In this document: positions 1 to 64,000 of the stretch, one piece after another
How positions within the stretch are numbered: the stretch's first letter is position 1
Layout of the letters: each line of letters opens with the position of its first letter
From: a bacterium
Lineage (GTDB): Bacteria > Bdellovibrionota > Bacteriovoracia > Bacteriovoracales > Bacteriovoracaceae
NCBI GenBank assembly: GCA_030425045.1
Contig: JAUHVL010000014.1
Coordinates: 1-64,000, forward strand
Length of the DNA: 64,000 bases
Direction of reading: 5' to 3'
Position numbers and translations under genes: made by a program
The notes under the pieces: model-generated
The model's database searches: none
The model's input: only the letters and a program-made list of their open reading frames with translations
Told to the model about the DNA's origin: nothing

Positions 1-55
1 TAGAAATACCTTCTTCTTTATCAAAAAGATAAACTCTAGGACCAGTTTCAATCAT
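1..55 (-). CDS. truB: tRNA pseudouridine synthase B, N-terminal fragment (cut by window edge)
   Basis: Only the first 18 codons are in the window. They read M-I-E-T-G-P-R-V-Y-L-F-D-K-E-E-G-I-S, which fits the first beta strand of TruB (the 'll.DKp.GitS' region just before the catalytic domain). TruB makes pseudouridine 55 in the T-loop of tRNAs. The ATG lies 5 bases after the rbfA stop, and rbfA-truB is the usual gene order downstream of infB, so context supports the call as much as sequence does. The rest of the gene lies beyond position 1. Confidence 0.72.
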   Translation of the reverse strand, partial: MIETGPRVYLFDKEEGIS

Positions 56-60
56 AAGAA

Positions 61-417
61 TTAGTATTTGCCTTCTTTTGACTCACTCTCAAGAATTGAA
101 AGAATCGCTTGTTCGGCTTCGTATTGAGAATCATAAAAGAAGGCAATTTCCGGAATACTACGAACTTTTAGGGCCTCAGCTAATTGTGAGCGAGCTCTAC
201 CTGTAAACTTTTGAAAAGCGTCTTTTATTTCATCTCGCTTATCGACATCAAAAGTATCCCAAAACACTTTTGCATGGGAAAAGTCTGGAGAAAGTTCGAC
301 TTTGGTTATACTGGCATTTTGTAATCTAATATCACCGACACTTCTTCTTAAAATAACATTTAGTTTTTCAAGAATCTGCCCTTCGAATTTTGATTTTTTA
401 AAATTACTTTTGCCCAT
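61..417 (-). CDS. rbfA: Ribosome-binding factor A
   Basis: 118 residues, the normal size for RbfA, a single KH-type domain protein that binds the 30S subunit and assists late maturation of the 16S rRNA 5' end, especially in the cold. The N-terminal helix with a conserved 'I...L..ILRRSVGDIRLQNASITKVELSPD' pattern and the following F/W-rich strand are typical of the family. It starts 5 bases after the infB stop with only a weak ribosome binding site (TAAGAT), which suggests translational coupling to infB. It is the fourth gene of the rimP-nusA-infB-rbfA-truB operon. Confidence 0.92.
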   Translation of the reverse strand: MGKSNFKKSKFEGQILEKLNVILRRSVGDIRLQNASITKVELSPDFSHAKVFWDTFDVDKRDEIKDAFQKFTGRARSQLAEALKVRSIPEIAFFYDSQYEAEQAILSILESESKEGKY

Positions 418-422
418 AAATC

Positions 423-3179
423 TTATTCTGCATGCATTTGGTTTTCACTGGCCTTTTCCGCAGCAATCTGAACATCTTTCAACGTTCTTTTGTGCTCTTC
501 CATAATATAGGCTTCGAAAATATCACCAATTTTTATGTCGTTATAGTTCTCAAGACCAACACCACACTCATAACCACTCTTAACTTCTTTAACATCATCT
601 TTAAATCGTTTAAGAGAAGACATAGTTCCATCAAACATAATTTGACCATCGCGAAGTAATCTAACTTGGCAACCAACACTAATACTTCCATCGATCACGA
701 CAGAACCTGCGATCACACCAACTTTTGGAACACTAAATGTTTCTTTAACTTCAACACGTCCAATATACTTCTCTTTAAATTCAGGCTCTAGCATACCTTC
801 AAGAGCAAGTGTAACGTCGTTAATTAGCTCATAGATAATTGAATATGTTCGGACTTCAATTCCCATTTGCTCTGCCATTTTACGAGCAGAAGTAACAGGC
901 CTCATATTAAAACCAACGATAATAGCAGAAGCACTTGAAGCAAGCTGAACATCACTATCACTAATTGGTCCAACACCACCAGCAATAATTTTTACATCAA
1001 CTTCATTATTACTCATAGGTTCAAGAGATTGTTTAATGGCCTCATAAGAACCTTGAACATCTGATCTTACAATAAGGTTCAGTGCTTTCTTTTCTCCAAC
1101 AGTGGCCGTCGCTTGTGAGAAGAAATCCTCGAGAGAAACAGCAGCCCCCTCTGGTTTGGCAGAGACAGATTCTACTTTCTTTCTCTCATCAACACGGTTT
1201 TGAACGATCTTTTTGGCCTCTCTTTCATTTTTTACAACATTAAGAATATCTCCAGGGCTTGGAGCATCATTTAGACCAATAATCTGAACAGGAATACTAG
1301 GTCCTGCTTTATCGACATTCCCACCAGTCGTATCCGTTAAACTTCTGGCACGCCCATAAGATTCACCGACCACAATACTGTCACCTTTTTTCAATGTTCC
1401 AGATTGAATTAAGATTGTTGCAACAGGACCTCGGCCTTGTTCAATCTTAGCCTCGATTACAACACCTTCAGCTTTTCCTTTTGGATCAGCTCTCAAGTCA
1501 CCCATCTCAGCTTGAAGTGCAACAGCTTCGAGAAGATCATCAACACCTTCTCCTTTTAAAGCAGAAACAGGAACCATTAATGTTTCCCCACCCCATTCTT
1601 CGGGAGTGATATTAAACTCAGTAAGCTCTTGTTTCACTCGATCAGGATTGGCCCCCTCTTTATCCATTTTATTGATAGCAACGATCATTGGAACACCTGC
1701 ATTTTCAATAAAACGAATAGATTCTTTTGTTTGAGGCATGACACCATCATCTGCAGCAACGACTAAAATAACAATATCAGTTGCATTCGCCCCTCTTTGT
1801 CTCATTGAGGCAAATGCCGCGTGACCTGGAGTATCGAGAAATGTTAATTTTTTCCCAGACTTTGTCTTCACACTATAGGCACCAATGTGCTGTGTGATTC
1901 CTCCAGCTTCACCATCGACAACACTCGAATTTCTAATGAAATCTAATAACGTCGTTTTTCCATGATCAACGTGCCCCATAATTGCAATTATAGGATCTCT
2001 CAATGGCAGCTTCTCTTTTTCTTCAGCTGTCATCGTCTCTTTACCGATCATTTTATCTTCATCAAAGGCAACATCTTCAACTCTATAACTATAAAGTGCT
2101 GCAATTTTTTCAGCTAACTTCATACCAATAAAGTCTTCACCTTTAACAAGCAGGTTAAGGTCAAGACATTGATCCACTAGATCTTTTTGTCTTACTTTTA
2201 ATTTTCGAGAAATATCTTGAATCGTTCCACCACCATGAAGTTTTATTACTCTTTTTGAGTCTTTTACCTCAGTGATCTCTGTTCCTTTTGATGGTCCAGA
2301 ATATGCCCTCTTCTTCTTAATAGATGTATAAATCGGACGTCCCGTTCCACTTAATGCTGAGTAGTTCTTTAACTCACTCTCAGAGCGAGACATATTAAGA
2401 GCTTGAGACTTAGAAATATTTCCTTTCTTCTTTGACATCATTGATGCCAAGCCACCTAATCTCTTCTTAGAGTTTTCATCTTTTTTCTTTTGATCTTCTT
2501 CAGATAACTCTGATGATCCATCGTCATCACCTTGAGCAGATTGAGTTTCTGTCGTTTCACTTTTTTCTGGTACATAAACAGGTGTAAAGCGATGTACTTT
2601 TTCTTTATATAATTCTGGCTTTTCTTCTTTTTCTGGCTCAGCTGGAGCTTCTTCTTGTTTTACTTCAGGTCTAGAGACAACTTTTAAACCACCAGTAGAT
2701 TCTTTTTCTGTCGCAACCTCAGAAGCCTCAACCTTTGTTTCTTCTGAAACTTCAGCTGCAGTGGCCTGCACTGTAGATTCTTCTGAAGCTTCCTCAGCAG
2801 TCTCTTCTTTTGCAGACTTTGACGTTTTCTTTCTGATAACCGTACGTTTTTTCTTAACAACTTTTTTCTTTGGCTTATCTTCTTCTGTGGAAGCAGATGC
2901 CTTCTTCGCTACTTTAGTTTCTTTCTCACCAGTAGCAGCCGCTTTTTTTGTTACTTTTTTCTTTGCGGCTTTTTTTGTTGTTTTCTTTTTAGCTTTCTTC
3001 TTCGTTGTTTTCGCTGCAGGCTCTGGAGTGGCAAAAGACTTTCGTACTTCTTCTGCCTCATCTTCACTCAAACTACTCATATGGTTTCTTATCGAATACC
3101 CCTTAGTCCTTAGTTGCTCAACTAAGTCGATAGCTCCGATGTCTAATTCTTTCGCCAATTCGAAAATTTTAACTGGCAT
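423..3179 (-). CDS. infB: Translation initiation factor IF-2
   Basis: 918 residues. A short IF2_N helical module occupies about residues 1-50. A long Lys/Ala/Glu-rich low-complexity linker follows (about 52-215 and on to 310), then a second IF2_N module at about 313-370. The GTPase domain has G1 GHVDHGKT near residue 401, G3 DTPGH near 447 and G4 NKMD near 500, followed by the beta-barrel and C-terminal fMet-tRNA-binding domains. IF-2 positions initiator tRNA on the 30S subunit and promotes subunit joining. The ATG has a strong GAGGAG site 7 bases upstream. The long plus-strand open frame facing 2761-3183 is only a shadow of the AAG/GCT-rich linker. The gene lies 53 bases downstream of nusA. 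Confidence 0.98.
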   Translation of the reverse strand: MPVKIFELAKELDIGAIDLVEQLRTKGYSIRNHMSSLSEDEAEEVRKSFATPEPAAKTTKKKAKKKTTKKAAKKKVTKKAAATGEKETKVAKKASASTEEDKPKKKVVKKKRTVIRKKTSKSAKEETAEEASEESTVQATAAEVSEETKVEASEVATEKESTGGLKVVSRPEVKQEEAPAEPEKEEKPELYKEKVHRFTPVYVPEKSETTETQSAQGDDDGSSELSEEDQKKKDENSKKRLGGLASMMSKKKGNISKSQALNMSRSESELKNYSALSGTGRPIYTSIKKKRAYSGPSKGTEITEVKDSKRVIKLHGGGTIQDISRKLKVRQKDLVDQCLDLNLLVKGEDFIGMKLAEKIAALYSYRVEDVAFDEDKMIGKETMTAEEKEKLPLRDPIIAIMGHVDHGKTTLLDFIRNSSVVDGEAGGITQHIGAYSVKTKSGKKLTFLDTPGHAAFASMRQRGANATDIVILVVAADDGVMPQTKESIRFIENAGVPMIVAINKMDKEGANPDRVKQELTEFNITPEEWGGETLMVPVSALKGEGVDDLLEAVALQAEMGDLRADPKGKAEGVVIEAKIEQGRGPVATILIQSGTLKKGDSIVVGESYGRARSLTDTTGGNVDKAGPSIPVQIIGLNDAPSPGDILNVVKNEREAKKIVQNRVDERKKVESVSAKPEGAAVSLEDFFSQATATVGEKKALNLIVRSDVQGSYEAIKQSLEPMSNNEVDVKIIAGGVGPISDSDVQLASSASAIIVGFNMRPVTSARKMAEQMGIEVRTYSIIYELINDVTLALEGMLEPEFKEKYIGRVEVKETFSVPKVGVIAGSVVIDGSISVGCQVRLLRDGQIMFDGTMSSLKRFKDDVKEVKSGYECGVGLENYNDIKIGDIFEAYIMEEHKRTLKDVQIAAEKASENQMHAE

Positions 3180-3232
3180 ATAACTACTCCTCTATACCTT
3201 TTATTAAAAAGCTACTTATCTCAACTCTTTCA

Positions 3233-4645
3233 TTATTTTAGTTTAAAAGCTGCAAGTTCTTCACGAAGCCTTCTTTCAGCCTCACCAAAACGATCTCCGC
3301 CCTCTTCATCACCTGCTTCTGATCCTTCTTCAAGAATACCAACATAACGAGGTTCAGCTGCTGCTGATACAAGCTCATCATCCTCTTCTGGCTGAAGTTC
3401 AACTGATCCATCCTCAATAGACTTCATAATAACATCGAGAATGCCTTGAGCCTCAGCTGCTTCCATATCAAGAAGCTCAGCGAGTTCCTCACTTCCCATT
3501 ACCGTCAAATCACCAAGTGCCGTAATACCACCTTGTACCAGTACTTGTGCTCTTGCTTCTGTAATCCCATCAATTTGAAGAAGGTTATCAACAGACTTCG
3601 TAATTTTCTCTTGAAGTTTAGACTTACTAATAATGTTTACTTTAAATCCCGTTAACATCGCTGCTAATCTTACGTTTTGACCTCGACGACCAATGGCAAG
3701 GGCAAGTTGATCTTCTTCAACAACAACATCCATCGCTCTATCATCATAATCAGTCATAATATTTGAAATTTCAGCAGGAGCAAGAGTTGCTCTCGCAAAA
3801 TCTTCAAGTTCATCAGACCACTTAACAATATCAATTTTTTCACCTTGAAGTTCGTTAACAATATTTTGTACACGACTTCCTTTCATTCCCACACAAGCGC
3901 CAACGGGATCGATCTCTTTATCAGTTGAGATCACAGCAATTTTTGCTCTCTGACCTGGTTCACGCGCAGCAGATTTAATTTGAATCGTCCCATCTTGAAT
4001 TTCTGGTACTTCAATTTCAAAAAGCTTCACAAGGAAAAGAGGAGATGTTCTGGATAGCCTGATTTCAGGACCTCGATTCGTCATCACAACCTCAGTTAAA
4101 TAAGCTTGGATACGGTCACCAGTTTTAAAGTTTTCACCAGGAATGACTTCTCTTCTCGATAGAACAGCATCAGCTTTTCCAAGATCAACGATAATATTTC
4201 CTCTTTCATAACGACGAGCAATCCCTGTGATAAGTTCACCCTCTCTATGCTTAAACTCTGCAAAAAGAATTTCTCTTTCGGCATCTCTCACTTTTTGAAA
4301 AATAATTTGTCTTGCTGTTTGAACGTCTACTCTTGAAAAGTTAGGGTTCTCAATTCTAACACCAAGCTGATCTCCCATTTCCACATCTTCATCTAATTGG
4401 CGTGCATCATCGATTGTAATTTCAAGAATGGGATCACGAACTTCTTCGACAACGTTTTTATATTGATAAATTTCAACATCACCGTCATCAGGGTTATATC
4501 TTGTTTCGTACTCTCCTTGGATTCCAAACTTTTTACGGGCCGTAACTAAAAACGCTTGTTCAATAGCATCAATAACCACATCTTTTTCAATTCCTCGATC
4601 TTTCCCAAGTGCTTCAATTACTCTACCTAATTCAGAAAAATCCAT
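3233..4645 (-). CDS. nusA: Transcription termination/antitermination factor NusA
   Basis: 470 residues. Domains in order: the N-terminal RNA-polymerase-binding domain (about 1-130), an S1 domain (about 135-200), two KH domains (about 245-290 with the GMKGSRV loop and 308-345 with AIGRRGQN), a helix-hairpin-helix repeat (about 355-400) and an acidic tail ending RLREELAAFKLK. NusA binds elongating RNA polymerase and modulates pausing, termination and antitermination. Only one HhH-like repeat is evident, against two acidic repeats in the E. coli protein, so the C-terminus is of the shorter kind. ATG with AGAGGA upstream. Located between rimP and infB as in most bacteria. Confidence 0.97.
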   Translation of the reverse strand: MDFSELGRVIEALGKDRGIEKDVVIDAIEQAFLVTARKKFGIQGEYETRYNPDDGDVEIYQYKNVVEEVRDPILEITIDDARQLDEDVEMGDQLGVRIENPNFSRVDVQTARQIIFQKVRDAEREILFAEFKHREGELITGIARRYERGNIIVDLGKADAVLSRREVIPGENFKTGDRIQAYLTEVVMTNRGPEIRLSRTSPLFLVKLFEIEVPEIQDGTIQIKSAAREPGQRAKIAVISTDKEIDPVGACVGMKGSRVQNIVNELQGEKIDIVKWSDELEDFARATLAPAEISNIMTDYDDRAMDVVVEEDQLALAIGRRGQNVRLAAMLTGFKVNIISKSKLQEKITKSVDNLLQIDGITEARAQVLVQGGITALGDLTVMGSEELAELLDMEAAEAQGILDVIMKSIEDGSVELQPEEDDELVSAAAEPRYVGILEEGSEAGDEEGGDRFGEAERRLREELAAFKLK

Positions 4646-4684
4646 AAGTTCCTCTCTTTAATGACAATAAAATACTACCGAATT

Positions 4685-5248
4685 CTATACCGTTGTACTC
4701 TCTGCTGGGTTTTCGCTATTCATGATTTTTTCCCAGTCAGGTTCGATAGTTGCTTTTTTAATATTATTAAACTTAACTCTAACTTCTTTTTTCTCGCCTT
4801 GATCTTCAACCAAACCGATTAATTCCTCTTCACTGATGTCTTTGAGAGTGAATACAAATTTATTCTGTCCCTTAATCTTTTTTGGCAGATCAAAGTCCTC
4901 ACTCGATAGTTTTTTTAAGAGATGAAGAAGAATGTTTTCATTTTTAGCTTCTTGAAAGTGCTCTAAACTTTTAAGCTTTCTCGTCACACCTGGGCTTGAG
5001 ACCTCGAGGACAATTTTTTCCGGCATCCATGTCTCACTTTCAAATACTGGTGATAATGCTCTATCGACTGAAGCACATTCATCAATAGTTGCCGACTTGG
5101 TTTTAGGATTTCTAATATAAAGACGAACGAGGGCCTGACCTTGGATATATTCTAAATCGTAAATCTCAAGACCTTGTGCTTTCACCACAGGCTCGAAGAC
5201 TTCTCGATACCTAAGTTCAGCTTTACTCTGTTCAAATATTTGGGCCAA
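4685..5248 (-). CDS. rimP: Ribosome maturation factor RimP
   Basis: 187 residues, somewhat longer than the usual 150 or so. The N-terminal domain carries the family patterns 'G.EIYDLEYIQGQALVRLYI' and 'TIDECASVDRALSPVFE', then 'LEVSSPGVTRKLKSLEHF', which is diagnostic of RimP. It is needed for 30S subunit maturation. The start is TTG at 5248, preceded by GGGAGAGG. No other in-frame start fits as well. It is the first gene after the terminator at 5285-5320 and so should open the nusA-infB operon. Confidence 0.93.
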   Translation of the reverse strand: MAQIFEQSKAELRYREVFEPVVKAQGLEIYDLEYIQGQALVRLYIRNPKTKSATIDECASVDRALSPVFESETWMPEKIVLEVSSPGVTRKLKSLEHFQEAKNENILLHLLKKLSSEDFDLPKKIKGQNKFVFTLKDISEEELIGLVEDQGEKKEVRVKFNNIKKATIEPDWEKIMNSENPAESTTV

Positions 5249-5284
5249 AAGCCTCTCCCACAGACTTCGTTTTTAAGTGAAGTC

Positions 5285-5320
5285 AAAAAAAAAGGGCGGT
5301 TTTTAAAAAAAGCCGCCCTT
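5285..5320 (-). terminator. Intrinsic terminator between rimI-like gene and rimP
   Basis: On the minus strand an 8-bp GC-rich stem (arms 5313-5320 and 5292-5299, AAGGGCGG/CCGCCCTT) encloses a T7A5 loop and is followed by a run of seven or more T (5291-5285). It ends the transcript of the acetyltransferase gene that stops at 5409. Only about 36 bases remain before rimP, so the rimP promoter must overlap or lie close to this element, or read-through contributes. A TTGACT hexamer lies at 5280-5285 on the minus strand but I see no convincing -10 box. Confidence 0.85.
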
Positions 5321-5408
5321 ATAATAATTGCGAATGTCATAAAGACATGAAATTTCTATCAAATTTTTCACCGTGGGTCAATAAAATCGCTATTTTGCTC
5401 TCTTTTGA

Positions 5409-5876
5409 TTAGAGCGACAAAGACATGGATGCGGCGTGTCTCTCGGCACCATAAAAGTTCTTTTTTTCAACTAATCTTTCAAAGCCTGCAGAGTGATAAA
5501 AGCTCAAAGCATCGCCATTGCTCGTTTCAACCTCGAGGTAAACTTGCTTAATCATTTGTTTTTTGAGGTGATTTTTATCATGTAAAAAATGTTGGCGGCC
5601 GACACCCCTTTTTCTGTCATCTGGGACCACCAAGATTTTTAGTAAATGAGCGAAGGAATCACTTGGTCTAACCAAATAAACAGAAAACGCCAAAAGCTCC
5701 TTATCATCATGACTTGTAGAAAAATAGTATTCTTGGGAGGCTTGTGACTCAAGCCACTGAGCCTGAGACCATGGCAAAGGAAAATAAAGAGAGTCAAATG
5801 AACAAAGAGATTCAAGTTCACTCTTCTTTGCACTTTTAAATGACTTCATTTGATACTTAAGGGATAAGCCACTCAT
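5409..5876 (-). CDS. rimI: GNAT N-acetyltransferase, RimI-like
   Basis: About 155 residues from the chosen start. GNAT motif A is seen as 'VVPDDRKRGVGRQHF' (acetyl-CoA pyrophosphate loop R-x-x-G-V-G) and motif B as 'NGDALSFYHSAGF'. The N-terminal 'FPLPWSQAQW' matches the RimI 'FPWS...' pattern, so acetylation of ribosomal protein S18 or similar N-termini is likely. Start choice is uncertain: the open frame reaches a GTG at 5903. The ATG at 5876 (weak GAGAT upstream, 20-base overlap with the preceding gene) and the ATG at 5849 (best length match to RimI, no visible ribosome site) are both plausible. Followed by a strong terminator. Confidence 0.75.
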   Translation of the reverse strand: MSGLSLKYQMKSFKSAKKSELESLCSFDSLYFPLPWSQAQWLESQASQEYYFSTSHDDKELLAFSVYLVRPSDSFAHLLKILVVPDDRKRGVGRQHFLHDKNHLKKQMIKQVYLEVETSNGDALSFYHSAGFERLVEKKNFYGAERHAASMSLSL

Positions 5877-6438
5877 GATTATCTCGTTGAACAATGGCCC
5901 CACGAAATGACGCTAAAACCTTTTTGAAATTATTATTTATCTTTTGATTTTCTGAAATAAATCGATCTCTTAGATAAATCTCAAAGCTAATGATCTCCTT
6001 GAGTGTATGTGACCATTGATCATAAGAAGGAAGTGAGCAACCTCTCAGGTCATTATTTAAACGAGAATCTTTATCAAGGGTATTAAAATCGTTCGAGAAG
6101 CTAATGGCCTTTTTAAGAATGATCATTTCCTCAAGAGCTTCGCTTCTTTTTTTAAAGTTCTCAACCTTTGTTAAGTCCTTAATAGTAATCTTGGAGAACT
6201 TAAAAAGTAGACCTTTATTTTCGATACATTTTAATTTGAGAATATTATTTTTAAAAAGCTCAAGCTCAGAAGAAAAAACCACCTCTTTTCCGAAACGCGC
6301 AACCGCCGTATCTTGAGCAAAAACTGAAATAGACTCACCCTTCTCACTTGAATAAGAAGGGTGACCAAAAAATAGAATTATAAATAATAAATTATACTGG
6401 AGAACTGAGGTCAACGTTACCAATTGCTTTAGTTTCAT
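5857..6438 (-). CDS. Small exported protein of unknown function, weakly SurA-N-like
   Basis: From the ATG at 6438 the protein is 193 residues. It begins with a signal peptide (M-K-L-K, hydrophobic stretch to about residue 23, then SYSSEKG). The mature start, 'AVARFGKEVVFSSELELF', has the pattern found at the start of SurA/parvulin-type periplasmic chaperones ('avVN.evIt.SEle'), followed by mostly helical sequence. There is no PPIase domain, so it would be only the chaperone-like part. This resemblance is by eye and weak. The start overlaps the end of the regulator gene by 47 bases, and a longer frame to 6549 lacks a signal peptide at its start. It lies between the regulator and the RimI-like gene and is probably co-transcribed with both. 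Confidence 0.5.
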   Translation of the reverse strand: MKLKQLVTLTSVLQYNLLFIILFFGHPSYSSEKGESISVFAQDTAVARFGKEVVFSSELELFKNNILKLKCIENKGLLFKFSKITIKDLTKVENFKKRSEALEEMIILKKAISFSNDFNTLDKDSRLNNDLRGCSLPSYDQWSHTLKEIISFEIYLRDRFISENQKINNNFKKVLASFRGAIVQRDNHEWLIP

Positions 6439-7669
6439 TGGTACTATTTTCCATATGGAAGCGAATTTTCGTTTGAGGGTTAAAAGTATAACCATCTTTT
6501 CCTCTAATAATGTATTTTCTCTTATCACCACGGTCATTTTTAGGCTCAATAAGCTTTCTCAAACGACTTACACTGGTATAGATAAGTTTATCATGAATAA
6601 GTGGATTGTATTCGTCTTTCCAGATTTCTCTTGCAAGCTGTTCTTTGTCAAAGTAAGCACCTGGGTTTCTTGCCAATAAGAAAAGAATTTCAAGAAGAAC
6701 AAACCTATGTTTAAAATCAATAGTTCCTAGAGTTCTTTCTTTTACCTTACGGTTTGTTCTATCGAGATAAATATCAACGCTGCTATCGTTCACATCTTTG
6801 ATTTCATCTTCAATGAGCTCACTAAGTCTTCTAAAACTTACTTTATCAACTGTTTCACGTGCCAGTTCGAAAAACTCAAGTGCTTTATCATACTGACCAC
6901 TTCTTTTATTAACCATTCCCTTACCGAGAAGAATATAACCATAAAGGTTCCAACACTTCTTTTCTTGAAAAGATGAAGTAGCAAGGTGAAAAGCTTGATT
7001 AGCTTTTTCATACATACCAAGCTCAAGAAACGCTTTAGCGCTGTAGAGATACATTGCCCCATTTAAGTATTTCTTTTTAATAATCTTTAAAAGACCACCA
7101 AGCTGGTTTAAATATTCTAGTGATTGCTCATACTCCCCTCTATTAAAACTATTAACGGCTAAGGCCAATAATGTTTTTGAGAGAAGTTCAGGCTCATTTT
7201 CTTCTTTTGATTTTTTATAGGCCAGCTCGTAATTAATTCGTGCTTCTTCAAAATCGCCTTTATAAGTTCCTAGTGCTCCAATATTGTAAAAATATTCAGC
7301 GTTTAGGCTTCCCAATGTTTTAGTAAACTCATCACTAATTCTTTGGGCCTCCATAATATAAGTCATGGCCTTATCTGTTTCTTGTCTTTCTGAAGCAATA
7401 CGAATGAGAAATCCAAAGATTTTAAAAATGGAAAAGGTATCACGAGGTCTTTCAGTACAGTGGTAAGCCTTAATGAAGTTTTCTTCAGCTTGTACCAAGT
7501 CTGCTTTATCGTAAAATACTTTACCCAATTCGTAGAATGATTTGCCAATATCGTACTTGGTAACTTCCTTACCAAGATCCATCGTTTCCCCAGAAACTAA
7601 ATTAGCATAAATCAAACTGCTATTATCTCCGATGAGATTTTCAATTGGTGTCTGATTTTCTGTCTCCAT
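6392..7669 (-). CDS. TPR protein with C-terminal OmpR-type winged-helix DNA-binding domain
   Basis: 425 residues from the ATG at 7669. That start is fixed by an excellent AGGAGA 6-7 bases upstream; an earlier in-frame ATG at 7696 has none. Residues about 25-310 are helical repeats of TPR type ('GKSFYELGKVFYDKADLVQAEENF', 'YNIGALGTYKGDFEEARINYELA', 'GKGMVNKRSGQYDKALEFFELA'). Residues about 320-415 form a Trans_reg_C winged helix ('FVLLEILFLLARNPGAYFDKEQLAREIW', then the recognition helix 'YTSVSRLRKLIEP' and a wing ending 'GKDGYTFNP'). There is no receiver domain, so sensing probably occurs through the TPRs. It is likely a transcription factor and may act on the divergent region upstream. Signal and targets are unknown. 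Confidence 0.8.
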   Translation of the reverse strand: METENQTPIENLIGDNSSLIYANLVSGETMDLGKEVTKYDIGKSFYELGKVFYDKADLVQAEENFIKAYHCTERPRDTFSIFKIFGFLIRIASERQETDKAMTYIMEAQRISDEFTKTLGSLNAEYFYNIGALGTYKGDFEEARINYELAYKKSKEENEPELLSKTLLALAVNSFNRGEYEQSLEYLNQLGGLLKIIKKKYLNGAMYLYSAKAFLELGMYEKANQAFHLATSSFQEKKCWNLYGYILLGKGMVNKRSGQYDKALEFFELARETVDKVSFRRLSELIEDEIKDVNDSSVDIYLDRTNRKVKERTLGTIDFKHRFVLLEILFLLARNPGAYFDKEQLAREIWKDEYNPLIHDKLIYTSVSRLRKLIEPKNDRGDKRKYIIRGKDGYTFNPQTKIRFHMENSTNETKAIGNVDLSSPV

Positions 7670-7771
7670 TTTTTTCTCCTCATAATGGATTGCCAATAGG
7701 GCTTTCTTACATCTATTTAGGCCCTAGACATTAAACGTCATACCATGTCAAAGTTAAGTTTGCAAAAATTC

Positions 7772-7785
7772 TTACACGCATGTAA
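7772..7785. promoter_or_regulatory. Inverted repeat TTACA-N4-TGTAA, candidate operator
   Basis: Perfect 5-bp arms (7772-7776 and 7781-7785) around CGCA. It lies about 105 bases upstream of the regulator start on the minus strand and 247 bases upstream of thrS. Its centre is 52 bp, about five helical turns, from the centre of the second repeat at 7821-7840, an arrangement compatible with cooperative binding by dimers. Function is inferred only from symmetry and position. Confidence 0.35.
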
Positions 7786-7820
7786 AAAGTATTCAGAACA
7801 ATGTCCTCTCTTTAAATAGC

Positions 7821-7840
7821 TGTAAACACTGATTTTTACA
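7821..7840. promoter_or_regulatory. Inverted repeat TGTAAA-N8-TTTACA, candidate operator
   Basis: Perfect 6-bp arms (7821-7826 and 7835-7840) separated by 8 bases, made of the same half-site sequence as the repeat at 7772-7785 but in the opposite orientation. Both repeats sit between the divergent regulator and thrS. The neighbouring winged-helix protein is the obvious candidate binder, although OmpR-type domains more often prefer direct repeats. Confidence 0.35.
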
Positions 7841-8031
7841 TAAAAGTGGTAACATAAAGACACCTTTGCAACATTTGTCCGAAAAAATGTTTCTTATTAA
7901 TGTTAGAAAATGATTGATTTTCATCAGAATCAAGTGACTTTCTACCTTAATATATAAAGATTGATTTCCCTACCCGAGGTTGGTATTTTTGGGGTTTTAA
8001 AATAGATTAATTTCAACGATTTGGACTATCC

Positions 8032-9786
8032 ATGGCAAAATACTCGCTCGATACAATCAGACACTCTACAGCTCACCTTATGGCACAAGCGATTTCAAGG
8101 CTTTGGCCTGATGAAAACCCTCAGTTTGGGGTTGGTCCTGTTATAGAGCATGGCTTTTACTACGATGTAAAAATGAATCACAAATTGACAGAGAGTGATT
8201 TAAAAGAAATCGAAAAACTGATGAAGAAAATCATCAAAAAAGAAAAGTTTGAAGTGCAAAGAGAAGTCATGGCAAAGGAAGAGGCCATCCAATTTTTTAA
8301 TGGTCAAGGCCAGGAGCTAAAAATAGAACTTATCAATTCATTTGAAGAAGGCGAGGAAATCTCATGTTATCGACAGGGAGAATTTATCGACTTATGTCGT
8401 GGACCTCACGTTGAAAATATTGGTCAACTGCCTATGTCTTTTAAACTACTCAACGTAGCGGGAGCCTATTGGAGAGGTGACGAGAACAATGAAATGCTCC
8501 AACGAGTCTATGCCGCATCCTTTTTAACAAAAGAAGAATTAGCAAATCATTTAAAAATGCTAGAAGAAGCGAAAAAAAGAGACCATCGAAAACTTGGAAA
8601 AGAGTTAGGTCTTTTTATTTTTGATCAGGTTGCTCCTGCTTCTCCTTTTTTCATGCCAAAAGGCGCTCACCTTTATAACGAGCTCGTTGAATTCATGAGA
8701 AGGATTTATCAAAAATTCGATTACAAAGAAGTAATCACACCACAAATATTAGATAGTGAACTTTGGCATACCTCCGGTCACTATGATCACTACAAAGAAA
8801 ATATGTATTTCTCAGAAATTGATGAAAGACAATTTGCGGTAAAACCGATGAACTGTCCTTGTCATATGCTCATGTTTAAAAATCATAAATACAGCTATAG
8901 AGATCTTCCTCTAAGGTTTGCTGACTTTGGTCGTTTACATCGTTACGAAAAAGCTGGAGCTGTTGCTGGGCTAACGAGAGTGAGAACTTTTTGCCAAGAC
9001 GATGCTCATATTTTTATCGACCTTGACGATATTCAAGGTGAGATTGCGAAGTTAATGGAGATGTTTTTTATTTGTTACAAACACTTTGGCTTTACAAATA
9101 TCAAGGTCAATTTATCAACGAGGCCTGAAGATAAGGCAGGAGATGATAAGACCTGGGATATTGCTGAAGATGCACTAAAACAAGCTCTTGAAAAAAGTGG
9201 CCATGAATTCTTTATCAAAGAAGGTGACGGAGCATTTTATGGACCTAAAATTGATGTTGAAATTGCCGATGCTCTTGGAAGGTATTTTCAACTAGGAACA
9301 ATTCAATTGGACTTTCAATTACCTGAAAGGTTTGGATTGAAGTTTACAGCACAAGACGGCAATGAAAAACAGCCAGTTGTTATTCACAGAGCACTTCTCG
9401 GTTCACTCGAGCGCTTTATTGGAATTTATATAGAACATACAGGTGGAGCTTTTCCATTTTGGCTAGCACCCGAGCAAGCGGTTCTTATTCCTGTCAATAA
9501 TGACAATCACTTGGATTATGCTCGTGAAGTTCACGCACTTTTCACCAAAAAAGGTTTTAGAGTTAGACTCGATGATCGTAATGAGTCTCTAGGGTATAAA
9601 ACAAGACAAACCCAAAAAGGAAAAATACCTTTTATGATTGTTATTGGCGATAGGGAAATGGAAAACAAATCTTTAAGTATTCGTGCCTATGGTGAGATGA
9701 AAGCTGAAGATAAACCGCTTGATACTGTCGTTAGTGAATTTGAGAAACTCGCTGAAATGAATATTCCAGCCGAACTGAAAAAATAA
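8032..9786 (+). CDS. thrS: Threonyl-tRNA synthetase lacking the N-terminal TGS domain
   Basis: 584 residues, about 60 shorter than the E. coli enzyme. The protein starts directly at the editing (SAD) domain with 'RHSTAHLMAQAI', whose His residues serve in clearing Ser-tRNA. It continues into the class II catalytic core: NCPCHM (zinc Cys), motif 2 'RYEKAGAVAGLTRVRTFCQDDAHIF' (zinc His), 'VIHRALLGSLERFIGIYIEH' (third zinc ligand and motif 3 region), then the anticodon-binding domain. An in-frame TAA only eight codons upstream of the ATG shows that the missing TGS domain is not just a wrong start. It attaches Thr to tRNA-Thr. The ribosome site is weak. ddl follows after 16 bases, so thrS heads a long operon. 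Confidence 0.95.
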   Translation: MAKYSLDTIRHSTAHLMAQAISRLWPDENPQFGVGPVIEHGFYYDVKMNHKLTESDLKEIEKLMKKIIKKEKFEVQREVMAKEEAIQFFNGQGQELKIELINSFEEGEEISCYRQGEFIDLCRGPHVENIGQLPMSFKLLNVAGAYWRGDENNEMLQRVYAASFLTKEELANHLKMLEEAKKRDHRKLGKELGLFIFDQVAPASPFFMPKGAHLYNELVEFMRRIYQKFDYKEVITPQILDSELWHTSGHYDHYKENMYFSEIDERQFAVKPMNCPCHMLMFKNHKYSYRDLPLRFADFGRLHRYEKAGAVAGLTRVRTFCQDDAHIFIDLDDIQGEIAKLMEMFFICYKHFGFTNIKVNLSTRPEDKAGDDKTWDIAEDALKQALEKSGHEFFIKEGDGAFYGPKIDVEIADALGRYFQLGTIQLDFQLPERFGLKFTAQDGNEKQPVVIHRALLGSLERFIGIYIEHTGGAFPFWLAPEQAVLIPVNNDNHLDYAREVHALFTKKGFRVRLDDRNESLGYKTRQTQKGKIPFMIVIGDREMENKSLSIRAYGEMKAEDKPLDTVVSEFEKLAEMNIPAELKK

Positions 9787-9802
9787 TTCCAAGGGAGGAG
9801 TT

Positions 9803-10789
9803 ATGTCTAAAAAAAATATCCTCCTCATCTGTGGTGGCGGAGGTAAAGAGCACGATATATCACTGATTAGTGCACGCTATATAAAAGAACAGCTTGAAAA
9901 GTCCTCTTATCATGTCCATTGGATAACGATCTCAAAAGATTATCAATACCTCACTCAAAATAACGAAGAATGCTCTCTTACTCTAGATGGTTACCTTCGC
10001 TATAAAAATAATGAAAAGGTAAAAATCGATTTTGCTATACCATGTATTCATGGTCATCTTGGTGAAACAGGAGACATTCAAAGTTTATTTGAATTTATGA
10101 AGGTTCCCTATTTAGGCGCTAATGCCGAAGCAAGCATTCATTGTTTTAACAAAGTAACCACTAAACTATGGCTTGAAAAAGCAGGGCTTCCGGTTGTTCC
10201 CTACCTCATCGTTCAAGATAAAAATCTTATTGATAAACTAAGTCTCGATAAATTCTTCAAGCAGCACCAAAGTGTTTTTGTTAAGGCAAGTAATCAAGGG
10301 TCGAGTGTGGGATGTTATCTTGTCGAAGATAAAAAAGATCTCTTGCCAAAAATAGAAGAAGCTTTATCTTTATCTCCCTATGTACTGATAGAACAAAATA
10401 TAAAAGGTAGAGAGCTTGAGATCGCTTACTATCAAAATAAAGGAAATACTTTTGCTACCTACCCAGGAGAAATTGTTGTAGGGGCAAAGTTTTACGACTA
10501 TGAAGAGAAGTATTCTAGTGACAGTAAAACAAAAACACTTGTCAAAGCTCCTGATTTAAATGATGAGATTGTAGAAAAAATGAGAATAGCCGCCCTCAAT
10601 GCGGGAAGATTATTTAAAATTAAACATATGGCAAGAGTAGACTTTTTTATCGATGGTCATAACTTTTATATTAACGAAATCAACACATTTCCAGGTCACA
10701 CATCAATTAGCATGTTTCCAATGATGGTTGAACATAATGGATTACCCTACGATCAATACTTAAAAGACATAATTGAGGAAGAATCATGA
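9803..10789 (+). CDS. ddl: D-alanine--D-alanine ligase (ATP-grasp)
   Basis: 328 residues. The Ddl N-terminal motif is 'GGGGKEHDISLISARY' (the Glu that binds the first D-Ala), the serine loop is 'NQGSSVGC', the omega-loop Tyr is in 'FYDYEEKY', and the metal/ATP-binding C-terminal motif is 'ARVDFF...INEINTFPGHTSIS'. Arg, Asp, Glu and Asn positions used for Mg-ATP and the tetrahedral intermediate are all present. The Tyr in the omega loop is typical of D-Ala-D-Ala rather than D-Ala-D-lactate ligases. Strong site GGGAGGAG precedes the ATG. Its stop overlaps the next start (ATGA). A role outside peptidoglycan synthesis is possible given its amino-acid-modifying neighbours, but the active site looks orthodox. 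Confidence 0.87.
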   Translation: MSKKNILLICGGGGKEHDISLISARYIKEQLEKSSYHVHWITISKDYQYLTQNNEECSLTLDGYLRYKNNEKVKIDFAIPCIHGHLGETGDIQSLFEFMKVPYLGANAEASIHCFNKVTTKLWLEKAGLPVVPYLIVQDKNLIDKLSLDKFFKQHQSVFVKASNQGSSVGCYLVEDKKDLLPKIEEALSLSPYVLIEQNIKGRELEIAYYQNKGNTFATYPGEIVVGAKFYDYEEKYSSDSKTKTLVKAPDLNDEIVEKMRIAALNAGRLFKIKHMARVDFFIDGHNFYINEINTFPGHTSISMFPMMVEHNGLPYDQYLKDIIEEES

Positions 10790-13700
10790 AGTTAGAATTA
10801 ATCAACAAAGAAAATCAAAGTTATGCAGAAGAAGTACTCAAAGACTTTTATGAAAACGATATGATTCCTGCAGAAAAAAAGACGTACTTAACAGATCTTG
10901 AAGGAAGTACCGGGCCCTACTTAGGAATTTCATCGAAAGATGGAAAAACAAGATACTTAATGGATGCTGCTAGTCAGATTGCAACTTTAGGACTCGGCTT
11001 TAACTCTAGCGTTTTAATGGGAGCTTCTCAATTTCTAGAAAGCTGGACCAACGATAGCTCAAGTAAAACCTATCAAAATATAAGAAGCTCGCTTGAAAAA
11101 TTTTTAAAAAGAAAAACTGGATGGTCTAAAGTCTATACGAGCTTTTGTAATAGTGGTGCTGAGGCGACAGAGATGTCTCTTGGCTATTGTTATAAAAGAA
11201 GATTTAATCGTAAAGCTAATAAAGTTCTCGCCTTTGAAGGTTCTTTTCACGGTCGTATGATCGTGGCCTTAAATTCAACTTGGAATAAGGCAAAAAGAGA
11301 GCCTTTTGAATTTCCGGGTATTAATACCACTTTTGCTCCCTACCCCCAACTTGATGATGACAATATCAATCAAGCAATTCCTCAAGGCTGGAGAGAACTT
11401 TGGGACCAAGCTCCTAAAAATAAATTCTCAGTTCCATCGGAATGGAAAAATGATCCTATTTTAAAAAGTGAAATTGAATGTCTTTTAAAAGTTCGTGAAT
11501 ATTTAATGAAAGGGGAATATTTCGCTGTCCTTTTAGAACCTATGCAATGTGAGGGTGGCGATAAGTACTCCTCAGGAAGATTTCATAACGCCCTAAACCT
11601 GATGGCAAAATCATTTAAAGTTCCCTATATCTCTGACGAAGTTCAAACAGGGTTTAATCTCGGTAGAGAGTTCTTTTGGCACACACAGTTCGATATGAAA
11701 GACACAAAAGGAAATCCTCTTTTTCCAGACTATGTTATTTGTGCCAAGAAAGCTCAGGTAGGAATGGTCATCTCACCATGTGATTTTGGAAAAGATCATA
11801 TCGAAGCTCAAGAACAATTTGCTGTTGCGAGTAGTATTCGAGGATACCTTCACGGACTCTCTATCGATCAAATGCAACCAAAAACTCTTATGATTGAAAA
11901 ATGGGTAAGAGAAGAGCTTGATCGTTTTTTAAATAAATACAAGGCCTTTACTGAAAAGTCTCGATGTTGCGGTCTCGCTTTTGCTTTTGATTTAAAAAGT
12001 AAAGACCACGTCAATACTTTTGTACAAAAGAGATTCGACTATGGTCTTCTCTTCTATCCTGCTGGACAGATGACCTTACGTTTTCGAATGAATAATTCTT
12101 TCTCTCATGACGATGTTAAGTTTCTCTTTCAACAACTCTCAAGAATGGCAGATGAAATTTTTCTAGGTGAAGAAGCAAATCCTATTATGGAGGTTGAGCT
12201 AGGTGGCGCCTCTATACATCAAACATATAAATGGCAAAGACTCATTTTAAAAACAAAACTCATGGGTTTAAGAAATGAGACACCTTCTACCGATTTTATG
12301 CTTTCTGAAATAAACTCTATTATCCAAACGGAAAAAGATCATACGTTGCTAATTGTAGATGAGAGTAATTACTCATCATTTAAGGATCGTATACAAAAGC
12401 TACAAGTTGAGACTTACGAACCAACCAGACAAACTTCTGAAGAGAGGTTTAGGCTAGCTTCTGGTTCAAAGTATGGAGTTTGTTTGGGTTTACTCAAAGG
12501 TGATGAACTCATTGCAATCAGTTTTGCCTCTTCACTAAAGGATCACCCCCTAGAGAGGGCCTTAAGAAGGGATCCGAACTTTGAAGATCCACAAGCCTTG
12601 TACACCCTAGATACCACGGTAGCAAAAGCTTACCATGGCCAGGGACTTGGCAGACAGATGAAATATGCGCTTAAACTTTTGGCCATGGCAAAAGGGGCTA
12701 AAACAATTAGTGGGAGAAATAGAGATCGCCTAGCTGCTGCGATGTTAAATATTAATTTATCAGTTGGTAGTTATCAGCTTTTTCACATTGAAGAAGATTA
12801 CCCTGATTTTGAAGACTTCAGAGATGTCATTTATTACACAACAGAGCTCGCATGGGCAAAACCAGAAATGAGTCTCTCAAATAGAACATTAGCGCCTAAT
12901 GGGCACTGTGATCTCAACCCAGAATTTTTAGCTGAGAATCTTCCAAGTTTAGCAAACAAAATGTGCCTCTCAAACTTTGTAGATCAAAAGTTTTTATCAA
13001 CAGTAAAAGACTTACTCGCAGACTTCCCCGAAGACTTACGTCACGGTTATTCTTGTAGTGGTCAAAGTGAATGTGTCGATAAACTTGCAAAGTCTATATG
13101 GTACTCTGTTCACAAAAATCCTAAGAATATTTCCTTTAAAGGGCATTTCTTTGGCAATGGTAGCTTTATGTCCAGAAGTCTTTCTGATGAAACTGGTGAG
13201 CATGGATTTTTTCCGGTTACCCATCTTGATCATCCGACAGAAGATAACTGGAAAGAGGTTCTCAAAGAACTCCAACATGAAATTGAAAATGATCAATACT
13301 TAGGTGTTTGGATTGAACCCATAAGACAACTTGATATGAGTGTTGTTCCAAGAGAATTTCTTGTCGAGTTAAGAAAGCTAACTTTAGAAAATGGAATTCC
13401 CCTTCTCTACAACGAGACGGCTTCATCTCAATTTTCTTACGACAATAAATATTTTTATGCTTCATGTGACAATGAAATTTCTCCCGATGGTGGATTTGTC
13501 TTTCTTGGTGGTCAAGCAGGACTCGTTTTTATGTGCAAAGAAGTTTTTGTGGCCACCCCACTTATGATGATCAGTACATGGGATGGAGACCAGTTAAGCT
13601 TCTCTCTCTATCAACAAGCAAAAAAGCTTATTCTTGAAAACCACAAAGATTATAAAAAAGATGTTAAAGACTTTGAGAAAAAACTAATAACGACTCTAAA

Positions 13701-13860
13701 ACAATTCCAAACAAGTGATATTAATCTTAAAAACGGTAGAGGTTCTTTTAAAGGTAATATTCCGAGATCACTCTCAACACTTTTTAAGTTTTATAATGGG
13801 AAATACATTGTTAATGGAAATTGGAGTGCGATGAATACTTTTACGGAGCAATTCTCATGA
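10786..13860 (+). CDS. Triple fusion: class III aminotransferase, GNAT acetyltransferase, degenerate aminotransferase
   Basis: 1024 residues in three parts. (1) About 1-465: a class III PLP aminotransferase with 'NSGAEATE', 'SFHGRM', 'LLEPMQCEGG', D284-E285-V for the pyridine nitrogen and PLP-lysine K321 in 'AKKAQV'. That last motif resembles L-lysine 6-aminotransferases ('GKKTQV'). (2) About 470-690: a GNAT domain with the acetyl-CoA loop 'YHGQGLGRQM' (616-625) and 'RDRLAAAMLNINLSVGSY'. (3) About 700-1024: a second aminotransferase-like fold in which 'WIEPIRQL' (842-849) is kept, but the DE motif is N876-E877 and the PLP-lysine region reads 'FLGGQAG' (906-912), so it cannot hold PLP in the usual way. 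Substrate unknown; an amino group at a side-chain end of a basic amino acid is a reasonable guess. ATGA overlaps on both sides show tight coupling. Confidence 0.8.
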   Translation: MKLELINKENQSYAEEVLKDFYENDMIPAEKKTYLTDLEGSTGPYLGISSKDGKTRYLMDAASQIATLGLGFNSSVLMGASQFLESWTNDSSSKTYQNIRSSLEKFLKRKTGWSKVYTSFCNSGAEATEMSLGYCYKRRFNRKANKVLAFEGSFHGRMIVALNSTWNKAKREPFEFPGINTTFAPYPQLDDDNINQAIPQGWRELWDQAPKNKFSVPSEWKNDPILKSEIECLLKVREYLMKGEYFAVLLEPMQCEGGDKYSSGRFHNALNLMAKSFKVPYISDEVQTGFNLGREFFWHTQFDMKDTKGNPLFPDYVICAKKAQVGMVISPCDFGKDHIEAQEQFAVASSIRGYLHGLSIDQMQPKTLMIEKWVREELDRFLNKYKAFTEKSRCCGLAFAFDLKSKDHVNTFVQKRFDYGLLFYPAGQMTLRFRMNNSFSHDDVKFLFQQLSRMADEIFLGEEANPIMEVELGGASIHQTYKWQRLILKTKLMGLRNETPSTDFMLSEINSIIQTEKDHTLLIVDESNYSSFKDRIQKLQVETYEPTRQTSEERFRLASGSKYGVCLGLLKGDELIAISFASSLKDHPLERALRRDPNFEDPQALYTLDTTVAKAYHGQGLGRQMKYALKLLAMAKGAKTISGRNRDRLAAAMLNINLSVGSYQLFHIEEDYPDFEDFRDVIYYTTELAWAKPEMSLSNRTLAPNGHCDLNPEFLAENLPSLANKMCLSNFVDQKFLSTVKDLLADFPEDLRHGYSCSGQSECVDKLAKSIWYSVHKNPKNISFKGHFFGNGSFMSRSLSDETGEHGFFPVTHLDHPTEDNWKEVLKELQHEIENDQYLGVWIEPIRQLDMSVVPREFLVELRKLTLENGIPLLYNETASSQFSYDNKYFYASCDNEISPDGGFVFLGGQAGLVFMCKEVFVATPLMMISTWDGDQLSFSLYQQAKKLILENHKDYKKDVKDFEKKLITTLKQFQTSDINLKNGRGSFKGNIPRSLSTLFKFYNGKYIVNGNWSAMNTFTEQFS

Positions 13861-14948
13861 CAATTGACTGTAACTTTCCTTTACTAAAATATGAACGTGG
13901 TCAAACTTATCGCCAGTGGGGATTATCTCATGGTGAACAGTTTAAAGACGCTATTAAAGAGCTTTTTGAAATTAGAAAAGAACTTATGATCCAGAAAAAT
14001 CCATCGCTAGAAAAGATGATTACACCGCTAGCGATGGAGCAATGGAATACATCAAAGACATATTCTCCCGATCTCTGCGATGAACTTCAAGGGATTGCTG
14101 ATGGCTCTGGTTTAAGTATTGAAGATATCGTTATCTTAAATAATTATACTGACTTTAGAGATATTGAATTACCAGATGAAGGTTGCTCGACTGTGGCTTT
14201 TAGTGGGCCTCTTGCTATCAACGCAGGCCAGACTTGGGATATGCACTCCTCTGCTAAAAACTATGTCAATTTAATTCAGTGCCCGCTTAACGATGATCAT
14301 GAAGCTCTCGTCTTCTCCCTCGTTGGTTGTGTCGGTATGATGGGTGTAACAACAAAAAAGACTTTTGTTGGAGTGAATAATATAAATACAGACAATGCTC
14401 GTGCAGCGCTTATTTGGCCTGTTTTAGTGAGAGATCTACTACTCAAAAACAATTATCAAGCAATTGAAGACTCTCTGATTAATGCCCCTGTCACCTCTGG
14501 TCATAACTACCTTATTGCTGGGCATACAGAAGCATCTCATTGGGAAGTAACGCCAACAGTGTCTAAAAAAGTAGGTTATTCAAATACAACCAATAAGGCC
14601 GTAGCTTTTCATACGAACCACTGCCTTGATGAAGATATTCAAAAACTTGAACATAAATTGGCCGTTACATCCACGTCTCAAGATCGTTTTAAGACCCTTG
14701 AAAAAAATAAAGATAAATTAAAAAACTATAACGATTTAGTCAGTATTTTAAAGTCTCATGATGGCCACCCTAAATCTATTTGTAGTCACTATGAAAGTGG
14801 TGCCCAAGATCCTTCTGCTACATGTGGTGGTGGAGCATTTGATACCGAAGCGGGTATTGTTAAAATGTGGAGAGGATGTGAAACTTATGACAAGAACTAT
14901 GTTGAATATAATTTTAAATTAGAGGGAAATCGTTTTTGTCAAAAGTAA
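13857..14948 (+). CDS. C45-family Ntn hydrolase/acyltransferase (acyl-CoA:6-aminopenicillanate acyltransferase-like)
   Basis: 363 residues. The start is the ATG at 13857 overlapping the upstream stop (ATGA) with GGAG 8 bases before it; a longer frame from 13821 has no support. The N-terminal 'ERGQTYRQWGLSHGEQF' and the central 'DEGCSTVAFSG', followed by 'INAGQTWDMHSS', match the AAT/C45 family. In this family autocleavage before Cys (here C110) creates the N-terminal nucleophile that hydrolyses or transfers acyl groups on amides. Members act on isopenicillin N, beta-alanyl-dopamine and assorted N-acyl compounds. Here the substrate is unknown. It may hydrolyse an N-acyl amino acid made or used by the flanking aminotransferase/GNAT enzymes. 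No signal peptide is seen, so it is cytoplasmic. Confidence 0.8.
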   Translation: MTIDCNFPLLKYERGQTYRQWGLSHGEQFKDAIKELFEIRKELMIQKNPSLEKMITPLAMEQWNTSKTYSPDLCDELQGIADGSGLSIEDIVILNNYTDFRDIELPDEGCSTVAFSGPLAINAGQTWDMHSSAKNYVNLIQCPLNDDHEALVFSLVGCVGMMGVTTKKTFVGVNNINTDNARAALIWPVLVRDLLLKNNYQAIEDSLINAPVTSGHNYLIAGHTEASHWEVTPTVSKKVGYSNTTNKAVAFHTNHCLDEDIQKLEHKLAVTSTSQDRFKTLEKNKDKLKNYNDLVSILKSHDGHPKSICSHYESGAQDPSATCGGGAFDTEAGIVKMWRGCETYDKNYVEYNFKLEGNRFCQK

Positions 14949-16126
14949 AACCTCCTTATTTTTACTCATGGAGTAAGCAAACCTCACCTCTTACCTTTGA
15001 TGTAGATAGCTCTACTGACTTCCATTATATTTCGAACAATAATAAAGTTTTGGATTTCTCTTCCACTAGTTTTCAAGCATCATTTGGTTTAAAAAATGCA
15101 CAAATTACTGATGCTATTACACAACAATCAGAAGTTCTTCCTTTGGCCACTCCAAAGGCGACTTTTAAATTAAAAGATGATGTTAGCATTAAGCTTAAAA
15201 ACCTTATCTCTAAAGATATTCAAGGACGTATTTTTTGGACAAGTTCAGGTGCAGAGTCAATTGAAAATGCTCTTAAGATAGCACGAGACTTTACGGGTAA
15301 AGATGTTATTGTTTCAAGACAGCGCTCTTACCATGGCGCCAGTTTAGGAGCCTTATCAGTTGGGGGAGATTGGAGAACTCAAGCAGTCAGCACGGTTGAT
15401 CAATGGACTCTTCGTATACCAGGACCTGAAACTGATCCAGAAGCCAAAGAAGCACGAAAGATTATCGAGGGATTTGGGCCAGAAAAAATTGCGGGTATAT
15501 GCCTGGAAGTAATCACCGGAGGAAATGGTGTCATTGTCCCTGGAAAAAAATGGTATCGTGAAATTCAAGATATATGTGATGACTATAATTTAATTCTCAT
15601 TTTAGATGAGGTCATTTGTGGATTTGGTAGAACTGGTAATGATTTTGGATTTCATCATTATCAAGATGTACTTAAGCCAGATTTAATTTGTATGGCCAAG
15701 GCGATAACAGGTGGTTTTTTTCCTATGGGTGCCGTTTGGGTTAATGAATCTCTTGCCCTAAACTATGAACATAAAGTACTTCCTTGTGGACTGACCAATT
15801 ATGCTCACCCACTTGGACTCGCCGCCACAAACGCTACCTTAAATTATTATCAAGAAGTTAAAGAAAACTCTTTAGATAAAAGAATTCTCTTTTTTAATGA
15901 CCATCTAAGTGAGTTAAAAAATATTTCTAGTGTTAAAGAGATCAGATCAATCGGGCTTCTTGCAGCAATCGAGATCGATAGCAATTTAAGCTGGAAAGAT
16001 TTTATACAAAAAAGAATATTCGTTTATTTTTCAAATAATATTTTAATTTTAGCCCCTGCACTCAATATGCCTTTTGTTTATTTAGAAGAAGGATTCAAAA
16101 AAATAAACACAATTCTTGGAGACTAA
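14936..16126 (+). CDS. Class III PLP-dependent aminotransferase
   Basis: 396 residues from a TTG start at 14936 (AGAGG about 10 bases upstream), overlapping the preceding stop by 13 bases. Family motifs: 'FWTSSGAESIENALKIAR', 'RSYHGASLG', 'LILDEVICGFGRTG' and PLP-lysine K255 in 'ICMAKAITGGFFP'. It is most like omega-amino-acid:pyruvate, GABA or acetylornithine transaminases. It is directly followed by 3-oxoacid CoA-transferase genes, so conversion of a beta-amino acid to a 3-oxoacid, or of an omega-amino acid to a semialdehyde, would make sense. That is inference. The C-terminal small domain is slightly short. Confidence 0.83.
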   Translation: MSKVKPPYFYSWSKQTSPLTFDVDSSTDFHYISNNNKVLDFSSTSFQASFGLKNAQITDAITQQSEVLPLATPKATFKLKDDVSIKLKNLISKDIQGRIFWTSSGAESIENALKIARDFTGKDVIVSRQRSYHGASLGALSVGGDWRTQAVSTVDQWTLRIPGPETDPEAKEARKIIEGFGPEKIAGICLEVITGGNGVIVPGKKWYREIQDICDDYNLILILDEVICGFGRTGNDFGFHHYQDVLKPDLICMAKAITGGFFPMGAVWVNESLALNYEHKVLPCGLTNYAHPLGLAATNATLNYYQEVKENSLDKRILFFNDHLSELKNISSVKEIRSIGLLAAIEIDSNLSWKDFIQKRIFVYFSNNILILAPALNMPFVYLEEGFKKINTILGD

Positions 16127-16128
16127 CC

Positions 16129-16830
16129 GTGAGTAAAATATTTAAAGATGCCAAGGAAGCGCTTCATGATATTGTGAGTGGATCAACCATAATGTCCGGT
16201 GGTTTTGGTTTATGTGGAATTCCTGAAAACAGTATTAACCAACTTGAAAAGATGAATATTCAAAATCTAACAGTTATTTCTAATAATATTGGAAACTCTG
16301 GGAGAGGCCTGGTTAAGATCCTCGTTCAAGATAAAATAAAAAAAGCCTATTGTAGTTATGTTGGGGGTAATCCTGATCTTGAAAAAAGAATCATTAATAA
16401 ATCAATAGAAATTGAACTTGTTCCTCAAGGGACATTCTCTGAACGTATTCGAGCAGCGGGGATGGGAGTTCGAGCTTTTTACACTCCAACCGGGTATGGA
16501 ACTATCGTAGCAGAAGGAAAGGATGTAAAAGTTTTTGATCGACCATGTATTCTCGAAGAGGCCTTACATGCTGACTTTGCTCTTATAAAAGCTCAGAAGG
16601 CCGATGAATATGGCAACTTATGGTTTAAAGAAACAGCAAGAAACTTTTCCCCCCTCATGGCCATGGCAGCAAAAACAACAATCGTAGAAGCTGAAGAGAT
16701 TGTTCCACTAGGTGCAATACCAGCAGAAGACGTACACTTACCTGGAATCTTTGTACAAAGAGTTTATCTTGGAAAAGACTATCAAAACGATATTGAGTTT
16801 TTAATTACAGATGAAGGAGAAAACTCATGA
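16129..16830 (+). CDS. scoA: 3-oxoacid CoA-transferase, subunit A
   Basis: 233 residues, GTG start with GGAG seven bases upstream. 'GSTIMSGGFGLCGIPENSI' near the N-terminus, 'YVGGNPDLEKRI', 'VPQGTFSERIRAAGMGVRAFYTPTGYGT' and 'LIKAQKADEYGNLW' are hallmarks of the SCOT/AtoD-type alpha subunit. With subunit B it moves CoA from succinyl-CoA (or another donor) onto a 3-oxoacid such as acetoacetate. It overlaps the B gene by ATGA. Located after an aminotransferase rather than next to thiolase or hydroxybutyrate dehydrogenase genes. Confidence 0.9.
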   Translation: MSKIFKDAKEALHDIVSGSTIMSGGFGLCGIPENSINQLEKMNIQNLTVISNNIGNSGRGLVKILVQDKIKKAYCSYVGGNPDLEKRIINKSIEIELVPQGTFSERIRAAGMGVRAFYTPTGYGTIVAEGKDVKVFDRPCILEEALHADFALIKAQKADEYGNLWFKETARNFSPLMAMAAKTTIVEAEEIVPLGAIPAEDVHLPGIFVQRVYLGKDYQNDIEFLITDEGENS

Positions 16831-17435
16831 CTTGGTCAAAAACCGAAATGGCAAAAGAAGTTATTCAGTTTTTTAAACCAGGTGATTACGTCAATTTGGG
16901 AATCGGTATTCCCTCTCTGGTTGCAGAACATATAGGAGCTGGCTTAGATATTCATATTCATTCTGAAAATGGTGTTCTCGGAGTTTCTGGAAGGCCCTCT
17001 CAACAGTCAGTCTCTCCTACTCTCATCAATGCAGGCAAAGAGACCATTTCAATAAAAGATGGTGCTTCATTTTTTGATAGCTCTCTTTCTTTTGGGATGA
17101 TCCGAGGTGGTCATATTGATTTTAGTGTACTTGGCGGAATGGAAGTGGATGTGGAGGGGAATTTAGCGAACTGGATGATTCCCGGAAAGAAGATCACCGG
17201 AATGGGCGGAGCAATGGACCTCGTCAACGGGGCAAAAAATGTCGTCGTCATGATGAGTCATTTTAATAAATCTGGCGACGCCAAATTAGTTTCTTCTACG
17301 AAACTTCCCCTCACGGGAAAAAACGTTGTCGATCTCGTTGTCACAGATAAGGGAATTTTCAAACCCAACCAAAAAAGTTTTGATATAATAAAACTTGCAG
17401 ATAATGTTAAAGAAGAGGATTTAAAACTTCCTTAA
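16827..17435 (+). CDS. scoB: 3-oxoacid CoA-transferase, subunit B
   Basis: 202 residues. 'DYVNLGIGIPSLVAEHI' followed by the catalytic glutamate E47 in 'HSENGVLG' is the beta-subunit signature. 'SFGMIRGGHIDFSVLGGMEVD' and 'KGIFKP' are also typical. The glutamate forms the enzyme-CoA thioester. GGAG precedes the ATG. It forms a heteromer with the protein encoded just upstream. Confidence 0.92.
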   Translation: MTWSKTEMAKEVIQFFKPGDYVNLGIGIPSLVAEHIGAGLDIHIHSENGVLGVSGRPSQQSVSPTLINAGKETISIKDGASFFDSSLSFGMIRGGHIDFSVLGGMEVDVEGNLANWMIPGKKITGMGGAMDLVNGAKNVVVMMSHFNKSGDAKLVSSTKLPLTGKNVVDLVVTDKGIFKPNQKSFDIIKLADNVKEEDLKLP

Positions 17436-17444
17436 AGAGAATAA

Positions 17445-17837
17445 GTGGCACAAAAACTTTTTGATAATTTTGAACTTTCTTTTTTTTTCTCAAGAGGAGG
17501 AAACTCTCCTTACACATGTATCTACACTGAATCAATAGACTACTCCGTAAACACTCCTTATCTAGCTTATGATATACCGGAGCTCCTAAGATTAATTATT
17601 ATTAAAAAAGAACTTATGGATGATGAGTTAGTTAACTATTATTACCGTAACTCAAATAATAGTATTTGCCTTATTTTAGAGTGGAATGAGTTGGTTAGAA
17701 AAGTCGTTCGATTCTCAACAAAAACGGAATTAGATATTCATCAATTCAAAGAATTTGTCACACAAAATAAAGAAGAAATAGCTAAACATTTTAAAAAATC
17801 ATTTTTTAAATTTCAGGATCAATATGAAACAGTTTAG
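17445..17837 (+). CDS. Unknown protein, 130 residues
   Basis: Starts at GTG 17445 (AAAGAGAA upstream), nine bases after scoB. Soluble, rich in aromatic and acidic residues ('FFFSRGGNSPYTCIYTESIDYSVNTPYLAYD'), with no signal peptide, no membrane segment and no motif I recognise. Its end overlaps the PilZ gene by 14 bases, so it is translated together with a predicted c-di-GMP-binding protein and may work with it. Confidence 0.6.
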   Translation: MAQKLFDNFELSFFFSRGGNSPYTCIYTESIDYSVNTPYLAYDIPELLRLIIIKKELMDDELVNYYYRNSNNSICLILEWNELVRKVVRFSTKTELDIHQFKEFVTQNKEEIAKHFKKSFFKFQDQYETV

Positions 17838-18171
17838 AGAGCTACCTCGCTATGATGTAACTCATCTAAGAGGTTTTATCGTCACCATGATTAACGATCA
17901 CAAGGTCTCAATCCCAATAAGAAATGTTTCTCTAGGTGGTCTCCAAGTCATCTGCAATCAAGAACTTTATTTAAATGATGAGGAAGTCGAAATACATCTT
18001 ATAGAAAAAAAACCATTTCTTATAAAAATCTATAATGTTTGGAAAATCACAAACGAAGATAATAAATATCAAGCAGGCTTTCGATTTCAATTCAAAGATG
18101 TCCGCTCTTTTCAACGCTGGTTACAGGTAATGAAAGCTCTTCATCTTCATAAATCTAAAAAGAAAAACTAG
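17824..18171 (+). CDS. PilZ-domain protein (predicted c-di-GMP receptor)
   Basis: 115 residues, a single PilZ domain. The two ligand-binding elements are visible: the N-terminal arginine motif 'RELPRYD' (R-x3-R) and, about 27 residues on, 'NVSLGGLQV' ((D/N)-x-S-x-x-G). C-di-GMP binding is therefore expected, with output by protein contact because no other domain is attached. It overlaps the unknown gene upstream and converges with the polymerase gene on the other strand with a 4-base overlap, leaving no room for a terminator. Confidence 0.82.
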   Translation: MKQFRELPRYDVTHLRGFIVTMINDHKVSIPIRNVSLGGLQVICNQELYLNDEEVEIHLIEKKPFLIKIYNVWKITNEDNKYQAGFRFQFKDVRSFQRWLQVMKALHLHKSKKKN

Positions 18172-19697
18172 GCAGCACTCAGGCTTTTTCCCTCTTCTTC
18201 CTTATAAAATTTACTATAGGAATTGTATGCTATTCCCACGTAAAACCAAAAAAATAAGGATTCGGGATTAAAAGAAAAACCGACACCTCCCCAGTTAAAA
18301 ATAATTAACAAGAAACTCAACATTGTGACGTTGGCAAGTAACTTAGCCAGCTTATGGTTTTTCTTTCGATGTGCATATAAATACATTTTAAATAGATATA
18401 AACTGTTCACTATCATAATGAGGATATAAAGTAGCGCACCAATACCAAGCTCAAGGAAAATAAAATAATAAAAATTATCTCTACTCCAAAAGTAGTATTT
18501 CCCTTTATGTATTCTGCTATTTCGGTAAGCTTTTATCCCTGGAAGCATCCCTGTTGAAATCCCCAGTCCCTCACCTAGTGGAAGGTCAATTTTATTGACA
18601 ATACCATCTAAGATACTTGAAAACCCACTTCTTTGTTCCTTAACACCCTCTATACTACCTAACTCTTGGAGTCTTCTTAAGTTATAACTAAAATCAAACT
18701 TATCCATTAAGTTTGACTGATTACTTCCCATATACAAAACTCCAGGAGTTATCAGAAGAAACATTAAAATTATTCCTCTTATTAAATTAAACTTATTTTT
18801 TGTGTAAAGAAGAATCATAAAAGAACTAAAAAACATTAAAACAGCGTACTTTATCATAGCAGAGCGAACATTACATAAAAACAATGTCACAATACTTGAG
18901 ATAATAGTAAGGGAAAGTAAAATTCCTTTTACGTTTTTACGTTTCGTTTGTGTGCTGTGAAAAATGAGAGGTAAACTAAGAAAGAAGTAGGTCGACATTC
19001 CTCCAGGTTGATGGGATGTACCCCATGGTCTAAAGAAAATACCATAGAAGTCATCAAAATGAGAAAAAAGAGTCTTATAGTTATTACTTATTTTGTACAT
19101 AAAGCTCTCACCTTGGAATAACTGCACCGTTGAGAGTACGCCTGTAAAAATAAGTATGATCGTGACAATAAAGAATAGTCTATCGACTGTCTCACTTGAA
19201 AAGTAAATTTTTGACTGAGTAATGGCATAAAAAAAGAGAAAAGGAAATATGAAGTATTTCACTGCTCCAAATGACAGAAGAGGGCCTGGTCCATTTGGAT
19301 TAAATAAAAGAAAAGTAAACCAAAGAAAATGAAAATTTATTAAGGTAAATAGCATTGTAGGGATAACTGAGCGATCACAAATTTTTCTAAATTTGATAAA
19401 AGTTCTTGAAACCAAAAGAACAAGATAAAAATCAAATAATATCCTTGCAATTGGATTATAACCTAAAAGGATTCTCCCCTGACCTTCTATATAAGCGAGG
19501 GGAAATATAAAAAGAAAGGAATCTTTGGGCTCAAAGACAAAAGTAGCAACAGCTGTGATAATCGCAATTGCAATAAAAGTAAAAACGACTAACTTTGAGG
19601 CCATCAAATTTAATGAAAAATGCAAAACATAAAAAAGAATGGTGAGCAAAAAGATTGTTCTTTTTATACTTGGCTTCTCAAAGAAGTTTTGTTGCAA
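18168..19697 (-). CDS. O-antigen polymerase/ligase-like membrane protein
   Basis: 509 residues with about ten or more hydrophobic segments and a large loop between later segments. The region 'FRPWGTSHQPGGMSTYFFLSLPL' followed by 'LFLCNVRSAMIKYAVL' resembles the R-x-x-G-x-x-x-H/P periplasmic-loop and S-R-S/T motifs of Wzy/WaaL-type proteins. These link or transfer undecaprenyl-linked glycans in the inner membrane. TTG start at 19697 with GGAGGG just upstream. Whether it is a Wzy polymerase or a WaaL ligase cannot be decided by reading alone; its place in a Wzx/WecA locus fits either. Confidence 0.7.
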   Translation of the reverse strand: MQQNFFEKPSIKRTIFLLTILFYVLHFSLNLMASKLVVFTFIAIAIITAVATFVFEPKDSFLFIFPLAYIEGQGRILLGYNPIARILFDFYLVLLVSRTFIKFRKICDRSVIPTMLFTLINFHFLWFTFLLFNPNGPGPLLSFGAVKYFIFPFLFFYAITQSKIYFSSETVDRLFFIVTIILIFTGVLSTVQLFQGESFMYKISNNYKTLFSHFDDFYGIFFRPWGTSHQPGGMSTYFFLSLPLIFHSTQTKRKNVKGILLSLTIISSIVTLFLCNVRSAMIKYAVLMFFSSFMILLYTKNKFNLIRGIILMFLLITPGVLYMGSNQSNLMDKFDFSYNLRRLQELGSIEGVKEQRSGFSSILDGIVNKIDLPLGEGLGISTGMLPGIKAYRNSRIHKGKYYFWSRDNFYYFIFLELGIGALLYILIMIVNSLYLFKMYLYAHRKKNHKLAKLLANVTMLSFLLIIFNWGGVGFSFNPESLFFWFYVGIAYNSYSKFYKEEEGKSLSAA

Positions 19698-19718
19698 TTG
19701 CCCTCCGTCTAATCTGAC

Positions 19719-19743
19719 ATTACAATTGATATTATACTGTAAT
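19719..19743. promoter_or_regulatory. Inverted repeat ATTACA-N13-TGTAAT between divergent genes
   Basis: Perfect 6-bp arms (19719-19724 and 19738-19743) in the 56-base gap between the divergently transcribed polymerase and acyltransferase genes. A TATAAT on the minus strand (19736-19731) sits inside the spacer and would serve the polymerase gene. The arms are the same TTACA/TGTAA sequence as the repeats at 7772-7840, suggesting (weakly) a common binding protein. Confidence 0.35.
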
Positions 19744-19753
19744 GAGGTAGCGA

Positions 19754-20854
19754 TTGAGTCAATTTTTGCCTAAGAGAAAAGGTTTCATCCCTGGATTAGA
19801 CGGGATTCGCTTTTTGGCCATTTTTATGGTGATTGTTCACCACTGCTCATTTAATTATGAAGGAGATTCAATTTTTCTAATCAAAAGACTGACTACTTTA
19901 GGCGGTAATGGGGTCGACTTATTCTTTATTTTATCTGGTTTTTTAATCACGAAAATACTTTTAGAAAATAAAGGCTCCAAGAACTATTTTAAAGCCTTCT
20001 ATATGCGAAGAATACTTAGAATTTTTCCTCTATATTATCTTCTTCTTATTATTACGTTTATCGTTCTCCCTCAATTTCAACATCCCTACCTTGAAAAATG
20101 GAAAGACATTGATCAAATCTGGTATTGGCTCTTTCTCTCTAATTTTGCAATTGCTGAAAAAGGTAGTTTTGGTCACGGTATGGTCGATAATACTTGGTCA
20201 CTTGCGATTGAAGAACAATTTTATCTCGTTTGGCCTTTTATCTCATCACAATTATCTCTAAAAAATCTTCGAATTTTCTCATGGATTGTTATCTTATTTA
20301 CTATTATTTACCGTAGTTATTTATTTTTAAATGGTGAAAGCTTTGTTTCTATTTATGTATCAACTTTTACAAGGATGGATAATCTTGCGATGGGATCACT
20401 TCTTGCCACTTATTATACAAATCACGATTGGGAGAAAGTTGTAGCTTGGACACGCTATACAATCATACCAAGTATTCTCTTTTTTCTTTTTAATATCTTT
20501 GCTGTGATCTATATCGACCTCGCTGTTTTTGGTGCCATTGGCTATATCATGAACCTTGTGATCTTTACGACAATTATTGTTCTTGCTCTTGATGAAAGAC
20601 CTGCTTTTCAAAAATTTCTCAATATAAATCTTTTAAGCAAAATTGGAGTTTATAGTTATGGAATTTACCTCATCCATAATCCTTTACAGAAAATGATAAG
20701 AGTTTTCTTAATTAATAATTTAGATTTATCCGCTACCTTTAAATTAATCCTCTTAACTGTCATTACCCTCATCACATCAACAGTAATCGCATGGGTTAGC
20801 TTTCATTTTTTTGAAATGAAGTTTAATTCACTAAAGAAACATTTTAAGTATTAA
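19754..20854 (+). CDS. Acyltransferase family 3 membrane protein (OafA/YrhL-like)
   Basis: 366 residues. 'PGLDGIRFLAIFMVIVHHC' at the N-terminus is the acyltransferase-3 signature with the catalytic His. 'GGNGVDLFFILSGFLITKILL', 'FYMRRILRIFPLYYLLL' and 'NTWSLAIEEQFYLVWP' follow as expected, within about ten membrane segments. These enzymes acetylate or acylate surface sugars. TTG start with GAGG upstream. Placed in the glycan locus but on the opposite strand to its neighbours; the end overlaps the convergent GT4 gene by 11 bases. Confidence 0.87.
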   Translation: MSQFLPKRKGFIPGLDGIRFLAIFMVIVHHCSFNYEGDSIFLIKRLTTLGGNGVDLFFILSGFLITKILLENKGSKNYFKAFYMRRILRIFPLYYLLLIITFIVLPQFQHPYLEKWKDIDQIWYWLFLSNFAIAEKGSFGHGMVDNTWSLAIEEQFYLVWPFISSQLSLKNLRIFSWIVILFTIIYRSYLFLNGESFVSIYVSTFTRMDNLAMGSLLATYYTNHDWEKVVAWTRYTIIPSILFFLFNIFAVIYIDLAVFGAIGYIMNLVIFTTIIVLALDERPAFQKFLNINLLSKIGVYSYGIYLIHNPLQKMIRVFLINNLDLSATFKLILLTVITLITSTVIAWVSFHFFEMKFNSLKKHFKY

Positions 20855-22004
20855 AAATATTTTCAATTTTTTCGTGAATTTGCTTATTAAGTTCTTGGCA
20901 AAATGCTAATGCATTTTCTATTCTCGATTTAGTTTGAGAGTCATGTTCAATAATATTCACAATTTGAGTAAAGAGATGATTATAATCTTCAGGAAAGAAG
21001 CTGAGCGCTCTATTATCATCACCGGCTAACTCATAGGCCCCGCCAAGAGATGTCGACAAGACAGGAACCTTTGATTGAAATGCCTCAAGAATGACTCTTC
21101 CAAAAGGCTCTCTCTCAATCGAACAATGTATTAACAAATCAATCGATGAAAATATTTTTACTGGTGCAACTCTTCCCTCAAAAGAAATAAGCGTACTAGG
21201 AAACTTTTCTTTCAATGCTAAAAGTTCATTTTGATAAGTAATATGTGGCCCATCTGTTTGATAGAGGTCACCACCAAAAATTTTTATTTTTTCAACACCT
21301 CTTTCTAAAAGTTCTTTCTCATAAAGAGAGGCCATAATTATAATTTGATGGATTCCTTTCCATGGAGAAAACATGGCCACCACACCTATTGTCCTAACGG
21401 GGTTATCAATATCTCTTGATGTTAATAATTCGCCAACAGGGTTATAGATATAATCTACCTTTGAAATGTGATATATCTTTTTCAAAGAAGTTTCGACAGA
21501 TTTACTATTACCAATCAATTTTAATTTATATCGAGAAAGTAAATTATTAAGTGAGATAAAGAACTTAAAAATACCACTATTACTTGGATAATCTCGAAAA
21601 TGCCAAATTACCTTGCCTTTAAATCTAATAATATTTGCAAACAACAGCATTAGAAAGGCAATTTTGTTTCCATTAAGCCACCAAAAATCTACATTTTTAA
21701 ATTTTGTTTTATCAATTTGAAGTAATGTTTGAATTAATCCAAAAACTGGTGAGATGAGGTTAAACTTTCTTTTTTTCCTTGAAAGTGAGTAATAAGATGA
21801 ACTTATTTTAATAAATGAAATACGATCTTCTTTAATACCAACGTTTTTCATAAATTTTAAAAGGTCACTCGCTTCATCATGGTCTTCCAAAAAGGGAATG
21901 ACATAATGAAGTTCAATATTTTTCAACATTAAAGACTGATGAATTGAACTTCTTTCAGCACCGCCAAGTTTCGGTGAGTTTAAAAAGAGAATTCCCCTTT
22001 TCAC
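20844..22004 (-). CDS. Glycosyltransferase family 4 protein
   Basis: 386 residues. The N-terminal Rossmann domain begins 'RGILFLNSPKLGGAERSSI', the acceptor-side glycine-rich loop of GT4 enzymes. The C-terminal nucleotide-sugar site shows 'CSIEREPFGRVILEAFQSKVPVLSTSLGGAYEL' (the E-x7-E motif). Retaining GT-B transferase, cytoplasmic face of the membrane; donor and acceptor unknown. Its start overlaps the stop of the next upstream gene (ATGA). Confidence 0.85.
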   Translation of the reverse strand: MKRGILFLNSPKLGGAERSSIHQSLMLKNIELHYVIPFLEDHDEASDLLKFMKNVGIKEDRISFIKISSSYYSLSRKKRKFNLISPVFGLIQTLLQIDKTKFKNVDFWWLNGNKIAFLMLLFANIIRFKGKVIWHFRDYPSNSGIFKFFISLNNLLSRYKLKLIGNSKSVETSLKKIYHISKVDYIYNPVGELLTSRDIDNPVRTIGVVAMFSPWKGIHQIIIMASLYEKELLERGVEKIKIFGGDLYQTDGPHITYQNELLALKEKFPSTLISFEGRVAPVKIFSSIDLLIHCSIEREPFGRVILEAFQSKVPVLSTSLGGAYELAGDDNRALSFFPEDYNHLFTQIVNIIEHDSQTKSRIENALAFCQELNKQIHEKIENIFNT

Positions 22005-23026
22005 ATTAAGACCTTAGAGAATAAATTTGTATAATTATTCAAACCATGATTATTAACGGTATGATCAAAACATTCTTTTGATACTCTGTGATACGATTCT
22101 TCATCTAGCTTATCCCACCACTCTCTGATTGCAGACCTATCTGAAAACTTATTTATGATCCATCCCGTTTTATTATCATGAACACTTTCAGACAATCCTC
22201 CCGTACCTGAGACAATACTCGGTACGCCCCACTTTCCAGCCTCTAAAACTGTTAGTCCAAAGCCCTCATAGAATCCACGGTGAGAATGATCTAAACTAAG
22301 AAGCAAATTGAAGTGAGCATTTTTAAAACTCTCATCTCGTTGTTCATCAGAAACATCTTTCAACGATATAATTTCTAAAATATTTGAACACCATCTATTA
22401 TCTGATGTAATAGAGAGTTTTACTTTTTTACCAGTTATTAACGCAAGTTCTTTAGAAAATTGTACACAACCATCTAAGTTCTTATGGGGAACATCTCTGG
22501 CAATGGCCGTAATTCTCAATTCATTTTCAATTTTATTAAATATAAACTCATTTTCTTTTAGGTTAATACAGTTTTGAAAAACTAGATCTCGACTATAATC
22601 AATAACAAGACCTAGAGACTCTGCTTTTTTTCTCGTAAAATCTGATATAAATAGATTCAAATACGACTGACTTATTTGTTTTAACATCTTCTTCTTGAGA
22701 AACTTCTTAATATACTTTTTAAAAAGATTAGGAGAATGAAATAAAATTTCAGATCCATGAAAAAAGTTAATTTGTTTAGCATCTGACTGCTGAATAAAAA
22801 CAGAAGGTAAGAAATGAATATTTATTATATACTCATAATCTTTCTCAAATTTTATGTTTACTAATTTTTTAGAGTCACTCCATACATAAGTGTCAAATTC
22901 AACTCCTAATACTTCTAACGAACTCTCAATATTTTTGGTGAACGTTGATAATCCTCCTAGTAAAGGCGGATAATCAGGAGTGGTAATTAGAATTTTTGAA
23001 TTTGGTTGTAATTTTGCAAATCTCAA
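22001..23026 (-). CDS. Glycosyltransferase family 4 protein
   Basis: 341 residues, on the short side for GT4. 'KILITTPDYPPLLGGLSTFTKNI' is the N-terminal acceptor loop, and 'GFYEGFGLTVLEAGKWGVPSIVSGTGGLSE' contains the donor-binding E-x7-E motif. The middle of the protein diverges from the usual pattern. Translationally coupled to the downstream GT4 gene by a 4-base overlap. Sugar specificity unknown. Confidence 0.82.
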   Translation of the reverse strand: MRFAKLQPNSKILITTPDYPPLLGGLSTFTKNIESSLEVLGVEFDTYVWSDSKKLVNIKFEKDYEYIINIHFLPSVFIQQSDAKQINFFHGSEILFHSPNLFKKYIKKFLKKKMLKQISQSYLNLFISDFTRKKAESLGLVIDYSRDLVFQNCINLKENEFIFNKIENELRITAIARDVPHKNLDGCVQFSKELALITGKKVKLSITSDNRWCSNILEIISLKDVSDEQRDESFKNAHFNLLLSLDHSHRGFYEGFGLTVLEAGKWGVPSIVSGTGGLSESVHDNKTGWIINKFSDRSAIREWWDKLDEESYHRVSKECFDHTVNNHGLNNYTNLFSKVLM

Positions 23027-23088
23027 AACAGAACCTTAATCTTACTTATAATACAATTTTAACATGAAACTTGAGAAGTTTTAGCTTT

Positions 23089-24360
23089 TTAAGCGGCCTT
23101 ATCGTAATCTTCTGACTCATCATAAAAATCGTCTTGCTCAATATTGGCCTCATCGACAATAATAATCTCAAATTCATCGACTTCAGAAGTATTGATGACT
23201 GCAACATTTTTCTTACGAAGTGTATTAAATAAAACAGTCGGAGAAAGCTCTATAGCACTTTCCGTTACCCAGTGATTTTTACCAATGAAAAGATATTCTG
23301 CAACAAACATTGCAATTGTTAAAGGATAACCCACAAGTGGTGAAACCTGCATACTAATAAATAACCCAAATGCCATTGTTAACAAGTAAATTGAAGCAAT
23401 TATTGTAGAGGATAAACTCGGTGATAGATTATAATAGCCATTTAAAATATGATGAGCATGAAGTTTATCTCCCTTAAAAGGAGATTTGCTATTATAAATC
23501 CTTCTTAAAAAACTAATACCGAGTTCACACATCGGTAACGTCATTGGTTGTAATGCAATAAAAAGAGCATCAAAAACATTCATTTGTGATTTTAAATTAT
23601 AAAAAACAAGAGAAGATAATAAGACGCCACTAAAACCTATAAAGGAGCCGCCAATCTCACCTAAATGTATCTTTGCTGGCTCCTTATTAAAATAATAAAA
23701 AGCAGCGATTGGAATACAAAACCCTACTGCAAGATAATTAACACTCCCTAGTGAGTAATAAACACCTACCGTAATATATGTAATCATGGTGACCATTGAA
23801 ACTTTAATCGTCAAAGTATCAAGGCCATCTAAAAGGTTTCCTCCGTTCAACATACCAAATCCCCAGAAACATAAGATCAAAAAGGCGATAGTTGAAAAAT
23901 CAGCGTAAAGGTTTTTTGAAGACATAATTGAATAAGAGCAAACACATAAAAACTGAAAGGCCAGCTTCACAACAGGTCTTAATTCAAACTTATCATCAAG
24001 ATATCCATAAAAAACGATAATCGTCGAACTGACAGTCCAAAATTTTACAAGCGACCATTGTGGGCCTAAGTATAAATCATGAAAGTTTGAGTAAGTTAAA
24101 AACGACGTGATGACAGCATAAAAACCAATAGAAAGCGGAATTCCACCTAACTGAATAGCATTAGTACGAGATTTTCTTGCTGAAATATAAAAGTATTTTT
24201 TAAAATAGTAATTATTAGACTTCCCTGCTTTCATGAGCACGTAAAAGCACAGACTAGTGAATAAGAAATTCATAAAAAAGATTCCAAGTGCATATAGCCT
24301 TGGTTCTGTGATGTACTCCATAAGCTCCTTGCCAAATAATCGGCAATAACTTATCGACAT
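23089..24360 (-). CDS. WecA/MraY-type undecaprenyl-phosphate sugar-1-phosphate transferase
   Basis: 423 residues, about ten membrane segments. Key motifs: 'GGNLLDGLDTLTIK' (the N-x-x-D-G-L-D Mg site), 'HLGEIGGSFIGF' and the cytoplasmic His motif 'KLHAHHILNGY'. Such enzymes start O-antigen, teichoic or capsule units by loading a HexNAc-1-phosphate on undecaprenyl phosphate. A soluble acidic C-terminal tail of about 50 residues (EFEIIIVDEANIEQDDFYDESEDYD region) is extra. The start could instead be the ATG at 24321, preceded by AAGGAG but only 3 bases away. Likely the initiating enzyme of this locus. Confidence 0.86.
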   Translation of the reverse strand: MSISYCRLFGKELMEYITEPRLYALGIFFMNFLFTSLCFYVLMKAGKSNNYYFKKYFYISARKSRTNAIQLGGIPLSIGFYAVITSFLTYSNFHDLYLGPQWSLVKFWTVSSTIIVFYGYLDDKFELRPVVKLAFQFLCVCSYSIMSSKNLYADFSTIAFLILCFWGFGMLNGGNLLDGLDTLTIKVSMVTMITYITVGVYYSLGSVNYLAVGFCIPIAAFYYFNKEPAKIHLGEIGGSFIGFSGVLLSSLVFYNLKSQMNVFDALFIALQPMTLPMCELGISFLRRIYNSKSPFKGDKLHAHHILNGYYNLSPSLSSTIIASIYLLTMAFGLFISMQVSPLVGYPLTIAMFVAEYLFIGKNHWVTESAIELSPTVLFNTLRKKNVAVINTSEVDEFEIIIVDEANIEQDDFYDESEDYDKAA

Positions 24361-24409
24361 GAGGGCTAAAAAAGTAAATTAGTCAGAAAGAAAAATCAAA
24401 AAAACAAAA

Positions 24410-25585
24410 CTAGTCAAGTATTCGGTTTTTTATAGATTTTTTTATTTGATTATAAAAACCACGGGAGCAATCCTCCCAAGTAAACTTGTTGATGATTTTC
24501 ATTCTCTCTTCGACTCTTTCAACTTTCTGGGCTTGAGAGAGCTTTATCGTTTCTCTAACGACAAAGTGATTTACATCATCAATAAAATTTACATTAGAGT
24601 CCTCTGAAATTAAATCCGAAGCTCCTACATTTGATCTCGTCACATAAATATCTAAACCTGCACCAAAAGCTTCAAATATTACCAGACCAAAAGGCTCGTA
24701 AATGGTAGGAAAAATAAAACAATCAGAAATATTAAAAATTTGCTCTATCTCATTGGTAAACTCGATATGAAAAATATTAACTGATGAGTTTTTCACTTCC
24801 AATGAATGAAAAGCCTCACCTTTTCCCACAACAAGAAATTGAGCATTATCAAGCTTCTCAAGAGCTTTAAGAGCTTGTTTAAAGCCTTTTCTCTCAAGCG
24901 CACCTACAAAAAGATAAATTGGTTTTTCAAAGTTTATATCTTTTAGTTCAGGAAATTTTTTAATAATATCTTCGCTATTATACTCAGAGGGTCTAAAACG
25001 CTGAACATCGACTGACGATGGTAATATAGCGATTCTCTCTCTATCAATTGATAAATTTTTAACAAGATAGTCTTCCATAAAGGGCGCTAAAACAGAATAG
25101 TAACGTGTATTATCAAAAACATAGTCTTCTTGCTTTTTTAAGACAAAGAATAAAATTCTTTTATATAATTTGATTAAACCTTTTGGTCTAGAAAGTTCAA
25201 AAAAGTATGGCTCCCACTGCTTTTGTATGAATTGAATATTAACAATATCTGGCCACAAGTTAGCAGTTCCTATACTAATCCAGATATCAGTACTCTTTTT
25301 AAAAAGTTTCATTAACAAACATATCAACTGAAAATAGAGAACCTTCAAAATAAATGGAAACTTTGGATATGGACCTAATCCTTTTATTGTTAAACCAGGG
25401 AGTTCCTCTTCAATTTTTTTATCATAAAAAAAGGCATAAACAGTTGAAGTGGCTATGGCCTCCTCGGGAAATCTTTTAATAGTTTCAATTAAAGCATTAC
25501 TATGGCCGACAGATCGGGTAAACTCATGAACAAAAAACGTGAGTCTAAACTTAGAAATATCTATTTTCTGATCATTTTTTGTCAT
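24410..25585 (-). CDS. Glycosyltransferase family 4 protein
   Basis: 391 residues. 'RLTFFVHEFTRSVGHSNALIETIKRF' begins the acceptor domain. 'PIYLFVGALERKGFKQALKALEKL' and 'SDCFIFPTIYEPFGLVIFEAFGAGLDIYVT' (E-x7-E) mark the donor domain of GT-B GT4 enzymes. The start overlaps the end of the small membrane protein gene upstream by 14 bases. Substrate unknown. Confidence 0.85.
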   Translation of the reverse strand: MTKNDQKIDISKFRLTFFVHEFTRSVGHSNALIETIKRFPEEAIATSTVYAFFYDKKIEEELPGLTIKGLGPYPKFPFILKVLYFQLICLLMKLFKKSTDIWISIGTANLWPDIVNIQFIQKQWEPYFFELSRPKGLIKLYKRILFFVLKKQEDYVFDNTRYYSVLAPFMEDYLVKNLSIDRERIAILPSSVDVQRFRPSEYNSEDIIKKFPELKDINFEKPIYLFVGALERKGFKQALKALEKLDNAQFLVVGKGEAFHSLEVKNSSVNIFHIEFTNEIEQIFNISDCFIFPTIYEPFGLVIFEAFGAGLDIYVTRSNVGASDLISEDSNVNFIDDVNHFVVRETIKLSQAQKVERVEERMKIINKFTWEDCSRGFYNQIKKSIKNRILD

Positions 25586-25910
25586 AGAGATTCCATCTTT
25601 CTTCCGTAACAGACTTATCTAGATTCTTTTTAAGCTTTCTTACAAAAAATAAAACGACAATATACAGTAATGTAATAGCGAAATCAGAGGCATACTCTGT
25701 CCAATGTGTTACATAGACAAATGAATAATCATAAACTTCTTTTAAAAGGGCTATTAAAAAAAGGCCTATACAAACAACCTTAAAAGAAAGATCTTTTTTA
25801 AGTCCAATAATAGTCCAAACCATCCCTACTAAAAAATGGGCAACGAGATCGAGAGGGATGATCCCAACAATTTTATAGGTAGAGATAAATTGTAATACTT
25901 TTGTGATCAT
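25572..25910 (-). CDS. Small membrane protein, possibly VanZ-like
   Basis: 112 residues with three or four hydrophobic stretches, an 'IPLDLVAHFLVGMVW' segment and 'ALLKEVYDY...YASDFAITLLYIVVLFF'. The D-x-x-A-H-F and K-E-x-x-D-Y...S-D-F pattern recalls VanZ/YfiM-type small membrane proteins, but I am not sure. Encoded between two GT4 genes and overlapping the downstream one, so it belongs to the glycan operon. A role in lipid-linked sugar handling is possible. Confidence 0.5.
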   Translation of the reverse strand: MITKVLQFISTYKIVGIIPLDLVAHFLVGMVWTIIGLKKDLSFKVVCIGLFLIALLKEVYDYSFVYVTHWTEYASDFAITLLYIVVLFFVRKLKKNLDKSVTEERWNLYDKK

Positions 25911-25926
25911 TATTTTTCCAATACGT

Positions 25927-27042
25927 TTATATATTTAAGAGATAATTCTCAACACATCTGTCCCAAGAAAAATACCTCTGATAATATTCTTTTAACTTTA
26001 CTCGGATCAGCTCATCTTTTGTTTTCTCTTCGATGATATTATTTAAATATTCTGTAAAATTTTCAATATTATCCTCAGAGAAATAAAGTGGTGCTTCACG
26101 TAAAACGTTATCCGTCGTAAAACTTAAATTTGTAACAACTGGGAGGCCATATTTCATTGCGGCCATAAGGCTTCCTCTTCTCGTTGTCGCTCCATCGATA
26201 AAATAAGCAATCATTAAATCGGAGGAGTTAAATATCTCGACAACTTTAGAAGAGTTTACTTTTCCGTGAAATTGAGATCGACTAACTAAGAACTGGTATG
26301 TGTCATGATCAAAATATTTTTCACATTCTTCTCTACTCACACCAATAAATTCAAATTGTGCTTTATGAGATACCGCTTTTTTAAAATGACGAAAAAGTTC
26401 TAGTGAGCTTTTTGAGGAATGTAATGTGCCAAAATGAACAATTTTTACTTTATCAGACTCTTCTTTAGCTATTTCAGAATTTTCCTCAACTGTAATATTC
26501 GAGGGAACGGGAAGGTGTGTAATTTTATCCTTACAAAGAGGTAAATAATACGAAATTTCTTTTACAAAATTTTCAGTTGAACAAAAAATTCGAGATGATA
26601 CATTTCCTATTATTGAAACGGAAATACGATGGCAGGGGTGGATAATCCAACTCTTAGGCTGATGATAAAAAAAGGGGTACCACAACTCATGAAACATAAC
26701 CTGAACTTTGATATCTCGATAAAATACTTTAATAAATAATACGAATAAAGGTAATGAGAAGTTTATACCGGCCCTTCCATACATATAGGGAACAAACTGA
26801 ATTAGTATTCGATCAATATCATGTTTTTTATGTATTTTATTAAAGTTTTTGAGCAATTGCCAAAAACTCCATCGTTTTGAAATTTTATACAGAGGGATAC
26901 TTTCATCAGAAATAGCATTTTCATGTGTTAGAACAACGACACTCTCATTATTTTTATTTAGATTAGAGACAAACTTCGTTGTATAGTCACTTAAACCATC
27001 CATTGTCGGCTTAAACTTTGAACTAACAACTAAAACACTCAC
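25927..27042 (-). CDS. Glycosyltransferase family 4 protein
   Basis: 371 residues. N-terminus 'VLVVSSKFKPTMDGLSDYTTKFV' (acceptor loop) and 'KIVHFGTLHSSKSSLELFRHFKKA'. The donor site region 'SDLMIAYFIDGATTRRGSLMAAMKYGLPVVTNL' has a less canonical motif in which the usual P-x-x-E-G-x-x-x-x-x-x-E is replaced by 'DGATTRRGSLMAAM', so the first catalytic Glu of E-x7-E is not obvious. It may be an active divergent GT4 or have altered donor use. Confidence 0.75.
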   Translation of the reverse strand: MSVLVVSSKFKPTMDGLSDYTTKFVSNLNKNNESVVVLTHENAISDESIPLYKISKRWSFWQLLKNFNKIHKKHDIDRILIQFVPYMYGRAGINFSLPLFVLFIKVFYRDIKVQVMFHELWYPFFYHQPKSWIIHPCHRISVSIIGNVSSRIFCSTENFVKEISYYLPLCKDKITHLPVPSNITVEENSEIAKEESDKVKIVHFGTLHSSKSSLELFRHFKKAVSHKAQFEFIGVSREECEKYFDHDTYQFLVSRSQFHGKVNSSKVVEIFNSSDLMIAYFIDGATTRRGSLMAAMKYGLPVVTNLSFTTDNVLREAPLYFSEDNIENFTEYLNNIIEEKTKDELIRVKLKEYYQRYFSWDRCVENYLLNI

Positions 27043-27050
27043 TTTTTCTC

Positions 27051-28499
27051 CTAAGAAAACCTATCCAAAACTTTACTAACAAGTTTTTTAATATCTGATT
27101 TTGAACTTTTATCTAATACTAAGATAATAAATAAAAATAAAAAAATATAACTAAATGTTTTTACAAAAATATTTATATTAAGAATTGAAAAGTATATAAG
27201 GAAATAGGGAATAAGAGTCGCGGATAAAACGGAAAAGAACCTCCAAATAGCTTCGAACCTAACCCACTCTTTTGTATTAATATAGACATAGAGAAGACAA
27301 AGAAAATAGATAACGACCTGAGAAATAAAGTATCCCTTAAGCCCTAACTTAGAACAAAAAATTACAATTCCTAAATACTCCATAATCACTAATGCAATCT
27401 CAATTTTAGTGAGAACATGAGGTCTTCCTTGAGCATTAATAATTGTTGTACCGATGAAACGAACTGCTGACAAACCAATATACAATGCTGCGAGTGGTAC
27501 AAGATCTCTTGCCAATGCCCATTTATCGGGAAAAACTATATCAATAATATTTGGACCGATTGTTCCACCTAATCCAAAAATGAATCCAAGTGCAAGAACC
27601 ATATTTTCAATTGCCCGACTAGATAAATGTTTCGCCTCTTCTTTTGATTTATGAACTTTTGATAAAGCGGGTAAAAATACACTATTGTAATTATAGGCAA
27701 AGACCATTGGTATACTAACAAGGCCTATGACCCAAAACATTAAACCCATTTCATCTACACTCAAATATAGAGATAATATGATGGGAAAGAAAATCCCTCG
27801 AGAAGTAGGAATAATCGAATTAAGTTGGTAGAAGAATCCTCTTTTGTAAGTTTCTTTATCAAATGTTTTGAAAGAAAAACGTGGTAGAATAATTCTCTTT
27901 TTAATAGAATAACTCATGATCAAAGAGACTGTCTGTCTTGCTAAATTCGCAATAATAAAACTCCAAACACCAAACCCCAAAACAGCTAAAATGATTTGAG
28001 TGAGGTAAAGAGTTACACTTGAGGCCATATCAATTTTAGCAATCTCTTTAAACTCTAATTCTCTTATAAGCATTAATTTAGGAACAGAACTTATCACCTC
28101 AAAGGGAATGATTAAAACATACAGGCCTAAAAGGTGGGGGTTGGTAAAATTAAATTTGTAGTGGTCAATCAAAAATGGTTGAGCAATGAAAAAGCCAGCA
28201 ACAAGTAGTAAGGCCAAAAGAATTCTAATCCCAAAAAAAGATTGAAATTCTTGATCTGAAATTTCCTCCGACTTTTGTTGTAAATGAATAGATAATCCAA
28301 TATCGGAGAGAAAAAGAAGGGCACCTACAAAACTACTTAAAATACCAAATTCACCATAGTCCCCAGGAGTTAAATAATAAGCGAGAATATAAGATGAAGC
28401 GATTTGTAAAATATTTGTCAAAACAGAGCGTAAAGACATGGCCATAAAACCAAACCTAGACTTATCAGCTAAATTTTCTTTTTTTTCAGTTTTATTCAT
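27051..28499 (-). CDS. Wzx-type lipid-linked oligosaccharide flippase
   Basis: 482 residues with about 12-14 hydrophobic segments and the MOP-superfamily pattern: N-terminal 'GFMAMSLRSVLTNILQIASSYILAYYLTPGDYGEFG', then 'FGVWSFIIANLARQTVSLIMSY' in the middle. Polysaccharide-biosynthesis MATE-like exporters of this kind flip undecaprenyl-linked sugar units across the inner membrane. Spacing to neighbours is 1-8 bases, in the same operon as the glycosyltransferases. Confidence 0.87.
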   Translation of the reverse strand: MNKTEKKENLADKSRFGFMAMSLRSVLTNILQIASSYILAYYLTPGDYGEFGILSSFVGALLFLSDIGLSIHLQQKSEEISDQEFQSFFGIRILLALLLVAGFFIAQPFLIDHYKFNFTNPHLLGLYVLIIPFEVISSVPKLMLIRELEFKEIAKIDMASSVTLYLTQIILAVLGFGVWSFIIANLARQTVSLIMSYSIKKRIILPRFSFKTFDKETYKRGFFYQLNSIIPTSRGIFFPIILSLYLSVDEMGLMFWVIGLVSIPMVFAYNYNSVFLPALSKVHKSKEEAKHLSSRAIENMVLALGFIFGLGGTIGPNIIDIVFPDKWALARDLVPLAALYIGLSAVRFIGTTIINAQGRPHVLTKIEIALVIMEYLGIVIFCSKLGLKGYFISQVVIYFLCLLYVYINTKEWVRFEAIWRFFSVLSATLIPYFLIYFSILNINIFVKTFSYIFLFLFIILVLDKSSKSDIKKLVSKVLDRFS

Positions 28500-28500
28500 A

Positions 28501-29565
28501 TCAAAGAAACTTTCTATATACCTCTAAACATTTTTGAGAAACGATACTCCATGTAAAATGTTGATGAACATGATTACTAAACTGCTCGCTTGAAAGATTA
28601 CTTTTTTTAACCTCATCAATCTTGTCTCTTAAAACTTGGGTATTACCATGAGAAAAGACAAATTTTTCAGAAAGTGCTACTTCAGGGTAAGAACCAATAT
28701 TTGAGACAATAACCGGAGTTCCTGTTGCCATGATCTCAACAGGTGCAAGTCCGAATAACTCTGGTTCTCCAGGAATAATATTTCCGTCTACATTAATATT
28801 TGTACTCGGGAAAATCGCCAGCTCTGAAGTCACGATCTCTTCGTATAACTCTTCGTCTTTTAAATTTTGTTTAAATTCAATATTTTTATTTTCAGAAATT
28901 TGTTTCAGGTACCTATAATATTCATCGTCATCATTAAAGCGACCGACAATAACCAACTTCTCATCATCCCTGAGGCACTTGATAATATGATGATGCCCCT
29001 TATGAGGAAGGATTCGACCTGTGCTTATATATTTATTTTTGATTTTCTTTCTTTGTGACTTTTTAAAATGATTGATATCAGCTCCGCCATAGATAACAGA
29101 ACCTAAACCATTCTCTAAATTTAAGGATTTTTTCGAATGATGGGAAACGCAGAGAAACTGCTTTACAAGATACTTCACACCAAGACGGTGTAAAAACGTT
29201 GCACCTCCTCCCCCATGATCTGTCACAAAGACGGGTTTATTAAAGAGATATCCTAATACTAAGTACATTTCTGTCAGTAGATTAAAGTATTGATGGCAAT
29301 GAATCACATCAGCATTTCGTATAAGAGAAAATGAAGGAAGAGAAAGAGGATTAAGTATATTTCCTCGAATATTTTTTAGAGGTTTAACAATATTATACTC
29401 TACTTCATCTTGAACAAATATTTTATTTTTTTTCCCATAAGAAAGTAGGGTTACCTGATGACCACCTTTTTGCATTTCTTTACATAGTTCATAAACATAC
29501 CTTTCACCACCTCCTACAACAGAGTCTTGATGAAAGTATGTTGGTGAAATATGGAGGACATTCAT
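28501..29565 (-). CDS. Glycosyltransferase family 4 protein
   Basis: 354 residues. 'VLHISPTYFHQDSVVGGGERYVYELCKEM' is a textbook GT4 N-terminus with the G-G-x-E-R acceptor loop. 'STGRILPHKGHHHIIKCL' and 'EPELFGLAPVEIMATGTPVIVSNIGSYPEV' (E-x7-E) form the donor site. Overlaps the upstream GT2 gene by 4 bases. Cytoplasmic, sugar specificity unknown. Confidence 0.87.
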   Translation of the reverse strand: MNVLHISPTYFHQDSVVGGGERYVYELCKEMQKGGHQVTLLSYGKKNKIFVQDEVEYNIVKPLKNIRGNILNPLSLPSFSLIRNADVIHCHQYFNLLTEMYLVLGYLFNKPVFVTDHGGGGATFLHRLGVKYLVKQFLCVSHHSKKSLNLENGLGSVIYGGADINHFKKSQRKKIKNKYISTGRILPHKGHHHIIKCLRDDEKLVIVGRFNDDDEYYRYLKQISENKNIEFKQNLKDEELYEEIVTSELAIFPSTNINVDGNIIPGEPELFGLAPVEIMATGTPVIVSNIGSYPEVALSEKFVFSHGNTQVLRDKIDEVKKSNLSSEQFSNHVHQHFTWSIVSQKCLEVYRKFL

Positions 29566-30410
29566 TTTTTCTGTCGATTAATATATTGAGGAGTGTTTGG
29601 ATGAATAGGCTCAATATTTGGATCATCTTTTAAATGCTCTTGCTTTTCCCATTGCTTTAGATATTCAAGAAGAAGACCTCCTGCTGCGATTAATGAGACA
29701 ACAAGCCCCCACTTCCCATCTCGATACGACATTCCTGGATAAATATAAAAACGCTGAAACCATCTCAAAGTTCGATATAACATCTTAGGAAAGGTCATTT
29801 TATCTGGGTCTTTTTCAGGATCCCAACGGTCTAAATCACGATCAGAATAATAGTTTATTTTATTAACCCACATGGAGATTGAAGGATTTGTAAAGTGATC
29901 ATAGCGATGATCTAGCCGACCCCAAGTTCCTTCTCTTTTCATTTCTTCATGTTCACTTTTCGCTTCATATCGAGCGATACCCTTTTTGAAAATAGTAGTT
30001 CTCCAATTGTTTCTACCAAAGCCATACCTTAATAATTGGCCAAAGAAGTATAGGTTCGATTGTGCTTCATAACCATCAAATTGAGATGTTCCAGAAATAA
30101 CTTTTTCAAGAATTTCGTTTTTTAATTCTTCTGTAACGACTTCATCACTATCAAGTCTTAGAATCCATTTAGATTCCGCATTATCAATTCCATAGTTAAC
30201 ATTGTCATAAATAAAGCTTTCTCTCTCTAAAAATTTACAATTTTCATAAGAGGTACAAATTTTTTTTGTATCATCACTACTGAACATATCTACAATGATT
30301 ACTTCGTCACACCAAGTAAGTGAGTCCATTGTCGGTTTAATAAAATGAGCTACATTTTTTACTGGAATAACAGCAGCAATAGTTTCCCTTGAGGTCACAT
30401 CAAACTCCAA
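29562..30410 (-). CDS. Glycosyltransferase family 2, WaaE/KdtX-like
   Basis: 282 residues. The GT-A domain begins 'IAAVIPVKNVAHFIKPTMDSLTWCDEVIIVDMFSSDDT'. The metal-binding DxD is in 'ILRLDSDEVV', and 'RYEAKSEHEEM' resembles the C-terminal acidic motif of the LPS-core beta-1,4-glucosyltransferase WaaE group. A basic/aromatic C-terminal part (FYIYPGMSYRDGKWG...) may be an amphipathic membrane anchor. First gene of the minus-strand run 30410-20844, so the promoter of that run should lie in 30411-30567. Confidence 0.83.
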   Translation of the reverse strand: MEFDVTSRETIAAVIPVKNVAHFIKPTMDSLTWCDEVIIVDMFSSDDTKKICTSYENCKFLERESFIYDNVNYGIDNAESKWILRLDSDEVVTEELKNEILEKVISGTSQFDGYEAQSNLYFFGQLLRYGFGRNNWRTTIFKKGIARYEAKSEHEEMKREGTWGRLDHRYDHFTNPSISMWVNKINYYSDRDLDRWDPEKDPDKMTFPKMLYRTLRWFQRFYIYPGMSYRDGKWGLVVSLIAAGGLLLEYLKQWEKQEHLKDDPNIEPIHPNTPQYINRQKK

Positions 30411-30567
30411 TTTTTATCTAAAATTTGTATTAGAAATACTGGTACTATTTTATATCGAATTAAGATATTTTTTTAGTAAAAAGAATAAAGCAAAAAGATC
30501 AACTACTAGAATAGCTCGCTCCTATGCAAAAAAGAGTTATAATTAAAAAAAAGTTTTAGGAATCTTT
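30411..30567. promoter_or_regulatory. Divergent promoter region between the GT2 operon and a methyltransferase
   Basis: A 157-base, very AT-rich gap. For the plus-strand methyltransferase a TATAAT lies at 30538-30543, about 25 bases upstream of the ATG, with an AGGA ribosome site after it. No good -35 is found at 16-18 bases. The minus-strand GT2 gene must also have its promoter here but no single candidate stands out. Confidence 0.4.
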
Positions 30568-31089
30568 ATGAAGATATTATCTATTGGTGCTGGAAATCAA
30601 AAAAGAGTTGAAAATCTCACGACACTTGATATAGCTGAAGAAACAAATCCAGATATAGTCTGGAACCTCAATGATTTTCCCTATCCAATTGAAGATAATT
30701 CTTTTGATTTAATCGAATGTTACGATGTTATAGAGCATGTAGACAACATTCCTAAAGTAATGGAAGAGTGCCACAGAATTTTAAAAGCAGGTGGCAAGAT
30801 TAATCTTACAACACCTCATTATTCATGTAATAACTCATACATCGACCCAACACATAGGTTTCATTTAAGTTATTTTTCTTTTGACTGTTTTGACTCTTCT
30901 CATACTTACTCATATTACTCAAAAGCTAGGTTTAAAATTGTGGAACGACAAATTCTTTTTGAGGGTAGTCGTATTTATAAATCAATTATGAGTAGAATTG
31001 TGAGACTTTCTCCACATTTTTACGAGAAAAAACTGGCATGGATTTTACCTGCTTGGTTTTTAAGTTTCTCTCTCCAAGCAGATAAGTAA
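30568..31089 (+). CDS. Class I SAM-dependent methyltransferase
   Basis: 173 residues, a short methyltransferase_11-type fold. The SAM loop is 'KILSIGAGN' (motif I, G-x-G-x-N). The post-I acidic residue is in 'LDIAEETNPDIVWNLND', 'NSFDLIECYDVIEHVDN' is motif II, and 'MEECHRILKAGGKINLTTPH' is motif III. The target is unknown; location between glycosyltransferase and chain-length genes suggests methylation of a sugar or terminal residue. Alone on the plus strand, with its own TATAAT upstream. Confidence 0.82.
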   Translation: MKILSIGAGNQKRVENLTTLDIAEETNPDIVWNLNDFPYPIEDNSFDLIECYDVIEHVDNIPKVMEECHRILKAGGKINLTTPHYSCNNSYIDPTHRFHLSYFSFDCFDSSHTYSYYSKARFKIVERQILFEGSRIYKSIMSRIVRLSPHFYEKKLAWILPAWFLSFSLQADK

Positions 31090-31641
31090 TTATCTACGAT
31101 CTCTTTTTACTTCACGATATACAAGGATAGTACTAAGGGTAGTTGCAAGAACTCCAATCAAAGATGTGTAATAAGCTCTATTTTGAAAATATTCACTTTT
31201 TCTAATAAAAACAGTATCTCCTGGCTGAAGTTTGTACTTATGGGCCTCACTATCTCCACCTTCAGTAAGATCAAACCTTCTGGTTTCTAACTTTTCTCCA
31301 TTTTTTCTTGTTATCTTCACTCCATCAAGAACGCCATCAGAGCGAGGACCTCCGGCCATAGAGAGACCTTTTACTAGTGTTGTATCAAGAGGAATAAAGT
31401 GTAGACCAGTTTTAGAAACTTCACCCCAAAAATGTACAGGCATTAATACTTTATCTTTCACAGAGGGAGAATAATAAATCGAACCTGCTGCTTTATTTAT
31501 ACTTTGAATTTCTGAAGGAAGAGCAAGTTCTCGAATATTAAGACTTGGTTTTTTATTTTCAGACTTTTCCTCTTTTGAAAAAGCAGCTGATGAGTAAAAA
31601 AGTAAATTTGTAGCAATAAATACGTGGATAAATGTTTTCAT
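31090..31641 (-). CDS. Short SLBB-domain polysaccharide export protein with C-terminal membrane segment
   Basis: 183 residues. A signal peptide (to about 'SSAAFSKEE') is followed by one SLBB-like domain: 'VHFWGEVSKTGLHFIPLDTTLVKGLSMAGG', then 'YKLQPGDTVFIRKSE'. A hydrophobic helix ('YTSLIGVLATTLSTILVYRE') near the C-terminus ends in a basic tail. Wza-type exporters normally have a Poly_export domain, two SLBB domains and about 350 residues, and this protein lacks the first part. Probably a reduced export-channel partner for the Wzz-like protein encoded just upstream. A minus-strand TATAAT (31672-31667) precedes the gene. Confidence 0.72.
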   Translation of the reverse strand: MKTFIHVFIATNLLFYSSAAFSKEEKSENKKPSLNIRELALPSEIQSINKAAGSIYYSPSVKDKVLMPVHFWGEVSKTGLHFIPLDTTLVKGLSMAGGPRSDGVLDGVKITRKNGEKLETRRFDLTEGGDSEAHKYKLQPGDTVFIRKSEYFQNRAYYTSLIGVLATTLSTILVYREVKRDRR

Positions 31642-31705
31642 AAAAACATTTTAACACTTCCAAGGTATTATACAACATTAATAGAGTTTATTAGTCGCAT
31701 ATAAA

Positions 31706-33217
31706 CTAATCAAAGTCAGGAGTAGATCCGATAATTGTAATTCCATCGAATGTCTTTTCAAGTTCGGCTTCATCAAGAATTCGATCATCAATGAGATAAC
31801 GCAATAATATTCCAAGGAATAAAAGGAAGAGAGAGAGAGTGATGGAAAATAGAACAATCTTTACAACGGAGGCTTTTTTATAAACTCTCATCCCACCCAT
31901 TTCTATATCAAAAATAAGATCAGAAACAACCGTCGTTTCTACTAGTCTTAGCTGAGCCGCTTTTGCTTCTAATAATTTTATTGACTCTAGAATTGGAGCA
32001 ATTTGTTCAAATGTATTATTAATTTTGATAATTTCTTGAGTCACTTCTTTTTTCATCGCTTCATACTTTTTGTATTCGCGGTTTATCTTAATGACTTGCT
32101 TGGAGAGAACCTGATAGTCAAACTCAGTTACTTCTTTCTCTTTATCTTTTTGATCGAGAAATTCCATAGTGTATCCAGCAGATCGGGCCCCCAAACCAAT
32201 TTTCTTAAGCTCTGTTTCTAATTGTCTCTTTTTCTTTTCAAGTTGAGCGAGAATCGCTTTGTCTTTTTCTCCAATTTGATCAGATAAAATCTTAATCGCA
32301 TCAATATCTTTTCTAACTTTTTCAATACGTGATTGAATGAGGACCCTCTTCGTAATTTTATCTTTTTCGCTGATATTGATATCTTTCTCAGCTGTTTCTT
32401 TGGTTTTCTTAAGTTTAGACTCCATATAAGATAATTGAATATTCTTATTCTGATATTCTCTGCCATAAGAGTTCATTTTATTTGTTATTTGATCAAGTTC
32501 ATCCTCAAGTTCTTTTTTCTTTTGCTTAAGAGCATAGACATCTATTCCATTAAGCTCTTTTCTTTTCTTCTCAATGAGCCCCTCTGTCACTTTAATTTGC
32601 TCATTCATTTTTCTTTTTTGAGTCACTCTTCTGGTACGAACAATTTCTTCAACCACTAAGCTGATTAACTCTCGAGTTGTAAAAGAGTCTAAAGTTTTAA
32701 CTTCGACCCAATACTTTTTAGATAAGGCAGGATCCATTTTGATTGAAATAAATCCGGCAACTGTATTTCTTAAAACTTTAATTTTACATTCTTTACTTTC
32801 ACCACAAGAAGAAAATAAAATTCTCGATGTAACGACCTCTTTTCCATTTAGACCAGTAAAAATCATTCTATTTAGCTGAGGATGGACATATAATTTTTCA
32901 GCAAAAGACTGAAGAAAGTCTAGGTTTTGAACGAGACTTGTCACTTCACCTGGACTCATCCCCTCACCTTCATCTCCTCCTCCCATACGGGCCATTATTG
33001 CCATGGCGCCACCGCCTCCACCAGCATCTGCAGAGGAATAAACAAATGACTTTTGCAGCATAAAGATATTATTTTGCTCAATATACTGTTTTCCCCCATA
33101 CCCAATTGCAATGAGGGGGACGATTATGGCCAAGAAACCATAACGACGTAACAACTTCCACAAATGTGGAAAGTTTATAATGGTCGTTTCATCTAATAAG
33201 ATGCCAAGTTTCTTCAA
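31706..33217 (-). CDS. Wzz/Wzc-like polysaccharide chain-length (co-polymerase) protein
   Basis: 503 residues. A cytoplasmic N-terminus leads into a first membrane helix (about 26-42), then a periplasmic domain with a Gly/Met-rich insert ('AGGGGGAMAIMARMGGGDEGEG'). Long coiled coils (about 210-440, repeating K/E/Q heptads) follow, then a second membrane helix (about 455-480, 'VLFSITLSLFLLFLGILLRYLI') and a short tail. This two-helix, coiled-coil layout is that of polysaccharide co-polymerases, which set glycan chain length. The kinase domain of Wzc is absent; the two P-loop-like proteins encoded directly upstream may take that place. Confidence 0.75.
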   Translation of the reverse strand: MKKLGILLDETTIINFPHLWKLLRRYGFLAIIVPLIAIGYGGKQYIEQNNIFMLQKSFVYSSADAGGGGGAMAIMARMGGGDEGEGMSPGEVTSLVQNLDFLQSFAEKLYVHPQLNRMIFTGLNGKEVVTSRILFSSCGESKECKIKVLRNTVAGFISIKMDPALSKKYWVEVKTLDSFTTRELISLVVEEIVRTRRVTQKRKMNEQIKVTEGLIEKKRKELNGIDVYALKQKKKELEDELDQITNKMNSYGREYQNKNIQLSYMESKLKKTKETAEKDINISEKDKITKRVLIQSRIEKVRKDIDAIKILSDQIGEKDKAILAQLEKKKRQLETELKKIGLGARSAGYTMEFLDQKDKEKEVTEFDYQVLSKQVIKINREYKKYEAMKKEVTQEIIKINNTFEQIAPILESIKLLEAKAAQLRLVETTVVSDLIFDIEMGGMRVYKKASVVKIVLFSITLSLFLLFLGILLRYLIDDRILDEAELEKTFDGITIIGSTPDFD

Positions 33218-34021
33218 CTAGAAAATCCTCCACCATGGTTTTTTGCTCTTTATAGGATTATTTTCAGCTTCTTTGTTTTGATGTGTATGTTCATCAAAAA
33301 GTAAACCTTTTAAATTAATTCCGTATCCTATAAAGAATTGTTTAATTTCATCAATATCTGCCTTCTTACTTAATTTCTGCGTAACAATAATTGAGATTGA
33401 TTCGTATTTCATTATGTATGGGAAATATGCCTCTGAATCATTTTCAATTTTAAACAATTCAGGAACATCCCAAAAGACTATGTCATATTGATCAACGATT
33501 TGTTCAATAAAGTCTTCTACACTATCAACTTTTTTTCTATTTGTTATTCTGATCAACTTATTAAAATCAATAAATTCAAAATGATCATGAAAATTGTGAA
33601 TTTCAATTTTTACCCCAGAATCATCGTACTCGTACTCAAAAGTATCACTTGTCTTTACAATATTTTTAAAGACACAATCGTATAAATTATCTGAGATGAT
33701 TCCAATTCTTAGGTCTTCTTTATGATCGAAGAAACTCGCCAAGCCTAAGATTGTTTTTTGCTGAGATGTTTGATATCCCGTAGAAGCAATTGCAAACGAG
33801 CTTACACCATTAACATAATCGGTATGAAAACTTCGTCCAATTTTGAATAATTCATGGTGATTCGCTACTTTATAGAAATACTTATTGGACTTCTTTTTCT
33901 TGCGTGAGGGATCCCCCACAAGCTTCAAGCTTTTATCCGATTCTTGTTTAGCTTGAGCTTCCATCATCTCTGAAGACTCATCTAACTCATGAATGTCATT
34001 CCACTCTTTTTCAGAACCCAC
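33218..34021 (-). CDS. ParA/BY-kinase-fold protein with decayed P-loop (paralogue 1)
   Basis: 267 residues. Residues 1-45 are acidic then Lys-rich. The rest looks like a CpsD/MinD-type fold: the loop position 'ASTGYQTSQQKTILGLASFF' (about 79-98, K89-T90) replaces the usual G-E-G-K-S/T Walker A, and 'YDIVFWDVPEL' (about 179-189) keeps the Walker B-like strand. No Tyr-rich tail is present, so tyrosine autophosphorylation is unlikely. The 'FYKVANHHELFKIGRSFHTDYVNGV' segment is shared with the larger protein encoded next to it. Encoded one base before the Wzz-like gene; probably its cytoplasmic partner. Confidence 0.6.
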   Translation of the reverse strand: MGSEKEWNDIHELDESSEMMEAQAKQESDKSLKLVGDPSRKKKKSNKYFYKVANHHELFKIGRSFHTDYVNGVSSFAIASTGYQTSQQKTILGLASFFDHKEDLRIGIISDNLYDCVFKNIVKTSDTFEYEYDDSGVKIEIHNFHDHFEFIDFNKLIRITNRKKVDSVEDFIEQIVDQYDIVFWDVPELFKIENDSEAYFPYIMKYESISIIVTQKLSKKADIDEIKQFFIGYGINLKGLLFDEHTHQNKEAENNPIKSKKPWWRIF

Positions 34022-35487
34022 TAACGTTTATCCTTATTAACCAACACCCCTTTGATGTTGATTTGATATCTTTTAAAATAATCTATAATTTCTTCAATAT
34101 GCTTAAACTTAGAAAAATTCTCACCTACGATGATGGAGACATTATCTAGCGTTCTCACAATTGGAAAATAAAGTTCTCTATTACTATTAAGAACCTCCAT
34201 GTCAGGGAGATCCCATAAAATTAAGTCATAACTTTCAACAAGAACATCCAAGAAATACTCAAAATCATAATGACGAAGTTTTCGTTCAATTTTTTTAAGC
34301 TCTGTGAACTCTAAAATATCAAAGCCTTCACCATTAAAGACTTTATATTCAAAGTCTTCATCCAGTGCTCTTACCGAGCTATAATCTAATTCACCAATAA
34401 TTTCGTGATAAAAGCTTTCAAAAAAGCTCAAGGTAATAATACAAATTTTTACATCGATGTGATAATTGAAGTAACTCGTGACACCAAAGACTGACTTTTC
34501 TCTTTGGGACTTCAATGAGTTACCAGAAAAGGCCAATGACTTAAGCCCATTATTATAATCAACCATATATGAACTACCCACTTTATAAAGTTCCATATGA
34601 TCTTTAGCTCGATAGTAATACCCATTATGAGTAGTATTCTTTTTTCGAGTGAACGTTTGTTTGTCATAATGAAGAGTTTTATCTTTTAACTCTTCTTTAG
34701 GAGTTAGCTCTTTTTGAGCGTTATGCTCATTCTTTTCAAGGATTGACTCAAGAGGATCTTCTACTGGAAGCTCAGGCTCTTTAAGTGACAATCCTTTTTT
34801 CTTTACAGGCTTTAGTTTACTCACTTTCCGTGAAGGATAATTTTCTTCAAAAGCTTCGGATAAATCAGAGTTAATTTCACTTTCTAGTGAAGCGATATCC
34901 TCAAAACTTTCATTAGGTGAACTTTTTAAGACTTCTGAAATCTCTGCCTTATCTTCCTCTTCTAACGGCATATTAAAACTTAATGCCTTGTCAGAGTCGG
35001 CCTCAGCTGAAGGAAGTTCATCCAATTCGTCAGGAACCTCACCAATAAAATCAAAATTAAGACTGAGCTCTGCCTTTTTCAGGTTTTCAACACTATCACT
35101 TTGAGCAAGTTTTGGTTTTTGTGGGGACTTACTACCAAAAAGCATAGAGATTCGTGCAGCATCTTCAACACTGATTTTTTCTATTACAACTTTTTTGATT
35201 CTTTTATTTTGATTGATAAATTTATCGAGTTCTTCTGGTGAAACGTTTGTTACGCCATCTTCTTGATAAACTTTTACGGTGGTTAAAGTGGGGGATTTCT
35301 TTTCTACGTCAGTGAGTTCTCTTAATTTAACATCTTTACTTGCATATTCACTTTTGACGTCAAAGTCTGACAATCTCTCTTCAAGAGATTTTTCTTTTTC
35401 ATCAACAATGGTGATTTTAGGTTCTTGATCGCGGAATTCGATTTCCTCTTCCTGATCAAAGAATACCTTTTTCAAGTTCTTCGACAT
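34021..35487 (-). CDS. ParA/BY-kinase-fold protein with decayed P-loop and long acidic N-terminus (paralogue 2)
   Basis: 488 residues. About the first 270 are acidic, low in hydrophobics and probably disordered, apart from a short segment 'PEELDKFINQNKRIKKVVIEKISVEDAARISMLFG' (about 80-116). The C-terminal half parallels the 267-residue neighbour: 'YYRAKDHMELYKVGSSYMVDYNNGLKSLAFSG', loop 'GNSLKSQREKSVFGVTSYF' (about 318-337) in place of Walker A, and 'YDLILWDLPDM' (about 420-430) as Walker B. Shares one base with the next gene. Promoter must lie in 35488-35620. Function unknown; context suggests control of glycan export or length. Confidence 0.58.
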   Translation of the reverse strand: MSKNLKKVFFDQEEEIEFRDQEPKITIVDEKEKSLEERLSDFDVKSEYASKDVKLRELTDVEKKSPTLTTVKVYQEDGVTNVSPEELDKFINQNKRIKKVVIEKISVEDAARISMLFGSKSPQKPKLAQSDSVENLKKAELSLNFDFIGEVPDELDELPSAEADSDKALSFNMPLEEEDKAEISEVLKSSPNESFEDIASLESEINSDLSEAFEENYPSRKVSKLKPVKKKGLSLKEPELPVEDPLESILEKNEHNAQKELTPKEELKDKTLHYDKQTFTRKKNTTHNGYYYRAKDHMELYKVGSSYMVDYNNGLKSLAFSGNSLKSQREKSVFGVTSYFNYHIDVKICIITLSFFESFYHEIIGELDYSSVRALDEDFEYKVFNGEGFDILEFTELKKIERKLRHYDFEYFLDVLVESYDLILWDLPDMEVLNSNRELYFPIVRTLDNVSIIVGENFSKFKHIEEIIDYFKRYQINIKGVLVNKDKR

Positions 35488-35620
35488 TAAATAGTTTTCC
35501 CCACAAAAACTAAAGTTAACCTTTAACTCTTATCGATTAATTACTTGAAAATATGAGAAATAATCTGTGAAAATTAGAAAATTGTAGTGTAATTCCTACA
35601 TATCGAATTTATTGACCAGA

Positions 35621-38050
35621 TTATGCTTGCTTAAGCCCGATACCTGACTTTTCTAATTCGGAAAGAATTGTCGCCTCTGAGCTTTTGAGAAAATCACCAG
35701 ATAACGTAGCATTTCGATCAAGAAAACTTGTTCTTAAGGTTATATGCTTTTGATCTTTATCTTTCTCTTCAAAAACATCAACAATTGCATGAGATATAAT
35801 CTCTTTAATTTTAACTTTTCTAAGTTTCTCAAGTACATCCCCAGCATTCATCGAAAGAGGTACAGTTACGGTATAGTCGAAGTTAGAACCAGGAAACTTT
35901 GGAAGAGGTTTATATTTAACTTTCGCGACTCTACTTTTATCAGCAAAGTCTTCGAGGTCGATAATCGCAAACGATAAACTACCTTTTATTTTAAACTTCC
36001 TTGCCATAAGGGGATGAAGAGTTGTGGCCATTCCTTTTATCTTTCCCATAACTCTAAAATTATGAAACTCAAACGGATGAACACCAACCCACCCTTCGTC
36101 TAATACTTCGTTTTTAAATTTTGGGTGCCTTAAAATTGGCTGACTAGAGATATTTATATAATCAAAGAGTCTATTTATCGTATTTACCAAATCTAAATAA
36201 GTAGATTGTGAGCTATTATAAAATGAAACACATAAATGTAACCTTTCATTCACAAAATTCTTATCATCGGGCATATAAACTCGACCGAGTTCAAAAGATT
36301 TAAAAGACGAGAAGTTTTTACCATTAAGTGCTGCAGACTCGAGCATCCCGGGAACAAGACTGGTTCTCATCTGATCATGATCTTTTGATAAAGAGTTTAT
36401 CAATTTTAATGAGTTCTGCTCAAACTGACATTTTTCCAATAACTTTTCCCCAACCATTGGATAAGTCATCACTTCAGTGGCATCTCCATTCATGACTAAA
36501 AAGTCTCTTATATCCTTGCTCAGCTTTGCTCTATTTTGAAGTTCTACTGGTCTAATATCTAATTGAGGGCCTACAGGTTCAATATTGTCATAACCTATGA
36601 CTCTTCCAATTTCCTCAATTAAGTCAGCATCACATTCAATATCTTTGGTTGCTCTAAAACTAGGAACAATAACATCAAGGTTATTCTCACTCCCCTCAAC
36701 ATTGAATTCTAAGGCCGTTAAGATATCGACAACTTTTTCTTTTTTAAGTTGTGTTCCAAGAATTCGATTAATTTTATCTAAGCTGATTGTAATCTTAATG
36801 GGATCATAACTTAATACAGGTCCATCATACTGAAGCTCTCCTACAACTTTTGCATTGGGAGATAATTCCATCACCAAATCAATTGTACGATAAAGAGTTT
36901 TAAGCATTTGCATAGAATCTAAACTCTTCTCATAGCGACTAGAGGAATCCGTTCTTAAACCAAGACGTGTAGAAGTTTGTCTCACTTCTTTTGCTTTCCA
37001 GTTGGCCACTTCAATAAAAATATTTTTTGTTTTTTCAGTCACACCACTGTTGAGCCCACCCATAATACCTGCAAGAACAAGAGGCTTTTGGCCATCACAA
37101 ATAACCGTATCATCAGCAATCAACTCTCTTTCTTTCTCATCAAGTGTTATAAAGTTTTCGTGAGCATCGAGTTTTTTAATATGAATACTTCCCCCTTCAA
37201 TCAGATCACGATCAAAGATATGAAGAGGATGGCCAAGTTCACACATCACATAATTACTAATATCAACAATATTGTTAATCGGTCTTAAACCTACGGCTAA
37301 AAGTCTATTCTTAAGCCACTCTGGAGACTCTCCAACTTCAATATTTTCAAGAGAGATCCCAAAATAGCCCAGACAAGAACTACTCGTTTCTACTTTTATC
37401 GTTACAGGAGCTGATGTTTTGTCAGAGTATTTTTTCTTAGCTTCTTCAAGCCAAGAATCATCATAAGGGTTTTTTAACTTTTTATCGACAAGAAGAGCGA
37501 ACTCTCTGGCCATACCAAAATGTCCCCAAAGATCAGGTCTATGAGTAAGGGACTTGTTATCGATGTCAAAAATTAAATCTTTCTTAAGTTTGTAATATTC
37601 TAGTGTTGTAACACCAAGGGGAGCGTCGGCAGGAAGTTCAATAATTCCTTCAGACTCTTCTGAAAATCCAAGTTCCTCTTCAGAACAAAGCATTCCCTCT
37701 GATAAGACACCCCTAATCTTTTTGGGCTCTAAAGTTAAGCCATTTGGTAACGTCACTCCTAAAGGTGCATACGCCGTTTTCATTCCCACTTTTACGTTGG
37801 GTGCTCCACAAACAACTTTAAGTTTTTTTTCATCCCCGACATGAAACGTCACAAGATTTAATTTATCAGCTTCGGGATGTTTCTCTTTTTCTAAAACTTC
37901 GGCAATTCTAATTTTCTGTAAATGGTCACCGACAACCTCGGTTTTTTCAACTTCCGCAACACCAAGAGTAAAAAGTGACTCTAATTCTTTGGTATCAATA
38001 TTATCGTCTATCTCGACAAAGTCTTTTATCCAATCTAAAGAAATTAACAT
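35621..38050 (-). CDS. pheT: Phenylalanyl-tRNA synthetase beta subunit
   Basis: 809 residues, full length. N-terminal tRNA-binding (OB) domain at about 40-150 ('KIRIAEVLEKEKHPEADKLNLVTFHVG', 'VVCGAPNVKVGMKTAYAP', 'GVLSEGMLCSEEELG'). B3/B4 editing region ('NIVDISNYVMCELGHPLHIFD') and B5 domain ('LGTQLKKEKVVDILTALEF') follow. The catalytic-like core and the FDX-ACB anticodon-binding domain are at the C-terminus ('LPKFPGSNFDYTVTVPL'). Works with PheS as an alpha2beta2 enzyme charging tRNA-Phe. AGGA precedes the ATG; pheS ends nine bases upstream. Confidence 0.97.
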   Translation of the reverse strand: MLISLDWIKDFVEIDDNIDTKELESLFTLGVAEVEKTEVVGDHLQKIRIAEVLEKEKHPEADKLNLVTFHVGDEKKLKVVCGAPNVKVGMKTAYAPLGVTLPNGLTLEPKKIRGVLSEGMLCSEEELGFSEESEGIIELPADAPLGVTTLEYYKLKKDLIFDIDNKSLTHRPDLWGHFGMAREFALLVDKKLKNPYDDSWLEEAKKKYSDKTSAPVTIKVETSSSCLGYFGISLENIEVGESPEWLKNRLLAVGLRPINNIVDISNYVMCELGHPLHIFDRDLIEGGSIHIKKLDAHENFITLDEKERELIADDTVICDGQKPLVLAGIMGGLNSGVTEKTKNIFIEVANWKAKEVRQTSTRLGLRTDSSSRYEKSLDSMQMLKTLYRTIDLVMELSPNAKVVGELQYDGPVLSYDPIKITISLDKINRILGTQLKKEKVVDILTALEFNVEGSENNLDVIVPSFRATKDIECDADLIEEIGRVIGYDNIEPVGPQLDIRPVELQNRAKLSKDIRDFLVMNGDATEVMTYPMVGEKLLEKCQFEQNSLKLINSLSKDHDQMRTSLVPGMLESAALNGKNFSSFKSFELGRVYMPDDKNFVNERLHLCVSFYNSSQSTYLDLVNTINRLFDYINISSQPILRHPKFKNEVLDEGWVGVHPFEFHNFRVMGKIKGMATTLHPLMARKFKIKGSLSFAIIDLEDFADKSRVAKVKYKPLPKFPGSNFDYTVTVPLSMNAGDVLEKLRKVKIKEIISHAIVDVFEEKDKDQKHITLRTSFLDRNATLSGDFLKSSEATILSELEKSGIGLKQA

Positions 38051-38059
38051 AGTGAAGTC

Positions 38060-39121
38060 CTAGAAGCTGTGAAACTGTTCGTAAAAACGAAGGTCACCGT
38101 TATTAAAGTATCTAATATCATCAATCCCATATCTCATCATAACGAGACGATCGAGACCTAAACCAAAAGCAAAGCCACTCCATTCATCAGGATCAATATT
38201 TCCAGCACGTAAAACATTTGGGTGAACCATTCCACATGGTAATAATTCTACCCAGCCTGTTTTTTTACAAACAGAACAACCTTTTCCGTTACAAATTAAA
38301 CAATTGATATCAAGTTCAAAACCTGGTTCAACAAAAGGAAAAAAGCCCGGTCTTAAGCGAACCTTAACGTCTTTTTTAAAGATCTCTTTTAAAAGAGTTT
38401 TCATAAAATAAATAAGATGAGCTACAGAGACATCTTTTCCGACCATCATTCCTTCGAGTTGATTAAAAACCATCTCATGTGATGCGTCTGTTCTTTCACA
38501 GCGAAAAACGGTACCTGGAGCAATAAAACGAAAAGGTGGTTTGCGCTCTAACATCCCTCTAATTTGAATCGTCGAAGTATGAGTTCGCAGTAACTGTTTT
38601 TTCTCTACATCGCTACTCGGGTGATGAAACCAAAAAGTGTCTTGCATATCTCTTGCAGGGTGATCCGCAGGGATATTTAAGGCCTCAAAGTTATGAAATT
38701 CATCTTCAACATGAGGGCCATCAAGAACTTCAAAGCCCATCGATAAAAAGACATCTTCAATTTCTTTTTGAACAATTGTGCGGGGATGATAACCACCATG
38801 AGTTCCCCCTTCACTTTTAATATCATCGAGAAGAGTAATATCAATTTTTTCTTTTTCTAGTTTTTGATTGATTTTTTCTATTTCAATAAAGTTAAGTTTA
38901 TCTTGCAAGATAGAAAGCATCTTATCTTTAGTTGCATTAACCAAAGGGCCAATAGTTTTTTTCTCTTCTGGAGACATGCCACCAATTGACTTCATGATCT
39001 CTGAAACTTTTCCTTTCTTTCCGAGAAAATTGGCCTTGGCAGAAAGAACATCTGCTTGTTCCGTCAGAGGTGTTAATGCTGATTCAAACTCACTTAAAAG
39101 AGAGTCAAGTTGGTCCTTCAT
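38060..39121 (-). CDS. pheS: Phenylalanyl-tRNA synthetase alpha subunit
   Basis: 353 residues. N-terminal coiled coil (1-90), then class II catalytic core: 'HPRTIVQKEIEDVFLSMGFEV', motif 2 'FRCERTDASHEMVFNQLEGMMVG', the Cys-rich insert 'CLICNGKGCSVCKKTGWVELL' found in many bacterial PheS, and motif 3 'GFAFGLGLDRLVMMRYGIDDIR'. Activates Phe. Start overlaps the stop of the heptose-kinase-like gene (ATGA), linking translation to an LPS gene. Confidence 0.97.
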   Translation of the reverse strand: MKDQLDSLLSEFESALTPLTEQADVLSAKANFLGKKGKVSEIMKSIGGMSPEEKKTIGPLVNATKDKMLSILQDKLNFIEIEKINQKLEKEKIDITLLDDIKSEGGTHGGYHPRTIVQKEIEDVFLSMGFEVLDGPHVEDEFHNFEALNIPADHPARDMQDTFWFHHPSSDVEKKQLLRTHTSTIQIRGMLERKPPFRFIAPGTVFRCERTDASHEMVFNQLEGMMVGKDVSVAHLIYFMKTLLKEIFKKDVKVRLRPGFFPFVEPGFELDINCLICNGKGCSVCKKTGWVELLPCGMVHPNVLRAGNIDPDEWSGFAFGLGLDRLVMMRYGIDDIRYFNNGDLRFYEQFHSF

Positions 39122-40140
39122 AATAGTTCCTGTAATCTTCGATAATAAACAGTAAGTTCTTGCAGGTTAACGGTTGCTGTTCCTTTTTTAGCAACGACAA
39201 CACCAGCACCACAGTTTCCAAGCCATCCCGCTTCTGCCAGTGTACCTCCGGCCACAAGACCTGCAGCTAATAAACTTATCGTCGTATCCCCGGCACCCGA
39301 AACATCGTAAACTTCTTGAGCAGCAGTTGGGATAACAGTAATTTTTGGATTTGATTCTTTACGATCGATCATGGCCATTCCCTCGGCACCAAGGGTAATA
39401 ACAATTTTATCGATATTTAATTTATCACTTAAGATTTCCGCCATCTCTTCTACGTTTTTCTTTTGGTAGGTATAACCAAGGTACTCAACCATCAATCTTG
39501 CCTCTTTTAAGTTTGGTTTTAATAAACTCGCTCCAGTGTAGAATTTTGGCGGAGTACTTTTACCCGGATCAACACAAATGAGTTTGTTATTTTCATTGGC
39601 AAGAGAAATCAAATTCTGACATAACTTTTCTGAAGACATTCCTTTGGCGTAATCTTCAAGAATAATAGCACTATGATTACCAATAAACTCTCCAACACGA
39701 TCGATAACCTTTCCTTCAATCGTTGGATTAAGAGGTTCTTGAGATTCATAATCAATACGGCATATCTGTTGAGTATCGGTTGTAATTCTTTCTTTAAATG
39801 TTGTTGGTCTTTCAATATCCCTAACGAGTCCCCAAATATTGAGGCCGCATTCCTCAAGAAGTGTCTCCATTCGACTTGCTCTCACATCGTCTCCAACAAC
39901 TCCACAAATCGTAGACTCTACTCCGAGAGTTTTAAGATTGTGGCCGATATTAGCGGCAAGACCTAACTTCTCCCACTCCTTACTTACGGCCAAAACAGGT
40001 ACCGGAGCCTCAGGTGAAATTCTTTTCACTTCACCGGTTGTATATTTATCAATTCCCACATCTCCAACAATAACGATGGGGTCCATGGTACTAAATTTTC
40101 CTACGAGTTCTTGAAACCTAATCTCTGGAAGCATTTGCAT
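39118..40140 (-). CDS. rfaE1: D-glycero-beta-D-manno-heptose-7-phosphate kinase-like PfkB sugar kinase
   Basis: 340 residues from the ATG at 40140, chosen because AAAGGAG lies six bases upstream; the longer frame from 40194 has no such site. 'DPIVIVGDVGIDKYTTGEVKRISPEAPVPVLAV' is the substrate-side signature of the RfaE/HldE kinase domain. 'EDYAKGMSS', 'LKPNLKEA' and 'DVSGAGDTTISLLAAGL' (catalytic Asp in GAGD) are ribokinase-family motifs. The adenylyltransferase half of HldE is absent, so a separate HldC-like enzyme would be needed elsewhere. Overlaps the end of the GT9 gene by 23 bases, consistent with ADP-heptose synthesis and transfer. Confidence 0.88.
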   Translation of the reverse strand: MQMLPEIRFQELVGKFSTMDPIVIVGDVGIDKYTTGEVKRISPEAPVPVLAVSKEWEKLGLAANIGHNLKTLGVESTICGVVGDDVRASRMETLLEECGLNIWGLVRDIERPTTFKERITTDTQQICRIDYESQEPLNPTIEGKVIDRVGEFIGNHSAIILEDYAKGMSSEKLCQNLISLANENNKLICVDPGKSTPPKFYTGASLLKPNLKEARLMVEYLGYTYQKKNVEEMAEILSDKLNIDKIVITLGAEGMAMIDRKESNPKITVIPTAAQEVYDVSGAGDTTISLLAAGLVAGGTLAEAGWLGNCGAGVVVAKKGTATVNLQELTVYYRRLQELL

Positions 40141-41209
40141 TTTCTTCTCCTTTGGAAAGGAATTTCTGTGCATGTGACACGACCTTATCGACATCGATAC
40201 TTTTCATCCACTTTGAATGAGCACGATGGTCACCGGCACTCTGTTCTAACTCGTGACATTCTATCACTGGGTCCATAATTTGTACTCTATTATCTCGTCT
40301 TAAAGGCCCCCATCGCTTGGCAGATTGAACTAGAATTGGTGAGTAAATTCCAATTTGGGGTATTCCAACAAGATTAGCGATATGAGTTGTTCCCGTACTT
40401 GGGCCGAGAAACAAATTCGCTCTCGACAAAATTTTAGCATAATGCACCAAACCTCTCTTTGAGCCATCAAAGAAATAAAGGGGAAGCTTTTGCTTTTCAG
40501 AAAGAGAGTTCTTCAGTTCTTCAATATATTTTGCATCACTAGGGGTATGGCTAATAATAAAATTGAGGTCAGCTCTCTCTTTGGCCAGCCTTATTATAAA
40601 CTCACTATAATATTCTATCGGCCAATTTAATGTATGGCCTGTCATTCCAGGGTGAACAAAAACGAGCTTGTCCTGAGGATTTAACCCAGCTTTTTCAATT
40701 TCATTTTGAAAGTCAAAAAAGTCCGAATCACTATTTTCAAAACCAACACTAATTTCTTTATTCGCTTTGATACTTTCTTTAAGTGGTTTTAATAATTCTA
40801 AATTATAATCACTTTCATGCATTAGAGCTTTTGATCGCTTTTGGCGGACACCTTTATTTAATGTCAAAAACGTTTGAGCTTTTGACATTAAACCACCACG
40901 AAAAGAAACTCCTCCAAAAAAAGCGGCCAAATTCGCCGTGGTATCGCCTCCAATATAAAAATAATGAGTCGGATTAAATTCTTTTATTATATTTTTTGTA
41001 ATTTTAAGTTTAGAAACAAATGAATCTTTCTTATCAACGACCCAAGACTTATCGATCATATCAGAAAAGAGAGTCACCAGCTCCGTTGTTCGTGGAGAAA
41101 TGATGAGACCTATTTCACAGTTGGGAAATTCTGTTTTCAGTGTTTTTAACACGGGCATTGTTAAGATGAGATCTCCGATAGCATCGGAGCGATTAATCAA
41201 AATTTTCAC
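40118..41209 (-). CDS. Glycosyltransferase family 9 (ADP-heptose:LPS heptosyltransferase-like)
   Basis: 363 residues. 'KILINRSDAIGDLILTMPVLKTLKTEFPNCEIGLI' is the RfaF/RfaC N-terminus with the conserved Asp, and 'VHPGMTGHTLNWPIEYYSEFI' and 'FLGPSTGTTHIANLVGIPQIGIYSP...RWGP' form the donor site. Inner-core heptose transfer to lipid A-KDO is the likely job, fitting the heptose kinase encoded next. Overlaps cmk by 4 bases. Confidence 0.88.
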   Translation of the reverse strand: MKILINRSDAIGDLILTMPVLKTLKTEFPNCEIGLIISPRTTELVTLFSDMIDKSWVVDKKDSFVSKLKITKNIIKEFNPTHYFYIGGDTTANLAAFFGGVSFRGGLMSKAQTFLTLNKGVRQKRSKALMHESDYNLELLKPLKESIKANKEISVGFENSDSDFFDFQNEIEKAGLNPQDKLVFVHPGMTGHTLNWPIEYYSEFIIRLAKERADLNFIISHTPSDAKYIEELKNSLSEKQKLPLYFFDGSKRGLVHYAKILSRANLFLGPSTGTTHIANLVGIPQIGIYSPILVQSAKRWGPLRRDNRVQIMDPVIECHELEQSAGDHRAHSKWMKSIDVDKVVSHAQKFLSKGEENANASRD

Positions 41210-41943
41210 AACTCGATATTCGCTTTTTTTGCCGCCTCACTCACAAGTTCTGCTAATTTTTTTATAGCTTGATCACTTGTCATTTGATCTGTGTTTACTT
41301 CAATGGCATCAGTCGCCTTTTTCAAGGGAGAAATTTCTCTTTCTTGATCTCTTTTATCTCTTTGAATCACTTCTTCTAAAATGCCATCCAGATCGACATT
41401 ATCTTGTCCACCTTTTTGTAATTGCTCTAACCTTCTTTTAGCTCTCACCTCAGGTGAAGCTGTTAGAAAAATTTTACAAAAAGCATTGGGAAAAACAACA
41501 GTGCCGATATCTCTTCCCTCGACCACACAAATATTTTTGGCCACAAGAGACCTTTGATAATCAAGTAAGTACTCTCTCACACTAGGTAGCCGAGATACTT
41601 TTGAAGCGAGAATTGATATTTGATTTTCACGTATCTTCTCAGTGAGATCCTCACCGTTCAATTCGATAAGACAATGCTCATCTTTGCCGTAAATAAAGTT
41701 AAGATTTTTCAAATTAGCTAATAACTCTGGACTTTCTTCTATCGCTAAATTTGTTTTATCAAAGTAATAGGCCAGGGCACGATACATTGCTCCTGTATCG
41801 ATATAAAGCAAACCTAACTCATTAGCTAAAGCAGAAGTCATAGTCGACTTACCCGCCCCACTAGGTCCATCTATTGCAACTACATGATCAAATTGTTTAT
41901 GACTCAAAGCACTACCCGCATCGTGAAAACGTAAGTCTAGCAC
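41206..41943 (-). CDS. cmk: Cytidylate kinase
   Basis: 245 residues. P-loop 'VAIDGPSGAGKSTMTSALANELGLLYIDTGAMYRA' is diagnostic, with 'VVEGRDIGTVVFPNA' and 'RDKRDQEREISPLKKATDAIEVNT' further on. Phosphorylates CMP/dCMP. The start is a GTG at 41943, giving a 17-residue extension before the first strand; no clear ribosome site is visible and a later start is possible. Begins the overlapping cmk-GT9-kinase-pheS-pheT run, 39 bases after the transglycosylase gene. Confidence 0.95.
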   Translation of the reverse strand: MLDLRFHDAGSALSHKQFDHVVAIDGPSGAGKSTMTSALANELGLLYIDTGAMYRALAYYFDKTNLAIEESPELLANLKNLNFIYGKDEHCLIELNGEDLTEKIRENQISILASKVSRLPSVREYLLDYQRSLVAKNICVVEGRDIGTVVFPNAFCKIFLTASPEVRAKRRLEQLQKGGQDNVDLDGILEEVIQRDKRDQEREISPLKKATDAIEVNTDQMTSDQAIKKLAELVSEAAKKANIEL

Positions 41944-41982
41944 GATGAGAACTGAAAACTCAAAGATGTTAAGAGGATAACT

Positions 41983-42771
41983 TTAAAAGTATTTATCAGC
42001 GTACTGAGTTAGACGACGATAGTTATTCGTCACTTTATTGAGATAATGATTATGTACACCGACCGGTAGGTTTTTACGCAGCCTTTGCTTCACTCGATAG
42101 GGTCCCATATTATAGGCAACGGTTGCCAGTTTATGGTTTCCATTAAATTTTTTCAAAAGCATTCTCAAGTAAAAAGCACCCATTTTAATATTCATCGATG
42201 GCTCTGCCGCCAAGTGGTAGGCGAGCTTGGGAGACATGGGTCTTCTCATCTTTTGAAGTAAATAATGACTTGTTCCAGGCATAACTTGCATCAACCCAAT
42301 AGCTCTTACTGGGCTTACCGCTTTTGGATTAAAATGACTCTCAGTCCACATAATCGCCAGTAACCAAAAAGGGTCGATCTGATAACGTTGAGAGTTTTCT
42401 AACGCTATTTTTAAAAATGGCCTCAGGTCATCTCTTAAATCCATCGGAACGGCCAGCAGGATCATCTGCTCAAATTCACTTCGGTTAAAATCTTGAATCA
42501 CCGATAAGTCTAACTGGGGTGCAAACGTCTTATTCACCTCAGAAAAACTGTAATTCCAAGGTTGAACCTTAGGCATGGGGCCCGGTGGCTTTTCGTAGAC
42601 TCTATAAGGTGAGAGAGACTTGGTAATCCCAAAGTCTAAAGACTCCCATTTGCCAGAGGTGTAGGAAATTCTAACAACGATTGTTAGAAGAACCATTACC
42701 AAGCTACTCGTGGTAAATATTTGTGGAACCGCGTCAAAATAATTGACGAATCTTCCCATAACTTTTTTCAT
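41983..42771 (-). CDS. Membrane-anchored lytic transglycosylase (SLT domain)
   Basis: 262 residues. A hydrophobic segment at about 20-35 ('TTSSLVMVLLTIVVRIS') anchors it; the SLT domain spans about 115-262. The catalytic glutamate is E144 in 'AIMWTESHFNPKAVS', followed by 'AIGLMQVMPGTS', 'NIKMGAFYLRMLL' and 'ATVAYNMGP'. It cleaves peptidoglycan glycan strands in the periplasm. AGAAGGG precedes the ATG. In a predatory relative such enzymes could act on self or prey wall; the sequence does not say which. Confidence 0.88.
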   Translation of the reverse strand: MKKVMGRFVNYFDAVPQIFTTSSLVMVLLTIVVRISYTSGKWESLDFGITKSLSPYRVYEKPPGPMPKVQPWNYSFSEVNKTFAPQLDLSVIQDFNRSEFEQMILLAVPMDLRDDLRPFLKIALENSQRYQIDPFWLLAIMWTESHFNPKAVSPVRAIGLMQVMPGTSHYLLQKMRRPMSPKLAYHLAAEPSMNIKMGAFYLRMLLKKFNGNHKLATVAYNMGPYRVKQRLRKNLPVGVHNHYLNKVTNNYRRLTQYADKYF

Positions 42772-42906
42772 TGCGCCCTTCTAGCCTTAGCACCATCACT
42801 TGGCAATAATAGGGCGGCACAAATTTGCACTTTTAGCTTCTAAACTTAGGCATTATGATCAAATTTCTAAAATTTTGTGAAAACAAACAAAGACTCGGAG
42901 CACAAT

Positions 42907-44988
42907 ATGTCTGCCAACCCAAATAATAAACTTCAAAATGAAAAATCACTTTATCTCAAACAACATAGTGACCAACCAGTGAACTGGTATCCCTGGGGAG
43001 AAGAAGCAATCAAAAAAGCCAAGGATGAAAACAAACCTATCTTTTTATCTATTGGCTATTCTTCATGTCACTGGTGTCACGTCATGGCCTCGGAGTCTTT
43101 TGACGATCAAGAAACCGCCAATACCTTAAATGCAAAATTTATTTCTATTAAAGTTGATCGCGAAGAGCTACCCGATCTTGATCTTTATTATCAGCAGGCG
43201 AGTCAATTTTTTAATCAAGCAGGTGGTTGGCCACTCTCTGCTTTTTTAACACCAGAATTAGAACCATTTTTTGTAGGAACTTATTTTCCGAAATTTCCAA
43301 AAGAAAATAACCCAAGCTTTAGACAAATATTAGAAGAACTCGATCGCGTTTTTCACAACGAAAAAGAAAAGGTTGAAAATAATGCCAAACAAGTAACGGA
43401 GGCCATGAAAAGAGGGCTACCAGAGCCTGAAAAGAAAATTGAATACCCCGATCACTTTCCTTCTCCTCTTTCAATCATCAAAGCTGTTAGCGAGTTTGAA
43501 GATAAAGAAAATGGTGGATATGGAAAGTCCCCTAAATTTCCTCATTTTGCTTTTTATGAATGGGCCGTTGAACAAATGTTAGAAGGTATGATTCCTCAAG
43601 AAGATGGCAAACATGTCGTCATGACAATTGAAAACATGCTCCTTGGGGGAATGTTTGATCACGTGAGAGGTGGAATCCATCGTTATAGTGTTGACGACAA
43701 ATTTATCGTTCCCCATTTTGAAAAAATGCTTTATGACCAAGCGGGCTTAATTAGACTGCTTTCAAAAACAGCAATGTTATATCCTTCAGTTCATATTATT
43801 GATTCACTGGTTAAAACGTTAGAGTATCTCTCTTCAGAAATGCTCGATGAAAAAGGATATTTCTTCAGTGCCCAGGATGCCGATAGCGAAGGACAAGAAG
43901 GGCTTTACTTTACTTTCACTAACGATGAGTTCATGGCGGTTTCCGAAAAAGTAATTAACCTTGAAGCTTTCAAAGAATTAAATTTAACAAGTGCTCAAGT
44001 TGCAAAATGGTTTCAAATTACACCGGAAGGAAATTTTGAAAACGGTCTCAGTGTTGTCTCTCTTAATTCAGAGTTAAAAGAAGAATATTTTAAACCAAAA
44101 GAATGGGAAGTTGTGCGAGTGATGTACCGTGAACTTCTGATGGAAAGAAAGGGACGTATCCCTCCCGCGACAGATAATAAAGGAGTCACTAGTTGGAACT
44201 ATCATTTGATGGCCGGATTATGTGATGTCATTCAATACGCGCGAGTATCGATCGTTCGAGAAAAGGCCACAAACTTATTATTTAAAGTTTTAGAAGGAGC
44301 TCATAAAAACTTCTTTGGAACTCATAAAGAATCAGGAAAGATGGTTCTTCGTCACGCAACCACTCTAGAGGATTCTCATGAATATGCGGAAGATTATATC
44401 TTTTATGCTGAAGCTCAACTTCGCTGTTATGAAATCACAGGTAATGAAAGTTTTAAGCAAAATACTTTAGAAACACTCCGGCATATCTATAAAGAGTTTG
44501 TTAAAGATAATGCTGTCTTCACGAGAAAGATAACTCATGAAACAGATGCTCTTCCTCCAAACTTAGAAGTCTACCCCTTTGACCAGTCTTTCAAATCTGC
44601 CCTCTCAACACTTCACTTAATCACCAGAAGAGCAAGGTTATTATTTTCTGATCCAAACTTAGGTCATGAGCTTCTTTCAAACTCAGAAATGTTTATTCAA
44701 CAAACTCTTATGAGCCCCATTGGTTGTGGAGAGGGATTAAGAGCGAATACGTATCCTGAAAATATTTATCGTGTCGTCAAAGTTCCAAGAAACTGGTTAA
44801 ACGAAAATGATTATTTGCAGTTTATTAATTTCTTTATGCCTAGATTTGTCATTGATTATACCGATGATGCTGATAATAAATGGCAAGTTTGTAATTTAGA
44901 AAAGTGTGAGCTTCAAGGCGAAGGTTTACAAAACTTTATTGAGACTTTAAGGCCTAAACCAAAACAAACAAACGAAGACCAAAAATAA
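42907..44988 (+). CDS. DUF255 / thioredoxin-fold protein (YyaL/SPATA20 family)
   Basis: 693 residues from the ATG at 42907 (CGGAG seven bases upstream; the open frame reaches a GTG at 42877 without support). Residues 10-170 are the DUF255 thioredoxin-like domain: '[29 protein letters not shown]', then C54-H-W-C57 in '[13 protein letters not shown]'. The rest is an (alpha/alpha)6 barrel like N-acylglucosamine epimerases ('[32 protein letters not shown]'). The family is widespread but its reaction is unknown; a redox role is often assumed. Its stop overlaps the next start (TAATG). Confidence 0.92.
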
Positions 44989-45899
44989 TGAAAGATACTT
45001 TAAATGGTATTAAAATTATCGATTTTTCTCATCGTCTGCCAGGACCTTTTGCTAGTTATCTTCTTGCGAACCTGGGGGCTGATATTACAAAAGTTGAAGA
45101 TCAAAAATTTAAAGACCCTTTTATCGCTGGATCATTTCCCAAAATTGATGCCAGTTTTAAGGCATGGTATGAGCAATTTAATAAAGATAAAAAGATTACT
45201 CGTTTAGACTTTAACTCTGAAACCATTAAAGATGAGATTGCTAAACTTATTAGTGAAGCCGATGCTCTTATTCTCGCACTTCCAGAAAAAGTTGTTCTAA
45301 AGCTAGGAATTAAAGAAGCGATTAAAGAGTGTAAAAAACCTCTTACCTGTATTGAACTTGTTGCTTCAACAGAAGGAACGAAAAGTCATATGCATGATCT
45401 CAATGCGCTGGCCGATATGGGCATCCTTTCTGTTCATATAGAAGGAAGAAGCGAAAAGTTCATCGCCCCTCCTCTACTTCCCATTGCTGGGATTGCTTTT
45501 GGTAACCAGATCGCTTTAAACATTTTAGCTGGGATGATTAAAACTCAAAGTGATCAAAAGGCGGTATTTTCTAAAGTAGGCCTTTTTGAAAGCACCCAAA
45601 CTATGTTTGGACCATTTTGGAGTGAGGAAGTTCGTGATCAAAAAACATATCTGCACACCGGCCGCTATCCCTGTTACGGAATTTACCGCTCAAAGGATGG
45701 GCAATATATTGCTTTAGCTGCCGTTGAAGAGAAGTTTTGGCAGAAGTTCTGTGAGCTTTTTAAGCTTGGTGAGCTCGATGCCTTTGATACAAATGAGAAC
45801 GGATCTAAAACAAAAGTTATTGACGCGCTCTCAAACTTAACGTTATCCGAAATCAAGTCAACTATCGGAAATCACGAGATTTGCCTCTCGGTATCATGA
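44988..45899 (+). CDS. Short CaiB/BaiF (type III CoA-transferase / alpha-methylacyl-CoA racemase-like) protein
   Basis: 303 residues; relatives usually run 350-400. 'LNGIKIIDFSHRLPGPFASYLLANLGADITKVED' is the family N-terminus and 'HMHDLNALADMGILS' carries the catalytic Asp (D137) in the arrangement of methylacyl-CoA racemases. 'HTGRYPCYGIYRSKDGQYIALAAVEEKFW' follows. The protein stops at 'EICLSVS', just where relatives continue with the '(D/E).C.tPV' segment and about 50 more residues. No other frame downstream restores that part, so it is a real short form or an old truncation. Confidence 0.8.
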   Translation: MKDTLNGIKIIDFSHRLPGPFASYLLANLGADITKVEDQKFKDPFIAGSFPKIDASFKAWYEQFNKDKKITRLDFNSETIKDEIAKLISEADALILALPEKVVLKLGIKEAIKECKKPLTCIELVASTEGTKSHMHDLNALADMGILSVHIEGRSEKFIAPPLLPIAGIAFGNQIALNILAGMIKTQSDQKAVFSKVGLFESTQTMFGPFWSEEVRDQKTYLHTGRYPCYGIYRSKDGQYIALAAVEEKFWQKFCELFKLGELDAFDTNENGSKTKVIDALSNLTLSEIKSTIGNHEICLSVS

Positions 45900-45925
45900 C
45901 ACTAAGCATCTATAATAAGTACAAG

Positions 45926-45954
45926 GGTGTCACCTTATCTTGACCCTGGTGTCA
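45926..45954. repeat. Direct repeat GGTGTCA spaced 22 bp, around a -35 box
   Basis: Two copies of GGTGTCA at 45926-45932 and 45948-45954 lie exactly two helical turns apart. A third, inverted copy of the core (TGACAC) is at 45897-45902. The second copy is within the spacer just after the TTGACC at 45940-45945. The first is part of the palindrome GGTGTCACC. Placement suggests operator boxes for the promoter of the small secreted protein gene. Confidence 0.4.
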
Positions 45955-45968
45955 TTACGAGTTATGAC
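45940..45968 (+). promoter_or_regulatory. Candidate sigma-70 promoter for the small secreted protein gene
   Basis: TTGACC (45940-45945, 5 of 6 to consensus), a 17-bp spacer and TATGAC (45963-45968, 4 of 6). It would start transcription near 45975, giving a leader of about 135 bases before the ATG at 46109. Flanked by the GGTGTCA boxes. No RNA data can be inferred from sequence. Confidence 0.45.
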
Positions 45969-46108
45969 TATATGCACATCAGGCTTTTTGGGTCTCTTTT
46001 GATCCCATTAATCTGGCATAGAAATTGAAAAGATGTATGACAAAGGTCTTCACTAGGATTGAGATGACCATTAACGACATGGATGTGTGACAAGGAAAGG
46101 GTGGTCAC

Positions 46109-46522
46109 ATGAAAAATTCAATTCACAATACGCTTTTGGCATTAGGCCTTTTGCTTATTAGTACAGCTGCCAGTGCATCATTACCTGATGTAACAGTCGA
46201 CTCTAATCTCACAAGATCTACTATCAATGAAGGGATCAGCAAAATTGTTAAAATTAGAGCTAATAAAGTTACAAGTGATATGCGCGGTATAGGTTTTGAA
46301 ACGAATTACGGCGAGAAAATTTCTCTCGACCAGGTACGTTTTTTAAACCCGAACAGTAAATCGGCATTAAGTAAAGTTCTCCAAAGAGATCGAATCGAGT
46401 TAATCTCCGGAGAAATTATTTATAGAGAAGAAGTTCAATACGGACTTATTCAACAACAAGAAATGGCAATGGACTTTCAGTTCCCTAACTTCGTAGGAAA
46501 GGCTCCACACGTACCTGATTAG
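46109..46522 (+). CDS. Small exported protein of unknown function
   Basis: 137 residues. Clear Sec signal peptide ('LLALGLLLISTAASASLP', cleavage expected after ASA), leaving a mature protein of about 115 residues, mostly charged, ending 'GKAPHVPD'. No Cys in the mature part and no motif I recognise. AAGG ribosome site upstream, its own candidate promoter, and a strong terminator directly after it, so it is a single-gene unit. Its isolation and strong control signals suggest regulated, possibly abundant expression. Confidence 0.75.
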   Translation: MKNSIHNTLLALGLLLISTAASASLPDVTVDSNLTRSTINEGISKIVKIRANKVTSDMRGIGFETNYGEKISLDQVRFLNPNSKSALSKVLQRDRIELISGEIIYREEVQYGLIQQQEMAMDFQFPNFVGKAPHVPD

Positions 46523-46561
46523 AAAGATGATTCAGGTCCACGACCTGTTTTTATAGTACTT

Positions 46562-46600
46562 CAAGAAGACCGTTCCCTAGTGAGCGGTCTTCTTGTTTTT
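46562..46600 (+). terminator. Strong intrinsic terminator after the small secreted protein gene
   Basis: Perfect 11-bp stem CAAGAAGACCG (46562-46572) / CGGTCTTCTTG (46585-46595), 12-base loop, followed by TTTTT (46596-46600). It ends the plus-strand gene 46109-46522. The T-run overlaps the last bases of the convergent MscS gene (stop at 46599). On the minus strand there is no adjacent T-run, so it should be one-directional. Confidence 0.92.
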
Positions 46601-47465
46601 AGAGATCTTTTTGGTTTGGGTTTAAGTGAACATCCATTTGAGGAAAAGGAATTTGAATATTATTTTTCTTGAAGGCCTCAAAGATTTTAAAACGAATGTC
46701 TGACTTAATACGCTCATCAAACCACTGATCTCTTATCCAAATTGTTAAATTAAAATTTAAACTAGAATCTGCAAAATCAGAAAAGAAAACCTTTGGTTCA
46801 GGGCTTTTCAATACTTCAGGTTGATTTTTCACCACATTCATTAAAACTTTCTCAACTTCTGCGGGATCACTGCTATAAGAAACACCGACAGAAATCTTTA
46901 GACGGATATTCTCTCCACTATAACTTTGATTCACCACCTGCTCAGAGATAAATTGAGAGTTGGGAATAATAATCGCAACATCATCTCTCGTATGAATTTG
47001 AGTTGATCTCGCCCCTATCGCAATAATTCGTCCGTTCACTCCTCCAACTTCTACGAGATCACCCACTTTAATAGGACGCTCTAGCAAAATAATAAGCCCA
47101 GAAATAAAGTTTTGAGTGATGTTTTGGAGGCCAAAACCAATCCCCACCATTAAGACCGCACCAACGGCCGCAAGAGAGCTCATAGAGATCCCTATCGTAT
47201 CAAGTGTGATCAAAATACCAATCACGAGGATTGTGTAGCGGATAAAAGTTGCGATGGAATCCTTAACTCCATTATCGAGATGTGAATATTTCTTTAATAA
47301 TCTCTTCGTCAGGTTCTCACCAAAACGACTCAACTTGAGCACTACATAAAAGATGATAAGTGCTGTGATGAAAGACATGAGAGAAAGTTTATGGCTTCCA
47401 ATTTCAAAAAGAGGAACAGAGAAATAGCGCCAAACACTGCTTAAGTTATCGATAAAGTTTTGCAT
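46599..47465 (-). CDS. MscS-family mechanosensitive channel
   Basis: 288 residues, close to E. coli MscS. Three membrane helices (about 28-45, 68-90 and the pore helix TM3). The pore helix region 'LAAVGAVLMVGIGFGLQNITQNFISGLIILLERPIKVGDLVEV' contains the Gly/Ala packing pattern and the 'GFGLQN..NF.SG' hallmark. The beta domain and C-terminal alpha/beta domain follow. It releases solutes on hypo-osmotic shock. The promoter must be in 47466-47627, shared with a divergent gene. Confidence 0.93.
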   Translation of the reverse strand: MQNFIDNLSSVWRYFSVPLFEIGSHKLSLMSFITALIIFYVVLKLSRFGENLTKRLLKKYSHLDNGVKDSIATFIRYTILVIGILITLDTIGISMSSLAAVGAVLMVGIGFGLQNITQNFISGLIILLERPIKVGDLVEVGGVNGRIIAIGARSTQIHTRDDVAIIIPNSQFISEQVVNQSYSGENIRLKISVGVSYSSDPAEVEKVLMNVVKNQPEVLKSPEPKVFFSDFADSSLNFNLTIWIRDQWFDERIKSDIRFKIFEAFKKNNIQIPFPQMDVHLNPNQKDL

Positions 47466-47582
47466 AACAAAATGATAACGAGGCTAAAGGCCCATGTCAC
47501 TATCATTCAATAGCTTAGCCACCTAGCTTATCTGTAAGATTTACAAAAAGACCCCACTGTCCTCGGGTTTATGGCATAACAT

Positions 47583-47610
47583 GTCATCAAGATAAATTGC
47601 TTGAGATGAC
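47583..47610 (+). promoter_or_regulatory. Possible hairpin just before a strong ribosome binding site
   Basis: GTCATC (47583-47588) pairs with GATGAC (47605-47610), extended by AAG/CTT after a 2-base bulge. It ends four bases before the ribosome site GGGGGAGG (47614-47621) of the 1050-residue protein. It could shield or flank that site in the mRNA. Moderate symmetry only. Confidence 0.3.
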
Positions 47611-47627
47611 CTTGGGGGAGGTAGGCA

Positions 47628-50600
47628 ATGCAATATGCGCGTCTATTTGGGAAATTTCTTTTTCTAGTATGCTTTATTCAAAGTAGCTTTAGTTTAACTA
47701 ATGAGAAAACGACGTTGATTAGTTATCAAATCAAACAATTAAAAAACCAAGTTAAAGAAGGCCAAAATGAAAAACAAAACCTTCTCCAACAAGAAGTTGA
47801 GCTGATGGACATGGGTTCGGCCTCTGAGGCTGAAAATAAACTCATTTTAAAGCTCGATCAATCCAAAGAAGAACTCAGGCTCTTTACTGGTGATACTCTT
47901 GCCGTTTGTTTAGCAAATGAAAGTTGTGAAAACAAAGAAGAATTAGAACTAAAGAAGTCAAGACTTCAAGAAAATGTCGAACAGTTAGAAAAAAAGCTTA
48001 GTGAGCTATTAAACGCTAATGAAAATAGTGATCGAAAAGAAGAACAAAAGCAAAACGAAATAGAGCTTATTCAAGTAAAAGTTGTCGCAATCGATGATCA
48101 GATTTCTCACTTAAACGCCCAGATCAAAGATAAAGAAATGGAACTAGAGAAAGAAATTAAACTTCTCGAAGAACAAAAGATAGATGAGCGAACAAAAATT
48201 GTAATGAAATCGGCCTATCAAAAAATAGATAATAAAGCTATCGATGTAGCAGTCGACATTAAGAGAAAAAAACATCTTCCCCGTGAGCTTAGTTTCAAAA
48301 CAAAAAAAGAGGCCAAAGTTCAGGCACAAAAAGATGCCCGTATCGATGTTCAAAATATGATACTTAAAATCGGTGTAAAAAATGGACGAAGTGATGGTGA
48401 AAGAGATGGTAAGGCCTTCGGACAACAAGCTTCTTTTGATTCATCTTTTCAATCAGGTTTAGAAAAAGGCCTAAGAGATGGAAAAGTTCTGGCCGAGATT
48501 GAAGGACGAAAAGCTGGTCAAAAATCAGGACTAGAAAAAAGCATAGAAGAGATCGCAAAAAACGCTGCTGAAAGACAAGCCGAATTTGATATTGAAGAAT
48601 CAAACGTTACAACTCTTGCGAAGAGAAAAGGGAAATTCTTAGGAATTGATAAGGCGACGAGAGAAGGTCATAGCGTTGGGCGAGCAAAAGGTGAGGCCCA
48701 TGCTATTGATAAATTTGAAAATAGAATTTTAACTCCAATTTATGTTGATGGTCCTTTTATTGGAACATTTTCACCAAGAACACCTGAGTTTCATGAAAAC
48801 TATTGTCAGCAGTACACGTGTGAGATGTTCGAAAAAACATTATCGTCATTGAACAATACGTACCTAGATTACGATCTCAATAAACTCTTTAAAAAAAGCT
48901 ATATCAATGAATTTCAAAAAGATCTAAGAACAAGGTTTTTATCACAAATTGATGGTGTTTATTTAAAAGCTTATACAGATCAATACAATGCCGCAGTAGA
49001 ATTCTATTCTCAGCAAAAAAACCTTGAGGCTTTTAAGGCTGGTCATGCTAGTGGAATGAAGCAGGCAAAAGATGAGTTTCACCCTCTTTATGTAGAACAG
49101 GAAGAAAAAAGAGCGTTTCAAAAGGGGATGAAGTCTGACTTAAAAGAACACCCTCTTTACAAAAAGTTGTATAAAAAGTTTTACCGAAAGTTTAAACATC
49201 AATATTGGAATAGAGCTTTCAAACTGGCCAGTGAGCAAGCAGAGCTTGAATCTTATCGTGTAAAAATTGATTCCGAAATTGTAAAGTCAAAGGCGATTCG
49301 TTTTGCTGAAGTAAGTGACTTTTATGAGAAGGCCCCTGTGCTTAGCTTTAAATACGGAAAGATGAAAGAGATTGGTATTGATGGTATCGGTGAAGCTGAT
49401 GGTATCTTTCAACCAGGAGAAAGCCTCGCTCATGACATTATTATTAAAAACTATGGTCTCGAGGCCGCACGTAATATTGTCATCATAACCGATAATAATC
49501 TTCAGTATAAAATTGATAAAATTCCGGCCAGTACAGAAATGCATTTTAAGGGGATTGCTAAAAGTGTGATCCCTGAAAATAGTGAAGGACTCACTTTTGC
49601 GCCGACGATAGAAGTCTTTTTTGATCATCATTTGAAGTCACCCTTATCAAACAATCACTATGAAGATGCGGATCGTGGTTTACTTGGTGGAAAAGTTCAC
49701 TCACCTCTTCAAGTTGAGTATCCTCTGGAACTAAGTATTGAACAATGGGATGAATCACTTTTTCTAAATGAGAAAAGATCAATCCCATTTACGATGACAA
49801 ATAAATCTCAAAAGACAATCTCCGGAAGACTCTCCCTTGTACTTGAATCAAATTCACAAAATGATCTCAGTGACCAAACTTTTAAACTTGAGCTAAAACC
49901 AGGTGAAAGCTTTCGCGGTCAATTTGAAATAATGTTAGAAAATGAAAACGATCTTTATCGTAATCTCTTTGTACAGGGAAAAATCCAATTGAATCAAGTT
50001 ACTCTTGGTAAAACGATGAGACTTCCCGTTCTCTTAAAAACTCAAAATAAAATAGCCGAGCTCGCGCAAAAAGAAGTTATTTTTATTGCTGCTGGTAATC
50101 GTCCTCAGCCCATCATTTCTCAGTTGATGTTACAGGCTAAAAAGAAATTTGCTATTTATGACTCTCAAATTGAAAACTCTAGTGAAGCAAAAATAAGTTT
50201 AAAAAACAAATCTCTCATTCTGGTGCACGAAACAGAAGCTGACCTCAATCAGAAACTTTTGACAAAGATTGTTCAGAAAAACAGTAATCTTTTAATCATC
50301 AAAAACAGTCAGTCTGAAGTTAAAATTCCTAATACCAAGGCGGCTTCAATACAATTAAGCCAGTTTGACAACGACTCTCTCCAGATTGCCTTTTATCAAA
50401 ATGGAAATGGGATTCTTCCTGTTTTAATTTCTCAACCAGAGATGGCAAAGAAGGCAACCTTGTTGGGTCAATATCTCGCTAGACCACTTGGTCAAAATTC
50501 AATCATTGCGTTTAAAGAGAATAGTTACCTTGTAGAATACTTTGCTTTAAAACTGCTTATTGAATATGGCCAAGATCCTACCAAAAAAGGCTTAAACAAA

Positions 50601-50780
50601 CTTTTGACAATGGTTAATCCGACTTTGAGAGAAATGAGTAAAAAGGCTTTAACAAATACAATTTCATCACTGGACTTAAAAGAACTTTCAAAAGTATACT
50701 TGAGACTTAGAGATGAACTACAAAAAGCTATTACTTTTAAAATTCAATTGGTTGATCATTCTACTTCTGGGCCTATGTAG
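47628..50780 (+). CDS. Large exported protein with coiled coil and glycine-spaced repeats
   Basis: 1050 residues. Signal peptide to about residue 23 ('FLFLVCFIQSSFSLTNE'). Residues about 25-200 are long coiled coil (K/E/Q/L heptads). Residues 249-362 contain glycine every fourth residue, e.g. 'GVKNGRSDGERDGKAFG' at 249-265, then 'GLEKGLRDGKVL' and 'GRAKGEA'. A Tyr/Lys/Phe-rich helical part runs to about 560. A beta-sandwich-like domain begins near 585 ('IGEADGIFQPGESLAHDIIIKNYGLEAARNI'), resembling CARDB/adhesion-type modules, and a mixed C-terminal part follows. GGGGGAGG precedes the ATG. Not recognised as a known family; a periplasmic or surface structural protein is likely. Its 3' end overlaps the subtilase-like gene by 68 bases. 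Confidence 0.72.
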   Translation: MQYARLFGKFLFLVCFIQSSFSLTNEKTTLISYQIKQLKNQVKEGQNEKQNLLQQEVELMDMGSASEAENKLILKLDQSKEELRLFTGDTLAVCLANESCENKEELELKKSRLQENVEQLEKKLSELLNANENSDRKEEQKQNEIELIQVKVVAIDDQISHLNAQIKDKEMELEKEIKLLEEQKIDERTKIVMKSAYQKIDNKAIDVAVDIKRKKHLPRELSFKTKKEAKVQAQKDARIDVQNMILKIGVKNGRSDGERDGKAFGQQASFDSSFQSGLEKGLRDGKVLAEIEGRKAGQKSGLEKSIEEIAKNAAERQAEFDIEESNVTTLAKRKGKFLGIDKATREGHSVGRAKGEAHAIDKFENRILTPIYVDGPFIGTFSPRTPEFHENYCQQYTCEMFEKTLSSLNNTYLDYDLNKLFKKSYINEFQKDLRTRFLSQIDGVYLKAYTDQYNAAVEFYSQQKNLEAFKAGHASGMKQAKDEFHPLYVEQEEKRAFQKGMKSDLKEHPLYKKLYKKFYRKFKHQYWNRAFKLASEQAELESYRVKIDSEIVKSKAIRFAEVSDFYEKAPVLSFKYGKMKEIGIDGIGEADGIFQPGESLAHDIIIKNYGLEAARNIVIITDNNLQYKIDKIPASTEMHFKGIAKSVIPENSEGLTFAPTIEVFFDHHLKSPLSNNHYEDADRGLLGGKVHSPLQVEYPLELSIEQWDESLFLNEKRSIPFTMTNKSQKTISGRLSLVLESNSQNDLSDQTFKLELKPGESFRGQFEIMLENENDLYRNLFVQGKIQLNQVTLGKTMRLPVLLKTQNKIAELAQKEVIFIAAGNRPQPIISQLMLQAKKKFAIYDSQIENSSEAKISLKNKSLILVHETEADLNQKLLTKIVQKNSNLLIIKNSQSEVKIPNTKAASIQLSQFDNDSLQIAFYQNGNGILPVLISQPEMAKKATLLGQYLARPLGQNSIIAFKENSYLVEYFALKLLIEYGQDPTKKGLNKLLTMVNPTLREMSKKALTNTISSLDLKELSKVYLRLRDELQKAITFKIQLVDHSTSGPM

Positions 50781-51570
50781 TCTCTCTGCTTACTCTATGT
50801 CTCTACTTAAAAGAGACAAGCCTAACTTTTCAGAAATAAAAGTGGCCGTGCTCGATACCGGGTTTTGTCCTCGCAAACTCAATTTCAAAAGTAAAAACAT
50901 AAAAGTCTATGAAACAGAGTTTATGATGGCACCCTTTAGAATTCCTTGTAATAGAAAAACATTATTAGGAAGAAGGTTTCATGGTCATCATGTCTTAGAG
51001 GAGTTTTTAAAAAACATTGAATCTAAAAAGAAAATTTCAATCTACCCTATCGTTATTTTTGATAAAAGCGGACAGCAAACTTCTAAGTACTGGGACAAAG
51101 CTTTCAAAAAAATGGATGCCTTGCAAGTTAATTTTGTTTTACTCGCGGCAGGTCTTCCCTTAAAAACACAACGGCCTGAACTTCCTTATTTACGATCTCA
51201 AACGATTCATTTTCTTGCTGCCGGTAAAGAAGGTGTTGGGATCTCTAAACAAACGAAACTCTTTCCCCAAATTCATCATCAAAAAGAAAATGTCTTTCTC
51301 ATTGGAAACTTCTATCCACCGATAAAAAGTGATCAACGTCTTATCTTAGATTCGGCCATGCTTAATTTAGAACAAACCCATTATTTTTTTAGCGGTGGAC
51401 ATGGCCATAGCGAACTGAGAGGAAGCTCTAAAGCAGTTGCAACAGCTCTTGCCAAGGCCATCAGTCTCTGTGATCTTCCTCTTAAAAATTTCAAACAATG
51501 CTTAGAAAAGAAAAGTAAAACCCTAACAGCAATCTATCAAAATAATCCTATCAACATTAAAACTTTCTAA
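50713..51570 (+). CDS. Minimal subtilase-like exported protein with altered oxyanion residue
   Basis: 285 residues. Signal peptide in the first 28 residues. The subtilisin-family (S8) triad can be placed: D48 in 'IKVAVLDTGF', H90 in 'RRFHGHHVLEEF' and S239 in 'LRGSSKAVATALAKAI'. The segment matching the oxyanion-hole 'AAGNEG' reads 'AAGKEG', with Lys at position 172 instead of Asn, so catalysis may be weak, changed or lost. Much shorter than typical subtilases and without a propeptide domain. The gene starts inside the 3' end of the 1050-residue protein gene (68-base overlap); the overlap encodes the signal peptide, so a later start is unlikely. Confidence 0.65.
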   Translation: MNYKKLLLLKFNWLIILLLGLCSLSAYSMSLLKRDKPNFSEIKVAVLDTGFCPRKLNFKSKNIKVYETEFMMAPFRIPCNRKTLLGRRFHGHHVLEEFLKNIESKKKISIYPIVIFDKSGQQTSKYWDKAFKKMDALQVNFVLLAAGLPLKTQRPELPYLRSQTIHFLAAGKEGVGISKQTKLFPQIHHQKENVFLIGNFYPPIKSDQRLILDSAMLNLEQTHYFFSGGHGHSELRGSSKAVATALAKAISLCDLPLKNFKQCLEKKSKTLTAIYQNNPINIKTF

Positions 51571-51742
51571 ATTGCCAAGTTTTTCAGTCAGCTACTTTTT
51601 CTTCTGTGATTGGAAATCCATCCTTTGAATTGCTCAAAAAGCTAATACTTTCAATAAATTGAACTGATTTGCCGCATTTGAGCGACTCGTGAGAAAGGCC
51701 AAAACCAGTTTATAATAGATAAAAAGCTTATTGGACGTGTTT

Positions 51743-53620
51743 ATGAAACGGTTAACTATTATTCTTCTTTCGGTATTTTTATTGAATCCACAATTTTTGG
51801 TGGCCCAAAACACCCAAACAAATGGACTCGAAGATAATAGTGTCGTTCATCCCCAGACAGAAGAAGAATGTACCAGTGCTGGTCGTCAGTGGGACCCAGA
51901 AGTAAACCGCTGCCTCTATACAAATGAAGTTGTAGAAACTCGAGAGTCTTACCAAGAATGTAAAAATGCTCCCGATCCAGAAAAATGTCACGCTGATCTC
52001 GCAAGTGAGATGACGGGTGTCGATAAGTCCGATGGCAAAATGGAAGGAGATAAACTTTCTACCGGTGGTGCAACAGTTGCAACTCTCTATTCAGTTATGC
52101 TTGGAGCGGGAATGTTTTCAGCTCGCGGTGGCGGCGGTGGAGGTATGTGTATCTCTAAAATTCTATTTATGGGTACATCTGTTGTTTGGTTAGGTGGTGA
52201 CCTCTTTTTAAAACATAGTGCTAAGAAAAACTTCGAAAAACTTAAAGAACGATATGATGATGAATCTAAAAACTCTGAGAAGACAGGAAGTGCAGATAGT
52301 TCTTTTGAATCTCAGGTCAGGGCCTTTGCTTATTTAAAAGAAGAGCAAATGTTAGTAAAACAACAAGCAAAAAATCGCTTCACTCTCCATATCGCTGCGA
52401 CGGCAGGTTACGGAATCTCAGCCGCTATGGCGCTATTTGATATGATCAGACCTGGTGGTTCTTCCTGTGGAAGTAGCGGAGGCGGAGAAGGCGCTGCTGA
52501 TGCTGGTGCCGGAGGTGATGCTGCTGGTGGTGGCTTTAATATGAACCTCAGTTCTCCTCCAATGATTATGGCCTCTTCTGTTGCCATGGCCGCTATTAAT
52601 GGAAAGCTTGCCATGCATATGAAAGAAGCTGAAAAACTTGCTGATAGTCGTATAAAAATTATCGATGGCATTATGGATTCTTTTGTGGAATCAATGGCCG
52701 GCTTTTGTCCTCAAGGACGTGAAGATTTATCAAACCCAAGATGTTATTGCTACACCGATGGCGGACAGAAAAATGATAATAGAACAAACTCGGCCATCTG
52801 TCAGGATCTTTGGGAGCAGGATTATAAAAACTTTCATATCGATCCCAACCAATATGATATTGCCAAAGGCCCTGCTCAAGGTTGTATAACCAGCAATGGT
52901 AAGTTTGACCTTGAATGTAAATGTAAAAGTATGATCAATACTAAAACAGGTCTCAATGCTTGTTATAAAACTCAAGTTCCAACTTCTGCTGAAATCGGAG
53001 CGGCCAATCAAGGTCTAGGAATTGAGGCCCTCGCGTCTCAGTTTGATTCCATCTCAGCGGGTGCATCAGCTGCGATTGGGAATCTCAATGCTGGCGCCCT
53101 AGGAAAACAAGCGGCCAGAGCAAACCGTGCCTTTGGTGAACTTGCAAAAAAGGCCAAGGCCCAAGGAATCTCTCTTGGACCCGTTAGTCCTACGGGAGAC
53201 AACGATAAATTTGCTATGACTTTTGCGAGAAAAACATCAACTCCAAGTCTTCTCGCTAAAGCAAAAAGTGGACTCCTCTCCAATATTGCGGCAGCTGCGA
53301 GACCTCCAAGTGGGAATTTACAAGAGGCCATTGCTCAAGCGGAAAAAGTAACAGAGCAACAAGTACCGAAGGCCCAGCTTACAGGTGGAAAAGGTTCTGC
53401 TGTGCTCGACAAAAAGAAAAAAGGTAAAGGTAAATTTAGATTTAATTGGAATGAAGATACCAAGAGTAAAGTTGAAAACTATACTCAAGCAGAAAAAGAG
53501 CAATTAAACTCGATGGTCAGCGACATCGTCACAGAAGAAAGTGTTTCTATCTGGGAAGTCATTAGTAACCGTTATATCTCATCGGGAATTAAAAGGCTTT
53601 TTGACAAAAACCAACAGTAG
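51743..53620 (+). CDS. Exported Gly/Ala- and Cys-containing protein with C-terminal SNRY motif
   Basis: 625 residues from the ATG at 51743 (the open frame begins at TTG 51731). Signal peptide 'RLTIILLSVFLLNPQFLVAQN'. 'EEECTSAGRQWDPEVNRCLY' is a small Cys module. Two hydrophobic stretches (about 105-160) surround a Gly run. A second hydrophobic part follows near 225-290 with 'GGEGAADAGAGGDAAGGG'. A Cys-rich region (about 325-420, 'RCYCYTD', 'ECKCKS') comes next, then an Ala-rich helical part. The C-terminus 'VSIWEVISNRYISSGIKRLF' shares I-W-x3-S-N-R-Y with the protein at 54927-57698. Family unknown; probably envelope-associated. A TATAAT at 51711-51716 may be its promoter. Confidence 0.7.
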   Translation: MKRLTIILLSVFLLNPQFLVAQNTQTNGLEDNSVVHPQTEEECTSAGRQWDPEVNRCLYTNEVVETRESYQECKNAPDPEKCHADLASEMTGVDKSDGKMEGDKLSTGGATVATLYSVMLGAGMFSARGGGGGGMCISKILFMGTSVVWLGGDLFLKHSAKKNFEKLKERYDDESKNSEKTGSADSSFESQVRAFAYLKEEQMLVKQQAKNRFTLHIAATAGYGISAAMALFDMIRPGGSSCGSSGGGEGAADAGAGGDAAGGGFNMNLSSPPMIMASSVAMAAINGKLAMHMKEAEKLADSRIKIIDGIMDSFVESMAGFCPQGREDLSNPRCYCYTDGGQKNDNRTNSAICQDLWEQDYKNFHIDPNQYDIAKGPAQGCITSNGKFDLECKCKSMINTKTGLNACYKTQVPTSAEIGAANQGLGIEALASQFDSISAGASAAIGNLNAGALGKQAARANRAFGELAKKAKAQGISLGPVSPTGDNDKFAMTFARKTSTPSLLAKAKSGLLSNIAAAARPPSGNLQEAIAQAEKVTEQQVPKAQLTGGKGSAVLDKKKKGKGKFRFNWNEDTKSKVENYTQAEKEQLNSMVSDIVTEESVSIWEVISNRYISSGIKRLFDKNQQ

Positions 53621-53654
53621 TAAACTCCCCTCTTTTCTATTAAGATAATCTATC

Positions 53655-54338
53655 ATGGATCGAAACGATTATTTAATATTAACCGGCCAAACAGAATCTC
53701 ACTTAGTGAGTTATGACGAACAATTTTTAATTCATAAAGACATTTTAAAACCCTTTAAAAATTTACAAGAAATAATTTTTGAAAAAAGAAAATGTAAATT
53801 AGAAATCTTAAGTGGCTTTAGAAGTTTCGATCGTCAAAAATTTATTTGGAATCAAAAATGTAAGGGAAAAAGAGCTGTTCGCGATAATAATGGAAACCCT
53901 CTTGATATTGAAAAACTTTCTCCCTATGAACTTGTTTGTTCGATTATGCGCTGGAGTGCACTTCCTGGTTTTAGTCGACATCACTGGGGTACAGATATCG
54001 ATGTTTTTGATGACCACAATAAACCAGAACATATCGAACTCGTCCCCAGTGAATACCAGCAAGGTGGACCTTTTTATCAATTAAGTGACTGCCTTTCAGA
54101 ACTCATCTCAGCAGATCGCTGTTTTGATTTTTATCGTCCTTACGAAACAGATCTAGGCGGAGTGGCCATAGAGCCATGGCATCTTTCTTTTAAGCCTATT
54201 GCTAAAGAATACCAAGAAATGATCACTCTAGAAGTCTTTGAAAAGTTCATCGCTGAAAAGGAATTTAATAGTATCGAATTAATCGAATCAGTGAGAGAAA
54301 ACGCAGAAGAAATTTACTACCGTTTTATTTCTCCTTAA
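53655..54338 (+). CDS. M15-family D-Ala-D-Ala carboxypeptidase-like protein (VanY/LdcB type)
   Basis: 227 residues. Zinc motif 'SRHHWGTDIDVFD' (H-x-x-G-x-x-x-D) preceded by 'LSGFRSFDRQKFIWNQ', and the second zinc/catalytic segment 'VAIEPWHLSF' (E-P-W-H). These are the signatures of M15B peptidases that trim the terminal D-Ala or cut LD/DD bonds in wall peptides. No signal peptide is visible at the given ATG, which is odd for a wall enzyme: it may act on cytoplasmic muropeptides or be exported some other way. It follows the secreted SNRY protein by 34 bases and converges with the thioesterase gene. Confidence 0.82.
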   Translation: MDRNDYLILTGQTESHLVSYDEQFLIHKDILKPFKNLQEIIFEKRKCKLEILSGFRSFDRQKFIWNQKCKGKRAVRDNNGNPLDIEKLSPYELVCSIMRWSALPGFSRHHWGTDIDVFDDHNKPEHIELVPSEYQQGGPFYQLSDCLSELISADRCFDFYRPYETDLGGVAIEPWHLSFKPIAKEYQEMITLEVFEKFIAEKEFNSIELIESVRENAEEIYYRFISP

Positions 54339-54745
54339 TCGTTGGCCCCAATGGCCTCAAGCCACTCATCTGTTGGCCTTATTAATTTTCTTTTTTCCAT
54401 ATCAAAAAGACCAACACTTAATTTTAGAGTCGAGCAGATTTCACCTTCTTCGTTTAACATTTCTTGTTCTACAACTCCCACTAAGTGATTTTTATGCTCT
54501 GTAAATTGACTGGTAATGGTAAACCAATTTCTATTGAGTAACTCTTTTTTAAACTTCATCTCTAAATCAAGAATGACCGGGCCTTTTTTATCTTTCATTA
54601 TTTTCTCTAGAGAATAGCCTCTTTCAGTTATCATTTGCCATCTCGCCTGCTCATACAGCTCTAAATAAGTGGCGTTATTAACATGTCCAAAACTATCTAA
54701 ATGCTTCTCTAAGACTTGAAAGCGATACTGGTGGGCCTTTTTCAT
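54335..54745 (-). CDS. Acyl-CoA thioesterase, 4HBT/YbgC-like hotdog protein
   Basis: 136 residues. 'HQYRFQVLEKHLDSFGHVNNATYLELYEQARWQMI' is the YbgC/4-hydroxybenzoyl-CoA thioesterase motif, with Asp in 'D.fGHVNN' as the catalytic residue; a hotdog fold follows. Hydrolyses acyl-CoA thioesters. GGAGAGG just upstream of the ATG. Single minus-strand gene between two exported-protein genes; its stop overlaps the M15 gene by four bases. Confidence 0.88.
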   Translation of the reverse strand: MKKAHQYRFQVLEKHLDSFGHVNNATYLELYEQARWQMITERGYSLEKIMKDKKGPVILDLEMKFKKELLNRNWFTITSQFTEHKNHLVGVVEQEMLNEEGEICSTLKLSVGLFDMEKRKLIRPTDEWLEAIGAND

Positions 54746-54926
54746 TTTTCCTCTCCATTGCCTTTATTTTAAGGCATTCGTGATTTCAAAGTTTTATCAA
54801 CCTCCCCTTGCAAATACAAGATCTTAGGCCGCAAATAAGGCCAAATTCAAGTTTTTACCCGAGTAAACCGATCAGTCTTGTTAGAATAGTAGGTATACGT
54901 CTATGTTTAAGAGCAAGGAAAAAGGT

Positions 54927-57698
54927 ATGAAGTCATTTAAGAACATTATCAAAATATGGATCTTATTGATGTTAATTCCCATTTCAACAAATGCAAATGA
55001 AATGTACCAATACATCACACCTCAATCTTGCCAAAACCAATCTGCTCTTTATTACAACCTAGTGAACATGTATGGAAATGCCTATGACTCTACTATCAGA
55101 GAGGCGATGCACACCCGTTGTAATCAATATGCAGAAGAAGAACTAATGCAACAGCAAGTTGTGACACCTTCACCGACAACTCCTGCTGGTAACGACTACA
55201 GTGCTTATATTAATGCTCAAACTTGTCAGAATAAAAACACGCTTTATTATACGATTGAAAATGATTACGGTAATGCTTATAGCTCCGATATTTCAAATGC
55301 CATTAATTCACAATGTGCTCAGTATGAACAAGCTGAACCCACTCAAGTCTCAGGAAGACTTGATGATGGAGGTGGCTATGCTGAAAACCCTACAGGTGTT
55401 TCGGGAAGATTAGATGATGGTGGTGGCTACGCTGAAAACCCCACAGGTGTTTCAGGTCGTTTAGATGATGGTGGTGGTTATGCTGAAAACCCAACAGGTG
55501 CTGGAACGATCACAGGTGGTCCCGATGCTGAAGTAGATGGTGGTCCTACTCACGTTGCTGATGCCGGTGATCTCGATGGTGAAGCCACTGGTCCTACAGG
55601 TGGTGATCGTACACCAGCAGGAGAAGGTGATCCCGTTGGTGAAGAAGTTGCGACTGGTCCAGGAATTGAAACAGAAGAAGTTGCAACTGGAGTTTCTGAA
55701 GGAAGTATTGATTTAAGAGCTTATGATGATGGTGATCCCCTCAGACTTAAGCCTGAGCAGGATGAGAAATATTTCGTTCCTGCATTAGATAGTGAGTCAT
55801 CTAATAGAACAAATTTATTTTTACATGCCAAAGTCCCAACTATTTGTGAGCAAGAAACCAGCATGCCTTGGAATGAGGTCGTCGCTTCTGGTAGCGCTGA
55901 ACATATGGCCGGAAGTTTAGAATATTTAAAAAGAGAAATTAGAGCAAAGAGATTTCTCGGTGATGACGGTCAAGAGCAATCTTTTAATGTCACTATTCCT
56001 CAAACGACAGGAGCCGAAGGCGCAACACCTGCGAGCTCAGAAGTTAATGATCAAAATTTTAGATCAGCTCGGTATATTATCGGTGGAGCTGCAGGACAAG
56101 GTTCCGTTGGTGATAGAGATATTAAAACAAGAGTTAAGTCCTATGTTCAAACGGCTTTTTTATGTGCGGCCATTGGCTCTTTTACCGGACATTCCTCATA
56201 TGATGGAAACGGTGGAGCGGCTAACTCCTCTCCAACAGATGCATACTCTCAATGTAACCAAGCTGGTAATCAACAAGCACAACAACAATGTATGGCCCAA
56301 GCTCAACAAAGCATGGGTGGCTTTCAATGTTTTAAACAAAAAGATGAAACACAAGATTATAATGCCTGTAAAAATTTAGAACGGGCGTTAACTGGTTTTT
56401 ATATTGGTCAACAACTCCATCAAGCAACACAAGTTTTTAGAGTGCAAGACCAATCCATGAACGAACAAATGAGAATGCAAGAGCAGATGAATAGTGGTGA
56501 AGGTTTTTCTAACCGAGACGCTATGGTAACTCAAAGAAATAGTCTCGAACAGCAACGTAATATGGCGACAGAAAGAGCGGCTTTTAGTACCGCTGAAGCA
56601 GCAACAGTAACAGCGATCGCCGCTTCGATGCCAACAATGCAATCATTAAAAAGAGAATGTCTTGGAAGTAAAGATAGACTAGGTGTTTTAAGAGAAAAAG
56701 TTGAAGAAATCCTCACCATGCCAGAACTTTCTGAGGGTGCGAGTACAATTAGAGAATCTCTTCCAGACTATGCCACTTTAGATAACGAAGAAGGGATCGA
56801 AGAATTATGTGAACTCGCCCTCGGTTATCAAGGTCGTCAATTAATTTTAAATACTCAAGCGAGAGGACAGGCCCAACAGGCCATGGCCAAAGCTGCAGTT
56901 GATGCCGCAACTAATATGGCCCAAGCTGCAATGCTTGGAAAAATGATCGATAAACTCGATCGTGCTATCAACGATTGGGAAGAACCTGAAGATCCAAACT
57001 TCGAAGAAGTTCAACTCTCAGATACCGTTGTTTCTGAATGTTTAGTAAATCCAGAGCTTCCCATGTGTGCGGCCCTTCAAGGATCTCAACGTCACGGTTT
57101 TACTTCTGGCGGTATTAACGTCAACACTGGTGGCCCCAATAGTTTAGGCAACGGTCAATTCGAAGAAGAACGCGGTGATGACGGCGGTGAAAGAAAAGCA
57201 ACATCTTCAAATGAAAGACAGGCCTTACCCGGAAATATCGGATCAATCGCTAAAGATAATAGTGTCGCTAACGAATTTGTCGACGGTGACATTGCAGCCG
57301 GTAGTGTTGGCAAAGGTCAGTTCAAAGGTGGCGGCGGCGGTGGTGCCGCTGGTGGCGGTGGAGCCAGTCAACCAGGTGGAGCAGGCGGAAGAGGTCCTGC
57401 GGCCAGAGGTGGTGGCGGTAAAGGTTTTGCCGGCCGAGGTGTTAAAGTTAAATTTGGTGGTACTGGTTTAGGGTCCGTAAGAGCAAGAGGTGGTAAAGGT
57501 GCAACCGGAAGTTCTAGGACAAAAGGAAAAAATCCATTTGCCAAGCTCACCAAGAAAAAAGGTGGACGAGCTGTTGAATTTCGCGGACCAGCATCGCAAG
57601 TTGCCGGAAAAGGTGGAAATATTTGGTCTATGCTCTCTAACAGATATGAGGCAGTTAGATCAAAAGGCCGTTTAATGCAATACGAAATCAAAAAATAA
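54927..57698 (+). CDS. Large exported repeat protein, Gly/Ala/Gln-rich, with C-terminal SNRY motif
   Basis: 923 residues from the ATG at 54927 (AAGGAAAAAGG upstream; an ATG at 54903 is also in frame). Signal peptide to 'STNANE'. Two copies of a roughly 45-residue Cys module follow ('Y..YI..Q(S/T)CQN...LYY....YGNAY.S.I..A....C.QY', at 55005-55134 and 55197-55326). Next come three tandem 17-residue repeats (55347-55499), then Thr/Gly/Asp-rich linker. A central part has Cys and Gln runs (near 56250-56340) and coiled-coil helices. A Gly-rich stretch (57320-57440) leads to the C-terminus with 'IWSMLSNRYEAVRSKGRL'. No family recognised. Likely a surface or envelope structural protein related in plan to the protein at 51743. 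Confidence 0.7.
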   Translation: MKSFKNIIKIWILLMLIPISTNANEMYQYITPQSCQNQSALYYNLVNMYGNAYDSTIREAMHTRCNQYAEEELMQQQVVTPSPTTPAGNDYSAYINAQTCQNKNTLYYTIENDYGNAYSSDISNAINSQCAQYEQAEPTQVSGRLDDGGGYAENPTGVSGRLDDGGGYAENPTGVSGRLDDGGGYAENPTGAGTITGGPDAEVDGGPTHVADAGDLDGEATGPTGGDRTPAGEGDPVGEEVATGPGIETEEVATGVSEGSIDLRAYDDGDPLRLKPEQDEKYFVPALDSESSNRTNLFLHAKVPTICEQETSMPWNEVVASGSAEHMAGSLEYLKREIRAKRFLGDDGQEQSFNVTIPQTTGAEGATPASSEVNDQNFRSARYIIGGAAGQGSVGDRDIKTRVKSYVQTAFLCAAIGSFTGHSSYDGNGGAANSSPTDAYSQCNQAGNQQAQQQCMAQAQQSMGGFQCFKQKDETQDYNACKNLERALTGFYIGQQLHQATQVFRVQDQSMNEQMRMQEQMNSGEGFSNRDAMVTQRNSLEQQRNMATERAAFSTAEAATVTAIAASMPTMQSLKRECLGSKDRLGVLREKVEEILTMPELSEGASTIRESLPDYATLDNEEGIEELCELALGYQGRQLILNTQARGQAQQAMAKAAVDAATNMAQAAMLGKMIDKLDRAINDWEEPEDPNFEEVQLSDTVVSECLVNPELPMCAALQGSQRHGFTSGGINVNTGGPNSLGNGQFEEERGDDGGERKATSSNERQALPGNIGSIAKDNSVANEFVDGDIAAGSVGKGQFKGGGGGGAAGGGGASQPGGAGGRGPAARGGGGKGFAGRGVKVKFGGTGLGSVRARGGKGATGSSRTKGKNPFAKLTKKKGGRAVEFRGPASQVAGKGGNIWSMLSNRYEAVRSKGRLMQYEIKK
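55347..55499 (+). repeat. Three tandem 51-bp in-frame repeats
   Basis: Units at 55347-55397, 55398-55448 and 55449-55499 each encode VSGRLDDGGGYAENPTG with no amino-acid change but several synonymous base differences. The protein sequence is thus kept while the DNA has diverged, which argues for selection on the repeat rather than very recent duplication. The acidic, Gly-rich unit resembles calcium-binding or flexible surface repeats, which is only an analogy. Confidence 0.95.
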
Positions 57699-57722
57699 CG
57701 CTAAGCAAATACAAAGATCGAC

Positions 57723-57752
57723 TTGTCTACATCGTTTTGTCTCTACTAGAAT
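57723..57752 (+). promoter_or_regulatory. Candidate sigma-70 promoter for the TPR gene
   Basis: TTGTCT (57723-57728), 18-bp spacer, TAGAAT (57747-57752), 25 bases upstream of the ATG at 57778. If used, the transcript would begin near 57759 with a very short leader, leaving out the left arm of the inverted repeat at 57734-57775. Confidence 0.35.
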
Positions 57753-57775
57753 GACTCATTAGGAAGAGACAAAAC
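57734..57775 (+). promoter_or_regulatory. 10-bp perfect inverted repeat spanning the ribosome binding site of the TPR gene
   Basis: GTTTTGTCTC (57734-57743) and GAGACAAAAC (57766-57775) are exact reverse complements 22 bases apart. The ribosome site AGGAAGAG (57761-57768) runs into the right arm, and the ATG is two bases after it. As RNA this would partly hide the ribosome site; as DNA it could be a repressor site over the promoter. Which one depends on where transcription starts. Confidence 0.6.
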
Positions 57776-57777
57776 AC

Positions 57778-58848
57778 ATGGACAATAACACCACACAATT
57801 AGCGCTCAGCGAACTCCATTCATGCCACTTATATTTAGATCGAATCTATCAAGGCTTAAATGAGTTTACCGATATCGGTCACCTCCCGCTAGTTAAGAAA
57901 ATTAATGTCCAACTCATCGACGATTTAAGAGAATTTTTTTCAGGTCAAATTCTTCAGATCTCTAGTGCCGTCAAAGAAGATGACTTCTCTCCAGGAGCCG
58001 TGAGAGATTTTTTACATCATTCCCTTCGTTTTATGGAAACGGCAATCCAGTTAAGAATGTGGTCCGATGAAGAGATGACATCTTTGATCTCTAATTTTAT
58101 GAATCGTATTTATCTTTCTGCTCAAGAGCTCCATCAAGTTCTTGAAGATTATACTCATCTCGAAATTCAACTTCCTCGTCCGATTATTCTCGATAGTCAT
58201 TTAGAAGAAGGAGAAAAAGTTCCTCTGTTTTATTTAGATCCAGAAAAGCTAACGACTATCGGAGAGCATAAAGAAAGCAGCATTACATCAATCGATGGCC
58301 GTCGGGAAAAACAGTACCGACAGCTTATTAGTAAAGGCCATAAATATATGGTCTCTAAAAAATATGAGAAGGCCACGGAAGCTTTTCAATCAGCGCAAAA
58401 CTATGATGATAGTGCTGAAGTGATGACACTCATCGCTTGGAGTTTTTCTCTAAGAGGAAAAATGGAGAAGGCCAAAAGCTTTTGCCTTCAGGCCATTCAA
58501 AAAGATCCCAACTATGGACCTCCTTATAACGATCTTGGAAATTATCTTTTACAAGAAGGTCATGGCGAAGAGGCCCTCAAATGGTTTGAGCTCGCGAAAA
58601 AATGTTCTCATTACCAAAACAGAGAGTATCCTTATATCAATGCTGGCAGAGTCTACCTTTCAAAAAGAGAGTTTAAAAAAGCTTTCGAAGAATTTAGTAA
58701 GGCACTATCAATTGCCCCTAACCATCAAGAGCTTCACCAAACAATTAACAGACTCAAAAAGACGATTGAAAAAAGTGAGCGTAAACAACAAACGGCTAAG
58801 AATCATTTATTTCCTACAGATGGCCCACCTCCCCCACCGATTTTTTAA
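57778..58848 (+). CDS. TPR-repeat protein
   Basis: 356 residues. Residues 1-130 are helical without recognised motif ('LALSELHSCHLYLDRIYQGLNEF'). From about 180 come TPR repeats: 'QLISKGHKYMVSKKYEKATEAFQSAQNYD', 'IAWSFSLRGKMEKAKSFCLQAIQKDPNYG', 'DLGNYLLQEGHGEEALKWFELAKKC' and 'NAGRVYLSKREFKKAFEEFSKALSIAPNHQ'. A Pro tail 'GPPPPPIF' ends it. No signal peptide, so cytoplasmic; probably a scaffold for a protein complex. It lies directly after the large exported SNRY protein, with its start inside the inverted repeat described at 57734-57775, and two bases before the Nif3-like gene. Confidence 0.82.
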   Translation: MDNNTTQLALSELHSCHLYLDRIYQGLNEFTDIGHLPLVKKINVQLIDDLREFFSGQILQISSAVKEDDFSPGAVRDFLHHSLRFMETAIQLRMWSDEEMTSLISNFMNRIYLSAQELHQVLEDYTHLEIQLPRPIILDSHLEEGEKVPLFYLDPEKLTTIGEHKESSITSIDGRREKQYRQLISKGHKYMVSKKYEKATEAFQSAQNYDDSAEVMTLIAWSFSLRGKMEKAKSFCLQAIQKDPNYGPPYNDLGNYLLQEGHGEEALKWFELAKKCSHYQNREYPYINAGRVYLSKREFKKAFEEFSKALSIAPNHQELHQTINRLKKTIEKSERKQQTAKNHLFPTDGPPPPPIF

Positions 58849-58850
58849 TT

Positions 58851-59615
58851 ATGGTTAAAAGAATTGAACTCGAACACTTTCTTAATAATTATTTAGAAAC
58901 TTCAAACTTTTCAGACTACGGACCCAATGGCCTTCAAATAGAAGGTAAAAGCGAAATTAAAAAAATAGCCTTTGCTGTTTCAGCAACAAAAGCTTCTGTC
59001 GAAGAAGCGGTACAAAAAAAGGCAGACGCTCTTATTGTTCATCACGGTTTATTTTGGAAGTTCCATGGAACCAGAGCGCTAACAGGACCTTTTGCTGCTC
59101 GTGTTCTTCCCCTTGCCAGAAATGAAATCAACCTTTTTGGTTATCATCTCCCTCTCGATGCTCATCACGAATGTGGAAATGCGGCCAGTTTGGGAGAAAA
59201 GATCAACCTGATCAATCAAACTGCTTTTGGTGACTACAAAGGATCACCAACGGGAGTAAAAGGCGTTTTTGCGAACCCAAAGTCGGCCGGTGAATTGAAA
59301 CTAGACCTTGAGCAGATTTTAAATCGCTCTGTTATCCTTGCCTCTCCCAATCCAGATGCCTTAATCGAATCAATGGGAATCATTACTGGTGGGGCCAATA
59401 GCGAATGGAAAGATGCCGCCGCTGCTGGGCTTGATGCTTATCTCACGGGAGAAATTAGTGAACATGATTGGCACGAAAGCCAAGAAGCAGGGATCCATAT
59501 GTTTGCTGGTGGCCACCATGCGACAGAACAATTTGGAATCCAATCTTTAATGGAAAAAGTTTCTAATTTTGCCGATCTGGATTGTTTTTATATCGATTCG
59601 TCTAATCCCGCTTAG
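58851..59615 (+). CDS. Nif3-like dinuclear metal centre protein (YbgI/GTP cyclohydrolase I type 2 family)
   Basis: 254 residues. 'NFSDYGPNGLQIEG', 'ALIVHHGLFW' (metal His pair), 'NLFGYHLPLDAHHECGNAASLGEK' and, near the C-terminus, 'GGHHATEQFGIQSL' (His, Glu ligands) are the conserved metal-binding segments of the family. These proteins form hexameric rings with a two-metal site. Function is unsettled; GTP cyclohydrolase and tRNA-related roles have been proposed. Starts two bases after the TPR stop; end overlaps the DUF4442 gene by 14 bases. Confidence 0.93.
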   Translation: MVKRIELEHFLNNYLETSNFSDYGPNGLQIEGKSEIKKIAFAVSATKASVEEAVQKKADALIVHHGLFWKFHGTRALTGPFAARVLPLARNEINLFGYHLPLDAHHECGNAASLGEKINLINQTAFGDYKGSPTGVKGVFANPKSAGELKLDLEQILNRSVILASPNPDALIESMGIITGGANSEWKDAAAAGLDAYLTGEISEHDWHESQEAGIHMFAGGHHATEQFGIQSLMEKVSNFADLDCFYIDSSNPA

Positions 59616-60081
59616 TCTTATCTTTCAACGATAACGTCAAAACAAACTCAGCAACAGGCTCTTCAGACTCACTAGGTACAGTGGCCACGACATGAACAGG
59701 CATTTCGACTCGTTCGCCAGTTTCTATTGCTTTTTGAACAAGCTCTTTTACTTTTAGGCCATCAGTATTTTTGAAGTAACAATCGCCATGGGCCCTACGT
59801 AAAAACTTTGCATTAAAATCTTTAAAAGAAAGCGCCACTTTTTTTCCACTTTGATCAATTAACTTCATAGCGAGAAAACCACCAGCAGCATCGGCGGCGG
59901 CACACATCACACCAAAGTAGATGCTACCCAAATGATTTTTATTTTTTCTTACAAAAGGAATTTTTATAATACATTCCTCTTCCGACAGCGTAATAACTTC
60001 AGGTTTAATAAACCATAAGAGTGGAATTTTTAAAAAACCAAAAAGACGAAGATAGGCAGTGTCCGATAATAGACTCATCAT
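59602..60081 (-). CDS. DUF4442 / hotdog-fold thioesterase-like protein
   Basis: 159 residues. A hotdog pattern with 'IPFVRKNKNHLGSIYFGVMCAAADAAGGFLAMKLI' (N-H-x-G-S/T-I-Y-F-G), typical of DUF4442/YiiD-type thioesterase relatives, then 'VALSFKDFNAKFLRRAHGD'. Probable acyl-CoA thioesterase; substrate unknown. Its start overlaps the proC stop (ATGA), making it the last gene of putA-proC-DUF4442. Confidence 0.8.
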   Translation of the reverse strand: MMSLLSDTAYLRLFGFLKIPLLWFIKPEVITLSEEECIIKIPFVRKNKNHLGSIYFGVMCAAADAAGGFLAMKLIDQSGKKVALSFKDFNAKFLRRAHGDCYFKNTDGLKVKELVQKAIETGERVEMPVHVVATVPSESEEPVAEFVLTLSLKDKTKRD

Positions 60082-60848
60082 GATTGAGATAACTCCTGAG
60101 ATCGCAAATAATTTGCTTTTAATGCCTTATTAGTTATATCAGATAGCCCGGCCTCTTTAAATACTTTTAACGCCTCGTAAGTGACACCACCTTTGCTGGT
60201 CACTTGCTCTCTCAATGTTTCAAAGTCTTGTTCTCTCTCTTTCATCATGGTCGCACTTCCCAAAAAGAGTTCTGCCACCATTTCCTTAGCAGTATGAGCT
60301 TCGATTTCCATCTCTAAAAGAGCGTTATAAAAAATACGACCAAACTCAAAAAGATATGCGGGTCCAGACCCCGTGATGGCCGTTACTCGATCGAGCTGAT
60401 CTTCAGAATTCATCTCGACCATTAAGTTAGATTTTTTCAATAACTCTATAAAGTCAGTATATTGTTGATCACTATAAAATAACGTTACCCCGTGACCAAA
60501 CTGACTGGGAGTATTTGGCATTAAACGAAGTACATTTTGATGGTTTAACTTTTCTTTTATTGTTTTGAGGGTTGTCCCCGCAAGTAAACTCACCACAAGA
60601 GCTTCTCTTGATAATTTATTTTTTAATTGAGAAGCAAGCTCATCAAACTGTTGCGGTTTACAACAAATAAAATAAACATCGGCCTCTAATGAGTCTAGAT
60701 TTTCGAGAACGTCTCCGTTTGTTAAACGAGCCAGTTCTTTCGCTCTCGTTTTAGTGGGCGTATACGCTTTGACTTTAAAATCCACAGCAAGTGGTGGAAT
60801 TAAAGCCTGGGCCATATTCCCCGCTCCAAAAGAGATTAAATCTTTCAT
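60078..60848 (-). CDS. proC: Pyrroline-5-carboxylate reductase
   Basis: 256 residues. Rossmann 'LISFGAGNMAQALI' for NADPH, 'FICCKPQQFDELASQL', 'LLAGTTLKTIKE', 'VLRLMPNTPSQFGHGVTLFY' and the signature 'DRVTAITGSGPAYLFEF', with 'REQVTSKGGVTYEALKVF' near the end. Reduces P5C to proline. The ATG overlaps the putA stop by four bases, an odd pairing because PutA runs the opposite way, from proline to P5C and glutamate. Confidence 0.95.
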   Translation of the reverse strand: MKDLISFGAGNMAQALIPPLAVDFKVKAYTPTKTRAKELARLTNGDVLENLDSLEADVYFICCKPQQFDELASQLKNKLSREALVVSLLAGTTLKTIKEKLNHQNVLRLMPNTPSQFGHGVTLFYSDQQYTDFIELLKKSNLMVEMNSEDQLDRVTAITGSGPAYLFEFGRIFYNALLEMEIEAHTAKEMVAELFLGSATMMKEREQDFETLREQVTSKGGVTYEALKVFKEAGLSDITNKALKANYLRSQELSQS

Positions 60849-63800
60849 AAATCAAGTTCCAACGGCGCTCCATGCCTCATGGTATTTATAGCAAACGATC
60901 TTACGAGAATATACTGTAAGCAGTATGACTTAAAGTCTTCTACTCTTGGTGAATCATAAAGCGACTTCACACTCACCATCATCTCTCTTTCATTTTGATC
61001 TTTTGAAACTAAGTCTGTGACTTGTGAGACCAACTCTTCTGGGCCATCGACGATTAGATAAGAGATCATCACATTCTTTAAATTCTCTTTCATCTCGCTA
61101 TCATTAACAAAGTAAACTTTAAATGAGCCGTTATGCCATTCGTGTTTAACAAGAATATTTTCAATACGATTCCACCACTCGTACGCTTTATTCGATCTGG
61201 CCATCACGGTCATTCCACAACCCATAGCAAGAGCACTCAACACGTGTAAAAGAACTGGCAGAGGTGGTATATCACTGCTGGCAATCATTGTTATATTGTC
61301 GACTGTAAGTTGATAATCGTTATAACTAATCTGTCCAGGAATCGTATGATTCTTATGTTCTTTTTGAATGAAACTTTTTAACTGATTAAAGCTCCATTTT
61401 TTAAACTTGATGAGAACTTTTTTCTCTTCACCATGAATTCCCGCATATAGAGATTCAAAACTATCGACAATGGCCGTCACAGAGTTTTGAAACGCCTCCA
61501 TTCTACGGTCGATTGAAAACGTAGGCCTAGTAGCAAAGTCTACAGTATCGGAGCCTTCTTCGAGATTAGTATGAATAGCTTCTCCATGATCGATATGATG
61601 AAAAGCTGAAAGGTAAAGTTTACTCCCGGCTTTTGGACCAGTTCCTGAATGCTTGAAACCACCGAAGGGTTCAATACCTACTCGTGCTCCGGTAATATTT
61701 CTATTCACATAAATATTTCCGTTTCTCATTCGGTCTTTACAATAATCGATATCATCTTGAGACTGACAAAAAATTCCACCCGTCAGACCATACTCCGTTC
61801 CGTTATAGAGGGCCATCGCCTGATCGAGGCCATCAAAACCAATAATATGAAGGACAGGTCCAAACAATTCTCTTCTAGCAAAACTCTCTGTATCCATTGA
61901 GCGGTGATAAGGCAGCTCAATTAAAACGGGGCCAACACAATAGCCTGGTAAATCTTCACTAGAGCGATCGACATGAACTTTACCACCATATTTTTTCGCT
62001 TCTTCACAAGCTTCGCTTGCTTGTCTTCTCAAGCGATCACGATCTTCAAGTGTGATAACAGGGTTAACAATAGTGGACGGTTCAAAAGACTTTCCAACTT
62101 CAATATCGAGGCAAGCTTCTTTTAACCTTTCAACCAAACGGTCTTTAACAGATTGATCAACAAGAATCCTACTCGCGGCAGAACATTTCTGACCGGCGTG
62201 GCCAAAAGCTGATTGTAAAATACCCGCTACCGTTTCATCGAGTTCAGCATTGGCCGTCACCACAACAGCATTTTTTCCACCCATTTCAGTCACAACTTTT
62301 ACCGGAAATTTATTTTTATAAAAACGTGAGCCCGCTTTTTTAGCGATCATCGTTCCAACAGCTTTTGATCCCGTAAAGACGATCGTCGATATTTCTTCGG
62401 AATTAACAAGAGTATCACCAACCGTCTCTCCCATGCCGGGTAAATGAATCAGTACATCTTGGGGAACACCTGCTCTATGAAATAAGTCTGTCATCACTTG
62501 AGCAATCAAAGGTGTTTGCTCAGCAGATTTTAATATAACGGTATTACCTGCAACAAGAGGAGCGGCAACCATTCCCGTAGGAATGGCCAATGGAAAGTTC
62601 CAAGGTGTAATCGCAGCAATAGGTCCTTTGGCCTTAACATTAGCGTGCATACCAAACTTACGTTCTTGACGAGCATAATAGGTAAGAAAGTCTACCGCTT
62701 CATCAACATCACCATAGGCTTCGCTAATGGCCTTTCCCGCTTCATAGGAGATAAGTGCTGCAAGTTCATTTCTTTTGGCCACCATCATATCAGCAGCTTT
62801 TAAAAGCACTGAAGCTCTTACAATCCACTCAGTATTAGACCAAGAGCCTTTTTCAAAAGCAGAGGCACTCAAGTCGATGGCCTTTTTTGTATCGTCGATA
62901 GTGGCAAACGTAATTTTTCCAACCTCGATAGACTCATCAGATGAACATTTAATAGTAATCTCATCACCACTGAGAACAAAACTATTTTGATAGACTTGCC
63001 CTAGTTTCGATTTAAAGTCTTCAAAGGTTTTCATCACAAGGTCCCATTGAGAATCAAGATAAAAGCGAACAGGAGCAACAGTAAAATAATTTGATGTCAG
63101 TGCTGCCTGAGATTGATCCCGTAATAACTGATCATTAACTTTCTTTTTGGTATGAAGCTCGTACGCCGACTCAAGTTGCACATTATTTTTATGAGAACGC
63201 ATAATTGTTAAAACACCCACCTGTGATGAGTTTTCCATAATACGTCTTACCAGATAGGCCATACCAACTAGGAGACCACCAATAGGCACATAGTTTCTTA
63301 CAGGCCAACCCATTTTCGCCATCGCCGTCGAAAGCGCTTCATAAGTCATATGTAAACATTGATGTTCAACGATGGGATGACTGGGGTACAGCTTCTCACG
63401 TGCAACTTCTGCAAAACAATGATCAGCGTAGTTATGAGAGGCCACACATAATTGAACATGAGGATAATTTTTTAAAATCTCAAGCGTAATCTGACGAAAG
63501 TGAAGATCCGTTTCTTCTTTATTTAAAAACTCAGGAGCATTAAAACTATGGGCATCGGCTTCAACGGTCTCCGCATCCCAATAAGCACCTTTCACCAAAC
63601 GTAGAGGCATGGTTAGCCCACGCTCTTTAGCAAGCTCGATAATATCTTTTAAGTGACCGGCCCCATCTCTGAGATAGGCCTGAACGACAATCCCCGTTTG
63701 CTGATAATCTTTTAACTCTGCAGTCTCGAGTAAAACTTTTTTATAAATTTTAAAAACCACATCACGATAGTGATAATGTTCAGCATCGATATTGATGAAA

Positions 63801-64000
63801 ACATCTTTCTCTTTAGCCGCTAATAAAATCTTTCTTAAACGAGGAGCAACCATTTTATAGGAGTAATCAAAAGCCTCAGGTTTCATATCACGACAAAGCG
63901 CGGAGACTTTAATACTCACGTGAGCACGATTAATCCCCGCCGCATTTTTATCCCCTTTAGGAATATATTGGCCGAGACCATGAATTAATTTTAAGACTTC
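60845..64000 (-). CDS. putA: Bifunctional proline dehydrogenase / P5C dehydrogenase PutA, 5' end outside window
   Basis: At least 1051 codons; the frame stays open to position 64000, so the GTG at 63919 is not the true start. PRODH barrel: 'HVSIKVSALCRDMKPEAF', 'INIDAEHYHYRDVV', 'MPLRLVKGAYWDAE' and 'YLVRRIMENSSQ' (FAD/substrate Arg pair). P5C dehydrogenase: 'AAITPWNFPLAIPTGMVAAPLVAGN', 'VTEMGGKNAVVV' and catalytic Cys in 'GHAGQKCSAASRI'. About 200 residues follow the dehydrogenase core as a C-terminal extension. Oxidises proline to glutamate and feeds electrons to quinone. No DNA-binding domain can be judged because the N-terminus is missing. Translationally coupled to proC. Confidence 0.96.
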   Translation of the reverse strand, partial: EVLKLIHGLGQYIPKGDKNAAGINRAHVSIKVSALCRDMKPEAFDYSYKMVAPRLRKILLAAKEKDVFINIDAEHYHYRDVVFKIYKKVLLETAELKDYQQTGIVVQAYLRDGAGHLKDIIELAKERGLTMPLRLVKGAYWDAETVEADAHSFNAPEFLNKEETDLHFRQITLEILKNYPHVQLCVASHNYADHCFAEVAREKLYPSHPIVEHQCLHMTYEALSTAMAKMGWPVRNYVPIGGLLVGMAYLVRRIMENSSQVGVLTIMRSHKNNVQLESAYELHTKKKVNDQLLRDQSQAALTSNYFTVAPVRFYLDSQWDLVMKTFEDFKSKLGQVYQNSFVLSGDEITIKCSSDESIEVGKITFATIDDTKKAIDLSASAFEKGSWSNTEWIVRASVLLKAADMMVAKRNELAALISYEAGKAISEAYGDVDEAVDFLTYYARQERKFGMHANVKAKGPIAAITPWNFPLAIPTGMVAAPLVAGNTVILKSAEQTPLIAQVMTDLFHRAGVPQDVLIHLPGMGETVGDTLVNSEEISTIVFTGSKAVGTMIAKKAGSRFYKNKFPVKVVTEMGGKNAVVVTANAELDETVAGILQSAFGHAGQKCSAASRILVDQSVKDRLVERLKEACLDIEVGKSFEPSTIVNPVITLEDRDRLRRQASEACEEAKKYGGKVHVDRSSEDLPGYCVGPVLIELPYHRSMDTESFARRELFGPVLHIIGFDGLDQAMALYNGTEYGLTGGIFCQSQDDIDYCKDRMRNGNIYVNRNITGARVGIEPFGGFKHSGTGPKAGSKLYLSAFHHIDHGEAIHTNLEEGSDTVDFATRPTFSIDRRMEAFQNSVTAIVDSFESLYAGIHGEEKKVLIKFKKWSFNQLKSFIQKEHKNHTIPGQISYNDYQLTVDNITMIASSDIPPLPVLLHVLSALAMGCGMTVMARSNKAYEWWNRIENILVKHEWHNGSFKVYFVNDSEMKENLKNVMISYLIVDGPEELVSQVTDLVSKDQNEREMMVSVKSLYDSPRVEDFKSYCLQYILVRSFAINTMRHGAPLELDL

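Follow-up and report, generated by a model that had tools for sequence, protein, structure and literature searches.

The window, by which we mean the whole 64,000-nucleotide stretch of DNA that was analysed, comes from a member of the Bacteriovoracaceae and carries a row of six ORFs on the + strand at 9803-17435 (Table 1). The gaps between them are, in order, -4, -4, -13, +2 and -4 bases, with ATGA overlaps at three of the junctions and a plausible ribosome-binding site at most of the genes. A preliminary description had reported six tightly packed genes with catalytic motifs, and its ORFs, overlaps and enzyme families were all confirmed. We found no Rfam families, riboswitches included, in the window or at the loci of KamA (lysine 2,3-aminomutase), and a scan for promoters and terminators gave matches below chance expectation and was uninformative.

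Table 1. Genes and domains of the six-gene row, in window coordinates.
Feature	Coordinates	Strand	Evidence
D-alanine--D-alanine ligase (Ddl)	9803..10789	+	NF002527, 329 bits vs cut-off 310
TRI residues 1-458, lysine-epsilon-aminotransferase-like class III aminotransferase domain	10786..12160	+	PDB profile match
TRI residues ~516-695, GNAT acetyltransferase domain	12331..12870	+	Acetyltransf_1 match, (Q)GxGLG acyl-CoA loop
TRI residues ~696-1024, degenerate aminotransferase domain	12871..13857	+	Aminotran_3, E 9.8e-5
C45-family N-terminal-nucleophile amidohydrolase/acyltransferase, predicted N-deacetylase	13857..14948	+	NF040521, 153 bits vs cut-off 85
AT3, second class III (omega-amino acid type) aminotransferase	14936..16126	+	PF00202, E 4.2e-54
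ScoA, 3-oxoacid CoA-transferase subunit A	16129..16830	+	TIGR02429, 247.5 bits vs cut-off 128.5
ScoB, 3-oxoacid CoA-transferase subunit B, SENG motif	16827..17435	+	TIGR02428, 262.4 bits vs cut-off 243.55

The conserved cassette

The unit is the five genes at 10786-17435 and not all six. We searched related genomes for the same gene order, as the preliminary description had proposed, and found it conserved for five genes, with homologues that are not scattered: wherever the contig permits the check, each genus of the family with TRI keeps TRI-C45-AT3-ScoA-ScoB, at protein identities of about 35-79%. This order is more than chance, and the five genes are gained or lost as a single block beside a constant thrS-ddl locus. 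The cassette's ScoA subfamily (69-79% identity) was found only in TRI genomes, and at E<=1e-20 the window's own genome has no ScoA match besides the cassette copy.

Ddl is a different matter. Nearly all complete genomes of the family have one good homologue, whether TRI is present or absent, and one TRI locus (L042) has no Ddl upstream. Because thrS-ddl stays put in relatives that do not have the remaining five genes, Ddl has no specific tie to the unit. We rejected it as a member of the route and judge it to be a co-transcribed housekeeping neighbour, which leaves the compact six-gene operon of the preliminary description as one transcribed row, without Ddl as part of the unit.

The TRI fusion and its partner enzymes

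In TRI, a GNAT acetyltransferase is flanked by two aminotransferase halves, the first working and the second dead. The fusion is new, and both of the additions to the working half that had been read from the letters were borne out, the GNAT by its Acetyltransf_1 match and the dead half by its alignment to domain 1. In domain 1 the class III aminotransferase family matches residues 49-453, and the top matches of its profile in the PDB are L-lysine epsilon-aminotransferases (E 3.6e-31). Residues K321, K322, D284, E256 and R157 are invariant in 16 homologues; the PLP lysine (K321/K322) and PLP-contacting Asp (D284) of class III aminotransferases are among them, and the KK-Q active-site motif of L-lysine epsilon-aminotransferase (2cin) is also kept. 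The GNAT match has an E-value of 0.0028 in the window and 4.8e-4 in a homologue (L038), with G622, K626, N645 and R646 invariant among TRI homologues, and the domain is weak but real. It has no detectable homology to AblB, the beta-lysine acetyltransferase of Bacillaceae.

The C-terminal domain aligns to the first domain with hhalign (Prob 96.3, E 1.6e-9). In this alignment the lysine pair K321-K322 falls on G-G, and the C-terminal domain, which has no PLP lysine, is a degenerate class III aminotransferase. It has an STWDGD loop (S930-D935) that is invariant in 16/16 homologues, whereas the corresponding STWGGN loop of 2cin is replaced in the active domain of TRI. We infer that the dead domain gives this active-site loop to the live one. 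Domain 1 would bring the PLP lysine and the lysine-less domain would lend the STW loop of a partner subunit, giving one active site per chain, and the acetyltransferase between the halves would pass its product to that shared site. We hold only tentatively, at somewhat under even odds, the combined proposal that TRI is a single-chain pseudo-heterodimer whose GNAT domain feeds its active site, that it is an N6-acetyl-beta-lysine transaminase and C45 the matching deacetylase, and that the route was assembled independently of Bacillus. An AlphaFold model of TRI from a two-row alignment had a mean pLDDT of 33.5 and was unusable. On plasmids, the only matches to TRI were generic aminotransferases.

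Every family with TRI has C45 next to it. C45 matches isopenicillin N acyltransferase (2x1d, E 1.7e-14), weakly along most of its length, and has in common with this C45 type enzyme the fold and a predicted Gly-Cys autoprocessing site, although it sits in another operon and has another predicted substrate. G109-C110 is near-invariant in 22 homologues and is the predicted site, with the nucleophile Cys after the cleavage point. We consider C45 a candidate for the enzyme that removes the acetyl group from 4-acetamidobutyrate or from the corresponding CoA ester. The nearest PDB match of AT3 is taurine:2-oxoglutarate aminotransferase (6jix). Judged by family matches, the cassette has two class III aminotransferases, AT3 and TRI domain 1. 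The top PDB matches of ScoB are succinyl-CoA:3-ketoacid CoA-transferase B (3cdk, 3rrl). The window's own genome has four thiolases above cut-off and no succinate-semialdehyde dehydrogenase at E<=1e-120, a threshold that weaker or general aldehyde dehydrogenases may escape.

TRI and C45 recur without the rest of the cassette in other families, together in three. In one such genome (G042) their neighbours are a thiolase, a pair of CoA-transferase genes and an aminotransferase that resembles YodT (35% identity). In another (G056), where TRI-C45 is present, we did not find KamA.

Lysine aminomutases in the family

The clue to the substrate is encoded elsewhere. The window's own genome has a KamA at C11:1129-2454, away from the cassette, which points to beta-lysine, a link that was missing from the preliminary reading. 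In this KamA the lysine-type residues are conserved: it retains Arg134, Asp293, Asp330, Lys337 (2a5h numbering) and CxxxCxxC. In our sample of 129 genomes of the family, 58 with the cassette and 71 without, KamA is present in 53/58 and 6/71 respectively, a within-family co-occurrence that cannot reach significance in a kinship-corrected test because TRI changes only about three times on the marker tree, with three independent pairs. All 39 cassette genomes that are >=90% complete have KamA, and the five cassette genomes where it was not found are 68-88% complete. KamA never adjoins the cassette, and its neighbours vary.

The classical fate of beta-lysine is KamD (lysine 5,6-aminomutase). KamD is found in 10/129 family genomes, never together with TRI, and in 0/58 cassette genomes, our own included; the cassette route and the KamD route are mutually exclusive in the Bacteriovoracaceae. 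Of the six KamA-bearing genomes without the cassette, four carry KamD; the remaining two, which are incomplete, belong to genera that bear the cassette. Three genera with KamA and without TRI (g12, g20 and g26) carry KamD, and in the KamD genera the genes for KDD, KamB/C, KamE and KCE are clustered. Therefore the same KamA feeds either route.

A candidate route from lysine and its alternatives

We believe that the cassette and KamA together carry out KamA-fed degradation of beta-lysine through N-acyl intermediates, with a probability of roughly 0.6. The exact order of steps is more doubtful and is offered provisionally, with the substrates, the acetylated nitrogen and a final dehydrogenase all predicted. 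KamA would convert lysine to beta-lysine, the GNAT domain of TRI would acetylate the distal amine, and the active aminotransferase domain would turn N6-acetyl-beta-lysine into 6-acetamido-3-oxohexanoate. ScoAB would place CoA on this 3-oxo acid. A thiolase from another locus would then release acetyl-CoA and a 4-acetamidobutyryl unit, from which C45 would strip the acetyl group to give 4-aminobutyrate, to be transaminated by AT3. The preliminary description came close to this when it had an N-acylated beta- or omega-amino acid de-acylated, transaminated to a 3-oxoacid and passed to CoA; its reverse, biosynthetic reading found no support. Several observations were counted against our model: KamA lies apart from the cassette, G056 has no KamA that we could find, the GNAT domain is not detectably related to AblB, TRI changes few times on the tree, and succinate-semialdehyde dehydrogenase was not found at the threshold given above. 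TRI domain 1 is also closest to an epsilon-specific lysine enzyme, and another regiochemistry fits too.

That other regiochemistry leads through N-acetyl-3-aminoadipate and 3-oxoadipate. The GNAT domain would protect the 3-amino group of beta-lysine, TRI domain 1 would remove the 6-amino group, an aldehyde dehydrogenase from another locus would give N-acetyl-3-aminoadipate, C45 would deacetylate it, AT3 would form 3-oxoadipate, and ScoAB with a thiolase would yield succinyl-CoA and acetyl-CoA. The reactions would then follow the gene order TRI-C45-AT3-ScoAB, lysine epsilon-aminotransferase is the nearest solved relative of domain 1, and the pcaI/scoA and pcaJ/scoB families of ScoAB take in 3-oxoadipate CoA-transferases. 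However, the required dehydrogenase lies outside the operon, the nearest solved relatives of ScoB are succinyl-CoA:3-ketoacid (acetoacetate) enzymes, and we know of no biochemical precedent, so we regard this order as unlikely. A little less likely still is that the genes are merely co-directional, with separate roles such as acetoacetate or omega-amino acid use, and held together by chance or by shared thrS transcription. Every enzyme family here has common uses on its own and ScoAB relatives exist without TRI, but neither fits the coming and going of the five genes as a block or a ScoA subfamily found with TRI only.

Methanogens and Bacillus make N-epsilon-acetyl-beta-lysine with KamA and an acetyltransferase (AblA/AblB), and the Bacillus genes are annotated as AblA/AblB. 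The cassette could likewise serve synthesis, of this compound or of some other osmolyte or natural product derived from lysine, and its remaining genes could act in turnover. We find this improbable: a hydrolase, two transaminases and a CoA-transferase are a degradative set, and the cassette is exclusive with KamD, another degradative pathway. Least probable is a role in diaminopimelate synthesis, in which TRI and C45 would take over from the acyltransferase, aminotransferase and deacylase of the acyl branch, the steps between DapB and DapF. In G056 dapF is just upstream of TRI-C45, and in G042 dapB is about 4 kb away, but this would leave ScoAB and AT3 without a role and the KamA co-occurrence unexplained. 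A DapD-like acyltransferase is encoded in our own genome, in G042 and G056, and almost throughout the family whether or not TRI is present, and we rejected TRI-C45 as a stand-in for DapD.

The preliminary description could name no pathway, yet the KamA-fed degradation that we favor resembles two. Acetyl-beta-lysine degradation in Pseudomonas sp. was reportedly described biochemically decades ago by the Barker laboratory. That route (EC 2.6.1.65, EC 3.5.1.51) has a beta-lysine acetyltransferase, N6-acetyl-beta-lysine transaminase, CoA-dependent 3-oxo acid cleavage, 4-acetamidobutyryl-CoA deacetylase and a separate 4-aminobutyrate transaminase, and the cassette's predicted activities appear to match it one to one, with the difference that the acetyltransferase and transaminase are fused in TRI and the cassette's substrates are predicted. 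To our knowledge, none of its enzymes, transaminase and deacetylase included, has an assigned gene. The other is the kamA operon of Bacillaceae (yodT-yodS-yodR-yodQ-yodP-kamA in B. subtilis), which encodes an aminotransferase, CoA-transferase A/B, an M20 deacylase, AblB and KamA. This is the same part list as cassette plus KamA in largely unrelated genes: the deacylase is M20 (ArgE/DapE-like) and not C45, AblB takes the place of the TRI GNAT, KamA is inside the operon, and there is one aminotransferase and no fusion. YodT, the Bacillus equivalent, is still of unknown function (PMC6522883). Lysine fermentation by KamA-KamDE-Kdd-Kce has a Kat variant whose enzymes include a class III aminotransferase and a CoA-transferase (PMC3149608); it starts with KamA like the proposed route, but it needs KamD, which the cassette genomes do not have.

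The cassette offers testable candidate genes for each step of acetyl-beta-lysine degradation, and as a second solution, mostly non-homologous, it can be set beside that of Bacillus. The TRI fusion may reveal how a duplicated aminotransferase turned into one asymmetric catalytic unit. Within one predatory family, the Bacteriovoracaceae, we see two exclusive fates of beta-lysine.

The gene row and its limits

All six open reading frames named in the preliminary description were found in the window, with gaps between neighbours of -4, -4, -13, +2 and -4 bases; ATGA overlaps account for three of these. The frames, the overlaps and the family searches (table) confirmed the six-gene row with the families it had been given.

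Features of the window and of related loci
Feature	Location	Strand	Assignment
Ddl			D-alanine--D-alanine ligase; above equivalog cut-off
Cassette (TRI, C45, AT3, ScoA, ScoB)	window 10786-17435	+
TRI, N-terminal part			class III aminotransferase, start of a 1024-residue protein
C45			C45 proenzyme
AT3			second class III aminotransferase
ScoA, ScoB			CoA-transferase A and B, both above cut-off
Regulator and genes beyond	window 6392-7696; 3233-6549	-; -	divergent, TPR + OmpR-type winged helix
Genes behind cassette	window 17445-18171		130-aa protein without Pfam match; overlapping PilZ-domain protein
KamA, same genome	C11:1129-2454		lysine 2,3-aminomutase
ddl (and TRI) in pieces, genome G008	L048 2591-3914		possibly assembly errors
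dapF, genome G056	L051 11949-12728		just upstream of TRI-C45
dapA/dapB, genome G042	L050 3-1201		near TRI-C45 cluster

Comparison with relatives indicates that the unit is five genes, with Ddl excluded. The order TRI-C45-AT3-ScoA-ScoB is kept wherever the contig permits a check, and the locus has thrS, ddl or both next to it, together with a divergently oriented regulator gene. We consider Ddl a neighbour because the regulator-thrS-ddl locus is whole in TRI-less relatives that have none of the five genes, because almost every complete genome of the family has one good Ddl homologue with or without TRI (G004 is an outlier), and because one TRI genome has the cassette without ddl ahead of it (L042). 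Next to thrS-ddl, the regulator and its further neighbours are arranged alike in genomes that have the cassette and in those that lack it, and are not specific to it.

Among the relatives searched, high-scoring TRI matches came from family f7 and, within the window's own family, from 15 further genera. TRI is present in 62 of 369 genomes of the wider phylum: 58 belong to the family and 4 to f7, f26 and f27, and the TRI-bearing records with names are Bacteriovoracaceae. Only TRI and C45 stay adjacent in f7 and f26, and we therefore regard this pair as the core; in f27, AT3 is present too, at a contig edge.

The triple fusion

Judged from its sequence, the fusion of aminotransferase, GNAT and degenerate aminotransferase is genuine. 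For the GNAT part the match to Acetyltransf_1 is weak (E 0.0028, or 4.8e-4 for a homologue); the C-terminal part matches Aminotran_3 (E 9.8e-5). With a profile from 16 homologues, the best solved relative was L-lysine epsilon-aminotransferase. K321, K322, D284, E256 and R157 are invariant in the homologue alignment, and the first domain has SxxRG where the lysine enzyme has its STWGGN loop. In the C-terminal domain the lysine pair is gone (KK aligns to GG), but an invariant STWDGD is retained. In class III aminotransferases the STW loop is supplied by the partner subunit. The simplest inference is that TRI would be a pseudo-heterodimer in which each chain forms a single complete active site; modelling of its structure from two sequences reached a pLDDT of only 33.5, so we keep this arrangement as a proposal.

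Lysine 2,3-aminomutase in the family

If beta-lysine is the substrate, lysine 2,3-aminomutase (KamA) should be encoded in the genome, and it is, with Arg134, Asp293, Asp330, Lys337 and the CxxxCxxC cluster conserved against solved structure 2a5h. KamA is strongly associated with the cassette: among 129 family genomes it occurs in 53 of 58 with TRI vs 6 of 71 without, and in all 39 TRI genomes that are at least 90% complete. Two of the six exceptions are incomplete genomes (84% and 56%) from TRI-bearing genera. The other four, from genera g12, g20 and g26, have lysine 5,6-aminomutase (KamD), which never occurred together with TRI in the family genomes; KamA in the family is therefore followed by one of two exclusive gene sets. 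KDD, KamB and KamC genes adjoin KamA in g20 and g26, and in g12 a HemL-like aminotransferase is clustered with KamDE and KCE, as in the Kat variant of lysine fermentation (PMC3149608). Some Bacteriovoracaceae loci (L104, L105, L140, L139, L141, L150) hold KamB, C, D, E, KDD and KCE with a HemL-like, Kat-resembling aminotransferase, in no case alongside TRI.

TRI changed only about three times on the marker-protein tree, which leaves no more than three independent pairs; much of these statistics can therefore be put down to kinship. Outside the family, canonical-type KamA is present in three of the four TRI genomes and was not found in G056; KamA-family proteins are common in TRI-less relatives there too. 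Separately, a Klebsiella oxytoca IncFII plasmid (L151) and a Rhizobium plasmid (L152), both conjugative, encode KamA proteins with 43-48% identity to the long KamA of the predators, beside hypothetical genes.

A candidate acetyl-beta-lysine route

Three Bacillaceae plasmid records have kamA operons encoding an aminotransferase, CoA-transferase A, 3-oxoacid CoA-transferase B, an ArgE/DapE-type deacylase, the beta-lysine acetyltransferase AblB (by annotation) and lysine 2,3-aminomutase, placed in the third record by the search. The part list is identical to that of the cassette plus KamA, but the deacylase is from a different family than C45, and AblB has no detectable relation to the TRI GNAT. 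ScoA/B are 36-44% identical to the Bacillus proteins and AT3 about 25%. In G042 (f7), a CoA-transferase pair, a thiolase and an aminotransferase sharing 35% identity with its Bacillus counterpart lie within 11 kb around TRI-C45. Three sets of genes thus arrive at the same combination of acetyltransferase, transaminase, CoA-transferase and deacylase.

The best reading is a predicted degradation of acetyl-beta-lysine. KamA would act first, TRI would acetylate and then transaminate, ScoAB would transfer CoA, a thiolase encoded elsewhere (the genome has four) would carry out thiolysis, C45 would deacetylate, and AT3 would transaminate 4-aminobutyrate. Isopenicillin N acyltransferase, a C45 member, handles amides and CoA thioesters, chemistry that fits a predicted deacetylase acting on a CoA ester. 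No strong match to succinate-semialdehyde dehydrogenase was found in the genome. Acetyl-beta-lysine degradation was reportedly studied by Barker's laboratory in a Pseudomonas, and the predicted activities match that pathway one by one.

A variant through 3-oxoadipate, in which the first TRI domain takes off the distal amine, would also suit a domain that resembles lysine epsilon-aminotransferase. A role of TRI-C45 in DAP synthesis is disfavoured by the DapD-like proteins in the same genomes. Lysine-synthesis genes do lie next to or near TRI-C45, the predicted lysine-degradation pair, in G056 and G042.

The acetyl-beta-lysine reading bears out part of the chemistry first suggested, a route for an N-acylated or beta/omega-amino acid; the ligase drops out and the substrate narrows to beta-lysine. 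For these Bacteriovoracaceae, we infer a pathway of known kind in a new variant, which would run through an unusual fusion enzyme.
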